DNA from: Sulfuricurvum sp.
GTDB lineage: Bacteria; Campylobacterota; Campylobacteria; Campylobacterales; Sulfurimonadaceae
NCBI RefSeq assembly: GCF_028713855.1
Contig: NZ_JAQTNN010000013.1
Location: forward strand, 1 to 64,000
Length of the DNA: 64,000 nucleotides
Direction of reading: 5' to 3'
Part shown: positions 1 to 64,000 of the stretch, piece by piece
Layout: each line of letters starts with the position of its first letter
How positions within the stretch are numbered: position 1 is the first letter of the stretch
Notes under the pieces: model-generated
Seen by the model: only the letters and a program-made list of their open reading frames with translations
The model's database searches: none
What the model was told of the DNA's origin: nothing
Position numbers and translations under genes: made by a program

Positions 1-1
1 A

Positions 2-214
2 TTACAGGCGAGATTCGTAACGTCGCATCATATACAAACGTTTTAACATCTTTTTGCGAGCGCTGATTTTGAACTGTTTACGTTTTTCAGTCTCTGTAAC
101 ATGGTTACGACGAGCACGAGCTTCAGTAACAATCAGATTACGATCTGTTTGTTTCTTGAAACGGCGGTAAGCAGCATCAAAGTTATCATCTTGTCTAAGA
201 ACGATACCAGGCAT
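2..214 (-). CDS. rpsU: 30S ribosomal protein bS21
   Basis: This 70-residue, very basic protein begins MPGIVL and matches bacterial bS21 along its whole length. Its arginine/lysine-rich C-terminal half (RKKMLKRL) is typical of the family. In the small ribosomal subunit bS21 helps base-pairing between mRNA and the 3' end of 16S rRNA. The gene is complete, ending one base from the window edge. It is divergent from dnaG, with about 100 bp between the two starts. rpsU and dnaG are neighbours in many bacteria, though usually in the same direction. Confidence 0.96.
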
Positions 215-318
215 TCACATCACCTACTTTCTATTTAAAATTTTTCGAATTGGAATTATAGCATAGATGTATCCGAAATGCCATCAAAACCAAAGCACCG
301 TTACGCTAAAATAGCTGT

Positions 319-1962
319 ATGATAACCCAAGACTCCATCGAGGCTCTCAAAGCCCGACTTGACATTGTCGATGTCGTCGGCTCGTACGTCGAGCTCAAAC
401 GTGCAGGAAGCAGTTTCAAAGCGCCCTGCCCGTTTCATGATGAGAAATCTCCCAGCTTCACCGTTAATCCGAGCCGCCAGAAATATCACTGCTTCGGATG
501 CGGCGCGGGGGGAGATTCCATTAACTTCGTCATGGAGTACGAAAAACTCAGTTATCCTGAGGCAATCGAAAAACTTGCGGCTTCCACCAATTTTACCCTT
601 CATTACACCGACAATGCCCAACAAAAAAAACGTTCCACCCTCTTAGAAACGCTGAATGAATGGTATCAAAAGCTCCTAGAGCAAAATAAAACGGCGCTTG
701 ATTACCTTCATGAGCGAGGCATCTATGCTTCCAGTATCGAGCGATTCGGCATCGGATATGCTCCGACGTCACCCGAAACCCTCCGTTTTTTAGATCAACG
801 CCGCCTCCCGACCGCCGAAGCGATAGAGCAAGGTGCCATCGGACGTGGAGAAGAGGGACGGCTATTTGCCCGCTTTATCGAACGGATAACCTTTCCGATT
901 CACTCAACCAGCGGTGCTATCGTCGGATTCGGCGGACGAACGATCACAGGGCATCAGGCAAAGTACGTCAACTCTTCTCAAAGCGCCATTTTCAACAAAT
1001 CACGCCTCCTCTACGCATACCACCTAGCTCGTGACAGCGTTTATCGCCGTCGAGAGATCATCGTCACCGAAGGTTACCTCGATGTCGTAATGCTCCATCA
1101 AGCAGGCTTCACCCATGCCGTAGCAACACTGGGAACCGCATTGACGAGCGAGCACTTACCGCTGCTGCGCAAAGGAGAACCTAAAGTATTCGTTGCGTAT
1201 GACGGAGACAAGGCAGGACGCGCCGCCGCATTCAAAGCCGCAAAGCTTCTCAGCAGTTCAGGGTTTGACGGAGGTGTTATCTTGTTCGAGGGAGGGCTTG
1301 ATCCGGCCGATATGATCAAAACCGGACAAATTGAGCAGCTCAATGCACTCCTGCATCGTCCGATCCCCTTTATCGAATTTGTTATCTCCGAAACCATCGA
1401 TGGCTATGATCTGCAAGATCCAAAAGCCAAAGAGAGTGCATTACATGAGAGTCTCGGATATCTCAAGACTCTTTCCCCGCTGCTGCAAGAAGAATATCGC
1501 CCTCTCACCGCTTCAAAGCTGGGTATCTCCCCCTCGCTTATCCGCTTAGGAAATACCCAAAATGCCCAGCATAAGCCACTTCAGCTTTCCCATCACGATA
1601 TTTGGGAGCTCAGTTTTATTAAAACTCTGATTGAACGTCCACATATTACGGATTCTATCCTCGATTTTATCGACGGCTCACTCTTACAATACCATGGAAG
1701 CGAATTTGAAGCCGCTCTACGGGGAGAGATAAACGACCCTCGGCTAAGTGCTTTGATGATGGATGATCGGATTCGAATATTTGACGGAGACGAGGGACTG
1801 AAACAGGAGCTTATTACCTTTTTAACTGCCCATTATAATCGTGAACTCAAGAAACTCACCACTCAAAATACGGTATCATTCGATCAAAAATCGTATTTAA
1901 TACGTCAATTTCGTGAGAAAATTGAACGCCTAAAAAAAGGCGAGTTAGTACCACTCACATAA
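319..1962 (+). CDS. dnaG: DNA primase
   Basis: DnaG makes RNA primers for chromosome replication. The N-terminal zinc-binding domain is visible (C37, H40, C58, C61 in CPFH and CFGC). The RNA-polymerase core follows, then a Toprim domain with E251 (EGYLD) and the acidic pair D295/D297 (YDGD), which bind catalytic metal. The last 120 or so residues are the poorly conserved helicase-interaction region. At 547 residues it is a little shorter than the E. coli enzyme (581), as in other Campylobacterota. It starts ATGATAACC with only a weak ribosome site. It stands alone, divergent from rpsU. Confidence 0.97.
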   Translation: MITQDSIEALKARLDIVDVVGSYVELKRAGSSFKAPCPFHDEKSPSFTVNPSRQKYHCFGCGAGGDSINFVMEYEKLSYPEAIEKLAASTNFTLHYTDNAQQKKRSTLLETLNEWYQKLLEQNKTALDYLHERGIYASSIERFGIGYAPTSPETLRFLDQRRLPTAEAIEQGAIGRGEEGRLFARFIERITFPIHSTSGAIVGFGGRTITGHQAKYVNSSQSAIFNKSRLLYAYHLARDSVYRRREIIVTEGYLDVVMLHQAGFTHAVATLGTALTSEHLPLLRKGEPKVFVAYDGDKAGRAAAFKAAKLLSSSGFDGGVILFEGGLDPADMIKTGQIEQLNALLHRPIPFIEFVISETIDGYDLQDPKAKESALHESLGYLKTLSPLLQEEYRPLTASKLGISPSLIRLGNTQNAQHKPLQLSHHDIWELSFIKTLIERPHITDSILDFIDGSLLQYHGSEFEAALRGEINDPRLSALMMDDRIRIFDGDEGLKQELITFLTAHYNRELKKLTTQNTVSFDQKSYLIRQFREKIERLKKGELVPLT

Positions 1963-1977
1963 TATCAAAATTAAAAA

Positions 1978-2051
1978 GTACGCAAGCGTACGTGGGCTTG
2001 CCGCCGAGGCAAACACAGCGTTAGCGTAGTAATCGGGATTTTATTCCGATT
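1978..2051. repeat. Intergenic palindrome element, copy A
   Basis: Three hairpins follow dnaG: GTACGC-AA-GCGTAC (1978-1991, perfect), TTGCC...GGCAA (1998-2012), and AATCGGGA...TCCGATT (2031-2051). Between the last two sits GCGTTAGCG. The element ends 15 bp before the next gene. The same order of parts (TGCC/GGCA hairpin, a TTAGCG core, then a hairpin with GGGAT...ATTCC) occurs before nrdA at 46486-46552. It could be a REP-like repeat, a dnaG terminator or a 5' leader structure; the sequence alone does not decide. Confidence 0.5.
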
Positions 2052-2066
2052 GCGTTAGGAACATAA

Positions 2067-3038
2067 ATGAAAGCTATCGCATTATTCAGCGGCGGACTTG
2101 ATTCAACGCTCGCTATGAAACTTATCATCGATCAAGGAATTGAGGTAATCGCCTGCAATATCAATACCGGATTCGGTTCCACAAAAGACCGTCTAGCACA
2201 TATGAAAAATATGTGCGAACAAGTCGGTGCCGAGTTTCGAAGTGTCGATATCCGTGATGAATACATCAAAGAGGTCCTCTTTTCCCCTAAATACGGCTAT
2301 GGCAAAAACTTCAATCCCTGTATTGACTGCCACGCTAAAATGTTCGAAGTCGCCAAACGGAAAATGGAGGAGTGGGGTGCGAGTTTTCTCATAAGCGGCG
2401 AAGTACTGGGACAACGCCCAATGAGCCAAAACCGAGAATCTCTTGATAAAGTACTCAACCTCAGCAATTGTGACGGCTTATTGCTACGTCCTATGTGCGC
2501 ACAATCGCTCGAACCGACAACCCCGGAACTAGAAGGGTGGGTAGACCGTGACAAACTCGAAAATATCGTCGGACGTAACCGCGACCGGCAAATGGAGCTA
2601 GCCGAATTATTCGGATTGAAAGATTATGAAGCACCAGGTGGCGGATGTCTCCTCACCGATGAAAAGTTCTCTAATAAAATCCGCGATTTTATCGCTCACG
2701 ATACCTTTACCGTAGAGGATATTCCGACGCTGAAATACGGTCGGCAACTACGTCTTCCCGAGGGTGCAAAACTGATCATCGGACGTAATGCCGAAGATAA
2801 CGATATCCTCGAAGCCATCCAAAACAAAAAATTTATTCACATCACAACTGAACTTTTCGGTCCCCACTGCCTCCTATCCGCCAATGCAAATGACAACGAT
2901 AAAGTGTTAGCGGCAAAACTGATGTTAGCGTATTGCAAACAGGACTTTGAAGGGGAACAAACATTGATGTTTGGAGATGTAGGACTAACGACCGTGAGCG
3001 ACCTGAGCCGCCATGATGCTCAAAAGTATTTTATCTAA
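2067..3038 (+). CDS. PP-loop ATPase (MnmA/ThiI-like) with C-terminal NFACT-R-like domain
   Basis: The N-terminus has a PP-loop of the N-type ATP pyrophosphatase fold (SGGLDST, residues 8-14), as in MnmA, ThiI and TtuA, which adenylate a tRNA base before sulfur transfer. Cysteines at 30, 85 and 88 (NPCIDC) could carry sulfur or bind a metal/Fe-S cluster. The C-terminal third, from about residue 190 (GGGCLLTDEKFS), resembles the RNA-binding NFACT-R type domain seen on such proteins. A tRNA-thiolation role is an inference; it is not canonical MnmA (too short, different C-terminus). A hairpin element lies just upstream. Confidence 0.75.
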   Translation: MKAIALFSGGLDSTLAMKLIIDQGIEVIACNINTGFGSTKDRLAHMKNMCEQVGAEFRSVDIRDEYIKEVLFSPKYGYGKNFNPCIDCHAKMFEVAKRKMEEWGASFLISGEVLGQRPMSQNRESLDKVLNLSNCDGLLLRPMCAQSLEPTTPELEGWVDRDKLENIVGRNRDRQMELAELFGLKDYEAPGGGCLLTDEKFSNKIRDFIAHDTFTVEDIPTLKYGRQLRLPEGAKLIIGRNAEDNDILEAIQNKKFIHITTELFGPHCLLSANANDNDKVLAAKLMLAYCKQDFEGEQTLMFGDVGLTTVSDLSRHDAQKYFI

Positions 3039-3058
3039 ACCTTGTTTCGTCGCATAAT

Positions 3059-3085
3059 ATCATTCCCGGTTAAGTCGGGAATGAT
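3059..3085. terminator. Hairpin between convergent genes
   Basis: A perfect 10-bp stem (ATCATTCCCG, loop GTTAAGT, CGGGAATGAT) fills the 53-bp gap between two convergent genes. Neither side has a clean T-tract, so it may be a weak or shared bidirectional terminator. Confidence 0.5.
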
Positions 3086-3091
3086 AAAAGC

Positions 3092-3448
3092 TTAAAGGAC
3101 GGGTGCTGCACCATACTCGTTTGTCTCGGGAGCTGAGGGCTGTACAAACCAGTAGAGTAATACTAATGCTCCGATAATAGGGATAAAAATCAACAGATAG
3201 AACCATCCGCTTTTACCTAAATCGTGCAATCGTCGTATAGCAACGGCTAAACCGGGTAAAAACATAACAAGCATAGCTATAAGAGACAAGCCTCCCATAT
3301 CTATCCCCAGAAATCCACCGATAAACCCTATACCAAAGCCTATTAAAAGTTGTGCAAGTACAAACCACCAATATTCCGAACGTGGCGCTCTACCTGTGAA
3401 AACTGCGTATTTCGTTAAACACGTTGTAATGGACTCTTTGAATGTCAT
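3092..3448 (-). CDS. DUF805 membrane protein
   Basis: A 118-residue protein with the DUF805 pattern (E. coli YhaH/YhaI family): an N-terminal F-x-G-R-A-x-R-x-E-Y-W-W motif (FTGRAPRSEYWW), several hydrophobic helices, and RRLHDLGKSGW before the final membrane segment. Three or four inner-membrane helices are visible. The biochemical role of the family is unknown. It converges with the PP-loop gene and runs in the same direction as, and downstream of, the HMA gene 43 bp away, so the two may share a transcript. Confidence 0.85.
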   Translation of the reverse strand: MTFKESITTCLTKYAVFTGRAPRSEYWWFVLAQLLIGFGIGFIGGFLGIDMGGLSLIAMLVMFLPGLAVAIRRLHDLGKSGWFYLLIFIPIIGALVLLYWFVQPSAPETNEYGAAPVL

Positions 3449-3491
3449 ATACCCTCCAAAATTATTTTTGATTAGTATATCACCTTTTTTG

Positions 3492-3755
3492 TTATTTTGC
3501 TACCGCGCAGCCATAACCCGCTTTTTTAACTGCTGCGCACATTGCTTCTGGTTTAGTACCATCCGCTGCTTTTACTTCCGCTTTACCCTCTTTGAGATAA
3601 ATCGTAGACTCTTTTACTCCAGTAACATCGTTCAAAGAACCTTTAACGTTTTTCACACACGCCGGACACATCATTCCGTCGATCTTGAGATTAACCAGCT
3701 GATCTGCACTTGCAACGGCTACCAATGTACACAAAGAGAGGAGAACTTTTTTCAT
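3492..3755 (-). CDS. Periplasmic heavy-metal-associated (HMA) protein, MerP/CopZ-like
   Basis: An 87-residue protein with a short signal peptide (cleavage after about residue 17, ASA-D) and one HMA fold carrying the metal-binding motif GMMCPAC (C30, C33). The family binds Cu(I) or Hg(II) and passes it between partners. Export suggests a periplasmic carrier like MerP rather than cytoplasmic CopZ. It is divergent from a TauE/SafE-like membrane protein across a 120-bp region with a perfect palindrome. A copper role is likely but inferred; there is no merA or merT nearby. Confidence 0.85.
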   Translation of the reverse strand: MKKVLLSLCTLVAVASADQLVNLKIDGMMCPACVKNVKGSLNDVTGVKESTIYLKEGKAEVKAADGTKPEAMCAAVKKAGYGCAVAK

Positions 3756-3808
3756 TCGCGAATCCTTTAAATATTTTCGTGCTATTGTTTCATAGAACTG
3801 TTAAATTT

Positions 3809-3825
3809 GTGTTAAGTCTTAACAC
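3809..3825. promoter_or_regulatory. Perfect palindrome in the HMA / TauE-SafE divergent promoter
   Basis: GTGTTAAG-T-CTTAACAC is a perfect 8+8 palindrome centred at 3817, between the two divergent starts (3755 and 3877). Size and position fit a dimeric repressor or activator site. The regulator is not encoded next to it. Confidence 0.5.
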
Positions 3826-3876
3826 TGTTGTAACAAAAATCATTTAAGCTAATGATATTTACTAAAAGGTTTGATT

Positions 3877-4566
3877 ATGCACGGTATCGAATGGTGGTTA
3901 ATAATATCGATTGCATTCGCAGGAAGTTTTGGCCACTGTATCGGGATGTGCGGTGGGTTTATCGTCGCCTACAGTTCAACCAAGATTGATGCATCCATGA
4001 GTAAAAGTGCGCAACTCATCCGTCACAGCGCTTACAATATCGGTCGCGTCAGCTCCTATGTCATCTTAGGAATGATTTTCGGCGGGATCGGAGCACTGGT
4101 GAGTCTGAGTATGGAGATGCACGGGGTATTGTTTATCTTTGCCGGAATCATCATGATTATCACGGCACTGGGAATGTTCGGACTTTCCAAACTGATTCAT
4201 GTATTGGAACGGGGATTTTCAAGCAACGCTCTTTTTAAAACCCTTTTTTCACGTCTTATCAAAAGTAAAAGCATCGGAAGCTTTTTTGCATTAGGGGTAA
4301 TGAACGGCTTTTTCCCCTGCGGATTTGTCTTTTTCTTCGCCGCGAAAGCGGCTGCATCAGCTTCCATCATCAATGGAGGACTTATTATGGCGGCATTCGG
4401 TCTCGCAACCATACCGACGCTCCTCGCACTCGGACAGTCCGTGAGTTTTTTCAAAGAGATCGCATTTCGTCAAACCATGAATCGTATCGCAGCTTTAGCG
4501 ATCCTCATTTATGGTCTTTACAGTGTGTATTACGGGCTCGCGTACTTCTTTGACCTACCCATTTAA
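3877..4566 (+). CDS. TauE/SafE-like (UreH_2 family) membrane protein
   Basis: A 229-residue inner-membrane protein with about six hydrophobic helices. Helix 1 has the family motif H20-C21-IGM-C25-GG, a likely metal site. A second Cys-Gly motif (FFPCGF) lies in the middle. Family members are often called sulfite exporters, but many sit beside copper chaperones, P-type ATPases or cbb3 oxidase genes and act in metal or cytochrome assembly. The ATG at 3877 is chosen over the in-frame TTG at 3871 because AAAGG lies 7 bp upstream of it. It is divergent from the HMA gene, which favours a metal role. Its end overlaps the convergent kinase gene by 4 bp. Confidence 0.78.
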   Translation: MHGIEWWLIISIAFAGSFGHCIGMCGGFIVAYSSTKIDASMSKSAQLIRHSAYNIGRVSSYVILGMIFGGIGALVSLSMEMHGVLFIFAGIIMIITALGMFGLSKLIHVLERGFSSNALFKTLFSRLIKSKSIGSFFALGVMNGFFPCGFVFFFAAKAAASASIINGGLIMAAFGLATIPTLLALGQSVSFFKEIAFRQTMNRIAALAILIYGLYSVYYGLAYFFDLPI

Positions 4567-6239
4567 TTTTGATAGGTTAACGCCTCAGCTTTAGGGAGTG
4601 CAAAGTAAAATCGGCTCCCTTTACCCATCGTACTCTCAACCCAGATTCTCCCTTCATGCAGTTCAATGATCTTTTTAACGATCGTCAAACCAAGCCCTGT
4701 CCCTTTTATAGCATCATTTTGATGCTCACGAAGCTGCACAAAGGGATCAAACAATGTGGAAATCTTCTCCTGTGCAATCCCGTGACCATGATCACTGACG
4801 CAAAATACCTCCTGATCTTTTTCATGGGCGAACTCAAGCGTAATCGTTTCATTTTCTGGTGAAAACTTAATTGCATTACTAAGAAGATTGATCAAAACCT
4901 GCTTGATTAGCTGACGATCGGCATAAATCGAAGCGCCGATATCGATTTGAAACGAACGCTTTAAACCCTTTTTTTCAGCCATTGGTTCAATCATAATGTT
5001 CACTTCATCAATCAGATCATACAAGTGAAATGCACTTTTATGCACCTCCATCTTTCCTGCTTCTATTTTTGAAAAGTCAAGGATTGTATTAACAAGGGAT
5101 AGAAGGTTTTTCCCCGAAATGAGAATTTTTTCTATAAACATTTTCGCCGCACTCGGCGTATCCGGCTTTGCCATCAAAATCTGTGAAAATCCCAAAATAG
5201 CATTAAGAGGTGTACGCAGCTCATGGCTCATATTTGATAGGAAGGTATCTTTGGCCGAATTTGCCTCTTTAGCCTGATTCATTGCCGTAATCGCTTCATC
5301 ACGGGCCAATTTTAATTCTTCTTGAGCTCGTATACGCTCGCTAATATTCTTTTTGACGGCAACAACATGGGTTACTTTCCCCCGTTCAATCAATGGTGTA
5401 ACCGTTAACTCCTCGAAATAGATCCCCCCTGATTTTACTTGCGCAAGGAGTTCACCATCCCAGACATATCCACTTTTAACCGTTTTCCAACATTCCTGGA
5501 TTATAGCAGGGTCATTAATCTGCTCGTCTGCAATAAAATGAGATTTTTCTCCCACAATCTCTTCTTGCTCATATCCGCTAAAACGTAAAAATTCGGCATT
5601 GGCATACTGAATATTTCCATCGCTATCGGCAATCAGCATCATCGTAGCGGTTGATTCAAGAGCAAGCTTCTGTAAATCAATCAATTCTTGACGTTTTTGG
5701 TCCATTGAAATATCAGAAAATGAAAAAACAGTCCCTTGCGGTGCATTTCCTTCCATAATAGGATAAGCAGAAAAACGGATAGGGATAACATGTCCCCCTG
5801 CATCACATATCTCTGTTTCTCCCTCTTTCCGTCCAAAACCGGCACCGTGTTCGATTATCTCGGCAATTTCTTTGCCATGTAAAAAGGTTTCTATATTATT
5901 ACCGATCAATTGTGCTTCGTCACGCCCCAACATAGAATACGCACTTTCATTGGCAAAAATTACGTTTCCTTCTATATTTACAGCAAACAGTCCTACACTC
6001 AATGCATTTAAAATAGAATCGTGCATCTCCTTATGCCGCTGCATCAATGATCGGTTTGCATCTTCGAGTTCTTTGGAACTCACATCGAGCGTGTGTTCAA
6101 GCAAGCGTCTCTCTTTTCCCGCTTCCTCATAAAACGCATTGATACTCTCTAAAAAAGGGGCTAATTCCTCAATCAATTCCGGTCGAACGAACCGTCGCAT
6201 TTGTCGAACTAATAAACGATGATACGGTTGTTCAGACAT
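4563..6239 (-). CDS. Cytoplasmic PAS-PAS sensor histidine kinase
   Basis: A 558-residue kinase with no membrane segment. Residues 1-70 form a charged helical region containing HRLLVRQMRR and ERRLLEHTLDVSS, which in my recollection resembles the head of kinases encoded beside FIST proteins. Two PAS domains follow (about 72-180 and 190-305), then a HisKA domain with H339 (SHELRTP) and a HATPase_c domain with GTGLGL. There is no receiver, so the phosphate must go to a separate regulator, possibly the lone receiver upstream. It is the last gene of the six-gene minus-strand operon, 8 bp after the FIST gene, which makes FIST its likely partner. Confidence 0.88.
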   Translation of the reverse strand: MSEQPYHRLLVRQMRRFVRPELIEELAPFLESINAFYEEAGKERRLLEHTLDVSSKELEDANRSLMQRHKEMHDSILNALSVGLFAVNIEGNVIFANESAYSMLGRDEAQLIGNNIETFLHGKEIAEIIEHGAGFGRKEGETEICDAGGHVIPIRFSAYPIMEGNAPQGTVFSFSDISMDQKRQELIDLQKLALESTATMMLIADSDGNIQYANAEFLRFSGYEQEEIVGEKSHFIADEQINDPAIIQECWKTVKSGYVWDGELLAQVKSGGIYFEELTVTPLIERGKVTHVVAVKKNISERIRAQEELKLARDEAITAMNQAKEANSAKDTFLSNMSHELRTPLNAILGFSQILMAKPDTPSAAKMFIEKILISGKNLLSLVNTILDFSKIEAGKMEVHKSAFHLYDLIDEVNIMIEPMAEKKGLKRSFQIDIGASIYADRQLIKQVLINLLSNAIKFSPENETITLEFAHEKDQEVFCVSDHGHGIAQEKISTLFDPFVQLREHQNDAIKGTGLGLTIVKKIIELHEGRIWVESTMGKGSRFYFALPKAEALTYQN

Positions 6240-6247
6240 CCCGATTC

Positions 6248-7372
6248 CTATTCGTAGATACTTACTAACGTCATCGTCTGATTATGAAGTGAGCAACGTG
6301 ATTCACCATCCTCAGATAATTCTCCGTACGAATAAAATCCGGTGATTACCGCTTTATTGCCGAGTGTTTCACGAATAATTTCTATCTCTTCTTCGCACAG
6401 CTGCCCTAATACTAAACGGCGACCTACGCAACTGACCGCTATGACTAAAAACTCTTCACTTTGATCTAATTTAGATGATTTTGCCGCCAATCCCGCATTT
6501 TCGATCAAAAGATCCATATTGGTTTTAAGCAATCGACACAAATACCCCTCCGGTACATCTCCGGCAAATGTCAGGCTTTGCGCCTCTTCATCTACGGCCA
6601 ACAACGTTCGAATAAGCGGCGTAGCATTGCCGTCCTTTCGGACACTCATAGGGAACCGCAGGCCGCTGCCAGGCAAATCAACGGCAAATTCTCCCAAATA
6701 ACTCTTATACAATGCCAGAGCCGGTTTATCATCGATGATATAAAGGACATTGCCTTTCGATTTGGTGACAATTCTTTCGGGCCCGAATTCTTCCCATCCG
6801 GCAAAACATCCGCTTTTAGCTCTCAAAGTCTCACCGTACAGCCCAACTGCCGCGACAATCCCACTCTGTGCCGGAGATTGAGCTATTACATAGGTTGCAC
6901 CAAAGCGGGTTCCATCACCGGCTAATCCGCCGGTAATCGTAATCCCTTCAGGTAATATATGAGAAAACCCACGTGCCAACTCACTCCCGTTCACTGCCAA
7001 ACCATCGGAGAGGATCAAAACATGACGAAGAGACTCTCCCAGAAGTTCTTCCCCCAATGCTGCACCTAATGTTTCTGCATCATCATAATCGACAATTTTT
7101 TTCGCAATACATCGAACCTTTGAACGATCAAATGTTATTGCCGTCGCTACTGCATCTTGATCACTAATCGTCGTGTTCAATACATTTCCGGAACTGCTGG
7201 CTCCTGCTATCATTGCATTAGGATACATCTGTTTCAGCATTTCATACCACTGAGGTTCCAAACAGGCATCGTTGTCAAAGAAAACAAGTACCAAATCACG
7301 GGTTTTACCTTTCTCTGCATCATAGCCGCTCCATCCCGCTTTAGCACTCCAACGTATTTGTTCACTTACCAT
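6248..7372 (-). CDS. FIST domain sensory protein (NosP-like)
   Basis: A 374-residue cytoplasmic protein consisting of FIST_N (about 30-215; motifs PNAMIAGASSSG and GGLAGDG) and FIST_C (about 220-365; GWEEFGPERIV, KPALALYKSYLG, GFYSYGE). FIST proteins are sensory. NosP of Pseudomonas, a member with this length and layout, binds haem and nitric oxide and controls an adjacent histidine kinase. This gene also lies directly before a kinase gene (8 bp). Haem binding here cannot be read from the sequence, and a small-molecule ligand is an alternative. Confidence 0.88.
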   Translation of the reverse strand: MVSEQIRWSAKAGWSGYDAEKGKTRDLVLVFFDNDACLEPQWYEMLKQMYPNAMIAGASSSGNVLNTTISDQDAVATAITFDRSKVRCIAKKIVDYDDAETLGAALGEELLGESLRHVLILSDGLAVNGSELARGFSHILPEGITITGGLAGDGTRFGATYVIAQSPAQSGIVAAVGLYGETLRAKSGCFAGWEEFGPERIVTKSKGNVLYIIDDKPALALYKSYLGEFAVDLPGSGLRFPMSVRKDGNATPLIRTLLAVDEEAQSLTFAGDVPEGYLCRLLKTNMDLLIENAGLAAKSSKLDQSEEFLVIAVSCVGRRLVLGQLCEEEIEIIRETLGNKAVITGFYSYGELSEDGESRCSLHNQTMTLVSIYE

Positions 7373-7407
7373 GTTTTTCTCCTTGTGGCATTGCTCAATC
7401 CATTTTC

Positions 7408-8196
7408 CTATTTTTCACATGTTTTTAGCAAGAGAAGCGCTTCATCAAATGCCGCGCGGTTCAGCCCAAATCCCTCGATGGCCATATGTGCATCCCGAAT
7501 CCCTTCTTCGCTTAAAGGGTTACGGAAATTGACTGCTTTGGAAAGGACATTCAAAACCTGCGCATACGGATTAGTGGTTAAAGGATCGGTAATCTCCCTT
7601 AACGCTGCAATCAAAGCAGGTTCAAAATTCCAATGTTCAAACATCATTGCCGCAATTTCATAGCTGCTGAAGCCCAAATAGCACCGTTCAATCTCAATAA
7701 GCGGCTTACCTTGATCTACCTCTTGGGAAAACCGGTCTAATTCCCCGGATGCAATAATGCGGCGTGCGGCCACAAATTTTCCCAATTCCATTAAAAAAGC
7801 ACCGCTTTGCAGCAAAGGGAGCATCGTTTTATCGACATTACGATACCACTCTCGTGCCAATCGGCTTTGCAGTGTCGATATGTCGGTCAACTCATCGACC
7901 GTTTTACCATACGGAGCCAAATCAACCGGGATTGCTTTTTTGATCGCGTTTGCGGCAGCAAATCCCCGTATCATTGATATGCCGAAAAGCATAATCGCTT
8001 GAGGAATCGACGATATCTCTTTACTCATTCCGTATAAGGGAGAATTGACCGATTTAAGAATATTGGCACTGAGCATCGGATCTCCCTCGATCACCCGAGA
8101 TAGCGCTTCGATATCCGTATCATTTTGCATACACAGGGCTTGAATTTGCGCAATAGACGCAGGAAGAGGGGGTAGGCTTTTAATATCGTTTATCAT
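7408..8196 (-). CDS. HDOD domain protein
   Basis: A 262-residue protein that is essentially one HDOD domain (SLPPLPASIAQI near the start; DPMLSANILKSVNSPLYG about residues 38-55). HDOD domains are catalytically dead relatives of HD hydrolases, found with c-di-GMP and chemotaxis systems. The ATG at 8196 is preferred to an upstream in-frame ATG at 8235 because AGGAG lies 8 bp before it; that site overlaps the stop of the kinase gene upstream, suggesting coupled translation. Its neighbours suggest an adaptor role in the sensory operon. Its direct partner is unknown. Confidence 0.85.
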   Translation of the reverse strand: MINDIKSLPPLPASIAQIQALCMQNDTDIEALSRVIEGDPMLSANILKSVNSPLYGMSKEISSIPQAIMLFGISMIRGFAAANAIKKAIPVDLAPYGKTVDELTDISTLQSRLAREWYRNVDKTMLPLLQSGAFLMELGKFVAARRIIASGELDRFSQEVDQGKPLIEIERCYLGFSSYEIAAMMFEHWNFEPALIAALREITDPLTTNPYAQVLNVLSKAVNFRNPLSEEGIRDAHMAIEGFGLNRAAFDEALLLLKTCEK

Positions 8197-8207
8197 GATG
8201 TGGTCTC

Positions 8208-10532
8208 CTAAACTCGTTTTGTCAAATAATCGCAAATCTCTTGAATATGCGCTTTGTTAAATATCCCCTCGACACTCTCTGTATCCGGAAGATGTGCGAT
8301 CAGTTTGCTGTCATCTTCGGCTGATATGATGATGACGGGGGTTCTGATTTGATTGTGTTCCATAAACTGCAATACTTCCGAACTGATCCCGTCTACGAGA
8401 AAAAAGTCAAGAACAATGTAATCAAATTTCTCCCCTTCAAGAAGTTCCTTGGCTTTATTGACGGAGTTGGTCAACGCAAGATGATAGTGATCCCCCAATC
8501 GATCAAGAAGCATTCTTTGATATTCCGGAGCATCTTCGACAATAAGCATTCGTTTAGCTTTTTCATTGCTAGAGACATAGCGTTCCACTGTATTTTGTGT
8601 TTGTGATACCGGTATCGTAAAATAAAAACATGATCCGACTCCCGGTTCACTCTCGACCCACAGTCGTCCTCCATGCAAATCTTCGATAATACGTTTTGAA
8701 ATCGCCAGCCCCAATCCGGTCCCTTTTGCCGATTTTTGAAACGGGCTTTCAACTTGTGTGAACGGATCAAATAGTGTAACGATATCTTTCGCATCAATTC
8801 CGATCCCGGTATCACATACACCAAATCGGTACACCCTCTTCTCATCGTCAAAATCAACCAACATTTTTATTTCTCCCCCTTCAGGGGTAAATTTAACCGC
8901 ATTACTGAGTAAATTTAAGAGCACTTGATAGATCAGTTGGCGATCCAAATAGAGTCCCAAGGAGATCAGTTCAGGATAAACGAACCCAATCGACTTTTTG
9001 AGTGCCATCGGTTCAATAATAGTCGCCACATCCCGTAATATTCCCGATACGATTGTTACCTCGGGCTTAAACGTCAATTTTCCGGCTTCAAGTTTGGCAA
9101 AATCAAGAATCGTATTGACCAGTGTCAACAAATTATTTCCGGCTATACCGATTTTATCGATATACGGTTTGAGATTTTGAGGAAGCGCCTGATTCATCCC
9201 TAAAATCTGCGAAAATCCTATAATCGCATTGAGCGGCGTTCGCAGTTCATGACTCATATTGGCTAAAAACATGTCCTTGGACTGGCTAGCTCTCTCTACC
9301 TGATCAACAAGCTGTATCAGAGCATATTCGCGTTCACGATTATGAGAATTTTGACGAATGATTTCAAGGAGGATTTTAATAATTTCTACCATGAAAACTT
9401 TATTCGGTATCGGTTTAATCGCGACACCAATATTGATACGTTTGCTTTTTAAAATAAATTTTGTGCTTACATCCCATGCGATCTCATCCGGAAGAGCTTC
9501 AAATTCGATGTAAAGATCTTCAATACACCATCCTAATATCTGATGCAGTTGCACATACAGTTTCTCTCGCATATTTTCGACAATATCATCCGTATCCCGG
9601 CTGGCCAGTCCATCATGAATGGACTGAGTACATGCTTCCAAAAATGCGATCCCCGAATGCACCCCGAGATAGGATGTCGCCGATACTTCTTCCAACGGCT
9701 TGTCGATGACAGTGTATAACGCCGAAGAAGTCTCCATGATTTTCTCCATAATAGCGCTTAATTCATTCTCATCTTTTCTTCCAGGTGCAATCAGACACTC
9801 AATTGCTTCATGATATTCGTGATGCAAAGCACGCACTTCGCCTAAATCGATCCCAAATCCTTCAAGCAGCATCTGTTTGTCCGCAAGTTCGTTCATCAAT
9901 GACGTGAACGGACAGTTTTCTTCCTTACTAAACGGTCTGCTATCTCCGCTCTCTTCTTTGCAATATTTCAGCGCTTTTTTCTGATTTTGTTTATGAATGG
10001 TCAAAGCGGCATAAAGTTTATCAAAAAGATTAAGAATCTCATTCTCTTTTTTTAAATCTTCTTGGTGCTCGGCGTAACGCTCAAAATAACTTTCATTCAT
10101 CACGACCTCGGATATACGAAGCATTTTAAGAATGATGATCAAATCTTCACGAATCTGCGTATTGACTTCACTCAACTGAATGATAATCTCCGTTAAGATA
10201 TGAAATCCCCGGGATACATGGATAGACTGCAGTCCGACAGAAATATGGATATCCCCGATTTGACGGGTACGTTCAAGAAGACGCTCATCGAACGGATGAA
10301 TAAACAGTGAACTCAAATATTCCGACTGCATCCGTATAAGCCGAGGAACGTCAGAAGATGAAATAATATTATGATAGATCGGGTCTTTTAAGAGATAATG
10401 ATTATACATCCGGTCATATACCAATGCTGCAAAAGAGTGGATATACCTCCCCACTTTTTCCCGTTTCTCCATCTCCTCTTGGTTCATACCAAAAATAGCA
10501 GTAATGGAAGCAATATCTATGGATTTGTACAT
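8208..10532 (-). CDS. Globin-coupled hybrid histidine kinase with a CZB-like zinc site
   Basis: A 774-residue soluble protein. Residues 1-160 look like a protoglobin/globin-coupled sensor domain, with the pattern R-x-I-G-x-x-H-x-x-x-G-L and H96 as candidate proximal haem ligand. Residues 172-285 match the CZB zinc-binding pattern: H180, C207 (NCPFTSL), H237 and H241, with spacing (27, 30, 4) close to E. coli DgcZ (30, 27, 4). About 290-400 is helical and unassigned. Then HisKA (H428, SHELRTP), HATPase_c (GTGLGL) and a C-terminal receiver with D709. Its start overlaps the stop of the receiver gene (TAATG). Haem and zinc binding are predictions. Confidence 0.82.
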   Translation of the reverse strand: MYKSIDIASITAIFGMNQEEMEKREKVGRYIHSFAALVYDRMYNHYLLKDPIYHNIISSSDVPRLIRMQSEYLSSLFIHPFDERLLERTRQIGDIHISVGLQSIHVSRGFHILTEIIIQLSEVNTQIREDLIIILKMLRISEVVMNESYFERYAEHQEDLKKENEILNLFDKLYAALTIHKQNQKKALKYCKEESGDSRPFSKEENCPFTSLMNELADKQMLLEGFGIDLGEVRALHHEYHEAIECLIAPGRKDENELSAIMEKIMETSSALYTVIDKPLEEVSATSYLGVHSGIAFLEACTQSIHDGLASRDTDDIVENMREKLYVQLHQILGWCIEDLYIEFEALPDEIAWDVSTKFILKSKRINIGVAIKPIPNKVFMVEIIKILLEIIRQNSHNREREYALIQLVDQVERASQSKDMFLANMSHELRTPLNAIIGFSQILGMNQALPQNLKPYIDKIGIAGNNLLTLVNTILDFAKLEAGKLTFKPEVTIVSGILRDVATIIEPMALKKSIGFVYPELISLGLYLDRQLIYQVLLNLLSNAVKFTPEGGEIKMLVDFDDEKRVYRFGVCDTGIGIDAKDIVTLFDPFTQVESPFQKSAKGTGLGLAISKRIIEDLHGGRLWVESEPGVGSCFYFTIPVSQTQNTVERYVSSNEKAKRMLIVEDAPEYQRMLLDRLGDHYHLALTNSVNKAKELLEGEKFDYIVLDFFLVDGISSEVLQFMEHNQIRTPVIIISAEDDSKLIAHLPDTESVEGIFNKAHIQEICDYLTKRV

Positions 10533-10909
10533 TATTCAATACCCGCCGGTAATAAATACGGGTCTAAGATCAATTTCATATCATCCATATCGATCGGCTT
10601 TGAGATGTAACGTTCAAAACCGTGCATCAGCAATTTTTCTTTGTCCCCGCTGATTGCAAATGCGGTAACGCAAATCATCGGTACATTCAACCCCAGAGCC
10701 TTGACCTCGCTTACCAATTCATATCCATTCATCAACGGCATATCTACATCGGAAAGAACCAGATCGAACGCCTCGGTTTTAAGCTTGTCCAGCGCTTCTG
10801 CGCCGTTGGAAACCATTAACACTTCTACTTCCGGATAAAGTAGCTCAATCATCGTCTGCACAACCATTTGGTTGTATTCTTCATCCTCGGCTATTAAAAT
10901 ACGCATCAT
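10532..10909 (-). CDS. Single-domain response regulator (CheY-like receiver)
   Basis: A 125-residue receiver: acidic pair at residues 8-10 (AEDE), phosphorylation site D54 (SDVDMP), and SKPID around the conserved lysine. There is no output domain, so it should work by protein contact or as a phosphorelay carrier. It begins with two adjacent ATG codons; AAGGA lies 4 bp before the first and 7 bp before the second, so the exact start is open by one residue. It sits between the HD-GYP regulator (7 bp gap) and the globin kinase (1 bp overlap). Confidence 0.93.
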   Translation of the reverse strand: MMRILIAEDEEYNQMVVQTMIELLYPEVEVLMVSNGAEALDKLKTEAFDLVLSDVDMPLMNGYELVSEVKALGLNVPMICVTAFAISGDKEKLLMHGFERYISKPIDMDDMKLILDPYLLPAGIE

Positions 10910-10916
10910 TTTTTCC

Positions 10917-12023
10917 TTATTGTAACTGATCGATCAGATGCATAATTGACGGAGTCTCTACTTCATCGGGGAACCGCGCTTTTATTTCCAGAAACTGTTC
11001 CAGATTTTCAACCAGTAAATCAACCAAATGTGCATCAAAATGGCTCCCTTTCCCCTCAGAAATGATATTTATGGTCTGTTCTATAGTAAATGCTTTTTTA
11101 TATACCCGTTCCGAACTCAACGCATCAAATACATCGGCTATCGATACAATCCTTGCATGAATATGAATCTCACCGCCTTTAAGCCCTTTTGGATATCCGG
11201 TTCCGTCAATTTTTTCGTGATGCTGGAGGGCGATAATCCGTCCGGCATCGATAACAGGATAACTTTCATCCGTTTCGAGCATCTTCCCCCCGATAACGGA
11301 ATGGAGTTTCATAATCTCAAACTCTTCAGGGGTAAACCGTCCCGGTTTGAGCAATATTCGATCCGGTATCCCTACTTTGCCGATATCATGTAACGGAGAT
11401 GCATAAAGGACCAGTTCAATTTCTGCCTCGTCGAGTCCTGCCAACTCAGCTAATTTAGCCGAATAGTGGCTCATCCGTTTAATATGCATTCCCGTCTCTA
11501 AATCACGATATTCTGAAGCTTTTCCCAATCGCGCTGAAATTTCGTATTCGGTTTTTTTGGCAAATATCAGCGCATCTTGAAGTTCTGCGGTTCGTTCACA
11601 TACCTTCTCTTCCAGCAGACGGTTAATATCGGCTAGATTGTCTTGATACTCTTTGATTTTGGCGTAATTGAACGTTCGAAGTTTCAATTCTTCTACGTCG
11701 ATCGGCTTACTCAAAAAATCGCTCGCGCCATCCCTAAGGGCCCGATGTTTCTCTTCAGAATTCGCTGTCACGACAATCGTAGGGATTTGAGACCAAACCG
11801 GATGTGCTCTAATCCCCTGCAGCGCTTCAAATCCATTCATTATCGGCATTGCCAAATCCAGTAAGATAACATGATAATTCGGATCTTTTTCCAGTACATC
11901 CAGAGCTTCTTTACCGTTGGTCGTTCGTGTGATCTCTACGTCCGTAGATTCCATAAATGCGAGTTCAATCAAATCAAGATTAAACTCCTGATCATCGACA
12001 GCAAGTATCTTGACTAATGGCAT
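10917..12023 (-). CDS. Response regulator with HD-GYP phosphodiesterase output (RpfG-like)
   Basis: A 368-residue protein: receiver (1-120, D56 in LLDLAMP, K106), a helical linker (120-165), and an HD-GYP domain (about 165-355). The catalytic motifs are intact: H212-D213 (LHDIGK), H268-H269 (HHEKIDGTGYP) and the GYP triplet at 276-278. HD-GYP enzymes break c-di-GMP to pGpG or GMP, so phosphorylation by one of the operon kinases should tune c-di-GMP breakdown. It is the first gene of the operon and divergent from a small GGDEF-like gene. Confidence 0.93.
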   Translation of the reverse strand: MPLVKILAVDDQEFNLDLIELAFMESTDVEITRTTNGKEALDVLEKDPNYHVILLDLAMPIMNGFEALQGIRAHPVWSQIPTIVVTANSEEKHRALRDGASDFLSKPIDVEELKLRTFNYAKIKEYQDNLADINRLLEEKVCERTAELQDALIFAKKTEYEISARLGKASEYRDLETGMHIKRMSHYSAKLAELAGLDEAEIELVLYASPLHDIGKVGIPDRILLKPGRFTPEEFEIMKLHSVIGGKMLETDESYPVIDAGRIIALQHHEKIDGTGYPKGLKGGEIHIHARIVSIADVFDALSSERVYKKAFTIEQTINIISEGKGSHFDAHLVDLLVENLEQFLEIKARFPDEVETPSIMHLIDQLQ

Positions 12024-12139
12024 TATCTATCTCCCCACCTTACCCTATCTTATAGTGAGTGTACTCTTTGTATTTTTAAAGGATTATTAGTTTGAGTAAA
12101 TTAACGTTATACTATACTCAAATGATTTAAGGAGTGGAA

Positions 12140-12562
12140 ATGGCGGGTGTGATGTTTTCATTTTATAACTTTTCGGCGTTAGTCGACCTCAACATAGGTA
12201 TATCCGACCGACTCGATGAAAACCGTTCAGAGAGTTTTACCATTTTGTTCTGTGACTTTTCAAAAATTTCACAAGCGTTAATTGATGCCAATCTTCCGAG
12301 TTTGCTTCGTACGTCCGATTCAATCGTTCACTGGGAACACTATTACTTTTTCGTGATGCCCTATACCGATCGATACGGGTGCGGAATCGTAAAACGGATG
12401 ATCGAGGAACTGTTCGCAACCCCTATCCCTTCTGCAGCAGTATGCTACCCTTCAAACGGTGAAACTGCCCTCGAATTGTTTGAATCGCTCCATGTCGAAG
12501 CGAAAAAAATACATAAGATTGATTTGGATTGTCTCTACAGTGCGGTAAATCGGGAACCCTGA
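12140..12562 (+). CDS. Small degenerate GGDEF-like protein
   Basis: A 140-residue protein with no clear family match. Its order of parts resembles a nucleotidyl-cyclase (GGDEF) fold that has lost its motifs: ILFCDFSKI, then SDSIVHWEHYYFFVMP where RxGGDEF should be, a helix, then AAVCYPSNG and a final helix. No cyclase or I-site residues remain, so it would be non-catalytic. It starts at ATG 12140 because AAGGAG ends 5 bp before it; an upstream GTG overlaps that site. It is divergent from the HD-GYP gene (116 bp between starts) and may belong to that system. Confidence 0.6.
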   Translation: MAGVMFSFYNFSALVDLNIGISDRLDENRSESFTILFCDFSKISQALIDANLPSLLRTSDSIVHWEHYYFFVMPYTDRYGCGIVKRMIEELFATPIPSAAVCYPSNGETALELFESLHVEAKKIHKIDLDCLYSAVNREP

Positions 12563-12570
12563 ACCGCTTT

Positions 12571-13236
12571 TTAGCGCTGTAGGGCTACCGGACGAAAAGA
12601 GTAGTAAGGTGAGTTTTTGTAAAATTCAATGGCTTCAGAAATATCGCTTTTTCGGCCAATATTACGGTCATAAATGTAAACCGCTGAAGATACATTTTTG
12701 CACGGCTGAGCTTTGCACGGTTCTGCATTATCAACGCTTTTTTCAGCTGCGGCTATTTCAGCTATAGCGACACTTGGCGATGGAGTCACTACCTCTTTTG
12801 TCATCGGCTTAACTACAGTCGGATGGTCAGATACCTCTTTTTTTGCAACTATCACTTCTTTTTTAGCTTCTGCCGCTTTTGCACTGACGATCGATGCATT
12901 ATTCTCAACCATAGCCGCTTTAGCACCCTCTTTACCTTCACATGCTTTAGGGGTATTTCGGTTTACAGGACGGATAAAAGCATCTTTCGCAATCTTTTTT
13001 GCTTTTGAGAGATCCGTATGCGCTTTTTTTGCACTAGGATATCCCCCTACCGTTACTATGTTACACTCACCCTCTTTTTTCTTTGTGACAGGGAGTGCGC
13101 TTTTATGCACTTTTTTTTCAAAAGCCGGAGTAATCGAGCTCTCTTTAAGAGCACTGATCGTCTGAATCGTATATTCATCCGCGCTCAACGCCATGCTTGC
13201 GACACCGCATAGTAAAATCAAGGTTAAGTTTTTCAT
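12571..13236 (-). CDS. Exported SPOR-like protein
   Basis: A 221-residue protein with a signal peptide (cleavage after about residue 18, LSA-D). The mature start resembles a SPOR domain (EYTIQTISALKES ... ECNIVTVGGYPSAKKAHTDLSKAK), a fold that binds denuded septal peptidoglycan. A low-complexity Ala/Lys/Val/Glu linker follows. The C-terminal 45 residues carry a Cys pair (CKAQPC) and an aromatic tail. The ATG at 13236 is chosen since an upstream start at 13281 would put 15 charged residues before the signal peptide. Function in division or envelope upkeep is an inference. Confidence 0.65.
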   Translation of the reverse strand: MKNLTLILLCGVASMALSADEYTIQTISALKESSITPAFEKKVHKSALPVTKKKEGECNIVTVGGYPSAKKAHTDLSKAKKIAKDAFIRPVNRNTPKACEGKEGAKAAMVENNASIVSAKAAEAKKEVIVAKKEVSDHPTVVKPMTKEVVTPSPSVAIAEIAAAEKSVDNAEPCKAQPCKNVSSAVYIYDRNIGRKSDISEAIEFYKNSPYYSFRPVALQR

Positions 13237-13297
13237 GTTCTCTATATCGACACGATGATAAAAAAACTTTACACTAAACACCCTTTTTTCCTTCTCA

Positions 13298-13326
13298 TTG
13301 ACATTTAAGAGCTCGCATCGTATAAT
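13298..13326 (+). promoter_or_regulatory. Sigma-70 promoter of tRNA-Ala
   Basis: TTGACA at 13298-13303 and TATAAT at 13321-13326, separated by exactly 17 bp, form a consensus housekeeping promoter. Transcription should begin near 13333, about 12 bp before the mature tRNA end. A full -35 box is uncommon in this phylum and fits a stable-RNA promoter. Confidence 0.85.
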
Positions 13327-13345
13327 TCACCTCCCAAACTTCTTT

Positions 13346-13421
13346 GGGCCCTTAGCTCAGCTGGGAGAGCGCGTCGCTGGCAGCGACGAGGTCAGCGGTT
13401 CGATCCCGCTAGGGTCCACCA
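13346..13421 (+). tRNA. tRNA-Ala (anticodon GGC)
   Basis: A 76-nt cloverleaf: acceptor stem GGGCCCT/AGGGTCC with one G-U pair, D-arm GCTC/GAGC, anticodon stem CGTCG/CGACG around loop CTGGCAG (anticodon GGC, reading GCC and GCU), T-arm AGCGG-TTCGATC-CCGCT, discriminator A, and an encoded CCA. It stands alone with its own consensus promoter. Confidence 0.98.
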
Positions 13422-13499
13422 TACAATTCCCTTGCATTTACACTTTCGTAACCAAATACTCACTATAATTACATAATTTTTATGTTCAAAAGGAACTTC

Positions 13500-14024
13500 A
13501 TGAGATTCTCTCACCTCTTAGCTTCACTGGTTTTAACCTCTTCTTTTGCCTTTGCAGCACCTGTTACACTCGCTACCGTTAACGGAAAAGCTATTACCTC
13601 TACCGATGCAAACGCATTTTTAGCCAAAGCGATCCCGGGAATGAGCTTCGATAAACTCGATCCTAAAATGAAACGTCAAGTGGTTGATCAGCTCGTTAAC
13701 CAAAGTTTGATCAAAAACCAAGTAGTCCAAAGCGGTATGCAAAATACTCCTGCGTTTAAAGCCCAATACGCGGCAATCAAAGATGACCTCGCCGTTGATA
13801 TGTGGATGAAACAGCAAATGGCAAAAATCACCGTTTCCGATAAAGAGACAAAAGCGTTTTATGATGCTAACGGCGATAAAATGAAACAGGGGGATAAAAA
13901 GCTCCCATACGAAAAAGTACAAAAAGAGATTGCACAATTTCTCAAAGTTGAAAAGTTTAAAGCCTATATGAACAAAACGACGGAATCGCTGCGTGCTTCG
14001 TCAAAAGTAGAAGTTAAACTCTAA
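13500..14024 (+). CDS. Periplasmic SurA-N-like chaperone lacking a PPIase domain
   Basis: A 174-residue exported protein with a signal peptide (FAFA-APVT, cleavage near residue 20). The mature part begins LATVNGKAITSTDAN and continues with LDPKMKRQVVDQLVNQSLIKNQV, the N-terminal pattern of SurA/PpiD/PEB4-type chaperones. The parvulin isomerase domain that follows in PEB4 or PrsA (about 270 residues) is missing; only the C-terminal helix remains. ATG 13500 follows AAAGGA by 6 bp, better than the upstream ATG at 13482. It probably helps outer-membrane protein delivery. TonB follows 6 bp after its stop. Confidence 0.75.
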   Translation: MRFSHLLASLVLTSSFAFAAPVTLATVNGKAITSTDANAFLAKAIPGMSFDKLDPKMKRQVVDQLVNQSLIKNQVVQSGMQNTPAFKAQYAAIKDDLAVDMWMKQQMAKITVSDKETKAFYDANGDKMKQGDKKLPYEKVQKEIAQFLKVEKFKAYMNKTTESLRASSKVEVKL

Positions 14025-14030
14025 TATCCC

Positions 14031-14723
14031 TTGGAATACGTGCATAACCCTAAACCTTTTCTATTCTCGGTCGGTATTCACACCGCACTGATCGCTCTTC
14101 TCATCGGAGGGCTGAGTGTGATGCAAAAAAAAGAACCGCCGATCGAAGAAAAAATATCGCTCAAGATATTACTTCAGCCGAGCACTCCTACCCAAACTCA
14201 TCCGATTCAAACGCCGCCACTAACGGCAGCACCCCCCCAAGTGCCTGAACCCATCCAACCCCAGGTAATAATACCGCCCAAAACACCTATCATCCCTATG
14301 ATCAAACCAACAAAACCGACGCAGGTATCTCCGGCGCCCGTTATCACAGCAACCACAGTCGTATCCAAAGCTCCCGAAGCAGCCCCTGTCGTGAGCGTGG
14401 TAAAAGCTCCTCCAGCGCCGCCACCTGCAGCAAAAGCGGTGGAGAATTATGAAGAGGAAAATCTGGGAAAAATTCGAAACATTTTGGCTGATCGGCTAAA
14501 ATATCCTAAAAACGCACTCCGATTAAAACAACAAGGGGATGTGAGTGTCGCGTTTACCCTTAGCCCTGATCGTACCGTGAGTCAAATCAGCATCACCCAA
14601 AGTTCCGGATTCGAAATCCTCGATGATGCCGCACGTACGTTAATCGAAACAACTGCTGCCGAATTTCCAAAACCCTCCAAAACAGTCCGTATCACCCTCC
14701 CTATCGGGTATAAGCTCCGCTAA
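14031..14723 (+). CDS. tonB: TonB family energy-transducing protein
   Basis: A 230-residue protein: one N-terminal membrane helix (about residues 9-29), a long Pro-rich periplasmic linker with Pro-Thr and Pro-Lys runs (45-145), and a TonB C-terminal domain (about 150-230; YPKNALRLKQQGDVSVAFTLS, with the usual basic end). TonB couples the ExbBD proton gradient to outer-membrane receptors. No exbBD is nearby, but a TonB-dependent receptor lies at 31401. The start is a TTG at 14031, or a GTG at 14040 which has a slightly better ribosome site; there is no ATG before the membrane helix. Confidence 0.88.
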   Translation: MEYVHNPKPFLFSVGIHTALIALLIGGLSVMQKKEPPIEEKISLKILLQPSTPTQTHPIQTPPLTAAPPQVPEPIQPQVIIPPKTPIIPMIKPTKPTQVSPAPVITATTVVSKAPEAAPVVSVVKAPPAPPPAAKAVENYEEENLGKIRNILADRLKYPKNALRLKQQGDVSVAFTLSPDRTVSQISITQSSGFEILDDAARTLIETTAAEFPKPSKTVRITLPIGYKLR

Positions 14724-14725
14724 AA

Positions 14726-15121
14726 TCATCCCCTCGCCGCAAGCCCTATCGAAAGTGCGTGCTCAATATCGTGAGCATACTTGGGATTGGTCTGACGAAG
14801 TGCTTTTTCAAACCGCAAAACGAGTTTGGAGTCGGTATGAGGATGAACACATAATGATTCCACAAGACTTTTATACGTTGCAATAGTAGCGGGCGAGATC
14901 GCTCCGAAATGATTCACAATCATCTCAACGGCATGATGCAGTTGTGCATGGCTTGAAGCGCGATTTTGGATCACAGTGCTAAGCGATTCAAATGTTTCGA
15001 TAGATTCCGGAGAAGATGCAGGAACCGTTTTGCTCTTAGCACTCCAGACATAGATTCCGACTAACGCGATTAAAACAAACAATAACCCCGCAATAGTGAA
15101 GATTAAATTTACCGTGATCAT
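14726..15121 (-). CDS. Single-pass membrane protein of unknown function
   Basis: A 131-residue protein with an N-terminal membrane helix (VNLIFTIAGLLFVLIALVGIYVW, interrupted only by small residues) and a soluble helical domain rich in His, Ser and Ala, predicted on the cytoplasmic face. I do not recognise the family. The start at ATG 15121 places the helix at the N-terminus; a longer frame from 15172 would add 17 polar residues. It converges on tonB with a 2-bp gap. Confidence 0.6.
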   Translation of the reverse strand: MITVNLIFTIAGLLFVLIALVGIYVWSAKSKTVPASSPESIETFESLSTVIQNRASSHAQLHHAVEMIVNHFGAISPATIATYKSLVESLCVHPHTDSKLVLRFEKALRQTNPKYAHDIEHALSIGLAARG

Positions 15122-15185
15122 AATTGTCTTTGCTCTTAAATTGGTATGAGGAGTATTGTAGCGGAAAATCAATGAAGGAAAATGG

Positions 15186-15203
15186 TTCCCGCAAATGCGG
15201 GAA
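15186..15203 (-). terminator. Hairpin downstream of the porin gene
   Basis: TTCCCGC-AAAT-GCGGGAA, a perfect 7-bp GC-rich stem, lies about 30 bp past the porin stop. On the minus strand it is followed by CCATTTTCC, a poor T-tract. It is probably the end of the porin transcript. Confidence 0.55.
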
Positions 15204-15233
15204 TTAAAGAAGAAAGAGTAAATCGTTAAAGGA

Positions 15234-16595
15234 TTACCAGTTAACTTCGGTAGTAAGCATCCAGCTTTGTTTATCGATCATATCACCGACAGTTGCACCG
15301 GTATCAGTTGATAACGCGAGAGCTGCAGTTGATTGTTTAGCGTTTACTGTTTTACCAGAAGCAATGAATTTAACATTTTTGTTATAGTCATATGCTACAC
15401 CGTAAATGATTTGTGTACCATCATTGGTATTATTTGCATTAGTAGCCGCACCTAGACTATTTGTATATTCTGTTTTCACACTGTCATATCGTGCCAAAAC
15501 TGTCCAATCTTGTGCCGGGCGGATTTCACCATTCACTGACCAAGTTTTGAGTTTACGATCATTTGCATTTGCAGTAGCATATTCATATTTAGTTACATCA
15601 TATTGTGCAGCGATCAAGAATTCCGGTTGGCTATAAACTGCGTGGAACCAATAAGCGTTTTTATCATACGTTTGGCTATCAGTCTGCGTTGAACCGTCAT
15701 ACTTTTCATCTTGACTCATGATACCTGCAAATGAGATATTCGCATAGGTGTCTTTATCCAATTTATATTTACCGACTTTTTCACCGTTACCCATCAAGTG
15801 AGCTGTCAAACGCCATTCTTCTGACAATCCAGTACTCAACTTTTGATTTGTAGCTGGGTGGTATCCTTCTCCGTCAAAAATCCCTAATTCACTTGAAAAA
15901 TACGGTGTTTTTGTTTGGAAGTTAACACCCATATCAGCAGAGTTCATAGTATCAACCGCAAGACTTGCACCCGTCGTTGGATTCACACTGAATTTATCTT
16001 CCATAATAACTTTATTGATTGAACGGTAGTACCATGAGTTGTGTTCCTCATAGTCAATCCATGGGCGGTGAGCAACCCCGATTTCAACGCCTGTGTATGG
16101 AAGAACTTTATCAAGATACAAGTAAGCGTATTTAACATACATATTTGCATTACCGGTTGATGATTCAAGCTCATCCGTTGTATCCATGGTTACACGGAAA
16201 TAGTCTTTATCAGTAAAAAATGCTTTTGCTTGAAGGTAGTTACGGCGGAATTCAAAACCTCTAGAGGTATCATTACCTTTTGCATTGTTAGCACCATATG
16301 TATTGCTGCTCAAACCAAAGTAATGTGTGCCACTGAAATCAAGTGTTTTTGCATGAGATTTTACGTTTACGTATTTTTTCATCGCATCTTTGTATTCAGA
16401 AAATGAAGACTCACTCTCACGTTGAGACATATCAACACTTTTTGCGTCAACGAAATCACCCATTTCAACACGGCCTTCACCGGCTGTTGTAAATACTTGG
16501 CCTGTTTTGGCATCCGTATAAAGTGTTAATGTTTCGGCATAAACTGCACCACTCATCATTGCCGCAGCAAGGGCAGATAACGCTACTTTTTTCAT
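15234..16595 (-). CDS. Outer-membrane porin, predicted phosphate-regulated
   Basis: A 453-residue exported protein: signal peptide MKKVALSALAAAMMSGAVYA, then alternating amphipathic strands rich in Tyr, Asn and Asp, ending in EVNW with a C-terminal aromatic residue as in beta-barrel porins. About 60 residues after the signal peptide (to residue 85) are polar and may form a coiled coil. It resembles the general Campylobacterota porins in this size range. ATG 16595 follows AGGAG by 8 bp. A Pho-box-like site upstream and the neighbouring pstS suggest it serves phosphate entry, like OprP/OprO; substrate is inferred. Confidence 0.85.
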   Translation of the reverse strand: MKKVALSALAAAMMSGAVYAETLTLYTDAKTGQVFTTAGEGRVEMGDFVDAKSVDMSQRESESSFSEYKDAMKKYVNVKSHAKTLDFSGTHYFGLSSNTYGANNAKGNDTSRGFEFRRNYLQAKAFFTDKDYFRVTMDTTDELESSTGNANMYVKYAYLYLDKVLPYTGVEIGVAHRPWIDYEEHNSWYYRSINKVIMEDKFSVNPTTGASLAVDTMNSADMGVNFQTKTPYFSSELGIFDGEGYHPATNQKLSTGLSEEWRLTAHLMGNGEKVGKYKLDKDTYANISFAGIMSQDEKYDGSTQTDSQTYDKNAYWFHAVYSQPEFLIAAQYDVTKYEYATANANDRKLKTWSVNGEIRPAQDWTVLARYDSVKTEYTNSLGAATNANNTNDGTQIIYGVAYDYNKNVKFIASGKTVNAKQSTAALALSTDTGATVGDMIDKQSWMLTTEVNW

Positions 16596-16624
16596 AAGAT
16601 TCACTCCTGTTATTTAGTGGCGTC

Positions 16625-16672
16625 ATTGTAGAAAAAATAGATTACGTGCGTGTTACATTACAAAATGATTAC
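16625..16672 (-). promoter_or_regulatory. Predicted PhoB site and -10 box of the porin gene
   Basis: Reading the minus strand, GTAA-type half-sites begin at 16672, 16661, 16656 and 16645, giving two pairs with the 11-bp spacing known for PhoB direct repeats. A TACAAT -10 box (16630-16625) begins 15 bp after the last half-site. The same geometry is found at pstS and phoU. Confidence 0.7.
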
Positions 16673-16793
16673 GATAAGGAAAATAAATAATTAATAGAGG
16701 AAAAATAGCTAAAAACTCAAGCCTGAACGCATACGCAAGGACCGGCTTGAAAAACTTAAGGAATTGAAGAAGAAGAAGAAGAGAGAATTAAAT

Positions 16794-16857
16794 GTGCCAC
16801 AGGGGCACCTTTAAATGTACACTATACACTTAGAGGTACCGCCCCATAGGGAGGGGC
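16794..16857 (-). terminator. Two hairpins downstream of pstS
   Basis: GCCCC...GGGGC (16841-16857) and GTGCC-ACAGG-GGCAC (16794-16808) lie 15 and 65 bp past the pstS stop. The second is followed on the minus strand by ATTTAATTC. They probably end the pstS transcript before the porin promoter. A short GAA-repeat tract lies close by at about 16764-16783. Confidence 0.5.
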
Positions 16858-16872
16858 AATAGAATATGAAAC

Positions 16873-17871
16873 TTATTTACCAGCCCAATATTCGCGAACA
16901 AGGTTTGTTGTTTCAACCGGAAGTGGGATGTAACCCAATTTGACTGCGGCTTTGTCACCGTTTTTGAATGCATAGTCAAAAAATTTGATAACTTCAGCAT
17001 TTATTTCTGCTTTCTCTTTTGGCAAAAGGATATACGTTGCCGCTACGATCGGATACGCAGTGTCCCCTTTTTGAGAGACCAATGAACCGTAGAAACCTTC
17101 TGATTTTTTCCAAGAAGCTTGTTTAACCGCTGCCATAAAGTTTGGTGTTGTAGCTGCTACCCATTTACCGCTAGCTGTTTGAAGCGTTGCTGCTGAAAGA
17201 TTATTTTTCTCTTTATACGCGTTTTCGATATATCCGATAGAGTACGGAGTTTGTTTGATGATGTTAGTTACACCCTCGTTTCCTTTTCCGCCGACACCGG
17301 TCGCCCAGCCGATCGCTTTACCGATACCGAACTTGCTTTTCCAGTTGCTAGATGAATCGCTCAAGAAGTCAGTAAATACATACGTAGTTCCTGATCCGTC
17401 TGAACGGTGCGCTACAACGATTTTTTCTGCAGGAAGTTTAACGCCGGCATTGTCAGCAGCGATAGCAGGATCATTCCACATTGTGATTTTACCTGCGAAG
17501 ATATCTGCTACAACACTGTTTTTGAGTTTCAATTTTTCATCCGCAACACCCGGAAGGTTATGGGCAACAACGATCGAACCGATAACCGCAGGAAACTGAG
17601 TCAACCCTGCTTTAGCAAGCTCTTTTGAAGTCAATGGAGCATCTGTTGCACCGAAATCGACAACGCGCTCAGAAATTTGTTTGATACCGCCGCCTGAACC
17701 GATGGATTGATAGTTAACACGAGTGTGAGTCGCTTTTTGGTAGTTATACGCCCAGTCATAGTACACTGGAGCAGGGAACGTAGCACCCGCGCCGTTGATT
17801 TTATCTGCCGCCATGATCGACGTTGCAGCGATTGCAGCGATTACGAAGCCTTTAGTTACTTTGGTTAGCAT
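16873..17871 (-). CDS. pstS: Phosphate ABC transporter, periplasmic phosphate-binding protein
   Basis: A 332-residue exported protein with signal peptide ending SIMA-ADK. The PstS fold shows from its first motif (INGAGATFPAPVYYDW) through SIGSGGGIKQI and HRSDGSGTTYVFTDFL, which carry phosphate ligands. It captures phosphate for PstCAB. The ATG at 17871 follows AAGGA by 9 bp; an in-frame start 30 codons earlier would spoil the signal peptide. It is divergent from phoU, and both promoters carry the same predicted PhoB site. Confidence 0.96.
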   Translation of the reverse strand: MLTKVTKGFVIAAIAATSIMAADKINGAGATFPAPVYYDWAYNYQKATHTRVNYQSIGSGGGIKQISERVVDFGATDAPLTSKELAKAGLTQFPAVIGSIVVAHNLPGVADEKLKLKNSVVADIFAGKITMWNDPAIAADNAGVKLPAEKIVVAHRSDGSGTTYVFTDFLSDSSSNWKSKFGIGKAIGWATGVGGKGNEGVTNIIKQTPYSIGYIENAYKEKNNLSAATLQTASGKWVAATTPNFMAAVKQASWKKSEGFYGSLVSQKGDTAYPIVAATYILLPKEKAEINAEVIKFFDYAFKNGDKAAVKLGYIPLPVETTNLVREYWAGK

Positions 17872-17901
17872 GTGGGTTTGTCCTTGGTATTTGATGGCGA
17901 C

Positions 17902-17933
17902 ATTGTAAAAGCATCGGGTAACGAAATGATTAC
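17902..17933 (-). promoter_or_regulatory. Predicted PhoB site and -10 box of pstS
   Basis: On the minus strand GTAATC (from 17933) and GTTACC (from 17922) are direct repeats 11 bp apart. TACAAT (17907-17902) starts 15 bp after the second repeat, as at the porin and phoU. Confidence 0.75.
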
Positions 17934-17951
17934 AAGCTATTTCCCCCTTTT

Positions 17952-17983
17952 GTAATCTCACGGTTATAAAGCAACGTTATAAT
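17952..17983 (+). promoter_or_regulatory. Predicted PhoB site and -10 box of phoU
   Basis: GTAATC (17952) and GTTATA (17963) are direct repeats 11 bp apart. TATAAT (17978-17983) starts 15 bp after the second, the same spacing as at pstS and the porin. Transcription should begin near 17990, about 30 bp before phoU. Confidence 0.75.
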
Positions 17984-18020
17984 CGCGCACCATCATTACT
18001 AAACTAAATAAAGGCTATTA

Positions 18021-18692
18021 ATGCTACCACGCTATGAAAACAAACTCAACGAAATCCGTGGGATGATCTCGACATTGCTTTCTCAAATCATACTTTCGAG
18101 CGAAGAGACCCTTCAAGCATTTGAAAATGACAATCTTGATTTGTACGAGACATCACGCTCTCATCTCAAAAATCTTCAAACGGATGCCAATAAAATCGAC
18201 AATGAAATTATTAAAACATTTGCTCTATTCGGTCCTGAAGCAGATGAATTACGCTTATTGGTAGCCTATTTAAAAATGACCAATGAGATCGACCGTATCG
18301 GTGACGGGATTAAAAAATACAGTAAACGTCTGCATGATCACTGCATGGGCGGATGTGATATGTCTGTTTTAACCAATGCGATCGTTCAACTGCACAAAAC
18401 GACCCTCAATGCGTTACAATACATCGCTGAATGTTTGAAAAATATTGATACTTGCGATGCGGATGATATCTATCGCAAAGTTATGGTCGAAGAGTCGAAA
18501 AATGACGATCTTTTTTCTATCATGGAAAAAGAGCTCTTAAATTTGATCATTGATGCCAATGAACTCGCTGTTGAATATGTGAGAGTTTTAGGAACCCTCC
18601 GAAAACTTGAGCGCATCGGTGATCGTACGGTCAATATCGCCTCGTTAATGCTCTACGCACAAAAAGGCGGAGAGATTCAACTCTACAATTAA
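18021..18692 (+). CDS. phoU: Phosphate signalling protein PhoU
   Basis: A 223-residue all-helical protein with the two PhoU repeats, including the metal-site pattern E-x-x-x-D (NEIDRIGDGIKKYSKRL in the first half; ERIGDRTVNIA in the second). PhoU joins PstB to PhoR and keeps the kinase off when phosphate is plentiful. It is first in a plus-strand run phoU-phoB-phoR-cca-pstC-pstA-pstB, divergent from pstS, behind a Pho-type promoter. Confidence 0.93.
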   Translation: MLPRYENKLNEIRGMISTLLSQIILSSEETLQAFENDNLDLYETSRSHLKNLQTDANKIDNEIIKTFALFGPEADELRLLVAYLKMTNEIDRIGDGIKKYSKRLHDHCMGGCDMSVLTNAIVQLHKTTLNALQYIAECLKNIDTCDADDIYRKVMVEESKNDDLFSIMEKELLNLIIDANELAVEYVRVLGTLRKLERIGDRTVNIASLMLYAQKGGEIQLYN

Positions 18693-18708
18693 GAAAAAGG
18701 GACCAACC

Positions 18709-19383
18709 GTGGGGACGCTAATCGTGATCGTTGAAGATGAAAAAGACATTTTGGAGCTGATGGAGTATCATCTCGCCAAAGAGGGTTTCGAAACGATCGG
18801 TTTTTTAACGACCAAACATGTGTTAGAGGTTTTGGAAGAGGAGAGCGTCGACTTGATGTTGATGGATCGTAATCTTCCCGGTGCAGAGGGATCTGAATTC
18901 GTCGAATCACTTCGTAAAAAAGGGATTCAAACGCCTGTTATCTTTGTCAGTGCCAAACACAAAGACGAAGAGATTGAACAAGGGTTTGAGCGTGGAGGTG
19001 ATGATTATATCACCAAACCTTTCAGTATGAAAGAACTCGTATTACGGGTCAAAGCGATGCTCCGCCGCACCAAAAAACTCTCCAGCGAAGGGAACCTCAT
19101 CTACCGTGACATTTCCCTCAATCTCGCGGCACGTTCCGTGGATATAGAGGGAAAAGCCATCGAACTGACAAAGCTTGAGTTTGATCTGCTTCATGCGTTG
19201 ATCGTTAACCAAAATGTCGTACTTGATCGTGACTATCTCCTCGAACACGTATGGGGAAGCGAAGAAGTATTTCAAGACCGTACCGTTAACGTCGCTATTA
19301 ACCGTCTCAAAGAGAAAATCGACCCCGATAAGACCAAAGAGTATATCAAAACGGTACGGGGAGTCGGATACACACTGTGCTAA
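18709..19383 (+). CDS. phoB: Phosphate response regulator, OmpR/PhoB family
   Basis: A 224-residue regulator: receiver with D53 (LMDRNLPG), switch lysine in TKPFS, and a winged-helix DNA-binding domain (about 125-224; LTKLEFDLLHALI, VWGSEEVFQDRTVNVAINRLKEKI). It starts with GTG 18709 after AAGGGA. Placement between phoU and the phoR-like kinase, in an operon with pst genes, identifies it as the PhoB equivalent. It is the predicted reader of the GTAATC repeats in this window. Confidence 0.9.
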   Translation: MGTLIVIVEDEKDILELMEYHLAKEGFETIGFLTTKHVLEVLEEESVDLMLMDRNLPGAEGSEFVESLRKKGIQTPVIFVSAKHKDEEIEQGFERGGDDYITKPFSMKELVLRVKAMLRRTKKLSSEGNLIYRDISLNLAARSVDIEGKAIELTKLEFDLLHALIVNQNVVLDRDYLLEHVWGSEEVFQDRTVNVAINRLKEKIDPDKTKEYIKTVRGVGYTLC

Positions 19384-20789
19384 GGATACACCAGCTTTTT
19401 TTCCTCAATGTATTAGGTCTCTTTAGTGCCGCCCTTTTGGTTGCTTCACTGATCAGTTTTTTCACCTTAAAAACAATGATTATCGAAGACGGTAAAGAGA
19501 GGTTGATACAAAGTATCGAGCTCCTTCAACCTCAAATTACCCTATCCGGCAACCTCGATTCTCTCGCTCACTCCATTTCCCAAAAAGCACATTTGAGGGT
19601 AACAGTTGTTGCTGAAAACGGTGTCGTAATCGCTGAGAGTGACACCGATAAAAATAAAATGGAAAACCACTCCAATCGTATTGAAATCATGGAAGCGATG
19701 CAAAACCCCTACGGTATCACGATTCGCTATTCCAAAACTTTAAAAACTGATTTCGTGTACGTCGCCAAAAAAATCTCTACCCCGAAAGGGGTCCTCTACT
19801 TTCGTCTTTCGATGAGTTTGAGAAATGTCATGAATCACTTTTACGCGCTATGGATCAAACTTTTTATCGCTTTTACACTTTTGCTCGCAATTGCTCTGAT
19901 GATCGCCTATAAAATCTCTAAAAAAGCCCATTACGATATTCTCCAAATCACTCATTATTTGGATCAGATATCGGCTAAAAATTATCGTGCCGTCCTCAAA
20001 CCCGAATATTTCCGCGAGTTCTTGCAAATCTCGATAATGCTTAAAAATTTGGTCAAAAAACTCCATAACCGCGACAAACAAAAGCGAAAGCATACCGCCA
20101 AACTCCGCCTGATCAACAAGCAGCAAAACGATATCCTCTCAGCCATCAGTCACGAGTTCAAAAATCCGATTGCCGCCATCATGGGATACGCCGAAACACT
20201 TCACGATGATTTGAATATTGACCCTAAAATCAGGGAAAAATTTCTCTCTAAAATTCTCGCCAATACGCAACGTGTCACGTTGATGCTGGATCGTCTGGCT
20301 CTATCGGTCAAACTCGAAAACAACGATCTTTCTATCAAACCGACATTATTTGATCTATCCGATGTATGCACCGAGTCCATTTCAATTTTACAAGCCAAAT
20401 ATCCCACACGCATCATCCGCTATAACGGAATCCAAAAAACCGTATACGCTGATAAAACGATGATTGAACTGGTCATAACCAACCTCATCGACAATGCGCT
20501 CAAATACTCTGAAGAAGAGGTGAACGTCACCCTTAGCAGCAATAGGCTCAGCATCACCGACAAAGGGATTGGAATCGCCCCTGCGGAGCTCGATAAAATC
20601 ACCTCCAAATTTTACCGCGTCCAAAAAAACCGTTGGGACAACTCCATGGGGCTTGGGCTCTCTATCGTCAGCTATATTCTCAAACTTCATGATTCTGTTC
20701 TCCAAATCGAAAGCACATTGGGAATCGGCTCAACCTTCCACTTTTCACTTGAGCATTTAATCCAAAAAAACCGATCATCCAAAAAATGA
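19377..20789 (+). CDS. phoR: Phosphate sensor histidine kinase, PhoR-like
   Basis: A 470-residue kinase with two membrane helices (about 8-30 and 158-179) around a 125-residue periplasmic domain, a short linker, HisKA with H259 (SHEFKNP) and HATPase_c (GLGLSIV). Unlike E. coli PhoR it has a real periplasmic domain and no visible PAS, so sensing may differ. Its GTG start overlaps the phoB stop by 7 bp. The cca gene overlaps its end by 4 bp. Confidence 0.85.
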   Translation: MLRIHQLFFLNVLGLFSAALLVASLISFFTLKTMIIEDGKERLIQSIELLQPQITLSGNLDSLAHSISQKAHLRVTVVAENGVVIAESDTDKNKMENHSNRIEIMEAMQNPYGITIRYSKTLKTDFVYVAKKISTPKGVLYFRLSMSLRNVMNHFYALWIKLFIAFTLLLAIALMIAYKISKKAHYDILQITHYLDQISAKNYRAVLKPEYFREFLQISIMLKNLVKKLHNRDKQKRKHTAKLRLINKQQNDILSAISHEFKNPIAAIMGYAETLHDDLNIDPKIREKFLSKILANTQRVTLMLDRLALSVKLENNDLSIKPTLFDLSDVCTESISILQAKYPTRIIRYNGIQKTVYADKTMIELVITNLIDNALKYSEEEVNVTLSSNRLSITDKGIGIAPAELDKITSKFYRVQKNRWDNSMGLGLSIVSYILKLHDSVLQIESTLGIGSTFHFSLEHLIQKNRSSKK

Positions 20790-22159
20790 TTCTCCTCCCT
20801 CCTCTCCTGCAGGAACTCGTCGAACATCTTTTCACTGCCGGGATAAAACCGATCCTCGTCGGAGGATTCGTCCGCGATCATTTCACCGGGCACAAAACCA
20901 ACGATCTGGATATCGAGCTCTATGGCGTAACCTCTATCGAGGCACTCGAGAGTCTCATTCGACCGTATGGCAAACTGAATCTCATCGGTAAGAGCTTCGG
21001 TGTTCTCAAACTCTCCTATGCGGGGTACGCCATCGATTTTGCCCCGCCCCGTACCGAGTCCAAGTCAGGGTTCGGTCATAAAGGGTTCAATGTATCATGG
21101 CAAAGTGATATCGATTTCACCGCCGCTGCCCGCCGTCGCGATTTCACGATCAATGCCATCGGTTACGACCCGCTGGAGAAAAAGCTGTTAGACCCCTACG
21201 GCGGGATAGCAGATTTAGATGCTAGAAGACTGGTGTGTGTCGATCCTGACACCTTTATAGATGACCCGCTGAGGGTGCTTCGAGCGGTTCAGTTTGCCGC
21301 CCGGTTTGATCTAACATGTGACAAACAACTGTTAGCGCTATGTCGGGATATGATCTGTGCAGGGGCTCTCGCCGATCTCCCGAAAGAGAGAATATTCGAA
21401 GAGTTTAAAAAACTCCTCCTCTTAAGCGCCCGCCCCTCCATCGGGATGACCTTACTGCAAGAAATGGGAGGTCTCTCATTTTTCACCCCCCTTGAATTGC
21501 TTGAAAACACCCTCCAAGATACGGTTTCACATCCTGAAGGTTCCGTTTGGAACCACACTCTGATGAGCCTTGACGTCATGGCTACCATGCGCAGCGGAGT
21601 ATGGAGAGATGACATGGTATTAATGCTTACGATGTTATTACACGACATTGGTAAACCTGACACTACTTTTATAGAAAATCAGGTTCTTAATGCCCCAAAA
21701 CATGCCGAAACAGGTGTTGAAATTGCACGCACGTGGCTCAACCGTATAACGGAGGATAAAGACCTCATCGAGCGGATTCTTCCACTTATCCGTTATCACG
21801 GATGGCCTCGTAAACTGTACCGCTCAAATGCAAAGGACAGCGACATTCTCCGATTAAGCACACACGTATGCATCAATGATTTAATCCGTATTGCTGAAGC
21901 TGATTTTTTCGGACGTGCGTTTGTCACAGAAACACCGGAACACTTTGAAGCGGGAGAGTGGCTGTATAGACGCGCAAATGCTCTTGGTGTATTATTCGAA
22001 GCCCCTAAAGCATTGATACTGGGACGTGATCTGATCGCTCTGGGGATGAAGCCTTCTGAAGCATTCAAAACCCTCTTGGATCGCGCTTATGAAGCGCAAC
22101 TGGAGCAGGAGTTTACCACCAAAGATACGGCATTAGCGTGGCTCGTAACGTGTCTGTAA
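20786..22159 (+). CDS. cca: CCA tRNA nucleotidyltransferase / poly(A) polymerase family with HD domain
   Basis: A 457-residue class II nucleotidyltransferase. The N-terminal catalytic head has VGGFVRDHFTG and the metal-binding DLDIE; the RNA-binding middle has RRRDFTINAIGYD and DPLRVLRAVQFAARF; an HD domain follows (LLHDIGKPDTT). It adds or repairs the CCA end of tRNAs. The start ATG overlaps the phoR stop (ATGA). Its place inside the pho/pst operon is odd; it may simply be co-transcribed, as the next gene starts 46 bp later. The tRNA in this window encodes its own CCA, pointing to a repair role. Confidence 0.9.
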   Translation: MILLPPLLQELVEHLFTAGIKPILVGGFVRDHFTGHKTNDLDIELYGVTSIEALESLIRPYGKLNLIGKSFGVLKLSYAGYAIDFAPPRTESKSGFGHKGFNVSWQSDIDFTAAARRRDFTINAIGYDPLEKKLLDPYGGIADLDARRLVCVDPDTFIDDPLRVLRAVQFAARFDLTCDKQLLALCRDMICAGALADLPKERIFEEFKKLLLLSARPSIGMTLLQEMGGLSFFTPLELLENTLQDTVSHPEGSVWNHTLMSLDVMATMRSGVWRDDMVLMLTMLLHDIGKPDTTFIENQVLNAPKHAETGVEIARTWLNRITEDKDLIERILPLIRYHGWPRKLYRSNAKDSDILRLSTHVCINDLIRIAEADFFGRAFVTETPEHFEAGEWLYRRANALGVLFEAPKALILGRDLIALGMKPSEAFKTLLDRAYEAQLEQEFTTKDTALAWLVTCL

Positions 22160-22205
22160 CCATATTGCAATAAAATTGCCTATATTTTTTGACTCAAGGC
22201 TCGGC

Positions 22206-23057
22206 ATGATTGATAAGATCTTCTCCAACCTAACCCGTTTTAGTGCCCTGCTGATCCTCGTCATCGTTGCGTGGATCTTCGTGGAACTCTATAACCAGTC
22301 GCTTGAAGCGATTAATGCGTTCGGGTTTGATTTCATTACCAAAGACGAATGGGCGCCAAATGTTGATAAGTTCGGAGCATATGCCGCTATTTTCGGCTCC
22401 GTTGCTTCGACATTTTTAGCCATGCTGTTTGCCATCCCTATCGCAATCGGTGTCGCCATTTTCCTCAGTGAAATCGCCCACGACAAGATCAAAGGATTTT
22501 TCGGTGTCAGCGTGGAACTCCTAGCGGCGATTCCTTCTGTCATCTACGGAATGTGGGGATTATTTTATTTCGTCCCTATTATTCGTGATCTTTTCGGAGG
22601 AATGGGAATCGGGCTGCTTAGTGCAGGTATCGTCCTCTCTATCATGATTTTGCCGTTTATGGCAGCGGTTACCCGTGATGCGATGAACACCACCCCCGAT
22701 ATCCTCAAAGAATCGGCTTACGCTCTCGGCGGGACACAATGGGATGTTATCAAAGACGTTATCATCCCTTACGCACGAGCCGGTATTATCGGTTCAATCA
22801 TTTTGGCGTTAGGACGTGCAATCGGTGAGACGATGGCAGTTACCTTTGTAATGGGAAATGTTCATCATACTCCAAGTGCCATTACTGATCCGACAACATC
22901 GATTCCGGTGACGCTCGCAAACGAATTTGCCGAAGCGGACAGTTCACTCTATTTCTCCAGCTTGTTTGAATTAGCGCTGTTGCTGTTAGCAATGAGTTTC
23001 GTCGTTATCGCCATCGCCAAATTTTACTTTTTACGTAAAGAAAGGAGAGGTGTATGA
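22206..23057 (+). CDS. pstC: Phosphate ABC transporter permease PstC
   Basis: A 283-residue permease with about six membrane helices and the ABC permease EAA-like loop (ESAYALGGTQWDVIKDVIIPYARAG, split here by Gly and Thr). It forms the inner-membrane phosphate channel with PstA. ATG 22206 after AAGG is preferred to an in-frame TTG 30 bp upstream. It overlaps pstA by 4 bp. Confidence 0.95.
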   Translation: MIDKIFSNLTRFSALLILVIVAWIFVELYNQSLEAINAFGFDFITKDEWAPNVDKFGAYAAIFGSVASTFLAMLFAIPIAIGVAIFLSEIAHDKIKGFFGVSVELLAAIPSVIYGMWGLFYFVPIIRDLFGGMGIGLLSAGIVLSIMILPFMAAVTRDAMNTTPDILKESAYALGGTQWDVIKDVIIPYARAGIIGSIILALGRAIGETMAVTFVMGNVHHTPSAITDPTTSIPVTLANEFAEADSSLYFSSLFELALLLLAMSFVVIAIAKFYFLRKERRGV

Positions 23058-23896
23058 CTGCGGTTCAAAAACGGGTTTTAATCAATAAAATCGTTCTCGG
23101 TCTCTCAACCCTGAGTGCAATTATCGCCATTGCCTTTTTATTCTGGATTTTGGGTGTTTTGGTGATGAAAGGGGTCGGTGCTCTTAACTGGGATATCTTT
23201 ATTTTCGAAGGCTCCCCTCCGGGATATGCCGAAAGCGGTTTGAAACACGCCCTTGTGGGTCAACTGATTTTAGTATCATTGGCAACCTTCATCGGGGTTC
23301 CGTTCGGGATTTTGGCAGGAACTTACCTAAGCGAATATGGTAAGAACTCAAAGCTAGCGCATGCCATTCGAGATATTTCGGATATTATGATGTCCGCACC
23401 TTCGATCGTCATCGGTGCATTTGTCTATGCAATCGTCGTTATGCCGATGGGGCACTTCAGCGCATGGGCAGGTGCAATTGCGTTGGCGATCATTATGATC
23501 CCGATCATTTTACGTACGACCGACGACATGCTCCAGCTTGTCCCCGGGACGCTTCGCGAAGCGGCATTCGCCCTCGGTGCACCCAAATACAAAGTTATTA
23601 TGGATGTCGTCTATCGTGGAGCAAAAGCAGGTATTTTGACCGGAGTATTACTCGGTATCGCACGTGTCGGCGGTGAGACGGCACCCTTGCTCTTTACCTC
23701 ATTCAATGATAATTTTTTCACGACCGATCTGAACGAAGCGATGCCTTCACTCACAGTTACAATGTTTAACTATGCGATCAGCCCGTATGAAGATTGGCAG
23801 CAGTTGGGATGGGCCGCCGCCTTTATCCTTTCGATGTTTATTTTGGGTCTCAATATTGTGGGACGACTTATTTTATTCGCCGGTAAAAGGAAATAA
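23054..23896 (+). CDS. pstA: Phosphate ABC transporter permease PstA
   Basis: A 280-residue permease with six predicted helices and the EAA loop ([20 protein letters not shown]). It pairs with PstC. It overlaps pstC by 4 bp and is followed 2 bp later by pstB, so the three are clearly translated together. Confidence 0.95.
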
Positions 23897-23898
23897 CT

Positions 23899-24684
23899 AT
23901 GGCAAGTATTATCGATATCAAAGACGAATGTGCGCTTCATGTGCGTGATTTTGAATTTACTTATAAGGGTGCACCTGCTCCAAGTTTGAAAAAAGTGACG
24001 ATGCCGATCGCTAAACATTCGATCACCGCCCTCATCGGACCATCCGGTTGCGGTAAAACAACTCTATTGCGATCCTTTAACCGAATGCACGATTTGTATC
24101 CGGGAAACACCTACAACGGTGAGATAGAGTTCGAAGGACGCAATATCCTCGGCGCAAAAGAGGATTTGATTCACCTCCGTACAAAAATCGGAATGATCTT
24201 TCAAAAACCGACGGCGTTTCCGATGTCGATTTTTGATAATGTTGCTTACGGTATGCGTCTTCAAGGAATTAAAAACAAAACGGAACTGCGCGACCGTGTC
24301 GAAAAAGCACTTCAAGATGCCGCCATCTGGAAAGAGGTAAGCGACCGCCTTAAAAACGATGCAAATGGCCTCTCCGGCGGTCAGCAGCAGCGTCTGTGTA
24401 TTGCCCGTGCGATTGCGGTGGAGCCGGAAGTTCTTTTGTTTGATGAACCGACCTCCGCACTTGACCCGATCTCTACTCAGGGGATCGAAAAGCTGGTTAT
24501 CGAGCTCAAAGAGAAAGTCAGTATCATCATTGTCACGCACAATATGCAGCAAGCGGCACGGGTCAGTGATTACACCGGATTTATGTATTTGGGAGAGCTT
24601 ATCGAATTGGGTCACACCGAAGAACTGTTCGTTACCCCGAAAGAAAAATTGACACAAGAATATATCACCGGTAAGTTTGGTTGA
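23899..24684 (+). CDS. pstB: Phosphate ABC transporter ATP-binding protein PstB
   Basis: A 261-residue ATPase with Walker [10 protein letters not shown], the Q-loop, signature LSGGQQQR, Walker [12 protein letters not shown] and the H-loop ([13 protein letters not shown]). It powers PstCA and, with PhoU, reports transport state to PhoR. It is the last gene of the run; a strong terminator begins at its stop codon. Confidence 0.97.
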
Positions 24685-24722
24685 TCGGCACTAGGGCACT
24701 GAGCCCTGCCGATTTTCCTTTC
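24684..24722 (+). terminator. Rho-independent terminator of the pst operon
   Basis: A two-part stem (ATCGGC...GCCGAT outside, AGGGC-ACTGA-GCCCT inside) is followed by TTTTCCTTTCTTTCTT. It begins at the last base of the pstB stop codon. Confidence 0.85.
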
Positions 24723-24760
24723 TTTCTTCTCTATTTTATAAATCTATTTTCACAACCCTC

Positions 24761-25480
24761 TTACAAACTCGGAAGCATTTGAATCTCTGTTTTAATCGCA
24801 TAAGTGTTTTCACGTAAACGATGAACTCGATCTATTCCCGCTTTTTTATAATACGCAGCTGATGTTTCAAAATACTTTTTATGATTATCAAGATACGCAT
24901 AAAGGGGATCTTCGATGTTATTGTCAAGATAAAGTTCTTTTATCGTTTGCGCCAATGTTGATGCGCTTGCGCGATATTCTTCTTCTAATGCGGGAGAAGG
25001 CTCTTTGAGATAATTGAGACGTGTTCTGGATAATTGTTCGTACGCTGCTTTAAGTTCGTGTAAACCGATTTGTTTGATTGATTGTATAAATTTCGGTTCT
25101 TCCTTTTCTTCATAGCTATCATACTCTTTAAGTTGTTCTAAAAACGGTTGCGCCGTTTGGCTCAAAACGGCACTGTCTTCTTTATATTGAGTAAGCAAGC
25201 GCTCAACTTTATCGACATTAAGCCCTTGCTTTTCATATTTTGGAAATACTTTTTCCAACTCCGCCACCGATGACTCCAACATAGGAATCGATTCTCTATT
25301 CCCATGCCGTAAAATCAATCGTAATGACTCTTGGCTCAATGTGAACAATTGATCCGGTGTTTTAGAAGGTAGGTTCACCGCTTTGGGTGTGCTTTGCTGT
25401 ACGTTATTTTGAGCATCGATCCATAACAAACCACTCGCTGCAATCAAACCGACGGGTATAAGCAAAAACATTTTTTTCAT
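24761..25480 (-). CDS. Membrane-anchored helical protein of unknown function
   Basis: A 239-residue protein: basic start (MKKMF), one hydrophobic segment that is a signal anchor or signal peptide (LLIPVGLIAASGLLWI), and then a long, charged, mostly helical domain with many Glu, Lys, Leu and Tyr. I do not recognise a family and see no catalytic motif. ATG 25480 follows AGGA by 6 bp. It is divergent from the EAL-CBS-GGDEF gene and converges on the pst operon. A periplasmic sensory or structural role is only a guess. Confidence 0.6.
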   Translation of the reverse strand: MKKMFLLIPVGLIAASGLLWIDAQNNVQQSTPKAVNLPSKTPDQLFTLSQESLRLILRHGNRESIPMLESSVAELEKVFPKYEKQGLNVDKVERLLTQYKEDSAVLSQTAQPFLEQLKEYDSYEEKEEPKFIQSIKQIGLHELKAAYEQLSRTRLNYLKEPSPALEEEYRASASTLAQTIKELYLDNNIEDPLYAYLDNHKKYFETSAAYYKKAGIDRVHRLRENTYAIKTEIQMLPSL

Positions 25481-25566
25481 TTTCAATCCTAAAAGAGATT
25501 TTTGCACACTATAAATCATTCTGATTACTGAAAAGCTACAGTTTAAACGGCCTATATCCCCTGTTT

Positions 25567-25598
25567 GTAACCGATTTGCAATCGATACATCCTATACT
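25567..25598 (+). promoter_or_regulatory. Weak Pho-box-like repeats and -10 box before the EAL-CBS-GGDEF gene
   Basis: GTAACC (25567) and GCAATC (25578) are 11 bp apart, and TATACT (25593-25598) starts 15 bp after the second: the same geometry as at pstS, phoU and the porin, with two mismatched bases. The -10 box ends only 6 bp before the ATG and no Shine-Dalgarno sequence is present, so the mRNA may be leaderless. Confidence 0.4.
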
Positions 25599-25604
25599 CG
25601 ATTT

Positions 25605-27371
25605 ATGGAACCTTTACACCCTTTTTATGAACGTTATTTTGATGTTTTGGACATCGCTTTTCAACCGATTGTCGATATCCATTCGGGAATTACTTTCGGC
25701 GTTGAAGCCCTCTTACGGGGAAGCGATGTTTTAGGATATATCAGTATCGAAGCATTTTTTGATCATCTTTATGAACAGAATATTCTCTACACTTTCGATA
25801 TTCGTCTACGCGAAGTGGTGATTGAAAAATTTTGTAGAATTGAGGGCTATGAAAACCTGAAGCTTTTTTACAATCTCGATAATCGTGTTTTGGAAATGAC
25901 CGACTTTTCAAAAGGGAATACGTCCCGAATCCTCAGACGCTACGGACTCGATCATAAACGTATCGTGTTTGAACTTTCCGAGCACAATGAAATTACCAAT
26001 ATAGAACATTTCAATCGATTAATGAGTCATTATGCGGATGAAGGTTTTTGTATTGCGATCGATGATTTCGGGATCGGTCAATCCGGATACAAACTCCTCT
26101 ATCACTCTACTCCGAATATCATCAAAATCGACCGCTTTTTTTTGAGTTCGATTGATAAAGATCCTAAAAAGAAACTTCTCGCTAGGAATATGGTTCAATT
26201 AGCAACACTTATGGGATGCAGAGTGATTGCCGAGGGGATAGAAAGTGAAAACGAACTCTTTGTTTGCAAAGAGATCGGTGCCCATATGGTTCAGGGTTAT
26301 TATGTCGCATATCCTACAATCAATATTACGCAAATCGAATCAAAATACCCCGATATTATAGGCACAACAATACGCGAACAACGCTTTAAAGACGATCATA
26401 ATATTATCCTCAAACGCCTCGAAACTCTCAAGCCCATCGTGATTGGCGATTCGATGGAATCCCTCCTTGATCTTCTCAAAGCCGACGATGAGCTTTTTTT
26501 GGTTCCTGTCGTTGATTCAGCCTCTTACCCCAAAGGTATTATCCACGAACATCGTCTCAAATCGGTTATTTATTCCCCTTATGGACGATCACTCATCCAA
26601 AACCGCTCTTCCAACCTCTCCGTACTGGATACCTATATCGAACCGATTCCCGTCGTTGATATCAAAATGCCCCTGGAAACCATCATAGAACTCTTCTCTC
26701 TTTCTGAAAATGCTCCTGGGGTTTTAGTTATCGAATCTTCCCGTTATATCGGTTATCTCAGTGCACGTGAAATGATTGAAGTTGTGCATGAACGCAATCT
26801 TATCTCTGCCCGTGACCAAAATCCTCTCACCCGATTGCCCGGGAATTTTAGGATCAACGCATTTATTGCCCAAATTCTCGAAAATAATGATGATGCGGTT
26901 GTTGCCTATTTTGATTTTGACCATTTTAAACCGTATAACGATTATTACGGATTTCGAAAGGGAGATCGTGTCATCTTGCTTTTCACCGAATTAATGCACA
27001 AATGCCTTTCCTCAGAGTTTTTCAAAGGGCATATCGGAGGAGATGATTTTTTTATGGGGACATTTTTGCATGGTGAGGTAACATTTGAATCGGTATGTTC
27101 CCAAATCACCTATCTAATCCAAAAGTTTATCGACGAAGTACAAGACTTTTACGAGACTGAAGATCGTGAACGAGGTTCCATCCTCTCTGAAGATCGTGAT
27201 GGAAATATCAAAGAGTTTAAACTTCTTAGCGTTAGTGCCGTTATAATTCGTATCGGAAAAGGGTCTACACTTCTAACAGGGGAACACCTGCAACAGTTAT
27301 TTGCACAAGAAAAAAAGAGGGCAAAAAAATCACCCACCCATATAAGCGTGGTTCACACGCGCGAGATTTAA
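25605..27371 (+). CDS. c-di-GMP protein with EAL, CBS and GGDEF domains
   Basis: A 588-residue soluble protein. The N-terminal EAL phosphodiesterase domain (about 15-245) keeps its metal-binding and catalytic residues: EALLR, NLDN, ELSEHNE, DDFG, KID and AEGIE. A CBS-pair region (about 275-400) usually binds adenine nucleotides. The C-terminal GGDEF domain (about 405-580) has GGDDF, an allowed variant, without an RxxD inhibitory site. It could make or break c-di-GMP under nucleotide control. It is transcribed alone, away from the divergent 24761 gene. The start has no ribosome site (see the promoter entry). Confidence 0.88.
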   Translation: MEPLHPFYERYFDVLDIAFQPIVDIHSGITFGVEALLRGSDVLGYISIEAFFDHLYEQNILYTFDIRLREVVIEKFCRIEGYENLKLFYNLDNRVLEMTDFSKGNTSRILRRYGLDHKRIVFELSEHNEITNIEHFNRLMSHYADEGFCIAIDDFGIGQSGYKLLYHSTPNIIKIDRFFLSSIDKDPKKKLLARNMVQLATLMGCRVIAEGIESENELFVCKEIGAHMVQGYYVAYPTINITQIESKYPDIIGTTIREQRFKDDHNIILKRLETLKPIVIGDSMESLLDLLKADDELFLVPVVDSASYPKGIIHEHRLKSVIYSPYGRSLIQNRSSNLSVLDTYIEPIPVVDIKMPLETIIELFSLSENAPGVLVIESSRYIGYLSAREMIEVVHERNLISARDQNPLTRLPGNFRINAFIAQILENNDDAVVAYFDFDHFKPYNDYYGFRKGDRVILLFTELMHKCLSSEFFKGHIGGDDFFMGTFLHGEVTFESVCSQITYLIQKFIDEVQDFYETEDRERGSILSEDRDGNIKEFKLLSVSAVIIRIGKGSTLLTGEHLQQLFAQEKKRAKKSPTHISVVHTREI

Positions 27372-27491
27372 AAGAAGTATCTCTCTGTCAGCATCTTTTC
27401 ACTATCGGTTTCAACTACCCTATAAGTATTTCCGGAAAATTTGGTTGATACCTTTATTATGCTTTATACCTCGCTTTCTTTATTTCTGTAT

Positions 27492-27497
27492 TATAAT
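27492..27497 (+). promoter_or_regulatory. Candidate -10 box of the REC-GGDEF-EAL operon
   Basis: TATAAT lies 45 bp before the start at 27543, in an AT-rich 170-bp gap with no other clear feature. No -35 box is evident, which is usual in this phylum. Confidence 0.5.
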
Positions 27498-27542
27498 GTG
27501 CTATTATTGGATAATCAATAAATCAAAGAAAGAGGAACAAAA

Positions 27543-29246
27543 ATGTCGGATGATGAGCTTTTATTCGCACCCGAGGAGAAAGAAGCATCTGCTGAAACTC
27601 CATGGACAGTGATGATCGTTGATGACGATGCCGAAGTTCACTCCTTTACCAAACTTGCTCTTCACGATTTTACTTTTGAACGCAAATCCTTGCGCTTTCT
27701 CTCCGCCTACAGTGCCGCCGAAGCAACTGAAATACTGCAAAAGCATGATGATATCGCGGTTATCTTGCTTGATGTCGTCATGGAGAGCGAAACAGCCGGT
27801 CTGGATCTTGTTGAAACCATCCGCTATCATTTCAATAATACGACGGTACGGATTATCATCCGAACAGGTCAACCCGGAGTGGCTCCGGAGCGGTATGTTA
27901 TCGATCATTACGACATTAATGACTACAAAGAAAAAACGGAGCTCACAACCGACCGGCTCTATACGACCATCCGTAGTGCCCTTTCGCAATACAAACAAAT
28001 TGTTGAACTCCTCAATAAAAAAAATGAGATCTACGCGACCCTGATAACTGACAGCTTGACCGGGCTTGGCAATCGGGTCAAGCTCAACTACGATCTGGAC
28101 ACCGATAAACCAATGTCTCTGGTTCTACTGAATATTGATGCGTTCAGTATGATCAACGATGTGTACGGATTTGAGGTGGGGGATCAGATGCTGTTGCAGT
28201 TTGGCAAAATTCTGCGTGATACCTCCGGACCTACGTGTACCGTTTATCGTCTCGAAGCCGATATCTTCGCTGTATTAACCAACCATAAAGAGATTCAGGA
28301 TGTGCAAAAAGAGGTCTTTCGGATCCAAAGCAGTATCACCAAAAACTCGTTCCTCATTAACGGGATAGAGCACCGGATCAATGTTACCATGGGAGTTGTC
28401 GAACACGACATCGGAAACATGATCCAAAAAGCCGAAATAGCGCTGCGTGAAGCGCGGAAAATGAGCCGAAACCGGGTACAGGTTTACTCTGATACGCTGG
28501 CGGTTATCGCGCAGATTAAAGAGAATACCAAATGGACGAAATGGCTCAAAGATGCCCTTGACCACGATAAACTGATTGCCTATTTTCAACCTATAGTCGA
28601 GTGTAAAACCGGCAGTATCATCAAATATGAAACCCTTGTCCGCTTGGAACATGATGGGGTCATATATACCCCCTATCTCTTCCTCGCAACCGCCCGCTAT
28701 GCAGGATTGCTCTATCAAATAACACAGCGAATGTTTGATCAGGCGTGCGCAAAATTTGCTAGCAATACCCTCGGCTTTACAATCAATATTACCGATCAGG
28801 ATCTCGTCGAATCGAGTTTTGTCGACTTCATCGAACTAACGCGCACCCGCTACGGAATCGAAGCCGATCGAATCTATTTCGAAATTCTTGAAGACAGCAG
28901 TATTTTGGCCAACCCCATCGCCGAAAAACATCTCAACGAACTCACGGCACTTGGATATCATCTGTGTCTGGATGATTTCGGGGTTCAGTGTTCGAATTTC
29001 GCCCAGCTCGGGAATCTGGATCTCGATATTGTCAAGATCGACGGTATCTATATCAAAGATATCGACGTCAATAAAAAATCCCAAGTAGTGACCGAATCAA
29101 TCCTCTTTTTTACCCACAAAATAGGGGTAAAAACCGTTGCAGAATTCGTCCACAGTGCACAGGTGTACGAAATTGTCAAAGCGATGGGAATCGATTATGC
29201 GCAGGGGTACTTCTTGGGTGAACCGAAGCCCGATTTGGTTCAATGA
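27543..29246 (+). CDS. Response regulator with degenerate GGDEF and intact-looking EAL domain
   Basis: A 567-residue protein: receiver (about 20-145; VDDDAEV, ILLDVVMES with the phospho-Asp), a helical linker, GGDEF fold (about 170-305) in which the motif reads LEADIF so cyclase activity should be lost, and EAL (about 315-560) keeping E in YETLVRL, NITDQ, FEILE, DDFG, KID and AEF. It is predicted to be a phosphorylation-controlled c-di-GMP phosphodiesterase, perhaps with GTP sensed by the dead GGDEF. It overlaps the YfiR gene by 4 bp, heading a four-gene operon with a kinase that may phosphorylate it. Confidence 0.88.
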   Translation: MSDDELLFAPEEKEASAETPWTVMIVDDDAEVHSFTKLALHDFTFERKSLRFLSAYSAAEATEILQKHDDIAVILLDVVMESETAGLDLVETIRYHFNNTTVRIIIRTGQPGVAPERYVIDHYDINDYKEKTELTTDRLYTTIRSALSQYKQIVELLNKKNEIYATLITDSLTGLGNRVKLNYDLDTDKPMSLVLLNIDAFSMINDVYGFEVGDQMLLQFGKILRDTSGPTCTVYRLEADIFAVLTNHKEIQDVQKEVFRIQSSITKNSFLINGIEHRINVTMGVVEHDIGNMIQKAEIALREARKMSRNRVQVYSDTLAVIAQIKENTKWTKWLKDALDHDKLIAYFQPIVECKTGSIIKYETLVRLEHDGVIYTPYLFLATARYAGLLYQITQRMFDQACAKFASNTLGFTINITDQDLVESSFVDFIELTRTRYGIEADRIYFEILEDSSILANPIAEKHLNELTALGYHLCLDDFGVQCSNFAQLGNLDLDIVKIDGIYIKDIDVNKKSQVVTESILFFTHKIGVKTVAEFVHSAQVYEIVKAMGIDYAQGYFLGEPKPDLVQ

Positions 29247-29779
29247 AACGAATAAAGCTTTTTGCTGTCGCCTTTTTTTACCTTTGCTATGCCACCTCGT
29301 TGCTCGCCATTTCGGAAGAAAGCATTAAAGCCGCTTTTTTGGAGCGTTTTACAATGTTTATCCAGTGGCCGAAACCGATCGACTCCTATACCATCTGTGT
29401 CTATGATGATGATTCATTTGCCCAGACCCTGCAAAAAAGCTATTCAGCACGTCTCTTTAACAACCGCCCTCTAAAAGTTATTCCTCTTAAGGTCGGAACC
29501 CCTTCCGAAGAGATGCTTAAGTGCCATATTCTCTATTTTCGCGGTTCTAAGCCTCATCAGAATGAAGCTCTGTTAAATACTTTGCGCAAAAACAATGTTT
29601 TAATGATCAGCGATGATGATGACGATGCAAAGCGCGGAGCAATGATCGGGTTTTATTTGCAAAACAATACCTTTCGCTTTGTTATCAATCAACGCAACCT
29701 CGAAAATGCCAATTTGAACGTCAGCTATAAACTTCTCAACTTCGCTACCGTTATCGAGCCGACCGGAGGATCAAAATGA
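29243..29779 (+). CDS. YfiR-family (DUF4154) periplasmic regulator
   Basis: A 178-residue exported protein, with a signal peptide ending near residue 21 (SLLA) and the YfiR/DUF4154 pattern: IKAAFLERFTMFIQWP at the start of the mature part, YTICVYDDDSF, and a C-terminal FVINQRNLENANLNVSYKLL. In Pseudomonas YfiR holds the membrane diguanylate cyclase YfiN inactive from the periplasm. Here the next gene (4-bp overlap) is a histidine kinase rather than a cyclase, so YfiR is expected to act on that kinase's periplasmic domain. Confidence 0.85.
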   Translation: MKRIKLFAVAFFYLCYATSLLAISEESIKAAFLERFTMFIQWPKPIDSYTICVYDDDSFAQTLQKSYSARLFNNRPLKVIPLKVGTPSEEMLKCHILYFRGSKPHQNEALLNTLRKNNVLMISDDDDDAKRGAMIGFYLQNNTFRFVINQRNLENANLNVSYKLLNFATVIEPTGGSK

Positions 29780-31344
29780 GAATAATCAACAGCTCCATTG
29801 CGTCTCAGATGACTCGCTCTTTGGTTATCACTAGTCTTTTCATCATTATTTTCGGAACTATATTTCTATCGTGGTACAACATTAACCATGAAAAAGAATC
29901 CTATCTCCATGAAAGCCAATTACAGGCTGATTTGGTCGCCGATTTGGTAACCGCTCCTTTGGCATTTTTTGATGTTCAGGGGGTCAATACCAATATAAAC
30001 CAACTCCGAAAAAACAGCAATATTATTCTGGCTGTTATTTACAATCCTGATAAAACCCCACTTGCCTCTTTTAATCCAAGCGGCCAACCTATTACAAAAA
30101 TCAATTCCCCCTTGGGAACACGATACGAGAACATCGGCTGGTTCCCATGGGAAGTTGAAAAACTATCAACCACGCTTGAAATCAAACAAAATTCTCAACT
30201 CTTGGGCTATCTTTATATCGAGAGAAAAACAGATCGTATCACCTCATTTATGATGGATTTATTGAAATCGGTTACCGTTTTTTCATTCGGTTTAATTCTT
30301 TTTGTGTACATGATCTCACATGTGTTGAGTAAAAAAATCCTACAGCCGATACTCACACTAACCGAAGCGGCCAAAGAAGTAGCGCAAAAAAGCAACTATT
30401 CGCTTCGTGTTACCCATGACAAAAATGATGAAATCGCTTATTTATACGATGCGTTTAACCATCTCTTGAGTGACACCGAATCGTTAACAAACCATTTGGA
30501 ATCGCGAGTGGAATCACGAACTCAAGAACTTCAAGACTCTCTTGAAACACTTAAAAAAGCGCAACTTCAACTGGTAGAATCTGAAAAAATGGCTGCTCTG
30601 GGAAATCTTGTCAGCGGTGTTGCCCATGAGGTCAATACCCCTTTAGGCAATGCAATCACCGGAGGATCTATTATCGTCAGAGAGACTCAGCAGCTTCTAC
30701 GGCAAATGGAAGAAGGAACCCTCAAAAAATCGTTTATGGAACAAAAACTCAACATATTAAACGAGACCTCCACTCTGCTGCTAAAAAGCGTTAATCAAGC
30801 AGCCAGCCTTATTCGCAGTTTCAAACGTATTTCCGTCGACCAAAGTGTGGAGGATAAACAGGAATTTAACCTCTATGAGTACCTAGAGGAAATCCTCCTC
30901 ACGTTCCATAACAAACTTAAAAAAATACCGGTAACCGTAAACATAAAAGGGGATCGTGATCTTGTTATCAAATCCTATCCCGGCGTATATGCCCAAATCA
31001 TCAGCAACTTCATTCAAAATTCATTGCTGCATGGATTCAGCCCGTCTACACCGGATGCTACCATCACTATTTGTTTTAACATAGAGGGGAAAAATCTTGT
31101 TTTAACGTATGCCGACAACGGCACCGGAATGGACGAAAAAATTAAAAAAATCGCCTTTGAGCCGTTTACCACCACCAAACGCAATGCCGGAGGAACGGGG
31201 CTTGGACTAAATATCGTCTACAATCTTATCACCCAAAAACTTCTGGGAAAAATCATCCTGAATACTGAGATTCAAAAGGGGGTGTTATTCACCCTTACCC
31301 TCCCTCTGGAACCAACAGTATCAGGTGAAATTTTAGATACTTAA
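29776..31344 (+). CDS. Membrane sensor histidine kinase with CHASE8-like periplasmic domain
   Basis: A 522-residue kinase: membrane helix 12-34, periplasmic domain 35-160 resembling the YfiN/CHASE8 sensor (LVADLVTAPLAFFD, LRKNSNIILAVIYNPD), membrane helix about 165-183, HAMP (184-240), coiled coil, HisKA-like domain with H284 (VAHEVNTPLG) and HATPase_c (GGTGLGL). It overlaps yfiR by 4 bp. The REC-EAL protein two genes upstream is the obvious phosphate acceptor; this is inferred from position only. Confidence 0.85.
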   Translation: MRIINSSIASQMTRSLVITSLFIIIFGTIFLSWYNINHEKESYLHESQLQADLVADLVTAPLAFFDVQGVNTNINQLRKNSNIILAVIYNPDKTPLASFNPSGQPITKINSPLGTRYENIGWFPWEVEKLSTTLEIKQNSQLLGYLYIERKTDRITSFMMDLLKSVTVFSFGLILFVYMISHVLSKKILQPILTLTEAAKEVAQKSNYSLRVTHDKNDEIAYLYDAFNHLLSDTESLTNHLESRVESRTQELQDSLETLKKAQLQLVESEKMAALGNLVSGVAHEVNTPLGNAITGGSIIVRETQQLLRQMEEGTLKKSFMEQKLNILNETSTLLLKSVNQAASLIRSFKRISVDQSVEDKQEFNLYEYLEEILLTFHNKLKKIPVTVNIKGDRDLVIKSYPGVYAQIISNFIQNSLLHGFSPSTPDATITICFNIEGKNLVLTYADNGTGMDEKIKKIAFEPFTTTKRNAGGTGLGLNIVYNLITQKLLGKIILNTEIQKGVLFTLTLPLEPTVSGEILDT

Positions 31345-31400
31345 TAAATTTTAAGATATCAATGTTACTATTAGATTAAATTATCAAACAAAGGTTGGTC

Positions 31401-33383
31401 ATGAAAAATGTTTTTTTAGCGGCAATGATTTCTTGCTCTCTTCTCCAAGCAGATGACCAATCCGAGTTAGCACCCCTTTCTCTGGAAGATCTTCTCAATA
31501 TTCAAGTCACCAGTACTTCACGCCGCGATGAAAGCCAACAATTGGCAGCCGGTGTCGTTACGGTCGTATCGTCCCAAGAAATTCAACAATTCGGAGCAAA
31601 AACGCTGGGTGATGTCATCGATCGTCTCGTGGGGATGGAAGTGCTGAGTTCTCATCAACGTCCCCATAACAAAACTTCTATCAGAGCGATGAACGGTGCC
31701 CATCAGGAAGGATGGGAAGTTGTTCTGCTCAACGGCCGTCCTATACACGACGGAACTGACGGCGGCTTTAACTTCGATATTTATCTCGGCTTTCCGCTGG
31801 ATATGATCGATCATATCGAAGTAATTCGGGGACCCGGATCGGTTATTTACGGCACCAACGCGATGGCAGGTGTTATTAATATTGTTACTAAAGACGCACA
31901 AAAATCGATCAACGAAACTAGCGTTGATATCAGCGGAGGAAGTTTTAATCGTCGCCAACTTCAAGCTACAACTCTGATAGGGGGAACCGATTACAGTTTG
32001 AATATCGGTCTAAATTCTATTCGAGCCAATGGCGATAGCGTAAATGGAGTTGCCGCTATACATACCCCTGCAACTACCACTACCCCGGCAGTCTACGATA
32101 CTGGAACCTATGATATGGGTCAAAACAGTGATAATCTCGTCATTAACGCTAAATACAAAGGGTTCACACTTAACTCTATGGTAATGAATAATAATGCGGA
32201 CAGCGGTGCTTCCACCTTTGCCCTCCCCTCATCCCCGATGAAAAAGAAAAGAAAATATCTTGACATTGGGTATCTTTATGATATTACAAGCGGATGGGAC
32301 GTATCCCTCAACTATACTGTCAATTTAGGCGAATTTGATTGGCAAATCAACGAAGCGGGAAAGCGCAATCACTATAATGACCGCTACGATATGACAGAGG
32401 TCATCGTTCGCGGCAATGTTGCCACCGATCTCAATCTCCTCTTCGGTGCCAATACCTCCAATTATGAAACAGAATTCGCAACGGGGTTCCCATATTCCAA
32501 GATGAACAATAAAAGCGCTTATACCCAAGTCGACTACATGCTCTCCCCGAAACAAAAAATCATCGCCGGTGTCCAATTAAACAAGCCGGAAGATACTCAG
32601 TCCGATCTCTCTTCACGTGCAGGTTTTATTCAGGGATTCGGTGATAACTGGTGGCTTAAACTCCTCTATAGTGAAGCGTATCGATCACCGAATCTCCAAG
32701 AAGCAAAGATCAATGCCTCTACACTGATTGGTAATCCTTCGTTAGATCCCGAAAAAGTAGCAACATATGATGCACAGCTTATCTATCAAACATCGAAACA
32801 ATACTATTCGATTGCCCTATATGATACAGTCCTTAATAATTTAATCGTGAGAATCCCCTATTTGCCTAATCCTTCTAAGTCAACATTTGAAAATCGGGGA
32901 AATGTCCATTTTCAGGGGATAGAAATTGAAGGGCGCGTAGAATTAAATGAGGACTTCAGCATTCTCGGAAATTTCAGTTATCAGGTCAACAAAACAGATG
33001 CAGGAGTTAAGGATAGTACGTTTGCCCCCAATATGATGGCGAAATTGGGTGGTTCATATGCTGGCATACACGGTATGAATATTGCTGTTTTCAACAGCTA
33101 TATCGGAAAATCGACATATCAAAGTGTGGCAAATTCAACGCTTCAACCAGAAGCTTTTAACCCAAATGCGGATGCTTACAATTTTTTAACTGCCAATATA
33201 ACCATTGATACGGCTCAAATGTGGGGAATTGGAAAATCTGGTAAATCTTTGCTATCCGTTTATCTGGATAACATACTGGATAAACAGGTCTGGACTCCTA
33301 ATCTTAATTACACCAACGGCACCAACACGATTCCTCAATACTGGGGACGAAGTGCCAATCTTACCTATACCTATAAATTTTAA
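31401..33383 (+). CDS. TonB-dependent outer-membrane receptor
   Basis: A 660-residue exported receptor. After the signal peptide (SLLQA-DDQ) comes LSLEDLLNIQVTSTSRR, a common plug start, then the plug domain (VVTVVSSQEIQQFGAKTLGDVI; VIRGPGSVIYGTNAMAGVINIVTK) and a 22-strand barrel ending YTYKF. Ligand is unknown; siderophore, haem or cobalamin type receptors share this plan. ATG 31401 after AAAGG is chosen over the TTG 6 bp upstream. It follows the kinase after 56 bp. Receptors often sit beside YfiR-type genes, and energy would come from a TonB such as that at 14031. Confidence 0.9.
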   Translation: MKNVFLAAMISCSLLQADDQSELAPLSLEDLLNIQVTSTSRRDESQQLAAGVVTVVSSQEIQQFGAKTLGDVIDRLVGMEVLSSHQRPHNKTSIRAMNGAHQEGWEVVLLNGRPIHDGTDGGFNFDIYLGFPLDMIDHIEVIRGPGSVIYGTNAMAGVINIVTKDAQKSINETSVDISGGSFNRRQLQATTLIGGTDYSLNIGLNSIRANGDSVNGVAAIHTPATTTTPAVYDTGTYDMGQNSDNLVINAKYKGFTLNSMVMNNNADSGASTFALPSSPMKKKRKYLDIGYLYDITSGWDVSLNYTVNLGEFDWQINEAGKRNHYNDRYDMTEVIVRGNVATDLNLLFGANTSNYETEFATGFPYSKMNNKSAYTQVDYMLSPKQKIIAGVQLNKPEDTQSDLSSRAGFIQGFGDNWWLKLLYSEAYRSPNLQEAKINASTLIGNPSLDPEKVATYDAQLIYQTSKQYYSIALYDTVLNNLIVRIPYLPNPSKSTFENRGNVHFQGIEIEGRVELNEDFSILGNFSYQVNKTDAGVKDSTFAPNMMAKLGGSYAGIHGMNIAVFNSYIGKSTYQSVANSTLQPEAFNPNADAYNFLTANITIDTAQMWGIGKSGKSLLSVYLDNILDKQVWTPNLNYTNGTNTIPQYWGRSANLTYTYKF

Positions 33384-33396
33384 TTGATGTTACGCA

Positions 33397-33446
33397 CCCA
33401 AACCGGCAAAGCCTGTTTGGGAGGCAAGGACAAGCTTGTCCTTTGC
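33397..33446. terminator. Two hairpins between the receptor and queF
   Basis: CCCAAAC-CGGCAAAGCCT-GTTTGGG (33397-33421) and a near-perfect GCAAGGACAAG/CTTGTCCTTTGC (33424-33446) lie between converging genes. No T-tract follows on either strand. They could be terminators or a small palindromic repeat. Confidence 0.45.
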
Positions 33447-33499
33447 AATCCCCTAAAGCTACCCACATCTTCCGGATGCGGGAGAAAACTCCACCGTTT

Positions 33500-33889
33500 C
33501 TAACGTGAAAGTTCCATTTTTTCGCTGTCGATCTCAACTACCGTATGAACATTTCCGCGCGGATAGTAGTCTGCAACTACTTTTAAGCGCTTAGGAGCGA
33601 TTTTTGACTCGAAAGTGCTATAGATCTCATTTGCGCTGTTTTCGTGCGAAATATGGCGGTTTCTGAACGAATTAATGTACAGTTTGATAGCTTTGAGTTC
33701 GGCTACCCATTTATCCGGCGTATATTCGACGTAAATCGTTGCAAAATCGGGATATCCGCTGCGTGGACAAAGACAGGTAAACTCCGGCAAGGTCACTTTA
33801 ATGACATAATCACGCTCATGCTGATTCGGCCAAATCTCAAAATCTTTTTCGATATCGAAATTTTCAACTATTTGTTCTCCGTATTTCAT
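33500..33889 (-). CDS. queF: NADPH-dependent 7-cyano-7-deazaguanine reductase
   Basis: A 129-residue type I (short) QueF. It reduces the nitrile preQ0 to preQ1 on the way to queuosine in tRNA. The catalytic cysteine is C41 in CPRSGYPDF with D48 beside it, and the QueF signature ELKAIKLYINSFRNRHISHE (split around residues 69-88) is intact. It lies 15 bp after a GGDEF/EAL-like gene on the same strand, probably at the end of the gyrB run. Confidence 0.95.
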   Translation of the reverse strand: MKYGEQIVENFDIEKDFEIWPNQHERDYVIKVTLPEFTCLCPRSGYPDFATIYVEYTPDKWVAELKAIKLYINSFRNRHISHENSANEIYSTFESKIAPKRLKVVADYYPRGNVHTVVEIDSEKMELSR

Positions 33890-33904
33890 TGCTACTTCCT
33901 TCTT

Positions 33905-35290
33905 TTATAATTGTTCTGCGCTCAAAATTCTACCTAGATAGTTACCCTGTCGGTAGTTGATTTTTAATGATTGGACGAGATTATTCGTATACGCATCCTC
34001 AACCATCGATATCCACGTTTTAGCTCCGCACAAATGGGCACTGAGATTTAAACCTTGGATAATATTCTGATAGCCTGCTTCTTTAATATGGCGTATATAG
34101 AGAGGATCAAAACGGACCATATCTACTTGCATCTCTTTGAGATAAAGGAGTGTCGTATGGTACCCGCCCAAACGATCCAAAGCGATTTGATACCCTGCCT
34201 TTCGGTATTGGGCAATTTGGTGAACAAACCGTTCTAACTGATGACAATACTCTTTCTCTTCAAACATCAGCGTTATTTTATTTCGAGACATCGGATAACG
34301 CTCAAACAACGTCATGGCATGTTCGAAAAAATGAGGATTACGCAACGTAACCGGAGAAACATTTATGACGAAATTCCGATTTCGTTCATCGCATAAAGCA
34401 GCTATTGTATCCAAGACATCACTCTCAAGACGACGCATTATATTGAGACGGTTTAGAACAGGAATATAGCGGCTTTGATGAATAAACCGCCCCTCTGAAT
34501 CAATGAGTTTGATTGTCGTATCAAATGTCGGATATTCGTCACAGCATACCGGCCAAAATCCAACCGAAAAGTGTTTCTGTTCCAATGCATCCACAATTTC
34601 ATTTTCCAATTCATTGATCGAATAAAATTCCTCTTTTTCTGAACTGATCCGATCATTATGCAGCTCATACAAACGGCTTACCAGCAACTCAACATTATCC
34701 GAAAGTCGTGAATCGAGCATCACCGCCTCAACCCGTATTTCAATCTCATTGTCGACATGATTTTGATATTTACTGAGGAATAATTCGATAAGAGAAATAT
34801 ATTGCCCTTTTTCGCCCGGTAAAAAGAGTAAAAAATCACCCCCTTTATAGCGGTTAACAGGTAGTTTTTCTATTTTTTTGTCCCGAAAAAAATGGTCTAA
34901 TTTTATCACCATATTTTGTAAAGCGATATCGCCGTTTTTGACGCCGTAACGTTCATTGATCGACCATAAATTTTCAACACTGATCAGGACAAGGGTTTGC
35001 GTTTTTTTGGAAAGTGCTTTGCTAAGCAAACGGAAAAAATATTCCGGAGTGAACGTATGGGTGATCGTATCGGTAATATTTTCATGGGTGCTCTGATAAA
35101 TCAGATAAAAAATGAAATAAATCATTATCCCCAGCAATGCAATCGATAAAACAATAAGAGAGGATAATGTGGTGTAATTACGTGTTAAAAGTGCAAATAA
35201 AGTGATAGCACTGAGAAAAAAGATCGGTAACCCCATACGTAATGCTAACGCAAAACGGTATTCCCTCTCTTTTTGTTCGGTATAGGTCAT
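33905..35290 (-). CDS. Membrane protein with degenerate GGDEF and EAL domains
   Basis: A 461-residue protein with two N-terminal membrane helices (about 17-38 and 42-66), a GGDEF fold (about 85-210) whose motif is reduced to GGDF by loss of one residue, and an EAL fold (about 225-460) that has lost nearly all catalytic residues: no EAL triplet, DDFG replaced by DRLG, KxD replaced by RFD, and AEG replaced by a VED-type motif. It is therefore expected to be a non-enzymatic c-di-GMP or protein-binding regulator, like LapD or CsrD. It starts 6 bp after gyrB. Confidence 0.82.
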   Translation of the reverse strand: MTYTEQKEREYRFALALRMGLPIFFLSAITLFALLTRNYTTLSSLIVLSIALLGIMIYFIFYLIYQSTHENITDTITHTFTPEYFFRLLSKALSKKTQTLVLISVENLWSINERYGVKNGDIALQNMVIKLDHFFRDKKIEKLPVNRYKGGDFLLFLPGEKGQYISLIELFLSKYQNHVDNEIEIRVEAVMLDSRLSDNVELLVSRLYELHNDRISSEKEEFYSINELENEIVDALEQKHFSVGFWPVCCDEYPTFDTTIKLIDSEGRFIHQSRYIPVLNRLNIMRRLESDVLDTIAALCDERNRNFVINVSPVTLRNPHFFEHAMTLFERYPMSRNKITLMFEEKEYCHQLERFVHQIAQYRKAGYQIALDRLGGYHTTLLYLKEMQVDMVRFDPLYIRHIKEAGYQNIIQGLNLSAHLCGAKTWISMVEDAYTNNLVQSLKINYRQGNYLGRILSAEQL

Positions 35291-35296
35291 AAATTA

Positions 35297-37636
<2,340 letters not shown>

Positions 37637-37730
37637 TTAATGCTTTATTTTACCGTAGATAAACTAAAAAATAGGTTTTGTGAGGATATAACCCTCAGTG
37701 AGGGTTTAAAAGAGGTATAGAAGCGTAAAG

Positions 37731-38798
37731 TTAAATAACAATCGGCATGACGATGGTTTTAAAATTTTGATCTTTTAAAACAAACGGTTGATTCGATTCA
37801 TTGGCTTCGAGGGTAAATTCGGTTCCGTTAACTTGAGACAAAAAGTCTAAGATATAACGGCTGTTGATAGCCAGAATAAACGGTGTATCAAATCCATTTT
37901 CGATTTCAACGGCTGTTTTTGCTTCGATGTTGTCATCACTTAAACTTTCAAACAAAATAGCATCACTTTGGAAAGTGAGTTTGAGATCATTGGAAATAGT
38001 CGTAATCTGCTTAATAGCGGTCACTATAGCGCTTTTAGGTAAGACAATTGTGCGCTGAGCTTCTCTTGGGATGATACGGCTGTAATCAGGGAATTTACCG
38101 TTGATCAGTTTGGTATAAAAGAGAGAGTCTTCGGATTTGATAATGAGATGAGTATTATCGTAATAAATCTCAATGTTCTCAGAAAAGAGTTTTTGAATTT
38201 CAATAATTGCTTTTTTTGGGACAATGATAGAGAGCTCAGCATCATTTTGACTGTCGATATGAACCAGTGCAAGACGACGTGTATCCGTAGCAACAAAATT
38301 GATCTGATTGGATTTGATATCAATCAGTGCTCCGTTGAGTTCAAATTTAGGATTATTGGTATCGGCAGCCGGAGTAATTTTTTTAAGCGATTCAATCAAA
38401 ACATGTGAGTTAATAACGATATTGGGTTTTCCATCGGTTGTCGGGAAAGTTGGAAATTCTGAGCTTTTATACGTGGGGAGTTTGAAGTTTGAACGTTTTT
38501 GACGAATATGGAGAGTATCTTTATCTAACGTAAGTTCAATTTCTTCATCTTTGAGAATACGGATAATATCAAGAAGCTTCTTACCGTTAGCAGTAAGAGA
38601 ACCGGGTTCTTCAACACTGACCGAGTTGGTCTGAATGACAAGTCCTATTTCGTAATCGGTTGCTTTAGCCGTAAGGGTTCTGCCGTCTGTGGAGAGCATT
38701 ATATGAGAAGTGATTTGTGACGTGTCTTTTTTTTCTAAAAAAGGTTGTAGGTGTAGAAGGATATTTTCCAAAACCGGCTTGTCAACGGTAATTTTCAT
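37731..38798 (-). CDS. dnaN: DNA polymerase III beta sliding clamp
   Basis: A 355-residue sliding clamp made of three repeated clamp domains, starting MKITVDKPVLENILLHLQ and ending with the typical QPFVLKDQNFKTIVMPIVI. It tethers the replicative polymerase to DNA. It is separated from dnaA by 194 bp containing DnaA boxes and an AT-rich stretch. Confidence 0.97.
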   Translation of the reverse strand: MKITVDKPVLENILLHLQPFLEKKDTSQITSHIMLSTDGRTLTAKATDYEIGLVIQTNSVSVEEPGSLTANGKKLLDIIRILKDEEIELTLDKDTLHIRQKRSNFKLPTYKSSEFPTFPTTDGKPNIVINSHVLIESLKKITPAADTNNPKFELNGALIDIKSNQINFVATDTRRLALVHIDSQNDAELSIIVPKKAIIEIQKLFSENIEIYYDNTHLIIKSEDSLFYTKLINGKFPDYSRIIPREAQRTIVLPKSAIVTAIKQITTISNDLKLTFQSDAILFESLSDDNIEAKTAVEIENGFDTPFILAINSRYILDFLSQVNGTEFTLEANESNQPFVLKDQNFKTIVMPIVI

Positions 38799-38855
38799 AA
38801 AAGACTCCCTTTATTATTTATATAGCAATAGTTATAGTAGTTAGTAATAAGGGGG

Positions 38856-38945
38856 TGTGAATGGGTGAAAACACGCCATAAACTCCCATCTCTCCTGCTT
38901 TAAACATGTGATGAACTGATTCTCTTTCATTCACAGTTATTCACT
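38856..38945. other. oriC DnaA-box group 1 (dnaA-dnaN gap)
   Basis: Three boxes of the Campylobacterota type (TTATTCACN) are visible: TGTGAATGG (38856-38864, reverse), TCATTCACA (38927-38935) and TTATTCACT (38937-38945). The 60 bp before dnaN is AT-rich (38806-38850) and could be the unwinding element. Related genomes have an origin half at this place. Confidence 0.7.
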
Positions 38946-38992
38946 TGTGTACGAATTATAGCTTTTTTAAAACCGCTTTACAATCACAAATT

Positions 38993-40321
38993 TTATTCAG
39001 ATGTGGCCATAGAGACTTTATTGGAGAGCTCTTCGACTTTAACTCGGAAATCTTCATCATTTTTCATAAGCTCTTGAATTTTTTTCATAGTATGACTGAC
39101 GGCGGTGTGATCTTTCATCCCAAAATACTGAGCGAGCTGCGGCATTGAGTTGGGAGTGAGGGAACGGGCAAGATAAATAGCGATACGACGTGCGTATACG
39201 ATATTACTGTTTCGACTTTTGGAACGGATTTCACTGGGTTTGATATTGAGCTCTTTTGCCACTGTATCCATGATGAGATCGGTAGTAATGTTGCTGCGTT
39301 TTTCAGCCATTTGTTCTTTGAGAACATTGCGGGCAAATTCAATCGTGATATCAACCCCCATTAATTGTGAATAGGCATTGAGTTTGGAAAGGATACCTTC
39401 GATTTCGCGGGTGTTGTTCTCGATGATGGTTGCAACATAGTTGATCACATCACGATCGAGTTTAACACGGTTGATTTCACACTTTTTCTTGATGATTTCG
39501 ATTTTGGTTTCGAGTTCTGGAGGCTGAATATCGGCAACAAGCCCCGACTCGAAGCGGCTTTTGAGACGCTCTTCCAGTCCTCCGATTTTTTTCGGAGGTT
39601 TGTCGGAGGTGATAATGATTTGCTTATTTTCATTACGCAGAGCGTCAAACGTGTGAAAGAACTCTTCTTGAATTTGGTTTTTATTGCTCAAAAACTGGAT
39701 ATCGTCGATGAGGAGTAAATCACATTTACGGTATTTATCTTTAAAACGGTCCATGGTTCGATTGCTCAGATGACGGGTAAAATCATTTAAAAATTGTTCG
39801 ACTGAAGTATAGATGACGGTTTTGCCCTGAGCAAGCATTACATTTCCCACCGACTGCATGAGGTGGGTTTTACCCAATCCTACACCGCCGTAGATAAAGA
39901 GAGGGTTATAAACCACACCGGGTTTTTCACTTACGTTTTTAGCGGCGATAAAGGCAAAATTATTGGAATCACCCACAACAAAGTTTTGGAAAGTATAGGA
40001 TGGATTGAGCAAAGAACCGCTGGGACGTTCTGTATTGGTTACAACAGCAGTATTCTGAGTTGATGACGGAGCAGCTGAAGATTGAACCAAAATCGATACA
40101 GTGGGTTTGATATTGGTTTTGATTTCAAAAAGATGGGCTATTTTATCGGCAAATTTAGTACGTACCCAGTTAGCGATAAGGGCGTTTGGAGCTCGAAAGA
40201 CAGCTAAATTGCTTTTGGATTCGGCTTCATCGTAACTGAGTTGTTTTATATAGCGCTGATAGTCAATATCGTTGATTTCGCTTTTGAGTGCACTTAAAAC
40301 TTGTTTACCGATAGAATTCAT
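38993..40321 (-). CDS. dnaA: Chromosomal replication initiator DnaA
   Basis: A 442-residue initiator: N-terminal helicase-loading domain, a variable linker (about 80-115), AAA+ domain with Walker A GGVGLGKTH and Walker B LLLIDDIQFL, and a C-terminal DNA-binding domain with the DnaA signature (FGMKDHTAVSHTMKKI). It binds the boxes on both sides of its own gene. It is divergent from ruvC. Confidence 0.98.
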   Translation of the reverse strand: MNSIGKQVLSALKSEINDIDYQRYIKQLSYDEAESKSNLAVFRAPNALIANWVRTKFADKIAHLFEIKTNIKPTVSILVQSSAAPSSTQNTAVVTNTERPSGSLLNPSYTFQNFVVGDSNNFAFIAAKNVSEKPGVVYNPLFIYGGVGLGKTHLMQSVGNVMLAQGKTVIYTSVEQFLNDFTRHLSNRTMDRFKDKYRKCDLLLIDDIQFLSNKNQIQEEFFHTFDALRNENKQIIITSDKPPKKIGGLEERLKSRFESGLVADIQPPELETKIEIIKKKCEINRVKLDRDVINYVATIIENNTREIEGILSKLNAYSQLMGVDITIEFARNVLKEQMAEKRSNITTDLIMDTVAKELNIKPSEIRSKSRNSNIVYARRIAIYLARSLTPNSMPQLAQYFGMKDHTAVSHTMKKIQELMKNDEDFRVKVEELSNKVSMATSE

Positions 40322-40335
40322 CTTTTCCCTTACCC

Positions 40336-40422
40336 TGTGAATAGTGATGTGAATAATAGCGATATTTGCCTATAATTAGCCTCAAAGAAGAGGTGAATAG
40401 AATTTCTTCACCCTGTGAATAG
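40336..40422. other. oriC DnaA-box group 2 (dnaA-ruvC gap)
   Basis: Four boxes in one orientation fill the 109-bp gap: TGTGAATAG (40336-40344), TGTGAATAA (40348-40356), GGTGAATAG (40392-40400) and TGTGAATAG (40414-40422). They overlap both divergent promoters, so DnaA probably also regulates dnaA and ruvC. This matches the upstream half of the bipartite origin known from Helicobacter. Confidence 0.8.
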
Positions 40423-40430
40423 GAAATATT

Positions 40431-40934
40431 ATGAATATTTTAGGAATCGATCCGGGAACGCGAAACTGTGGATACGCAATCATAGCGATCGAGGGACAAA
40501 AACTACGACTCATTGAAGCGGGACTTATCAAAATAAAAGCGGAAGAACTCCAATACCAAATTCCCCAAGTGGCTGAAGCGATTGAACAATTGTTTCACGC
40601 GCACACGATTGATGAAGTGGCGATGGAAGATATCTTTTTTGCCCATAATCCTAAAACCGTTTTAAAACTTGCACAATTTCGGGGAGCTATCACCCTTAAG
40701 CTCTTGCAAGAATTCGGTATGTTTGCCGAATATACACCGCTTCAGGTAAAAAAGGCGTTGACGGGAAAAGCAAAAGCGGCAAAAGAACAAGTGGCATATA
40801 TGGTAAAACAAATTTTGGGGATAACAAAAGAGATTAAGCCGTTGGATATCACGGATGCGATGGCAGTAGCGATCACTCATGCGCAAAGAGTAAAGTTAGA
40901 GATAAATCAAAAGAGCAGAGAAAAAAGAATATAG
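40431..40934 (+). CDS. ruvC: Holliday junction resolvase RuvC
   Basis: A 167-residue RNase H-fold nuclease that cuts Holliday junctions made by RuvAB. The catalytic acids sit in [10 protein letters not shown] (D7), [11 protein letters not shown] (Glu near residue 66), and D near 144 ([12 protein letters not shown]). It is divergent from dnaA across four DnaA boxes, a known arrangement in this phylum. Confidence 0.96.
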
Positions 40935-41345
40935 TCATAGCGACCAACACACCAGGAAAGTCGCTAAGTCAGAAGTGTATCCAAAGAGTCTTAGACAACC
41001 TTAATAATTTTTGTTTGATAGTCTACTTAAGCGTTTATCTTTGTTATCCTCCTAAAAGATTTCTGAATTACAAAAAAATTGTCATTTTTTTTTGAAAATG
41101 TGTAATATTCACACTGTGAGAGTGTTGTGAATAAGTCACTCTATTTTTTGATCGAAATGAGAGAAAAATTGTATTGAATTAAGAAATTATTTATCTAAAT
41201 ATACCCTGAATCACCCTTTCTTTAACCCACCTTAAAGTGCCTATTTTAGGGACTTGCAATGAATTTTAACCCTTTAAATAATAATTAAGCCAATGTTATA
41301 AAAAGTTATTCACATTTAATAAGATTTTTTTTCTTCTATGAGTGC

Positions 41346-41373
41346 GTAATCCCATAGTAATCTAAATGTAACC
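41346..41373 (+). promoter_or_regulatory. Predicted triple PhoB site before the olsF-like gene
   Basis: GTAATC (41346), GTAATC (41357) and GTAACC (41368) are three direct repeats exactly 11 bp apart. This is the same half-site found before pstS, phoU and the porin. The -10 position expected 15 bp after the last repeat (41383) holds TGCATA, a poor match, so the exact promoter is unclear. The start codon is 82 bp beyond the site. Confidence 0.65.
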
Positions 41374-41412
41374 GCTTTGAAATGCATATCCATTACCGTT
41401 TCAGAAATCAGA

Positions 41413-41433
41413 ATATCTATAAGAAATAGATAT
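41413..41433. promoter_or_regulatory. Inverted repeat upstream of the olsF-like gene
   Basis: ATATCTAT-AAGAA-ATAGATAT is a perfect 8-bp inverted repeat about 20 bp before the ATG. It may be an operator or a leader hairpin; it is AT-only apart from one G-C pair per arm, so chance is possible. Confidence 0.35.
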
Positions 41434-41454
41434 ATCTTAATAAAGGTTAATACC

Positions 41455-43179
41455 ATGGTTAGCGCTGAATTCATTTTACGTAAAGAACATCCTAAAGTAT
41501 TTCAGTATCCGACAATCATCAATAAAACAATTGTTGGAATGACACGGTTACTTCTCCATGAAAAATCGATCAATCGATTTATGGAGAATCATCAGGAGAA
41601 AAGTGGATTGGAGTTTGTAAATGCTGTATTGGAATACCTGAATGTATCGTATAAAACGATTCATCGTCAAATCGAGAATATTCCCACAATGGGTAAAGTG
41701 ATAATTGTTGCCAATCATCCTTTAGGGGCGTTAGATGCTCTTTGTTTAATTCAGATGGTATGTTCGGTGCGTCAAGATAAAAAAGTAAAGATTGTGGCTA
41801 ATCATCTCCTCGGAGAGATCACACAACTCAAAGAGTTTATGATCGGCGTGGATAATATTAACGATAAACTCTCCAAACATGCCCTCCGGCAAATCGATAG
41901 TGCGTTACAAGCGGAAGAGGCGGTTATCTTTTTCCCTTCCGGAGAAGTTTCCCGCGCAGGATTATTTGGTGTTAAAGAGGGTTCATGGAAAGGGGGATTT
42001 GTAAAATTTGCTAAACGCAATGCAGCTCCGATACTTCCTGTACATATCAAGGGAAAGAACAGCCCTCTCTTTTACGCAGTCTCATGGATTTATAAACCGC
42101 TTGGAGCATTGTTACTGAGCCACGAAGTTTTTGCGGCACGCAACCGTGTATTTGATTTTACGATCGGTCAGATGGTGAGCGAGAAAGCACTCAGCGATTT
42201 TAATTTGAGTGAAAAACGTCATGCGAGATTATTCCGTAAACATCTTCTACGCATCGCAAAAGGGAAAAAAGGTATTTACCCGACAGAATGTTCTATCGCG
42301 CACCCTGTGTCACGTCAGGAGCTTAGAAGTGAACTTCGTCAGGGTGAATTGCTGGGATTGACCAGTGATAACAAACAAATCTATCTTATTGAGTATGAGA
42401 ATGCCCCTAACATCATAAACGAGATCGGACGGCTCCGTGAATATTCATTTCGCAAAGTTGGTGAAGGGAGCGGTCATGCACGCGATATCGATGCGTATGA
42501 CCGTTATTACCATCATTTGGTACTCTGGGATGATGAGGCACTGGAAATTGCAGGAGCCTATCGTATCGGTGAATGTGAATGGATTCTTTCATGGTTGGGC
42601 AAAGAAGGTCTTTATATGTCTGATTTGTGTGATATGAACGATCAGTTTGATTCTGTATTGGAAGATGCAATCGAACTTGGACGCAGCTTTGTGCAACCAA
42701 AATACTGGGGAAGTCGGGCGCTGGATTATCTGTGGCAAGGGATCGGTGCCTATCTTAGCCATAACCCTCAAGTAAAATATATGATGGGACCGGTGAGTAT
42801 TTCGGGGAGTTTCCCTAAACATGCTCAGGAAGCATTGGTCTATTTTTATACCCTTTACTTCGGTGCCGAACACACGATGGTGAGAGCAAAATCCCCCCAT
42901 TTTCTCTCTGATTATGTCCGCTCAGAATTTAAAGAATTGTTTGATGGAGACAACTACGCTGAAGATTTCAAACGGCTCAAAGATTATCTAAAAGCGCTCG
43001 ATGTCTCTGTCCCTACTCTCTATAAACAGTACAGTGAGTTATGTGAAGAAGGGGGCGTAGAATTCATGGATTTCGGGATAGATGCTGATTTTAACAACTG
43101 TATTGACGGCTATATTCTCGTTGATATTCGAAAAATAAAAGAGTCAAAACGCCAGCGTTATATTAGAGGGGTGGAGTAA
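41455..43179 (+). CDS. olsF: Bifunctional ornithine-lipid acyltransferase, OlsF-like
   Basis: A 574-residue fusion. The N-terminal half is a PlsC-type acyltransferase (VANHPLGALD with H88 and D94; FFPSGEVSRAG). The C-terminal half resembles the OlsB-type N-acyltransferase / GNAT fold (LREYSFRKVGEGSG, YDRYYHHLVLWD, AGAYRIG). OlsF makes ornithine lipids from ornithine by N- then O-acylation, giving a membrane lipid without phosphorus. ATG 41455 follows AAAGG by 8 bp; a frame from 41377 lacks such a site and crosses the leader. The Pho-box-like repeats upstream support phosphate control. A close alternative is a haemolysin-like acyltransferase of unknown substrate. Confidence 0.82.
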   Translation: MVSAEFILRKEHPKVFQYPTIINKTIVGMTRLLLHEKSINRFMENHQEKSGLEFVNAVLEYLNVSYKTIHRQIENIPTMGKVIIVANHPLGALDALCLIQMVCSVRQDKKVKIVANHLLGEITQLKEFMIGVDNINDKLSKHALRQIDSALQAEEAVIFFPSGEVSRAGLFGVKEGSWKGGFVKFAKRNAAPILPVHIKGKNSPLFYAVSWIYKPLGALLLSHEVFAARNRVFDFTIGQMVSEKALSDFNLSEKRHARLFRKHLLRIAKGKKGIYPTECSIAHPVSRQELRSELRQGELLGLTSDNKQIYLIEYENAPNIINEIGRLREYSFRKVGEGSGHARDIDAYDRYYHHLVLWDDEALEIAGAYRIGECEWILSWLGKEGLYMSDLCDMNDQFDSVLEDAIELGRSFVQPKYWGSRALDYLWQGIGAYLSHNPQVKYMMGPVSISGSFPKHAQEALVYFYTLYFGAEHTMVRAKSPHFLSDYVRSEFKELFDGDNYAEDFKRLKDYLKALDVSVPTLYKQYSELCEEGGVEFMDFGIDADFNNCIDGYILVDIRKIKESKRQRYIRGVE

Positions 43180-44086
43180 AACCCATCGCCTCAAAACATT
43201 CTTGGACAAAATCTTTCTCGGACACAATCGTATATTTCTCATTTTCATAGGTAAATTCAAGCGACTGCGCGTGAAGCAGCAGGCGTGTTGATCCTCCTAT
43301 TTCCAATCGTTCATCAGGTGATAATTCTTTTTTTATGAATCGGACAACATCTTGTTCCTCCGGGCCGTACACCGGATCACCGATGATCGGATGTTTCACG
43401 TGGAACAAATGAACCCGTATCTGGTGAGTGCGTCCGGTCAATGGAGATGCCTCTACAAGCGTCATATCATGCTCAGGAAAGTACCGTAGAGGTCTAATAA
43501 CGGTATGGGCGGGTTTTCCTTTTGGGTCAACTTTTACCACCATACTGATTAAAAGATTGGGATGGTCTATTCGAAATAGAGGTTCGTGTATATCGATAAC
43601 GTCTTCTACGTGACCCTTTACCATAGCAAGATATTGTTTGCTAATGGCACGCTCAGAGAATAACTTCTTTAAAACAGTCTCACTCTTTTTGTTTCGAGAT
43701 ACTAAAACTAAACCGCTCGTCTCTTGATCGATACGGTGTGTGGCGTTAGCATCGTCACCAAACGTATGTTTGATCTCGTCATTCAGTGTATAGGGGGAAA
43801 GACGGCTATGTGGGTGAACACTCAAACCACTGGGTTTGTCGTAAATCGCAAAGTCGTTAGTGACAAACATCGGTTTGAATCCACGTGATAACGGCTCAAA
43901 ACAAATGAACTCGCAATCCCCCTCAATGAATCCGAATTGGTCACACATAACGATACCGTTTTGAGATAAACGACCTCTGGCAATGAGACGCTGTCCTTCA
44001 CTTCGTGATAGTCCTAACTCTTCCATTAAAAAGGTTAGTGCCATTTGGCTGACAGGAGCGTGTAGTTTTTTGGTAATGAAAGGCAT
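43163..44086 (-). CDS. RluA-family pseudouridine synthase (tandem copy 2)
   Basis: A 307-residue enzyme with an N-terminal S4-like RNA-binding region (about 12-70) and an RluA catalytic domain with D120 in HRIDQETSG. It converts uridines in rRNA or tRNA to pseudouridine. Copy 1 starts 5 bp upstream and is very similar along its whole length, so this is a tandem duplication. Its last 17 bp overlap the convergent olsF-like gene. Which uridine it modifies cannot be told. Confidence 0.9.
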   Translation of the reverse strand: MPFITKKLHAPVSQMALTFLMEELGLSRSEGQRLIARGRLSQNGIVMCDQFGFIEGDCEFICFEPLSRGFKPMFVTNDFAIYDKPSGLSVHPHSRLSPYTLNDEIKHTFGDDANATHRIDQETSGLVLVSRNKKSETVLKKLFSERAISKQYLAMVKGHVEDVIDIHEPLFRIDHPNLLISMVVKVDPKGKPAHTVIRPLRYFPEHDMTLVEASPLTGRTHQIRVHLFHVKHPIIGDPVYGPEEQDVVRFIKKELSPDERLEIGGSTRLLLHAQSLEFTYENEKYTIVSEKDFVQECFEAMGFTPPL

Positions 44087-44340
44087 AGTGATTATTTCGC
44101 TTTCATGGCTTCAAAACATTGGGTAAGAAAATCTTCTCGTGAAACGATATGATAGGGATTTTCTCCATACACAAATTCGAGAGAATGGGCATGAAGTAAA
44201 AGACGGGAAGCACCGGTATTATTAAATCGTTCTTCCAATGACATCTCTCGATCTAAAAAGCGAACGGCATCATTTTCATCCTGATTATAGATAGGATCAC
44301 CGACAATAGGATGTTTCACGTGGAACAAATGAACCCGTAT
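43389..44340 (-). repeat. 32-bp identical segment shared by the tandem pseudouridine synthase genes
   Basis: Positions 43389-43420 and 44309-44340 are identical over 32 bp, while the flanking DNA differs at many third codon positions. The segment codes for the conserved HQIRVHLFHVKHP region. It marks either strong constraint or recent gene conversion between the copies. Confidence 0.8.
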
Positions 44341-45006
44341 TTGATGCTGACGCCCCGTATAGGGAGAAGCTTCGACGAGGGTTGTATCCGTATCCGGGAA
44401 ATAACGCAGAGGTGTGATAAAGGTACGGGAAGGTTTTCCTTCTGGATGAACCCGTACAATCATTCGTACGATAGAACTTTCATCTTCTCTGCGCAACAGA
44501 GGTTCTTGAATGTCGAGAGGCTCTTTGAGATGACCTTTAACCATTGCTAAATAACGTTTGGTGATCTCGCGCTCTTCAAACATCATTTTTAAAACACGCT
44601 CACTCGTTTTATTACGTGCCGCTAAAACCAAACCACTCGTCTCTTGATCGATACGGTGGGCGATATTGGCATCATGTCCGAAACGGTGTTTGATCTCATC
44701 ATTGAGCGAATAGGGAGTATGACGGTTTTGCGGGTGAACCAGTAAACCGCTGGGTTTGTCATAGACGGCAAACTCTTCAGCAACAAACGTCGGATTAAGA
44801 CCCATTGAGAGAGGCTCAAAACAGACGAAGTCAAAGTCCCCTTCAATAAATCCAGCGTTATTAGACATGGCAACACCGTTTTGAAAAAGTCTCCCTTTGG
44901 AAATAAGGCGCTGTGCTTCGCTTTGGGCAATCCCTAATTCGTGCATTAAAAAGAGAAATGCTTTTTGGCGAGTAGGAGCGTGAAGCTTTTTGATGACGAA
45001 GGGCAA
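44092..45006 (-). CDS. RluA-family pseudouridine synthase (tandem copy 1)
   Basis: A 304-residue paralogue of the next gene, with the same layout and the catalytic D120 in HRIDQETSG, KPSGLLVHPQNR and TGRQHQIRVHLFHV. It is the upstream member of the pair and is divergent from purB (80 bp between starts). Both copies look intact, so they may have split targets. I cannot assign it to RluC, RluD or TruC. Confidence 0.9.
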   Translation of the reverse strand: MPFVIKKLHAPTRQKAFLFLMHELGIAQSEAQRLISKGRLFQNGVAMSNNAGFIEGDFDFVCFEPLSMGLNPTFVAEEFAVYDKPSGLLVHPQNRHTPYSLNDEIKHRFGHDANIAHRIDQETSGLVLAARNKTSERVLKMMFEEREITKRYLAMVKGHLKEPLDIQEPLLRREDESSIVRMIVRVHPEGKPSRTFITPLRYFPDTDTTLVEASPYTGRQHQIRVHLFHVKHPIVGDPIYNQDENDAVRFLDREMSLEERFNNTGASRLLLHAHSLEFVYGENPYHIVSREDFLTQCFEAMKAK

Positions 45007-45046
45007 TTTAATTCCTTTTTAGGGAGGCTAGGATAAACTCTATTTA

Positions 45047-45052
45047 TATAAT
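45047..45052 (+). promoter_or_regulatory. Candidate -10 box of purB
   Basis: TATAAT lies 35 bp before the purB start, after an AT-rich run. No -35 box is seen. Confidence 0.5.
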
Positions 45053-45086
45053 AAGATGCGCATTTTAGCATAGTAAGGAAGCAGAT

Positions 45087-46415
45087 ATGGTAGATCGTTA
45101 CGCCAGAGAAGAGATGAAATCCAAATGGAGTATCCAAGCAAAATATCAAGCATGGCTCGATGTTGAAAAAGCGGTTGTCGTTGCGTGGAATAAATTAGGT
45201 CTTATTCCCGATGAGGATGCCCAGAAGATTGTTAAGAATGCAGGATTCAGTGTTGAGCGTATCGATGAGATCGAAGCGATCACTCGTCATGATTTGATCG
45301 CATTCACGACATCGGTATCCGAAACCCTCGGAGAAGAGAGTCGCTGGTTCCATTACGGTATGACCTCTTCCGATACCGTTGATACGGCTGTCGCATTACA
45401 AATGCGTGATTCATTGGCATTGATTATCGAAGATGTCAAAATGGTTATGGCTTCGATTAAAACAAGAGCCGAAGAACACAAGATGACATTGATGGTGGGA
45501 CGCTCTCACGGAATTCACGGTGAGCCGATTACGTTTGGTTTGGTGTTAGCGGTTTGGTACGATGAGATGGCTCGTCATCTAACAAACTTGGAACAAACGA
45601 TGGACGTGATCTGCGTCGGTCAAGTCTCAGGAGCGATGGGTAACTTTGCTCACGCACCGTTAGAACTCGAAGAGTATACGTGTGAAGCGTTAGGGCTTAA
45701 ATCCGCTCCTGCGTCTAACCAAGTTATCCAACGTGACCGTTATGCGCGTCTCGCTTCGGCGCTCGCATTGATGGCAAGCTCTATCGAAAAATTTGCGGTA
45801 CAGGTTCGTCATTGGCAACGCACCGAAGTGTATGAGTGTGAAGAGTTTTTTGCTAAAGGGCAAAAAGGCTCATCGGCGATGCCTCACAAACGTAATCCAA
45901 TCTTGACCGAAAATATAACAGGGTTAGCACGTATGGTTCGTGCTTATGTTATCCCAGCGATGGAAAACGTGGCGTTATGGCATGAGCGTGATATTTCTCA
46001 CAGCTCTACCGAGCGTTTCTGGTTGCCGGACAGTTTCGTAACCTCTGATTTCATGCTACACCGTTTTAACAGTGTTATCGCTAACCTCGTCGTCTATCCT
46101 GAGAACATGATGCGCAATCTCAACCTAACCGGCGGTTTGGTTTTCTCTCAACGTGTTTTACTCGAACTTCCTCTCAAAGGGGTAAGCCGTGAAGATGCGT
46201 ACCGTATCGTTCAACGCAATGCGATGAAAGTATGGGAAGGTCTCCAACAAGGCAAAAGTGCCGTCAATGAGAAAGGGGAAAGCCTCTATCTTCAATATCT
46301 GTTGGATGATGAAGAGTTGCGTCAAAGTTTGAGCGAAGAGGCAATTCGCGAATGTTTTAATTTTGATTATTACACCAAAAATGTTGATAAAATTTTTGCA
46401 CGGGTGTTCAAATAA
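45087..46415 (+). CDS. purB: Adenylosuccinate lyase
   Basis: A 442-residue member of the fumarase/aspartase superfamily. The signature GSSAMPHKRNP is present, with the catalytic His in TSSDTVDT and GRSHGIHGEP regions. PurB acts twice in purine synthesis: SAICAR to AICAR, and adenylosuccinate to AMP, releasing fumarate. Length is normal. It is transcribed alone, divergent from the pseudouridine synthases. Confidence 0.97.
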   Translation: MVDRYAREEMKSKWSIQAKYQAWLDVEKAVVVAWNKLGLIPDEDAQKIVKNAGFSVERIDEIEAITRHDLIAFTTSVSETLGEESRWFHYGMTSSDTVDTAVALQMRDSLALIIEDVKMVMASIKTRAEEHKMTLMVGRSHGIHGEPITFGLVLAVWYDEMARHLTNLEQTMDVICVGQVSGAMGNFAHAPLELEEYTCEALGLKSAPASNQVIQRDRYARLASALALMASSIEKFAVQVRHWQRTEVYECEEFFAKGQKGSSAMPHKRNPILTENITGLARMVRAYVIPAMENVALWHERDISHSSTERFWLPDSFVTSDFMLHRFNSVIANLVVYPENMMRNLNLTGGLVFSQRVLLELPLKGVSREDAYRIVQRNAMKVWEGLQQGKSAVNEKGESLYLQYLLDDEELRQSLSEEAIRECFNFDYYTKNVDKIFARVFK

Positions 46416-46468
46416 TTATCATAAAAATAGTTTTTTTCGGTATAAGAAACTATACAATATTCAGTGAT

Positions 46469-46474
46469 TATAAT
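46469..46474 (+). promoter_or_regulatory. Candidate -10 box of nrdA
   Basis: TATAAT lies about 108 bp before the nrdA start, so the transcript would carry the hairpin element at 46486-46552 in its leader. Confidence 0.45.
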
Positions 46475-46485
46475 ACCGCTAACTC

Positions 46486-46552
46486 TGCCTCGAATGAGGC
46501 AAGCTTTAGAGCCTTAGCGGCAAGCGTAACCAAGGGGATGAATTCCCTTGGT
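46486..46552. repeat. Intergenic palindrome element, copy B (nrdA leader)
   Basis: Two hairpins, TGCCTC-GAAT-GAGGCA (46486-46501) and ACCAAGGG...CCCTTGGT (46529-46552), enclose CCTTAGCGGCAAGCG. Order and core match copy A at 1998-2051. It ends 29 bp before nrdA. It may be a REP-like repeat or a leader structure. Confidence 0.5.
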
Positions 46553-46581
46553 GTTCAAAATAGAATGTATAAGGGAGAGAG

Positions 46582-48948
46582 ATGCTAACCATTGTTAAAC
46601 GTAACGGTCGTCGTGAACCGTTGGATATTACAAAAATACAAAAATATACTTCTGCTGCTGTTAAAGGGTTGATTAACGTATCGCAAAGCGAATTAGAGGT
46701 CGATGCACAGATCCAATTCCGTGATGGTATTAACAGTAATGAGATTCAGCACACCCTGATTAAAACAGCCGTTGATAAAATCGACATCGATTCTCCCAAC
46801 TGGACGTTTGTAGCATCCCGTCTCTTTTTATACGATCTTTATCACCGTGTGAACGGTTTTACCGGTTACGGCTCTTTGCAAAGTTATTTTGAGCGCGGTG
46901 AAGCCGAAGGACGTATTCTCCTCGGTCTGCGAGATAAATTTGATTTGGCGGAATTGGATGCGTATATCGTCCCTGAACGTGATTTGGAGTTTAACTACCT
47001 CGGCGTTAAAACACTCTATGATCGTTATTTGATCAAAGACCGCAACGGTGACCCGATCGAACTTCCTCAGCACATGTTTATGGCGGTTGCGATGTTCTTG
47101 GCGCAAAATGAGTCTGACCGTCAGGGATGGGCGAAAAAGTTTTATGACATGATGTCCAAATTTGAAGTGATGATGGCAACCCCTACCCTCTCCAATGCCC
47201 GCACCAATCGTCATCAGCTCAGCTCATGTTATATCGGTTCTGCCCCTGATAATATCGAAGGGATTTTCGATGCCTATAAAGAGATGGCATTGCTCTCTAA
47301 ATTCGGCGGCGGTATCGGCTGGGACTGGACACAGGTTCGTGCTATGGGATCATTTATCGACGGTCATAAAAATGCAGCCGGCGGAACCGTACCGTTTTTG
47401 AAAATCACCAACGATATCGCGATTGCCGTCGATCAACTCGGAACCCGTAAGGGAGCTATCGCGGTGTACCTCGAACCGTGGCACATGGACGTCAAAGATT
47501 TCCTCGATGTGAAGAAAAACTCAGGGGAAGAGCGCCGACGTGCCCATGATCTCTTCCCTGCTCTATGGATCAACGATATGTTTATGAAACGGGTCGTTGA
47601 AGACGGTATCTGGACGATGTTCGATCCGTTCGATGTGAAAGAGCTCAGTGAACTCTACGGCGATGCGTTTGAAAAACGTTATCTCGAACTCGAACAAGAT
47701 CCGAGTGTCGTGAAAGAGCACACCAAAGCCAAAGACTTATGGAAAAAGATTTTGACAAGCTATTTTGAGACAGGAAGTCCGTTCCTCTGCTTCAAAGACA
47801 GTGCCAACCGTGCCAACCCGAATGATCATTATGGAATTATCCGCAGCTCGAACCTCTGTACGGAGATTTTCCAAAATACGCAGCCGAACCATTATCTGAT
47901 CAAAATCAAATACGAAGACGGATCGTTCGTCACGTATGAAGAAGATGAGATCGTCCGTGTAGACAGCGGAATCGAAAAACCGGCTAACAAAGTTACGGCG
48001 CTTGATTCTCTCGGAGGTCGTCCGATCTACATCGTGGAAAAAGAGAAAGTAGATGGTGCAACAGCGGTGTGTAATCTCGCATCGGTTAACCTCTCCCGCG
48101 TTCATACGAAAGAGGATATCGACCGTATCGTTCCGGTTGCGATTCGTGCTCTTGATAACGTTATCGATCTGAACTTCTATCCGTTGGAGAAAGTCAAACG
48201 GACTAACATGCGCAGCCGTGCAATCGGTTTGGGTGTGATGGGTGAAGCGCAGATGCTTGCGGAAAACAAAATCGTGTGGGGAAGCCAAGAGCATTTCGAC
48301 AAAGTTGACGAAGTGATGGAATCGGTGAGCTATAACGCGATTCTCGCTTCCAGCAACCTCGCCGTCGAAAAAGGGGCATATGCTGAATATGAAGGTTCCA
48401 AATGGAGCCGTGGAATCCTTCCGATGGATCACGCAACGGCAGAGGTTCAAAACCTCGTCGATCGCGGCGGATTGTTTGCTCCGAACTATGAGTGGGATGA
48501 ACTTCGTGAAACGATTAAAAAACAGGGGATGCGTAACGGCTATTTGATGGCGATCGCACCGACCTCTTCCATCTCGATCCTCACGGGGACGACACAAACG
48601 ATCGAGCCGATCTACAAACGCAAATGGTTCGAAGAAAATCTCTCAGGATTGATTCCGGTCGTTGCACCGAAACTCAGCCCGGATACGTGGGGATATTATA
48701 CGCCTGCATACGATCTCGATCAAACGATCCTCGTCAAAGCGGCGGCAATCCGTCAAAAATGGATCGATCAGGGACAAAGTCTCAATATCTTTATCACCCT
48801 CGATCGTGCCAGCGGTAAATATCTCAACGATATCTACATGCTCGCATGGAAACTAGGTCTCAAATCGACCTACTATCTCCGCTCTCAATCACCGGAGCAA
48901 AAACAAGATACGGCAGACCGCTCGATGGAGTGTGAAGGGTGCCAGTAA
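46582..48948 (+). CDS. nrdA: Ribonucleoside-diphosphate reductase alpha subunit (class Ia)
   Basis: A 788-residue enzyme with an N-terminal ATP-cone (VKRNGRREPLDITKIQ), active-site region LSSCYIGSAPDN, the N-x-C-x-E radical site (SSNLCTEIF), and a C-terminal redox pair C784/C787 (CEGC). It reduces NDPs to dNDPs using the tyrosyl radical of NrdB. NrdB is encoded about 3.2 kb away on the other strand (52108-53127). It begins after GGGAGAG and overlaps the next small gene by 10 bp. Confidence 0.97.
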   Translation: MLTIVKRNGRREPLDITKIQKYTSAAVKGLINVSQSELEVDAQIQFRDGINSNEIQHTLIKTAVDKIDIDSPNWTFVASRLFLYDLYHRVNGFTGYGSLQSYFERGEAEGRILLGLRDKFDLAELDAYIVPERDLEFNYLGVKTLYDRYLIKDRNGDPIELPQHMFMAVAMFLAQNESDRQGWAKKFYDMMSKFEVMMATPTLSNARTNRHQLSSCYIGSAPDNIEGIFDAYKEMALLSKFGGGIGWDWTQVRAMGSFIDGHKNAAGGTVPFLKITNDIAIAVDQLGTRKGAIAVYLEPWHMDVKDFLDVKKNSGEERRRAHDLFPALWINDMFMKRVVEDGIWTMFDPFDVKELSELYGDAFEKRYLELEQDPSVVKEHTKAKDLWKKILTSYFETGSPFLCFKDSANRANPNDHYGIIRSSNLCTEIFQNTQPNHYLIKIKYEDGSFVTYEEDEIVRVDSGIEKPANKVTALDSLGGRPIYIVEKEKVDGATAVCNLASVNLSRVHTKEDIDRIVPVAIRALDNVIDLNFYPLEKVKRTNMRSRAIGLGVMGEAQMLAENKIVWGSQEHFDKVDEVMESVSYNAILASSNLAVEKGAYAEYEGSKWSRGILPMDHATAEVQNLVDRGGLFAPNYEWDELRETIKKQGMRNGYLMAIAPTSSISILTGTTQTIEPIYKRKWFEENLSGLIPVVAPKLSPDTWGYYTPAYDLDQTILVKAAAIRQKWIDQGQSLNIFITLDRASGKYLNDIYMLAWKLGLKSTYYLRSQSPEQKQDTADRSMECEGCQ

Positions 48949-49310
48949 AGCCCCTGAGCGCCTCAACGCTCAAAAACCTACTAGAACGCATCGATTTTGC
49001 CCGCCAAGGTGAAATTCGCTCTTTAACTCCCCTATCCCCTACTTCCATCGAAATCCGTTTCAGTGTTCAGGATATCGCACGCGGTTATGACTGGATCGAT
49101 GTGCTGTTTCGCGTGGATGGTGTGAATGATGCCAAACTCGTGAGCGATAATGTTCTACGTGCATTGGATATGTCTGAGGGGATAACGGTAGAGCTAACGG
49201 CTAACAGCGCTGCGTTAGGCATCGGTAGTTATGGCGGACGATGTGATGAAGCGCCGTTTTACATCCTCGGAACCTCTATCGGGTACGAAGAACTCCCTTT
49301 TAGCGGGTAA
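48939..49310 (+). CDS. Small protein overlapping nrdA, function unknown
   Basis: A 123-residue soluble protein with a GTG start inside the last codons of nrdA (10-bp overlap), implying coupled translation. It is acidic to neutral, with no signal or membrane segment. The middle (SIEIRFSVQDIARGYDWIDVLFRVDGVNDAKLV, split by several beta-like stretches) suggests a small alpha/beta fold. I do not recognise the family. Coupling to nrdA hints at a role near nucleotide reduction, but this is only context. Confidence 0.65.
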   Translation: MPVKPLSASTLKNLLERIDFARQGEIRSLTPLSPTSIEIRFSVQDIARGYDWIDVLFRVDGVNDAKLVSDNVLRALDMSEGITVELTANSAALGIGSYGGRCDEAPFYILGTSIGYEELPFSG

Positions 49311-49317
49311 TCATTAA

Positions 49318-49377
49318 CGTTCGTGGTGAGCTTGTCGAACCATGAACGTTTACCCTTCGACAGGCTCAGGGCGAACG
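49318..49377. repeat. REP-type palindromic element of the RPEPVEG class
   Basis: CGTTCG...TGTCGAA (49318-49339) and its imperfect inverse TTCGACA...CGAACG (49356-49377), 22 bp each, flank a 16-bp spacer. The right arm includes CTTCGACAGGCTCAGGGC, a motif that recurs between genes in many unrelated bacteria. When read into by a gene it codes for R-P-E-P-V-E-G, as happens here at the end of the phosphatase gene. Confidence 0.85.
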
Positions 49378-49808
49378 GAGTCAAGTAATCTATTTACGCA
49401 CGATTCGATCATCGTATAGACGTGCTCAAACCCCTCAAACCCCTCAAAAAAGTACGGATCGGGGACATCTTCCCCACCATATCCGTAATCTCCCAATTTG
49501 ACCAGGTTTTTACAACCTAATGTTTTGAGATCGTTATAGTTGCATTGATCGAGTGCAACAATAAGATCAAAGGCATGGAAATCGGCTTTTTTCACCTGAC
49601 GGGCACGAATAGGGGAAATATCGATGCCGTGATTACGGGCGACAGTGATAGAGTGTTTGCACGGTGCTTCGCCGACGTGCCAGTGCCCTGTCCCGGCCGA
49701 ATCAACGGTAATGGAATGACCACCCTCTTCTATCAGTGATCGCGCTACCCCCTCCGCAATCGGTGAGCGGCAGATATTACCGAGACAGACGAAGAGAATG
49801 GAGTTCAC
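49350..49808 (-). CDS. Low-molecular-weight protein tyrosine phosphatase, 3' end altered by a REP element
   Basis: A 152-residue phosphatase. The P-loop VCLGNICRS (nucleophile C8, R14) opens the protein, and the general acid lies in VPDPYFFEG. Family members remove phosphate from tyrosine or act like arsenate reductases. The last residues, RPEPVEG, come from the palindromic element downstream, and the stop codon lies inside it, so the natural C-terminus was replaced or extended. Catalysis should be unaffected. The start overlaps the methyltransferase stop by 4 bp. Confidence 0.92.
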   Translation of the reverse strand: MNSILFVCLGNICRSPIAEGVARSLIEEGGHSITVDSAGTGHWHVGEAPCKHSITVARNHGIDISPIRARQVKKADFHAFDLIVALDQCNYNDLKTLGCKNLVKLGDYGYGGEDVPDPYFFEGFEGFEHVYTMIESCVNRLLDSVRPEPVEG

Positions 49809-50749
49809 TCTAATTTCTCCAACAAACAGATAAAGAACCCATCAATCGTGTCGGTAGGCAAAATCCGCACAGCATTTTGGATCCGTTCATCATAAATCTC
49901 TTTTCCCCAGCGCGTTAGAGGCTTTTGGACGTTATCGAAGGGCAATGTGAGGGGTATGGTCTTTAAATGCTCTCCATGGCGCTCTAAGAGGTGCTGAAGA
50001 GGGCTTTCGTTCTCTTCGGGTGAGAACGAACATGTACTGTAGAGCAATTTACCGCCCGGTTTGAGGGCATCAAACGCAGAGAGGAGTAAACGGCGTTGAA
50101 GTTTAGAGGTTTCTTTGACTTTATGAACGCTCCAGTAGCTCATGGATTTGGGCTCATGGGTTTTAAAACGTGCTTCAGAGGAACACGGGGCATCGAGGAG
50201 GATGCGGTCAAACATCAGAGGACATTTTTTACCGACGCTTCGTCCATCGGTCATATAGGTGTGGGCATTGGTGACCCCTTGGTGTTTGAGGTTGTCACAG
50301 AGACGGAAAAAACGCTCTCGCTGAAGCTCTACGGCTGAGAGCCATCCGGTATTTTCCATCATCCCCGCGAGCATGAGCGTCTTACCCCCCGGTGCGGCGG
50401 CGAGATCGAGGATGGTCTCTTCGGGGCGAGGAGCGAGCAAAACGGGGGCGACCATCGAAGAGAGGTTTTGGATATAGAGACGCCCTTCGTAGAAGGCGGC
50501 GCTCTGGGTGAGACGGAGTTTGTCTTCGGGATTGATGCGATAAACGCCTGATAGGATATCCCACCCTACTCTCTCGTATGCGATTCCCTCCTGAGCCAGT
50601 TCGGCTTCAAGTTCTTCCGGACTTGTTTTGAGTGGGTTAAAACGAAAAGTGACCCGTTTGGGTGCATCGAACGTGCGAATGATCGATTCAAACTGTTCAC
50701 GTGGAACAATCTTTTCCAGCCGTTCGGTAAAGGCTTCGGGGAGACTCAT
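49805..50749 (-). CDS. RsmB/NOP2-type RNA cytosine-C5 methyltransferase
   Basis: A 314-residue SAM enzyme. The SAM-binding motif [11 protein letters not shown], the DAPCSS catalytic cysteine and the YSTCSF cysteine are all present, the pair typical of m5C methyltransferases. It is shorter than RsmB (429) or RsmF (479) and lacks the NusB-like domain. ATG 50749 is chosen because it overlaps the pcm stop (ATGA); an earlier in-frame start would run into pcm. Target (rRNA or tRNA) unknown. Confidence 0.88.
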
Positions 50750-51390
50750 CGTACTACTCCATCGAGGACGGGGACGAAATCGCACACTTCCAGTGCATCT
50801 TCATGGATTTTACCCCCCTGCTTCGTAAAACGGGTGATGATCTGTTCACGCCCCCGCTCCATCGGTGCAAGTAAAATACCCCCTTCGCGGAGCTGATCGA
50901 AGAGTTTTTGAGGAATCATACGTGCCGATGCGGAGAATAATATGCGATCAAACGGAGCGTATTGCTCCCAGCCGTTTTGTCCGTCATCGGTACGGGTGTG
51001 AATATTTCCCAAATGGAGATGCCGAAAGCGATCTTTTGCTTCTAAAAGAAGTGATTCAATCCGCTCGATGGTAAAAACACGTCGGAATACTTTGGATAAT
51101 ACGGCCGCTTGATATCCGCTGCCGCATCCGATCTCCAAAACGCTGTCGCACCCCTCAGGGCTTAGGTATTGGGTCATTTTAGCGACTGTCAGAGGCGATG
51201 AGATGTATTGCTGCGCTCCGATCGGGAGAGCGTCTAGACGGTAGGCGTTATGACGCATGGCGATGGGGACAAACATTTCACGGTTGGTGTGGATGATTGC
51301 GTTTTTGACGATAGGACGAAGGGGAAACTTTTTGACGATCTCTTCCGCCATACGGGTTGTTTTGATCGCGGTTATTTTATCAATGCTCAT
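50746..51390 (-). CDS. pcm: Protein-L-isoaspartate O-methyltransferase
   Basis: A 214-residue SAM-dependent enzyme that repairs isoaspartyl damage in proteins. SAM motif I is [16 protein letters not shown]. The PCMT pre-motif region ([24 protein letters not shown], split by Ile-Gly) precedes it. It overlaps genes on both sides by 4 bp, within a compact minus-strand run nrdB, CN-hydrolase, pcm, m5C methyltransferase, phosphatase. Confidence 0.93.
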
Positions 51391-52121
51391 TTTATTCCTA
51401 CGTTGAGGTAGCGTCTCATGGACTCTACGGTACGGTTTTCATAATGGGATGTGAGGAGTTCGGAATCTCTGTTGCGAATTTCTCCTCCGAAGGGGGTAAT
51501 AATACCGCTCATGCCGCTGGTATCGATATTACTCGCATCGGAGGCGATAACGTAGCACTGGTTTATCACGGCGAGGGCATTGGTGAGGGTGACGAAATGC
51601 TCACTGCGCAGTTTCCCCCATTGTGCCGGAACGGCGATGATATCACACCCCTCCAGCTGCAGCCAAAGGCTTTTAAATCGAAGTTCGAAGCAAATCAGGA
51701 TTCCGATGGTGATTCCCTCAAAGACGAAAGGCACTATTGCACCCTCTTCCCCTGCACAAAAATATTCATGTTCGGCACCCAATGCAAAAAGTTTCGCTTT
51801 GGCTTGGCGGTGGATGATTGCCCCGTTATGAAGGGCATAGGCAATATTGTAAAAATTCCCCTCTTCTTCGGTAATTGCCGTAAAAATCAGGAGACGATGT
51901 TCAAGATACTGTGAGAGTTTTTCGAGAGCATGAACGGTAAATGCCGCCGCTTCGTCGAAGCGTTCATAGGTAAAGCCGCTCAAACACACTTCGGGGGCGA
52001 CAATAACGGCATCTTCAGGGGATTGGTCGATCAGTGCGATGAGACGGTCGAGATTTTTTTGAAAATCTATCTCGGTCTCAAAACACAGCGATACGATGGA
52101 ACGGGTTTTAGAAGTCGTCAA
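51387..52121 (-). CDS. Carbon-nitrogen hydrolase (nitrilase superfamily)
   Basis: A 244-residue amidase-type enzyme with the Glu-Lys-Cys triad: E in [10 protein letters not shown] in [11 protein letters not shown], and C in [10 protein letters not shown]. The superfamily splits amides such as omega-amides or carbamoyl compounds; the substrate is not evident. The frame stays open into nrdB, but the domain begins at [18 protein letters not shown] at 52121, with AAGGA 9 bp before it, fits as start and overlaps the nrdB stop by 14 bp. Confidence 0.85.
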
Positions 52122-53127
52122 AGCTGAGGCTTCCTTTGGAATAGTTCGTAACGGTACCTTCGAAGAAATTGGTTTTTTGGTCGTTGAATTTGGAAAAATC
52201 ATCGACCCATTTGATCGGGTTAGAGACATTGTAAAGAGGTTTCATTCCGACTGCGGTGAGACGGTTATCGGCAAGATGTTTGATGTATTGTTCCACGATT
52301 TCGTTTGTTAGACCTAAAATCTGCCCTTGGGTGATGTACTGACCCCATGCGACTTCGAGTTCGACCGCTTTGCGGAACATATCATAAACCTCTTCGAGCA
52401 GTTCTTCGGTAAAGAGATCGGCTCTTTCGCGTCGGAGGGTGTTGATGATGTTTTGGAACAGCACGAGGTGAGTCACTTCGTCACGCTGGATAAAGCGGAT
52501 CATCTGCGCGCTTCCTAACATTTTTCCGGAACGGGCGAGGGTGTAGATGTAGGTAAATCCGCTGTAAAAATAGATCCCTTCCAAAATTTGGTTCGCAAAA
52601 CACGCTTTGACAAACGCGCTTTCGCTAGGATCGTTCGCCAAATCGTTATAGCGTGCCGCGATTGAGTCGTTTTTGGTTTTGAGCATCATGTCACGACGCC
52701 AAAGATCGTAAATCTCTTCAGAGTTTTGGCTGATCGAATCGACCATAACGGCATAGCTTTGGGAGTGAAGGGCTTCCTCGAAACTTTGGCGTACCAAGAT
52801 AAGGTTTACTTCGGGGGCAGTGACGTACGGATTGACATTGTCCATGAGGTTATTGGTTTGGAGGCTGTCCATAAAAATCAGCTGGGAGAGGGCTTTGTCG
52901 TACGCCGTTTTTTCCATCTCGGTGAGGTATTTGTAGTCGACCGCATCACGGGTCATATCGACCTCTTTGGGGAACCATGTGTTGTTGAGCATCATCTCCC
53001 AGAGGTTATAGGCCCATTGATATTTGATGTTGTTGAGTTCGAAAATACCGGTTGGATTACCGCCGAAAATCTGACGATCGTTTACATGTTCATTGGAGGT
53101 TGGATTGTAAATTTGTTTACGCTTCAT
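52108..53127 (-). CDS. nrdB: Ribonucleoside-diphosphate reductase beta subunit (class Ia)
   Basis: A 339-residue di-iron protein that holds the tyrosyl radical for NrdA. Iron ligands appear in the E-x-x-H helix ([14 protein letters not shown], with the candidate radical Tyr nearby) and in a second set (RDEVTHL). ATG 53127 follows AGGGA. It is divergent from the DUF748 gene and lies on the opposite strand from nrdA. Confidence 0.95.
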
Positions 53128-53224
53128 TTCGGCTATCCCTGTGTGCAGATAAAGTAGATGATTATGTCGAAATATAGATTTAAGTATGATAAAATGAAAT
53201 GAGTTTTTACAGAGGGGTGATGAG

Positions 53225-56200
53225 ATGAATAAAGGGCTTATCCTCAAATCGTTAGCGGCAGGTGTGGCAATCTACGCTATGGCAGGTTTTGTAGGGGTTC
53301 CATACCTCCTTAAACACGTAGCTCCCCAAAAAGTGGATGAAGCGACGAAGGGGGGGAAACTCTCTATAGATTCAGTCTCCTTCAACCCTTTTAGCTTCCA
53401 TTTGAAACTTAAAAATCTGTCGTTCAAAACACCTCAGAACACCGATCTATTCGTACTCAAGGCTTTTTCGCTCAACCTCGATCCTACTGCTTATTTGTGG
53501 CGGGGTGCTTTATCGGTCAAAGAGATCACCTTCAGCGAGCCTAAAATTACGATCCGGCGTGAGCAGAATGGTGATTTTAATTTTAAATGGCTCACCGAAT
53601 TAGGGGGAGATGATAATAAAACACAAGAGAAACCTTCGGAACCTCTAGGGCTTATTATCAACCATTTTGCCCTCAATGAGGGAACGTTGGATTACAACGA
53701 TTATTCGGACGGGAAAGCGTATAACGTCGGCTTGGGACCGATAGGGTTCAATCTCGACAATATCGATCTGCGCCATCTTTCTAAAGAAAACGGGAAAATG
53801 CGTCTCTATGCGACGATCAACGAGGGGGGATTTGTCGATCTGAGCGGAAAAATAGACTCCCTCTCTCCTCTGAGCATTGGGGGAAGTATAGCGTTTGATT
53901 CCGGGAAACTTTATACTCCGTGGCGTTATTTTAAAGAGAAATTTCCGATCGAAGTAGCGGACGGTACGGCGGCATTCGGGTTTGATTACCGTTTTAACAG
54001 CAATGACGTGAATGATACCGAGCTCTCCAACCTCCACGTCGAAATGAACAAACTTCGCGTCATTCCTAAAGGTGAAGATCGTAATCTCCTCACCCTTGCT
54101 TCACTTAAAGTTGCCAAAGGTTCCGTACAGCCGCTTCGGAAGATTTTCAATGCCGAGATGATAGGGATAAACGGGATCAATATTGCGGCGGAACGCTCAT
54201 CACAAGGAGAGATTGACTGGGTCAACTACATCGAACAGATTCAAAAAGCATTTCCCGACGATGAGAATGAAACCAAAGTGCCGTGGCGTTTTGCTCTGGG
54301 AGGTGTGAATGTCGACAATGTCGGGCTACAATGGAGCGATCGTGCTCCGCGTGAACCGTATAATGCGAGCGTGAATAACCTCTCTATGCATACGGGATCG
54401 GTGAGCAGTGATGAAAAAACTCCGCTGACACTCTCTTTGAAAACCGATGCGATCCGTGTGGTACGTCAAAGTGATAATGCACTCACCGTTGGGATTGAGG
54501 GTATAGATGTAGATGGGATTGAGATCGCTCGCGCAGGAAAATTTGCACAGGTACAAAAACTCTCTATTCGCCATCCTTCGGCAGCGCTGAATCGATTAAA
54601 AGACGGTTCGATCGATTTGTCGAAATACGCTTACGCTTCGCCGGCAAAAGCGGAGTCAGAACCTTCTGCACCGTGGGGGTATCGTGTCGATGAGATTGCT
54701 TTGAACGACGGATCGGTAGCGTTTAGCGATGAGGTTCCGAAGAAAAAAGTGGATTTTAATCTGGATCAGCTGAACCTCAATCTTCGTGCTTTTGAGAGTA
54801 ATCCCGCCCTTAAAAGCCATATCAGTGTACAGACACGAATCAATGAAAAAAGTACGTTTGATCTAAACGGAGATATTACCCGTTCCCCTGTGCGCAGCAG
54901 CGGTACGTTTGCTTTAAAAGGGCTGGATGTCTCTTGGTTTGATCCGTATTTGGAACCGAGTACGTATGTTTCATTGCGGCGTGGGAACGTGACATTGGCG
55001 GCACAGTATGATTATAATCCTTCCAAAACAGGGGTAAAAGGGAAAATCTCCCTCAGCGACTGGGTCGTAAACGATACACGGGATGATTCGGTATTGCTGG
55101 GATGGCAGAATATTGGTGCAACACCGTTTGTCTACGCCTATCCTGATAATCGTCTCAAAATCAACCAATTGGCTATTGACGGACTTTACACCAATGCATT
55201 GATTGACTCAAAAAAAGTATTGAACTACACAACATTGAGTAAAAGCACAGCCGGTGAGACCAATACGATCAAGCCAAGCAGTAACCCTTTTGGAATCGAC
55301 ATTGTAAAACTGCTGGTTCGAGACAGCAGCGCTACGTTCAGCGATCAGTCGCTTCCTTTGCCGTTTAAAACCTACATCCACGATTTGGAAGGGTCGGTTT
55401 TGGGTATTTCGACGACCAAAGATGTGACGACATTTGTAAAGCTGCGCGGTGGGGTTGACCAATACGGTTTAGCAAAAGTTGACGGATCGCTTAATACCAA
55501 AGATCCTAAAAAATTCACCGATATAAAGGTGGTGTTTGATAACCTCGAACTTAAACATTACACCCCTTATTCACTTCAGTTTTTAGGGTACAAGATTGAC
55601 GGCGGAAAACTCTTTTTGAATCTCGGGTATAAAATCGATGGGGGCAAACTCAACGGTGCGAATCAAGTCGTGATAAAACAAATCGAACTGGGTGCAGAAA
55701 AAGAGGGCGGGTCACCTTGGCCGATGCGGTTTGTGGTAGCACTTTTGGAAGACTCTGAGGGAGTTATCGATGTCGATTTGCCGATCGAGGGGGATGTCAA
55801 TAAACCCGATTTCAAATACGGGACGGTGGTATGGCAGGTGATCAAAAACCTCTTTACCAAAGCGGTTACCTCTCCCTTTAGGCTGTTAGGCTCTATTATG
55901 GGAATCGAGAGTGATACGCTCGCTTCAATCGATTTTGAGCCGGGATCCGCAACGCTGCTACCGCCTCAAGTTGAAAAACTGGATCAAATTACCAAGATGC
56001 TCACGAAACGTCCGAAGCTCTCTTTGGATGTGTACGGCGGATGGGATGAAGCGAGTGACGCCCATGCACTTAAAGCACGTAAACTCGTTCAGGCAGCATT
56101 GAAGATGAATGCAGGGCTTAAAATCGATTCTCCTCAAGCGATTAGTATGGAAATTCTTGAAGATATGGCAGAGGAGTCTTTGGAGAAAAAAGAGCGTAAA

Positions 56201-56470
56201 GAGCTGAAAGCTAAACTTGAAGAACAGTATCCGCAAGAGGCGGCATTTGTGCGACATTATTCTGAAGCATTGATTGAAAAGCTTATCCCGCTTCAGCCAC
56301 TTGCTCCACAAGAACTGCAGGTTTTGGCACATCAGCGCTCGGATGCGATTCGAAACTATTTGCTGAGAACACCGGAATTTGAAAAACGAATTATTGTTAA
56401 AGCAGAGGAGATGATTAAAGTAACAAAAACGGCAGAAATTCCGGTGCGAATGGAAATTGTTGTTCCATAA
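53225..56470 (+). CDS. DUF748 / AsmA-like envelope protein
   Basis: A 1081-residue protein with one N-terminal membrane anchor (about residues 6-27) and a very long periplasmic body of repeating beta strands, carrying the DUF748 start ([23 protein letters not shown]) also seen in AsmA/YhdP/TamB-like bridge proteins that move lipids or assemble the outer membrane. The last 180 residues after [19 protein letters not shown] resemble an OmpA-type domain with an inserted charged helix. It is single-copy and alone. A lipid-bridge role is an inference from family shape. Confidence 0.8.
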
Positions 56471-56522
56471 TGATTAACATTTGGTTCAATCAGGCTTATT
56501 TTTAAATTCGCTCGATTCACCC

Positions 56523-56528
56523 TATAAT
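56523..56528 (+). promoter_or_regulatory. Candidate -10 box of the YeiH-like gene
   Basis: TATAAT lies 29 bp before the start codon, with a weak TTTAAA 16 bp upstream. Confidence 0.5.
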
Positions 56529-56556
56529 GTCATTATTAAAATTTATAGGAGCAATT

Positions 56557-57660
56557 ATGTCGTTTTCACCGCAAAAGCGCAAAGATACCCTCAGCGGCAT
56601 CTTGTTTGTCGCTATATTTGCCGCAGCCGCGACAATGATCGCTGATTTGGCTGTTGTCAAAAATTTGGGAATATCTCCTTTGGTTGTGGGGATTGTTCTG
56701 GGGATCTTTTTCGCCAATACTCTTCATAATCGTATCCCTTCCGTTTGGGAGGGAGGGATTACCTTCTCGGGCAAAAAAATCCTCCGATTCGCTATCGTTT
56801 TTTACGGTTTCCGGATTACATTTCAGCAGATTGAACAAGTAGGTATAGAGGGATTCATGGTCTCTTTAATCATGCTTTCTAGTACGTTTATCCTTGGAAC
56901 TTATTTGGCTCAAAAGTTTTTTAAACTCGACCGTGATACTTCTATGTTGACCGCTGCGGGAGCATCCGTGTGCGGTGCGGCAGCTGTTTTGGCAACTGAG
57001 CCGGTATTGAAAAGCGAAGAGTACAAAACAGCCATCGCTGTTTCAATGGTTGTCCTTTTTGGAACGATTTCGATGTTTTTGTACCCTGTATTGTATGCGG
57101 CGATTATTGAACCCGCAACCGGATTTTTACACATGGCTCCGACAACGTTCGGGATGTATGTAGGGGGTACGATTCATGAAGTAGCTCAAGTGGTCGCGGT
57201 TCCGGCATCGATTCCGGGTGCAAGTGCCGATATGGCAAATACCGCCGTCATCGTTAAAATGACACGGGTTATTATGATCGCCCCTATGTTGATCGTATTA
57301 GGGATATATCTTTCGTATACTGCCAAGAAAAGCGGGACAGCAGGAGGTGGTGTTAAGCTCGTTATCCCTTGGTTTGCCGTCTACTTTGTCGGCATGGCAG
57401 GCGTTAACTCACTTTTACTCCAATATACCGATGCACATGCTGCTGCGGCGATAACCACAATAATTAAATCCATGATCAGCAATATCAATCTCATAGATAC
57501 GTTCTTGTTGACGATGGCTATGACGGCACTGGGAATGGGAACACGCTTCGCCAAATTCAAAGGACTCGGATTGGCCCCTATTTATGCAGCTGGTTCTATG
57601 TTTATTTGGTTGGTTATAGGCGGTTTTGTCATTACTCAATGGGTTGTGGCAACATTTTAA
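56557..57660 (+). CDS. YeiH-family putative sulfate exporter
   Basis: A 367-residue inner-membrane protein with about ten helices and the YeiH/UPF0324 patterns (GISPLVVGIVLGIFFAN, GGITFSGKKILRFAIVFYGFRIT split by small gaps, GASVCGAAAVLA, GTIHEVAQVVA). Members are annotated as sulfate or sulfur-compound exporters; in a sulfur-oxidising relative such export would make sense, but the substrate here is unproven. ATG 56557 follows AGGAG by 6 bp, better than the frame from 56527. Confidence 0.88.
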   Translation: MSFSPQKRKDTLSGILFVAIFAAAATMIADLAVVKNLGISPLVVGIVLGIFFANTLHNRIPSVWEGGITFSGKKILRFAIVFYGFRITFQQIEQVGIEGFMVSLIMLSSTFILGTYLAQKFFKLDRDTSMLTAAGASVCGAAAVLATEPVLKSEEYKTAIAVSMVVLFGTISMFLYPVLYAAIIEPATGFLHMAPTTFGMYVGGTIHEVAQVVAVPASIPGASADMANTAVIVKMTRVIMIAPMLIVLGIYLSYTAKKSGTAGGGVKLVIPWFAVYFVGMAGVNSLLLQYTDAHAAAAITTIIKSMISNINLIDTFLLTMAMTALGMGTRFAKFKGLGLAPIYAAGSMFIWLVIGGFVITQWVVATF

Positions 57661-57666
57661 TGTCAA

Positions 57667-57698
57667 TTTGTCTCTTTTTTTGCTAGAAAAGAGACAAA
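57667..57698. terminator. Hairpin after the YeiH-like gene
   Basis: TTTGTCTCTTTT and AAAAGAGACAAA form a perfect 12-bp stem with an 8-base loop, 7 bp past the stop codon. It looks like a bidirectional terminator made from a T-rich and an A-rich arm. Confidence 0.65.
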
Positions 57699-57902
57699 AA
57701 ACTTATCTCATCCGATGGCACAACACTTCCACTCAATGTTCTTCCCAATCTTAACATCTCTAGGCGTACAGTTTTATCCTTCTTGGTACTGAAAAAAGTA
57801 TTTTGTAGTTATTCAATGAAATTATAAGTAAACTATATTTTTAATTTAGTCAATAAGTCTATTCTATTATAGTATTAAATAATAATATGAGAATGAGACT
57901 CA

Positions 57903-58961
57903 ATGAATAGTAAAATCTATAATTTACAAGCGTTACGCGGAATAGCAGTTTTATTTGTCATCTTTTATCATATGTTAGGCATTGAACATAAGTACAATTA
58001 TCCATATTGTGTAATCCCCCATTTCTTTGCTGTAGGTTATATAGGAGTAGATATTTTTTTTGTAATTAGTGGTTTTATTTTGACTACTATTACAAAAGAT
58101 TATTTTGGAAATCGGAGTAAGTTTTATAAATTTGTCTATTTCAGATTTACAAGAATTTATCCTCTGTATTGGCTTTACACAATTTTATTATTGCCAATCG
58201 TGTTTATAAAACCTGAATGGATACATCAACAATTTAATTTGTTAGCTTCATTCCTCCTCTTCCCCTCCGATAAGATGCCTTTGGTTTTAGTCGGATGGAC
58301 CTTAGTCTATGAGGTCTATTTTTATATTATTTTCGGATTATTTATCCTTTTCGGAACTCAAAATAAACTATTAATGTATTCACTGCTCTGGTTTTCTTTT
58401 ATAGCTATTGGAAGTATTATTTTTAATGACAATTATCTATTACTAAACTTCATCACTGATCCTTGGGGTGTTGAATTTATATTAGGGATTTTATTAGGAA
58501 TATATTTTCTTAAATATGATTACCGAATCCCTTTTGCAAAATTACTTCTTCTCTTTTCATTTTTAATACTGTTTTTTATAGCATATTATCAACATGGTAG
58601 TTTGCTTGATATTGAAGGATGGCCCAGAATACTTATATACGGGATTCCTGCTTTCTTGCTCGTACTTTTTGCTATTGAAGTTGAGCAACAAGGATTTATT
58701 CTACATAGATTTTTAATAAAACTTGGGGATGCTTCATACTCTATCTATTTATCTCATCTCTTTATTGTAAATGCCATAGGAGTAATATTTATTAAGTTTT
58801 GGGTTCATGGACATATTTTCGAATTAACGATGGTGGCTGTGATGATTACTGTAGCTTTGTTGTATGGATTGATTAGTTATAAATATATTGAAACTCCTAT
58901 TATTAATTATGCAAAGTCTTTCTATCTAAAGAGAAAGAGACTCGATAATAGCCAAACATAG
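57903..58961 (+). CDS. Acyltransferase family 3 membrane protein (OafA-like), probably acquired
   Basis: A 352-residue protein with about ten membrane helices and the acyltransferase-3 head (LQALRGIAVLFVIFYHM with the conserved His, VGYIGVDIFFVISGF). Such enzymes add acetyl or other acyl groups to O-antigen, peptidoglycan or exopolysaccharide. The gene is far richer in A and T than its neighbours, with many TTA, ATT and AAA codons, which suggests transfer from elsewhere. No other polysaccharide genes flank it. It converges on the yifB gene 10 bp away. Confidence 0.88.
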   Translation: MNSKIYNLQALRGIAVLFVIFYHMLGIEHKYNYPYCVIPHFFAVGYIGVDIFFVISGFILTTITKDYFGNRSKFYKFVYFRFTRIYPLYWLYTILLLPIVFIKPEWIHQQFNLLASFLLFPSDKMPLVLVGWTLVYEVYFYIIFGLFILFGTQNKLLMYSLLWFSFIAIGSIIFNDNYLLLNFITDPWGVEFILGILLGIYFLKYDYRIPFAKLLLLFSFLILFFIAYYQHGSLLDIEGWPRILIYGIPAFLLVLFAIEVEQQGFILHRFLIKLGDASYSIYLSHLFIVNAIGVIFIKFWVHGHIFELTMVAVMITVALLYGLISYKYIETPIINYAKSFYLKRKRLDNSQT

Positions 58962-58971
58962 TAAAGTGTTT

Positions 58972-60480
58972 TTATCTCTTTCTATAGCTCAATGCTTCCA
59001 AAAGATGAGCTTTTCCGAGATCTTTTTCACCTTCGATATCGGCGATCGTTCGTGCTACCTTGAGTACACGGCTCACCGCTCGAAACGATAAACCATATCT
59101 CCCGATTGCTTGATCGATTATCGGTTGAGTCTCCGCATTTAACGGACAGTATTGTGTAATTTCAGCATCGCTGAGCGCACCGTTAAGCCGCTTTTGCCCC
59201 CGCTGTTTTTGCCGTAAAAAAGCTTGACGTACTTTTGCATGGAGTTCGTGGGAACTGACACTTGCTTTGTCCTCTGCACTTACCGCATGCATTTGTACAT
59301 AGAGATCGATACGATCCAAAAAGGGATCAGAGAGGCGTGATTTGTATCGGTTGATCTCCAAATCACTGCATCGGCAGGCGATTGAGGTGCTGAACAAATT
59401 TCCGCAGGGGCAGGGGTTCATGGCTGCAACAAATAGAAAATCGGCATCGTAGGTCACTTTGGTATTAACCCGTGAAATACGGATATGGCGATCTTCTAAG
59501 GGCTCGCGTAACGCTTCAAGAACGGTTTTGGAAAAATGGGGAAGCTCATCAAAAAATAAAATTCCGGAATTTGCCAGTCCGACTTCTCCGATTTGTGCTT
59601 TATGGGTTCCCCCCCCGAAAATACTTGCCCCGGTACTGGAGTGGTGCGGTGATCGAAAGGGTCTCATTGGTGTAAATGTAGGCTCTTTCCCTTCGAGTAT
59701 TTCGAGTTTGGCACATTCAAGCATCTCATCGTTATGAAGCGGTGGGAGAATATGAACAAGCCGTTTGGCTATCATTGATTTTCCGCTTCCCGGAGATCCT
59801 TCAAGTAGGAGATTATGCATCCCCGCCGCGGCTATCAAAGCGGAACGTTTAGCATGCTCTTGCCCCTTGATCTCGATAAAGTCCAGAGGATAGTGCTCAT
59901 GATAGTAGTAGTTTCTATTATTATGGGTGACGTGATTAAAATCAAAGGTGCTGACATGGGACGCCGTTTCCGGAATTTCTTCAGCACGTAAAAGATTTAA
60001 AGCATCGGTGAGGGTGGCAACACCGTAAAAAGCGATTCCCGGTATTTTGGAGAGCTTAGGGAGGCTGAGTTTAGGGACAATGGCGCGAGTTATCGAACCT
60101 TGATTTGCCAAAGAGAGGATGATAGGGTAGAGGAGGGTATTCTCGGTAACGCTTCCATCCAATCCCAGCTCTCCGAATACGTACCAATTATCTATATCCC
60201 CCTCATAATTACCCAAAGCGATAAGTGCTGCAATCGGGAGATCAAAATGAGAACCTTCTTTGCGTAAATCGCTAGGTGCAAGGTTGACGGTTAGTCGTTT
60301 GGGTGGGAATGTAAATCCATTGCTAAGAAGGGCTGATTTTACCCGTTCTTTGGATTCGGTGATGGCGGTATTGGCCATACCGACAATACTAAAGGCCGGC
60401 AATCCTTTCGTCGCGGTGAATTGAACTTCGACCGTTTTGGCGTCAATCCCCTCAAATGTTGCACATTGCAGCTGTTTCAT
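58972..60480 (-). CDS. YifB/ComM-family Mg-chelatase-like AAA+ ATPase
   Basis: A 502-residue protein: an N-terminal ChlI-type domain (about 1-165, FTATKGLPAFSIVGMAN), an AAA+ core with Walker A GSPGSGKS and Walker B ILFFDELPHF, sensor motifs around CPCGN, and the C-terminal Mg_chelatase_C (RVLKVARTIADIEG). ComM, the studied member, is a hexameric helicase aiding branch migration during natural transformation. Length is standard. It stands alone on the minus strand. Confidence 0.93.
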   Translation of the reverse strand: MKQLQCATFEGIDAKTVEVQFTATKGLPAFSIVGMANTAITESKERVKSALLSNGFTFPPKRLTVNLAPSDLRKEGSHFDLPIAALIALGNYEGDIDNWYVFGELGLDGSVTENTLLYPIILSLANQGSITRAIVPKLSLPKLSKIPGIAFYGVATLTDALNLLRAEEIPETASHVSTFDFNHVTHNNRNYYYHEHYPLDFIEIKGQEHAKRSALIAAAGMHNLLLEGSPGSGKSMIAKRLVHILPPLHNDEMLECAKLEILEGKEPTFTPMRPFRSPHHSSTGASIFGGGTHKAQIGEVGLANSGILFFDELPHFSKTVLEALREPLEDRHIRISRVNTKVTYDADFLFVAAMNPCPCGNLFSTSIACRCSDLEINRYKSRLSDPFLDRIDLYVQMHAVSAEDKASVSSHELHAKVRQAFLRQKQRGQKRLNGALSDAEITQYCPLNAETQPIIDQAIGRYGLSFRAVSRVLKVARTIADIEGEKDLGKAHLLEALSYRKR

Positions 60481-60552
60481 TCCTACTCCGTTTCTTGTGA
60501 GGACAATAGGATGCTGGAAACAAATGAGTAGGCCAATTTTCAGTATTCCTTC

Positions 60553-60792
60553 TTACCTCTGTGCTATACAAACCGTATTGAGAGGGTTTTGTTTACTCAA
60601 TTGTACTAATTCGCCCTTTTTCCTATTGCAATTTTGTTGGGCTTTTTCGAGTGCTATGTCTGCACTTGTTTTTCCACCACCGATATTTTTAAGAACTACA
60701 ACGGTACTGATAACCATAAATAAAAAGCAGACAGCGATAATAGCTGCAACCAGATAGATGTTGTAGTATTTTTGATTTAGCAGGAGTTTCAT
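60553..60792 (-). CDS. Small single-pass membrane protein, unknown
   Basis: A 79-residue protein with one membrane helix (about 12-34, IYLVAAIIAVCFLFMVISTVVVL interrupted by few polar residues) and a short polar tail with two cysteines (NCNRKKG and NTVCIAQR), probably periplasmic and able to form a disulfide. ATG 60792 is preceded by GGAGG, so it is probably expressed. I know no family for it. Confidence 0.55.
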   Translation of the reverse strand: MKLLLNQKYYNIYLVAAIIAVCFLFMVISTVVVLKNIGGGKTSADIALEKAQQNCNRKKGELVQLSKQNPLNTVCIAQR

Positions 60793-60991
60793 AACATACC
60801 TCCAAAATGAATTATCGGTATATTGTAATGCCCTTAAAATAAATACTATTACTGTTTTTCTGTACAAATAAAAAATTTAAGATTCTAAATATAACTACAG
60901 TTAACTGATAAAGTTATATTTAACGCGGTAATTGTATCAAAAGTAGGGAGGGAAAAAGTAAATATTGCGTAATGCAATATTTATGGAAGGG

Positions 60992-61507
60992 TTATTTTTT
61001 TTCTTTGAGAACTTTTTTATACTCTTTTTCAAATTTCTTGCGACGATGATAGGAGAGTTTTTCAATGAAGAGTTTTCCCTCAAGATGATCGATTTCGTGC
61101 TGAATTGCGATAGCAAGAAGATCGGTTGCATGGAGAACGCAGGCTTCACCGTGACGGTTTTGGTAGTGGAGGGTAAGGGATTCATACCGTTCCACGTCTT
61201 CGTAGAAACCGGGAACGCTTAGACATCCCTCTTGATACAGGACATTCCCTCTGGGGGTATGAATAATAGGATTGATAACTTCGAGAAGGTTCTCTTTGGA
61301 TTGTTGACCCTCTTCATCAGGAATGCAGAGGATAATAGCACGGATAGGATTTGCCACTTGAATAGAGGCCAATCCTATCCCATTAGAGCTCATCATTGTC
61401 TCATACATATCGTCTAAAAAGCGATGCAGAACATCATCAAAACTCAGGACTTCGAGAGAACGGGTTTTGAGTTGTTTATTCGGATAAGTGATAATCGGGA
61501 GAATCAT
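60992..61507 (-). CDS. def: Peptide deformylase
   Basis: A 171-residue metalloenzyme that removes the formyl group from new proteins. The three motifs are present: GIGLASIQV (motif 1, with Ser for the usual Ala), EGCLSVPG (motif 2, metal Cys) and QHEIDHLEG (motif 3, two metal His and catalytic Glu). ATG 61507 opens with MILPIITYPN as in homologues; the longer frame to 61573 overlaps the preceding gene. It is last in tig-clpP-GGDEF-def, 7 bp after the GGDEF-like gene. Confidence 0.95.
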   Translation of the reverse strand: MILPIITYPNKQLKTRSLEVLSFDDVLHRFLDDMYETMMSSNGIGLASIQVANPIRAIILCIPDEEGQQSKENLLEVINPIIHTPRGNVLYQEGCLSVPGFYEDVERYESLTLHYQNRHGEACVLHATDLLAIAIQHEIDHLEGKLFIEKLSYHRRKKFEKEYKKVLKEKK

Positions 61508-61514
61508 AGTAACC

Positions 61515-62552
61515 TTACGGATTGCAGACCATGTAGCGGAGGGTAGGTTCCTTGTCTGCCGCTTCCATTGCATTTAGTGTACATACGAGGGTTTGCTCAA
61601 CCCCTGCGGATACGTTGAGTTCAGCGACGCCGATGGCGATGCGCAGTTGAATTTCCTGCTCAGCCAGGAAAAAGTTACTGGAGGCGACGAGGTCGAACAG
61701 ACGCTCAGACGCCCGTTTCGCACTATCGATATCGGTATGTTTCAAGACCATTGCAAAAATACCTTCACCGTAATGGGCGACAATATCACTTCGGCGTGAC
61801 GTTTTCAGAAGCAGTCGCGCAACAGTACGTACCATAAGCTGCTGTGCTTTTTCACTTTGAATCGCACTTCCGGTGTCCTTAGAGAGGCGTACTGTGATAA
61901 GAGAGCTTTTATGCTTGAATTCATCGATAAGATGGCGTTCTTGTTCGAGTCTTGTGAGAAGATAGCGTTTATTGTAAACCCCGTATTGGTTGTCGAAAAT
62001 AGTCTCATTTTCAACTTGCTTGACGATGGTCGCAGTTTCTTCATAGATAGTTTTCATATGAGTAACCTGTTTTTTCAGGATACCGCTGAGTTTTCCGACA
62101 TCATTCCCTAACGAGGCAAGCAGATCGCTTGCTCCGCTCAAAGAGGGGACACTTTTGATCTCCTCTTTCCGTTTGTCCAAAATTTTCTCCATTAAGGAGA
62201 TGTTTTTGTAGAGGGTTGCGCTGAGCTGTAGAATACTTTTAACGGAAGAAAAACCGCGCTTGAGGGTTTTTTCCAGTTCAATGCTCTTTTCATCTTCGTT
62301 ATCCTCTTCAAGCTCTAAAATAGAGCCGATTTGGCGGCGGAGACTTTCGCTTTTTTCTTCCAAAATACGATCGAAATAGAGGGCAAAATTATTTGGAGTA
62401 GGGGGGAGATTATCTGAGATAAGAGCGGTGAGAACCTCTTTAGCGAATATTTCAAGATCGCTGGTAGGGTCACCTAAAGAGCTAGCACTGATAAATCCTT
62501 CTTCACTGCTTTTTGAGCGTTGCGAACGTTTAGGATCACCGAGAGTTGCCAT
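61515..62552 (-). CDS. Degenerate GGDEF protein between clpP and def
   Basis: A 345-residue soluble protein: a charged, Ser-rich head, a helical and probably coiled-coil region (about 50-185), and a GGDEF fold (about 190-335) beginning DNQYGVYNKRYLLTRLEQE. The active motif is GEGIF where GGDEF should be, so cyclase activity is doubtful. It may bind GTP or c-di-GMP or act by protein contact. It lies 10 bp after clpP and 7 bp before def, so it is cotranscribed with protein-quality genes. Confidence 0.82.
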   Translation of the reverse strand: MATLGDPKRSQRSKSSEEGFISASSLGDPTSDLEIFAKEVLTALISDNLPPTPNNFALYFDRILEEKSESLRRQIGSILELEEDNEDEKSIELEKTLKRGFSSVKSILQLSATLYKNISLMEKILDKRKEEIKSVPSLSGASDLLASLGNDVGKLSGILKKQVTHMKTIYEETATIVKQVENETIFDNQYGVYNKRYLLTRLEQERHLIDEFKHKSSLITVRLSKDTGSAIQSEKAQQLMVRTVARLLLKTSRRSDIVAHYGEGIFAMVLKHTDIDSAKRASERLFDLVASSNFFLAEQEIQLRIAIGVAELNVSAGVEQTLVCTLNAMEAADKEPTLRYMVCNP

Positions 62553-62562
62553 GTATTAGCCT

Positions 62563-63159
62563 TTATTTCTCTTCTTTTTCTTTTTGAACAAGTACTTCGT
62601 CGATGATACCATAGGTTACCGCTTCAGCGGCTGACATGAAATTATCACGGTCAGTATCTTTTTCCAATTTTTTAACACTTTGTCCGCAGTTTTTTGCCAA
62701 AATTTCATTCAGCTCTGCTTTCATACGCAAAATCTCTTTGGCTTGGATCTCGATGTCGGTTGCCTGACCTTGAGCACCGCCGAGAGGCTGATGGATCATG
62801 ATACGTGCATGCGGAAGGGCGTAACGTTTCCCTTTTGTGCCTGAACTGAGTAAGAATGCTCCCATCGATGCCGCTTGTCCGATGCAGATCGTACTGACGT
62901 CGGGACGGATGTAATTCATTGTATCGTAAATCGCCATTCCGGAAGTGATAACACCTCCCGGAGAGTTAATATAGAAATAGATATCTTTTTGAGGATCTTC
63001 CGCTTCCAAAAAGAGCATTTGTGCTACGATCGAAGAAGCAACAGGATCGTTAACTTCACCGCTGAGCATAATGATACGGTCTTTGAGAAGACGTGAATAA
63101 ATATCATACGAGCGCTCACCGCGCCCCGTTTTTTCAATGACGTAAGGGATGTAACTCAT
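62563..63159 (-). CDS. clpP: ATP-dependent Clp protease proteolytic subunit
   Basis: A 198-residue serine protease with catalytic triad S98 (GQAASMGAF), H123 (MIHQPLGG) and D172 (DTDRDNF). Rings of 14 subunits work with ClpX or ClpA. It follows tig by 5 bp, an order common in the phylum. Confidence 0.97.
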
Positions 63160-63164
63160 CGTGA

Positions 63165-64000
63165 TTACTTGATTTTGTCGTTAAGTAATTTACTCAACAC
63201 GCGATCTTCAATCATCGCCATTTGGATCGCAGGGAGGTATCCTGATTCTTGGTAGTGTTTGTAGACTGCCGCAGGATCTTGACCCATTTGCATTGCTTCG
63301 TAATAGATCGTTTGCATCAATTCTTGCTCGTTGACGGCAATATTTTCCGCTTTTGCCAATGCGTCTACGATAAAGGTAGCTTTAACGGCGCGGCATGCAT
63401 CGTCGCGGAATGTTTCGCGCATTGCTTTTACTTGTTCAGCATCATTGCGAAGTTCTTCGAGTTGTGCTTCAGTTAAGTCACGCGCTTTTTTGTTGAGTGC
63501 CATATCCATCTCTTGTTCTACGATGAATTCAGGAAGATCGATCGTAAATGCAGCTACGAAAGTTTCCATAAGGGCAGGTTTGAGCTCGTCGTTGTATTTA
63601 ACGCTCATTGCTTCGCTCTCAAGCTGTTCTTTTACTTTTTCTTTGAGCATTTCAACGCTCGCATCGTCATAACCCGGAAGCATTTTTTTCGCCAATTCTT
63701 CATCAACGACAACCGCTTCTTTCATTTGGATAGCGTTTACTTTTACTTTGAATTGTGCCGGTTTGCCAGCGAGTTTTGCTCCGCCGTAGTTCTCAGGGAA
63801 AGTAACATCGATAGTTTTCTCTTCGTCTTTTTTCATACCGATCACTTGGTCTTCGAATCCAGGGATAAATTGACCGCTGCCCAAACGGAGCGCGAAATCT
63901 TCCGCTTTACCGCCTTCGAACGCTTCACCGTCTACAAATCCTTCGAAATTGATGAGTGCTGTATCGCCGCTCACCAATGCACGGTCTTCGTCTACGTTGA
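63165..64000 (-). CDS. tig: Trigger factor (partial, N-terminus beyond the window)
   Basis: The last 278 or so residues of the ribosome-bound chaperone are visible; the frame runs open through the window edge ([21 protein letters not shown], broken by the apparent TTG at 63977 that is not a start). The FKBP-type domain ([33 protein letters not shown]) and the helical C-terminal cradle are present. The N-terminal ribosome-binding domain lies outside. It heads the tig-clpP-GGDEF-def run. Confidence 0.96.

Follow-up and report, generated by a model that had tools for sequence, protein, structure and literature searches.

The closest described counterparts of the promoters discussed here are the Pho boxes of Escherichia coli. 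At pstS of E. coli K-12, CTGTCAT repeats stand 11 bp apart and TATAAC follows 15 bp after GTCA, while the half-sites of phoA are likewise 11 bp apart, with TATAGT 15 bp after GTCA. Read by eye, the phoB (CATAAT) and phoE (GTAAT, TTAAC, TAAAAA) promoters match the same spacing. E. coli also has a Pho-controlled porin, PhoE, and Pseudomonas OprP is under the control of PhoB. In Campylobacter jejuni, the PhosR box was reportedly given (in 2006, by Wosten) as GTTTC-N-AAAA-N-GTTTC; C. jejuni is not known to have PhoU. PhosR/PhosS, the two-component system for phosphate in C. jejuni, comes from the phylum to which Sulfuricurvum also belongs and controls pst genes and PhoX (PMC9449129, PMC3197622). 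For E. coli, the ChIP-seq site of PhoB at phoE is printed as TGTAATAAAAGCGTAAAC (PMC10294691).

In the window (the whole stretch of Sulfuricurvum DNA that was analysed, 64,000 nucleotides), the following genes are relevant:

15234..16595, minus strand: porin, predicted 16-stranded barrel with an N-terminal extension
16873..17871, minus strand: pstS (NCBIfam TIGR00975, 355.5 bits, cut-off 205)
18021..18692, plus strand: phoU-like gene (Pfam PhoU, 69.6 bits, cut-off 23.5; NCBIfam phoU_full, 94.9 bits, below 130)
18709..19383, plus strand: OmpR/PhoB-family response regulator, PhosR/PhoB-like (Response_reg and Trans_reg_C)
19377..20789, plus strand: sensor histidine kinase, PhosS/PhoR-like (HisKA and HATPase_c; PhoR/PnpS models below cut-off)
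20786..22159, plus strand: cca-like gene between kinase and pstC, presumably a tRNA nucleotidyltransferase; present in 19 of the 20 loci compared within the genus
22206..23057, plus strand: pstC (TIGR02138, 286.5 bits, cut-off 196)
23054..23896, plus strand: pstA (TIGR00974, 270.9 bits, cut-off 193)
23899..24684, plus strand: pstB (TIGR00972, 372.6 bits, cut-off 343)
41455..43179, plus strand: olsF, bifunctional ornithine lipid synthase (NF052615, 766.9 bits, equivalog cut-off 620)

The best NCBIfam model for the response regulator is PhoB (TIGR02154), at 192.1 bits and below its cut-off of 296.2; we therefore call it PhoB-like rather than PhoB. That both the regulator and PhoU stay below their NCBIfam equivalog cut-offs counts against reading the repeats described below as Pho boxes. 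The regulator is 36% identical to E. coli PhoB, and helix EDRTVDVHIRRL of the latter aligns with QDRTVNVAINRL. Of the E. coli PhoB residues, R193, R201, T217 and R219 are retained, whereas H198 and R200 differ; the arginine that presumably contacts the G of the core is among those retained.

The original prediction held that the porin, pstS and phoU promoters share a repeat, GTAATC-N5-GTAA or GTTA, whose second half-site begins exactly 15 bp before a TANAAT box. The window displays the following candidate sites:

16625..16656, minus strand: porin Pho box with -10, GTAACA-N5-GTAATC-N9-TACAAT
16658..16672, minus strand: second porin Pho box, 16 bp above the first, GTAATC-N5-GTAA
17902..17933, minus strand: pstS Pho box with -10, GTAATC-N5-GTTACC-N9-TACAAT
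17952..17983, plus strand: phoU Pho box with -10, GTAATC-N5-GTTATA-N9-TATAAT, placed back to back with that of pstS
22145..22176, plus strand: pstC Pho box with -10, GTAACG-N5-GTAACC-N9-TAAAAT, overlapping the cca 3′ end
41346..41372, plus strand: triple GTAAY repeat upstream of olsF, with TGCATA at 15 bp and no good -10

For pstS (GTAATC-N5-GTTA at 17919-17933, minus strand) and phoU (17952-17966, plus strand) both the repeat and its distance of 15 bp to TACAAT and TATAAT, respectively, are as predicted. The porin requires a correction of register. Its upstream region carries four GTAA half-sites on the minus strand, at 16672, 16661, 16656 and 16645 (spacings 11, 5 and 11), and TACAAT begins 15 bp past the last of these, so that the -10-linked pair is GTAACA-N5-GTAATC. 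The predicted pair GTAATC-N5-GTAA does exist at 16658-16672, but its second half lies 31 bp from the -10 box; the fixed distance belongs to the pair one box downstream. The pstC box and the olsF triple repeat are additional to the three promoters named before.

Two features of these arrangements may be mentioned separately. Within 16641-16672, the two porin boxes are offset by 16-17 bp, which is no multiple of 11 bp, and this holds for 14 of the 20 loci from the genus. The pstS and phoU boxes (17902-17983) are 18 bp apart, and regulator dimers on these neighbouring sites may interact.

Frequencies were determined for a composite pattern, GTWAYN6GTWAYN10TANAAT, i.e. two GTWAY half-sites 11 bp apart with the second one 15 bp before TANAAT. 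The window holds it four times, at the porin, pstS, phoU and pstC, against a mean of 0.005, and none of 200 dinucleotide shuffles contained four; GTAATCN5GTWA alone is found six times against an expected mean of 0.22. With one mismatch, the latter is near chance level in the window (12 versus 8.2 expected), and the composite with one or two mismatches is no commoner than its reversed control. The signal is thus confined to exact sites, and only exact matches were counted because the mismatched composite is lost in noise.

The genome (2,811,533 bases in 26 contigs) was searched with a looser form of the -10 box, TANNAT, which yields eight exact matches. Six are correctly oriented before phoX, pit, porin, pstS, phoU and pstC; a seventh arises on the reverse strand because the phoX repeats are partly palindromic, and the eighth (C18:18728) lies without an obvious phosphate gene. 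Exact triple repeats are found in this genome only at phoX, pit and olsF. The genome-wide search that had been proposed as a check hence finds the motif concentrated before phosphate genes. The phoX gene (contig C1) matches Pfam PhoX, and the pit gene (contig C5) reaches 466 bits with the PitA model, below its cut-off of 800. Two further genes, one presumably galU-like (L014) and one for a small secreted protein (L027), display near-motifs only and are not claimed as targets. Contigs C1 and C9 carry the same pattern matches in mirrored order, which suggests a duplicated or doubly assembled stretch.

Conservation was assessed in 20 loci around phoU, taken from 36 other genomes of the genus. The full motif precedes the porin in all 20, pstS in 16 of 20, phoU in 14 of 20, and pstC in 16 of 19. 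It starts 58-73 bases ahead of the start codon; the half-site and -10 columns are nearly invariant and the intervening bases more variable. Before the operon-internal genes it was found in none of these loci (regulator 0/20, kinase 0/20, cca 0/19). Loss of the strict motif before phoU (6/20), pstS (4/20) and pstC (3/19) counts against Pho boxes, and some phoU promoters of relatives have GTGA in the second half-site. In 37 genomes of the genus, composite matches number 120 against 15 for the reversed pattern; 23 further genomes from the order give 34 against 7. Triple repeats number 96 against 44 in the control, or 91 against 24 if one genome with a repetitive control is omitted. Among 260 distinct 150-base upstream regions of porin, pstS, phoU and pstC at the order level, the half-sites are spaced by 11 bp in 218 (runner-up 16 bp, in 22); given an 11-bp pair, TANAAT lies 15 bp on in 145 of the 260, 16 bp on in 11 and 13 bp on in one. 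As the upstream and genome sets overlap in genomes and ancestry, these counts do not represent independent events.

Three features expected of PhoB-type promoters are present: direct repeats of 11 bp, a fixed distance to the -10 box, and a place before phosphate-acquisition genes. The 11-bp periodicity, which had been named as a sign of PhoB, is borne out by the exact spacing throughout genus and order. The stated difference between this half-site and that of E. coli is correct for the consensus only, GTAAY in place of CTGTCAT or GTCAT; the geometry is identical, and GTAAT half-sites occur at some E. coli sites, e.g. phoE. The geometry is thus the classical PhoB one and GTAAY a shift of preference within the range of PhoB, which makes these sites a lineage variant rather than the E. 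coli consensus.

Based on this dataset, we consider it highly probable that the sites are Pho boxes of the PhoB/PhosR-type regulator of Campylobacterota that is encoded next to phoU, and that the regulon includes the porin. The phosphate-starvation switch very probably docks on this repeated signal. In the proposed mechanism, phosphate starvation would cause the adjacent kinase to phosphorylate response regulator 18709-19383. Repeat geometry and regulator family suggest that a dimer of the regulator would then bind, head to tail, to the pair of direct repeats with their 11-bp period and GTAAY core. In the sequence, the box stands in for a -35 element, the -10 hexamer starting 15 bp past the second core. 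Putative targets, all of which carry the motif, are the porin, pstS, the phoU-regulator-kinase operon, pstCAB, pit, phoX and olsF; pit, phoX and olsF would be additions to an E. coli-type set. The box ahead of phoU, regulator and kinase would imply autoregulation, and the porin may act as a phosphate-starvation channel of the outer membrane ahead of PstS.

The porin of the window has no match in Pfam or NCBIfam, and a sequence-profile search of the PDB with the porin alignment returned nothing credible (best E 0.2). Pfam Porin_4 is matched by 3 of 43 relatives (best E 3.8e-5), and Porin_O_P by one of the 43 (E 0.0097) and not by the window porin. An AlphaFold2 model built with 43 sequences displays a 16-stranded barrel (mean pLDDT 76.2, pTM 0.73) with a poorly modelled N-terminal extension. 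Foldseek ranks Vibrio chitoporin and OmpT first, and VIA-align gives nearly equal scores for OprO (Z 26.9, rmsd 4.0, 322 aligned), OprP (Z 26.6, 3.0, 313) and PorB (Z 26.4, 3.3, 309), a tie that extends to other general porins, so that the fold alone does not settle selectivity. Pseudomonas OprP and OprO also are 16-stranded barrels with an N-terminal extension, at 13-14% identity to the window porin. On the role of the porin, genomic context says more than the fold does.

This context was surveyed in named relatives of the porin, of which 181 were found and 80 kept; 76 had a start codon and at least 100 bases upstream, and four were dropped. The exact composite box precedes 39 of the 76 (reversed control 0/76), 55 lie within 6 kb of a pst, phoU, regulator or kinase gene, and 33 are both near and boxed. 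The box is present in all 21 members of L258-L277 and L314, and in 18 of the remaining 55. The 37 relatives without a strict box count against the Pho-box reading; either their box has drifted, as with GTGA at phoU, or the link is not universal. Ten order-level porin loci were inspected. Five porins have a box of their own with no pst gene in the stretch inspected, four of them on another contig than phoU; two lie between pstS and pstC, within the pst operon (L238, L241), and one is divergent from the regulator (L234). The remaining two, with neither box nor pho neighbours, again speak against the link. On balance, the porin probably belongs to the phosphate-uptake response, and the tie to phosphate uptake asserted in the original prediction is strong, with 55 of 76 relatives near pst or pho genes and 39 of 76 boxed; boxes are kept even on another contig than phoU.

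In three of the 20 same-genus loci (L138:935-2362, L141:637-2052 and L142:509-1891), the porin adjoining pstS shares with the window porin only its first 76-78 residues and the promoter; the remainder gave no tblastn match, as would be expected of an exchanged barrel.

Other explanations of these repeats were weighed. Chance or general promoter composition would fit the near-chance counts of mismatched patterns; with four exact composites in the window where 0.005 are expected, 120 against 15 in the genus, and conserved positions in orthologous promoters that refute it, we give this explanation practically no weight. The repeats could also be read by another member of the OmpR family, e.g. one whose gene immediately precedes phoX. 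Tandem repeats are common binding sites of this family, and a second response-regulator gene does adjoin phoX. The operon of phoU, regulator and kinase is itself boxed, however, and its regulator adjoins the boxed genes in every one of the 20 loci from the genus and stands near the porin in many members of the order, which makes another reader very improbable.

More weight, if still unlikely, is due to the idea that the porin box was inherited through adjacency to pstS and that the protein is a general porin without a role in phosphate uptake. The porin neighbours pstS in all 20 same-genus loci, and in fold it resembles PorB and other general porins no less than OprO and OprP. Against this, half of the ten order-level porins keep a box without a pst gene in the stretch inspected, four of them on a contig apart from phoU, and in further loci the porin lies within the pst operon or next to the regulator. 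A box kept away from pst genes fits a working phosphate link rather than adjacency alone, and Pho boxes serving the regulator next to phoU, with the porin among its targets, remain our preferred reading.

The consensus for the PhoB regulon that had been offered proves usable after refinement to GTWAY-N6-GTWAY-N10-TANAAT. It would represent a Pho-box consensus for a large group of sulfur-oxidising bacteria, and predicts a phosphate regulon of the genes listed above as putative targets. None was found in the literature searched: titles and opening parts of abstracts on Pho boxes and PhosR sites of Campylobacterota or Epsilonproteobacteria, and on porins of Sulfuricurvum or Sulfurimonas, with subscription papers mostly outside, describe neither such a box nor the porin. 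It also suggests what a porin family hardly recognised by Pfam probably does. Taken together, the data describe a lineage-specific form of an established promoter type, together with a likely new family of phosphate-starvation porins. A bolder hypothesis, of which we are somewhat less than half convinced, is that free-living Campylobacterota own a porin family for phosphate starvation that has stayed GTAAY-boxed through repeated rearrangement, a counterpart of OprP and PhoE with independent sequence, its barrel exchanged in some species behind a fixed promoter and N-terminus. If true, a porin family largely missed by Pfam would be kept in the Pho regulon by its GTAAY box.

Ornithine lipid synthesis may be a further branch of this response. 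OlsF is reported to be induced by low phosphate in Vibrio cholerae (PMC12186959). The window protein passes the equivalog cut-off for synthases of the OlsF type, and olsF-like genes of relatives are also preceded by triple repeats. The lack of a clear -10 box at 15 bp counts against a Pho box at olsF; that this triple box controls olsF in Sulfuricurvum is only predicted. At 43163-45006, there are two adjacent paralogous genes (307 and 304 amino acids), arranged head to tail, which are presumably pseudouridine-synthase-like.

Follow-up and report, generated by a model that had tools for sequence, protein, structure and literature searches.

A TonB-dependent receptor encoded with YfiR, a CHASE8 histidine kinase and an EAL response regulator in Sulfuricurvum: a candidate trans-envelope signalling cassette

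The four-gene locus

The window analysed here is a stretch of 64,000 nucleotides from Sulfuricurvum sp. (Campylobacterota; assembly GCF_028713855.1, contig NZ_JAQTNN010000013.1, positions 1-64,000, forward strand). Open reading frames and Pfam profiles delineate an operon-like run at 27543-33383, which encodes a REC-GGDEF(degenerate)-EAL regulator, a YfiR protein, a CHASE8 histidine kinase and a TonB-dependent receptor. An earlier, sequence-only reading had described these four consecutive genes, and all four are present:

27543..29246, + strand: response regulator REC-GGDEF(degenerate)-EAL, 567 aa (Pfam; REC and EAL residues invariant in 10 orthologues)
29243..29779, + strand: YfiR/DUF4154 secreted periplasmic protein, 178 aa (Pfam; AF2 model and fold search)
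29776..31344, + strand: CHASE8-HAMP-HisKA-HATPase sensor histidine kinase, 522 aa (Pfam; H284, N and G boxes; fold match)
29953..29967, + strand: APLAF segment in the periplasmic domain of the kinase (aligned with the AAVVF YfiR-contact motif of YfiN/DgcN)
31401..33383, + strand: TonB-dependent outer-membrane receptor, about 660 aa (Pfam Plug and barrel; start codon context)
31476..31502, + strand: N-terminal extension LSLEDLLNI, before the TonB-box-like QVTSTSRR (common to YfiR-linked receptors)

Two junctions had been described as 4-bp overlaps, and ATGA is indeed found at both, at 29243-29246 (regulator/yfiR) and 29776-29779 (yfiR/kinase). The kinase and receptor genes are separated by 50-56 bp, without overlap; ATG 31401 is the more probable start of the receptor (660 aa), although TTG 31395 is still possible. 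A synteny survey had also been proposed. The four-gene order is kept in about 10 species of the genus, usually between pstCAB and queF, and this recurrence of one order, mostly at one site, indicates that the arrangement is not due to chance. In a search for an RNA clue to the ligand, no Rfam match was found within 24500-35500, and a promoter scan returned no more sites than shuffled sequences did.

The regulator, YfiR and the kinase

The regulator matches Response_reg (8.5e-08), GGDEF (9.9e-21) and EAL (2.4e-55). Its phospho-acceptor is D77 in VILLDVVM, and the Asp, Thr and Lys of REC are invariant in 10 orthologues. The GGDEF site is degenerate (YRLEADIFA) in all 10 orthologues compared, while every catalytic EAL position examined is intact and invariant in the same number. 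The earlier assignment as REC, dead GGDEF and EAL is thus confirmed, and the protein is predicted to be a phosphorylation-controlled c-di-GMP phosphodiesterase.

The YfiR assignment is supported by both profile and fold. DUF4154 is matched with an E-value of 9.8e-35 (120.2 bits against a cut-off of 24.9), and the AF2 model (pLDDT 86.5) has P. aeruginosa YfiR as all of its best 15 PDB matches, with TM of about 0.8. A phmmer search against PDB sequences found nothing; the fold search did match YfiR. One pair of cysteines is present, equivalent in the alignment to the first pair in E. coli YfiR, and the second pair is missing. In the wider family the number of cysteines ranges from 0 to 4.

The kinase matches CHASE8 (4.3e-10), HAMP and HATPase_c (8.6e-19). 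HisKA falls under the Pfam cut-off, yet the kinase has an invariant H-box, GVAHEVNTP, that includes H284, and the N and G boxes are present as well. A predicted structure, of low confidence except in the periplasmic and CA domains, resembles solved kinases in DHp and CA with Z of 16-18; for the periplasmic domain the matches listed include no solved structure, which says nothing about its fold. APLAF aligns with AAVVF of E. coli DgcN, the YfiR-contact motif of YfiN (PMC3375315), and its Phe is invariant. Together with the CHASE8 match, this agrees with the YfiN-like periplasmic sensor inferred earlier. However, the Phe is not diagnostic of YfiR contact, since it is also kept in a Sulfurimonas NORP87 kinase that is paired with a regulator without YfiR or receptor; no DUF4154 hit was obtained in that genome. 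Therefore some kinases of this kind do without YfiR. A substrate-binding protein was considered as an upstream partner of YfiR-less CHASE8 kinases and rejected, as the neighbours are RsmC-type methyltransferases.

The kinase and the REC-EAL regulator look like a cognate pair, judging indirectly from the overlapping genes, from the Sulfurimonas pair and from conservation of REC and of the phosphotransfer domain where the sensor diverges. Between genome G023 and the window, the kinase DHp is 65% identical and the periplasmic domain only 28%. G023 has retained the regulator (84%) but exchanged YfiR, kinase and receptor together (34, 45 and 24%). Genome G031 keeps YfiR, kinase and receptor, and the output of its regulator has been swapped behind a conserved REC.

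Linkage of YfiR to TonB-dependent receptors

The receptor matches Plug (7.9e-18) and the TonB barrel (2.7e-26), as expected from the earlier assignment, and the Pfam scan returned these families only, with no STN domain. Its matches among PDB sequences (BtuB, the colicin I receptor Cir, FepA and others) reflect general similarity and so give no clue to the ligand.

In Campylobacteria, 47 of 51 YfiR ORFs have a TonB receptor within 3 ORFs, and two of the four unlinked ones sit at contig ends. The linked loci have varied gene orders and orientations and several types of output, among them cyclases, phosphodiesterases, kinases, PP2C phosphatases and chemoreceptors. No YfiB-like gene was found beside YfiR at the Campylobacteria loci. 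Beyond this class a receptor is nearby for 23 of the 59 YfiR ORFs found. These counts are slightly low because an ORF filter lost some high-GC or overlapping YfiR genes at loci L100, L257, L258 and L261, which were regained by six-frame search. Same-family kinases without YfiR have a receptor nearby at only 1 of 77 loci. The genome of the window itself contains six receptor-YfiR units; three of these were first predicted from the N-terminus of the receptor, and their YfiR gene was seen afterwards. In another class, natural YfiR::kinase fusions from Alteromonadaceae, Pseudoalteromonas and Colwellia adjoin TonB receptors. Hahella (L267) independently combines a receptor, YfiR, a CHASE8 hybrid kinase and a REC-GGDEF-EAL protein.

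The YfiR-linked receptors belong largely to a single lineage, whose members have a short extension at the N-terminus, ahead of the TonB box. In a quick, unrefined receptor tree, YfiR linkage requires 3 label changes, compared with 18.4 when shuffled. A regular expression for the extension, fixed beforehand, did not separate fresh receptors significantly (5/12 vs 2/17, p=0.09). Classical TonB boxes were among its false positives, and a profile was therefore tried afterwards. This post hoc profile told linked receptors apart from unlinked ones in held-out genomes with an AUC of 0.93, where 3 of the 7 linked test receptors came from a genome sharing its genus with part of the training set. One genome (G248) carries two extended receptors without YfiR beside them. 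The extension is a candidate YfiR-docking element, and the peptide LSLEDLLNIQVTSTSRR is a candidate for the stretch that would capture YfiR. That a receptor subfamily is inherited together with YfiR is not, on its own, proof that the two make contact.

A predicted trans-envelope relay and its alternatives

The interpretation that we consider rather probable is a trans-envelope relay, in which the receptor would substitute for YfiB and act on YfiR, and through it on the kinase and finally the REC-EAL regulator. An extracellular ligand would bind the TonB-dependent receptor. Ligand binding or TonB engagement would then alter the interaction of the N-terminal extension with YfiR, a step suggested by linkage, co-inheritance and the precedent of YfiB in Pseudomonas. 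YfiR bound to the CHASE8 periplasmic domain may hold the kinase in one state, and its capture by the receptor would switch the kinase; that the ligand relieves a restraint is assumed from YfiBNR. The kinase would phosphorylate REC of the regulator encoded in the overlapping operon, a step with strong family evidence, and phosphorylation would set the activity of the EAL domain, whose residues are intact, thereby changing c-di-GMP.

Theoretically, YfiR itself could be the ligand-binding sensor, with a receptor that just imports the ligand and a signal that reaches the kinase without YfiR touching the receptor. After YfiR, the next best PDB matches of the model are periplasmic substrate-binding proteins, one solved with L-Trp, and P. 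aeruginosa YfiR weakly binds vitamin B6 and L-Trp (PMC4887326). However, this affinity lies in the ten-millimolar range, and import alone does not require the lineage-wide periplasmic extension of the linked receptors. We regard this explanation as unlikely. It is less likely still that the receptor merely takes up a nutrient under shared regulation, outside the signalling path, and that YfiR and the kinase sense envelope or redox state, as in the cysteine-dependent mode of YfiR. The gap of about 50 bp before the receptor gene would fit a transporter, as would the many Colwellia YfiR::kinase fusions without a nearby receptor and the ability of YfiR to function with no outer-membrane partner (PMC3375315). 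It accounts poorly for the 47/51 linkage across several outputs, gene orders and orientations, and for the joint exchange of YfiR, kinase and receptor in G023. Finally, the Sulfurimonas NORP87 pair could mean that the kinase is driven by its own sensor and that YfiR signals to another membrane protein. This seems very improbable: yfiR overlaps both of its neighbours by 4 bp and stays between them in orthologues, and YfiR-kinase fusions exist elsewhere. The earlier reading of the locus, as receptor, YfiR, kinase and a REC-EAL enzyme apart from it, is supported and fits every result computed here: the conserved synteny, the fusions beside TonB receptors, the conserved kinase/REC interface, the intact EAL site and the near-universal TonB linkage in Campylobacteria.

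The cassette resembles YfiBNR, HmsCDE and AwsXRO in the fold and family of YfiR, the CHASE8-type periplasmic partner, the overlapping genes and, likely, the use of an outer-membrane partner. It differs from them in having a TonB receptor and no YfiB, and a kinase with a REC-EAL phosphodiesterase, whose expected effect on c-di-GMP is opposite to that of a cyclase. In YfiBNR, moreover, the partner is a YfiN-type membrane diguanylate cyclase rather than CHASE8-HAMP-HisKA-HATPase, and YfiR of complete systems conserves two disulfides, compared with the single cysteine pair here. Two-component control of EAL enzymes by a histidine kinase and a REC-EAL response regulator is found in systems of the VieSAB/RocSAR type. 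The cassette shares this pairing, but its gene run also holds YfiR and a TonB receptor. As in FecA-FecR-FecI, a TonB receptor adjoins a periplasm-spanning signalling chain; here STN, FecR and sigma factor are absent, and YfiR and a CHASE8 membrane protein are found instead.

The sequence-only reading had set a kinase as partner of YfiR against the cyclase of the classic system. Pairing of YfiR with a histidine kinase is not new: it had already been found in silico, among divergent Yfi systems whose outputs are of kinase, GGDEF-EAL, HPT or MCP type (Malone et al. 2012, PMC3375315). Those systems likewise have a modular YfiR-PAS core with swapped outputs and usually lack YfiB. In contrast, TonB is absent from that text; what the present analysis adds is the receptor link, with its N-terminal extension, and the SpoIIE outputs. 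The TonB receptor is the more unusual part of the cassette and was underrated by the earlier reading. No description of a link between YfiR and TonB receptors was found in the open-access literature; a subscription-only report is possible.

We infer that the cassette belongs to a modular set built from the receptor lineage and YfiR, to which different outputs are joined: cyclases, cyclase/phosphodiesterases, kinases, hybrid kinases, PP2C-type (SpoIIE) phosphatases and chemoreceptor-type proteins. More tentatively, docking of YfiR by the N-terminal extension may represent a general mode of TonB-receptor signalling, distinct from STN/FecR, in which one periplasmic adaptor serves c-di-GMP enzymes, kinases, phosphatases and chemoreceptors. 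The present cassette offers a clean test, because its kinase and enzyme are separate proteins. If true, signalling by TonB receptors would have a second general route alongside the FecA type, and the receptor lineage would supply the input to YfiR systems without YfiB. The identity of the ligand could then be tested directly in many c-di-GMP, kinase and chemoreceptor systems together.

Cassette genes and their exchange in the genus

The sequence-only reading had placed four consecutive genes here, and an ORF check and domain scan recovered all of them at the positions claimed, with the named domains:

27543-29246, forward strand: response regulator, REC-GGDEF (degenerate)-EAL
29243-29779, forward strand: YfiR (DUF4154 family)
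29776-31344, forward strand: histidine kinase with CHASE8 periplasmic sensor
31401 (probably the start codon)-33383, forward strand: TonB-dependent receptor

The two 4-bp overlaps it described are seen as ATGA at the regulator/YfiR and YfiR/kinase junctions, and the receptor gene lies about 50 bp downstream of the kinase gene. The GGDEF domain of the regulator, marked as dead in the sequence-only reading, is degenerate across all orthologues, with the site YRLEADIFA. All ten orthologues retain both the REC phosphorylation site and the EAL catalytic residues examined, so the expected output would be a phosphorylation-controlled c-di-GMP phosphodiesterase. In the kinase, the H-box is invariant, the N and G boxes are present, and solved kinases match the phosphotransfer and ATP-binding parts. 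All fifteen best PDB matches to the predicted YfiR model are P. aeruginosa YfiR. Further c-di-GMP proteins flank the cassette: an EAL-CBS-GGDEF protein with a GGDDF motif upstream (25605-27371) and a membrane GGDEF-EAL protein adjoining gyrB downstream (33905-35290).

YfiR relatives occur in 18 of the 41 genus genomes searched, and the synteny survey proposed earlier found the regulator-YfiR-kinase-receptor order kept in about 10 of the 41, usually between pstCAB and queF. Two genomes are exceptions. The G023 regulator shares 84% identity with that of the window, vs 34, 45 and 24% for YfiR, kinase and receptor, so the three sensory proteins were swapped jointly beneath the same regulator. G031 retains YfiR, kinase and receptor; there the regulator output is a kinase-receiver protein, located behind a REC segment 74% identical. 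YfiR, kinase and receptor thus behave as a single unit, with the REC domain as their fixed partner.

The window belongs to a Campylobacterota genome; its kinase has its best named relative in Sulfurimonas, which makes Sulfurimonadaceae the probable family. Sulfurimonas NORP87 (L105:5277-8581) has the same regulator (56% identical) and kinase (46%), joined by a 4-bp overlap, with neither YfiR nor a receptor beside them, and a search of its genome gave no DUF4154 match. This indicates that YfiR is an added input, dispensable to the kinase-regulator pair. Compared with G023 or NORP87, the window's kinase is 65% identical in the DHp domain vs 28-31% in the periplasmic domain. Such a pattern would be expected with a preserved regulator interface and a diverging input, and it supports the view that kinase and regulator are a cognate pair.

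A receptor lineage linked to YfiR

In a class-wide search of Campylobacteria, DUF4154 was found in 34 of 397 genomes. Iterated profiles run on the fetched neighbourhoods placed a TonB receptor within three ORFs of 47 of the 51 YfiR ORFs; two of the four unlinked ones lie at contig ends. For other groups the count is 23/59, in genomes of 48 kinase relatives outside Campylobacteria, mostly proteobacteria, where the ORF filter missed three further YfiR loci. Among 80 related-kinase loci, a receptor is present in 3/3 with YfiR vs 1/77 without; the three are YfiR::kinase fusions close to receptors in Alteromonadaceae, Pseudoalteromonas and Colwellia. A Hahella genome (L267) again groups receptor, YfiR, CHASE8 hybrid kinase and REC-GGDEF-EAL.

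The window's genome encodes 16 receptors. In three with a known YfiR neighbour, a short segment (for example LSLEDLLNI or DFESLLENV) separates the signal peptide from the plug; most other receptors of this genome have a TonB box directly at this place. Three more with the segment and no annotated YfiR were listed beforehand, and a divergent YfiR was then found adjoining each, giving YfiR linkage in 6/6 extended receptors vs 0/10 others (classified by eye). A regex rule fixed beforehand gave 5/12 vs 2/17 on fresh receptors of five further genomes, which is not significant (p=0.09). An extension profile trained on other loci, adopted after the regex failure and applied to a set partly from the training genus, distinguished 7 YfiR-linked receptors from 22 unlinked ones (AUC 0.93, p=4e-4). 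Mapped onto a receptor tree, YfiR linkage takes three changes vs 18.4 in shuffles, with 0/500 shuffles as low. Nested in a linked clade are two closely related extended receptors without YfiR nearby (L321:2813-4843, L324:2528-4549), as if they had lost their partner. Extension and YfiR linkage are therefore properties of a receptor lineage. The extension may contact YfiR.

Two other receptor arrangements were observed: a tandem pair related to the cassette's receptor in G020 (L033:534-4577), and in Sulfurimonas SAG-AH-194-L11 (L295:3286-6029) a receptor over two ORFs, split by either frameshift or sequencing error, adjoining YfiR, kinase and REC-GGDEF.

Outputs of YfiR and a possible relay

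Outputs adjoining or fused to YfiR in Campylobacteria include CHASE8-GGDEF, GGDEF-EAL, kinases and hybrid kinases, with YfiR::GGDEF fusions, a YfiR::hybrid kinase fusion (L095) and an MCP protein (L080). SpoIIE/PP2C-type phosphatases lie beside YfiR (L078:7784-9478, L085:1633-3165) or are fused to it (L081:4122-6035); such outputs of CHASE8 or YfiR are missing from those in the text of the 2012 survey (Malone et al.). A second YfiR-kinase unit of the window's genome (L201:3720-7839, G000:C7), divergent from a TonB receptor and without an adjacent response regulator, could share the window's regulator. At L327:4156-8431, a TonB receptor is followed by an unassigned secreted protein of 156 aa and by a membrane GGDEF-EAL protein, an arrangement that may follow the cassette's logic with a different or very divergent adaptor. 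A Beggiatoa genome with at least 11 YfiR matches encodes, next to YfiR, a CHASE8 hybrid kinase of 1887 aa that carries three receiver domains (L240:7-5670).

In P. aeruginosa, YfiN is repressed by YfiR, which is sequestered by YfiB; YfiB embraces YfiR largely with residues 44-58, its N-terminal loop (PMC4887326). The contact site on YfiN is AAVVF (PMC3375315), and APLAF of the window kinase aligns with that position. The Campylobacteria loci examined showed no YfiB gene next to YfiR; the cassette has a linked receptor with an extended periplasmic N-terminus. In the simplest model, the state of the receptor would control YfiR, YfiR the kinase, and the kinase the EAL enzyme. The parts, residues, linkage and co-inheritance of this relay are directly observed; the ligand, all contacts and the sign of every step are inferred.

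Malone et al. 2012 described Yfi systems with kinase, GGDEF-EAL, HPT and MCP outputs and without YfiB, and termed the Yfi core both modular and widespread; their paper (PMC3375315) nowhere uses the word "TonB". Kinase and other swapped outputs are thus already known and we found no description of the receptor-YfiR link in the open-access literature, so the receptor lineage is the part of most interest.
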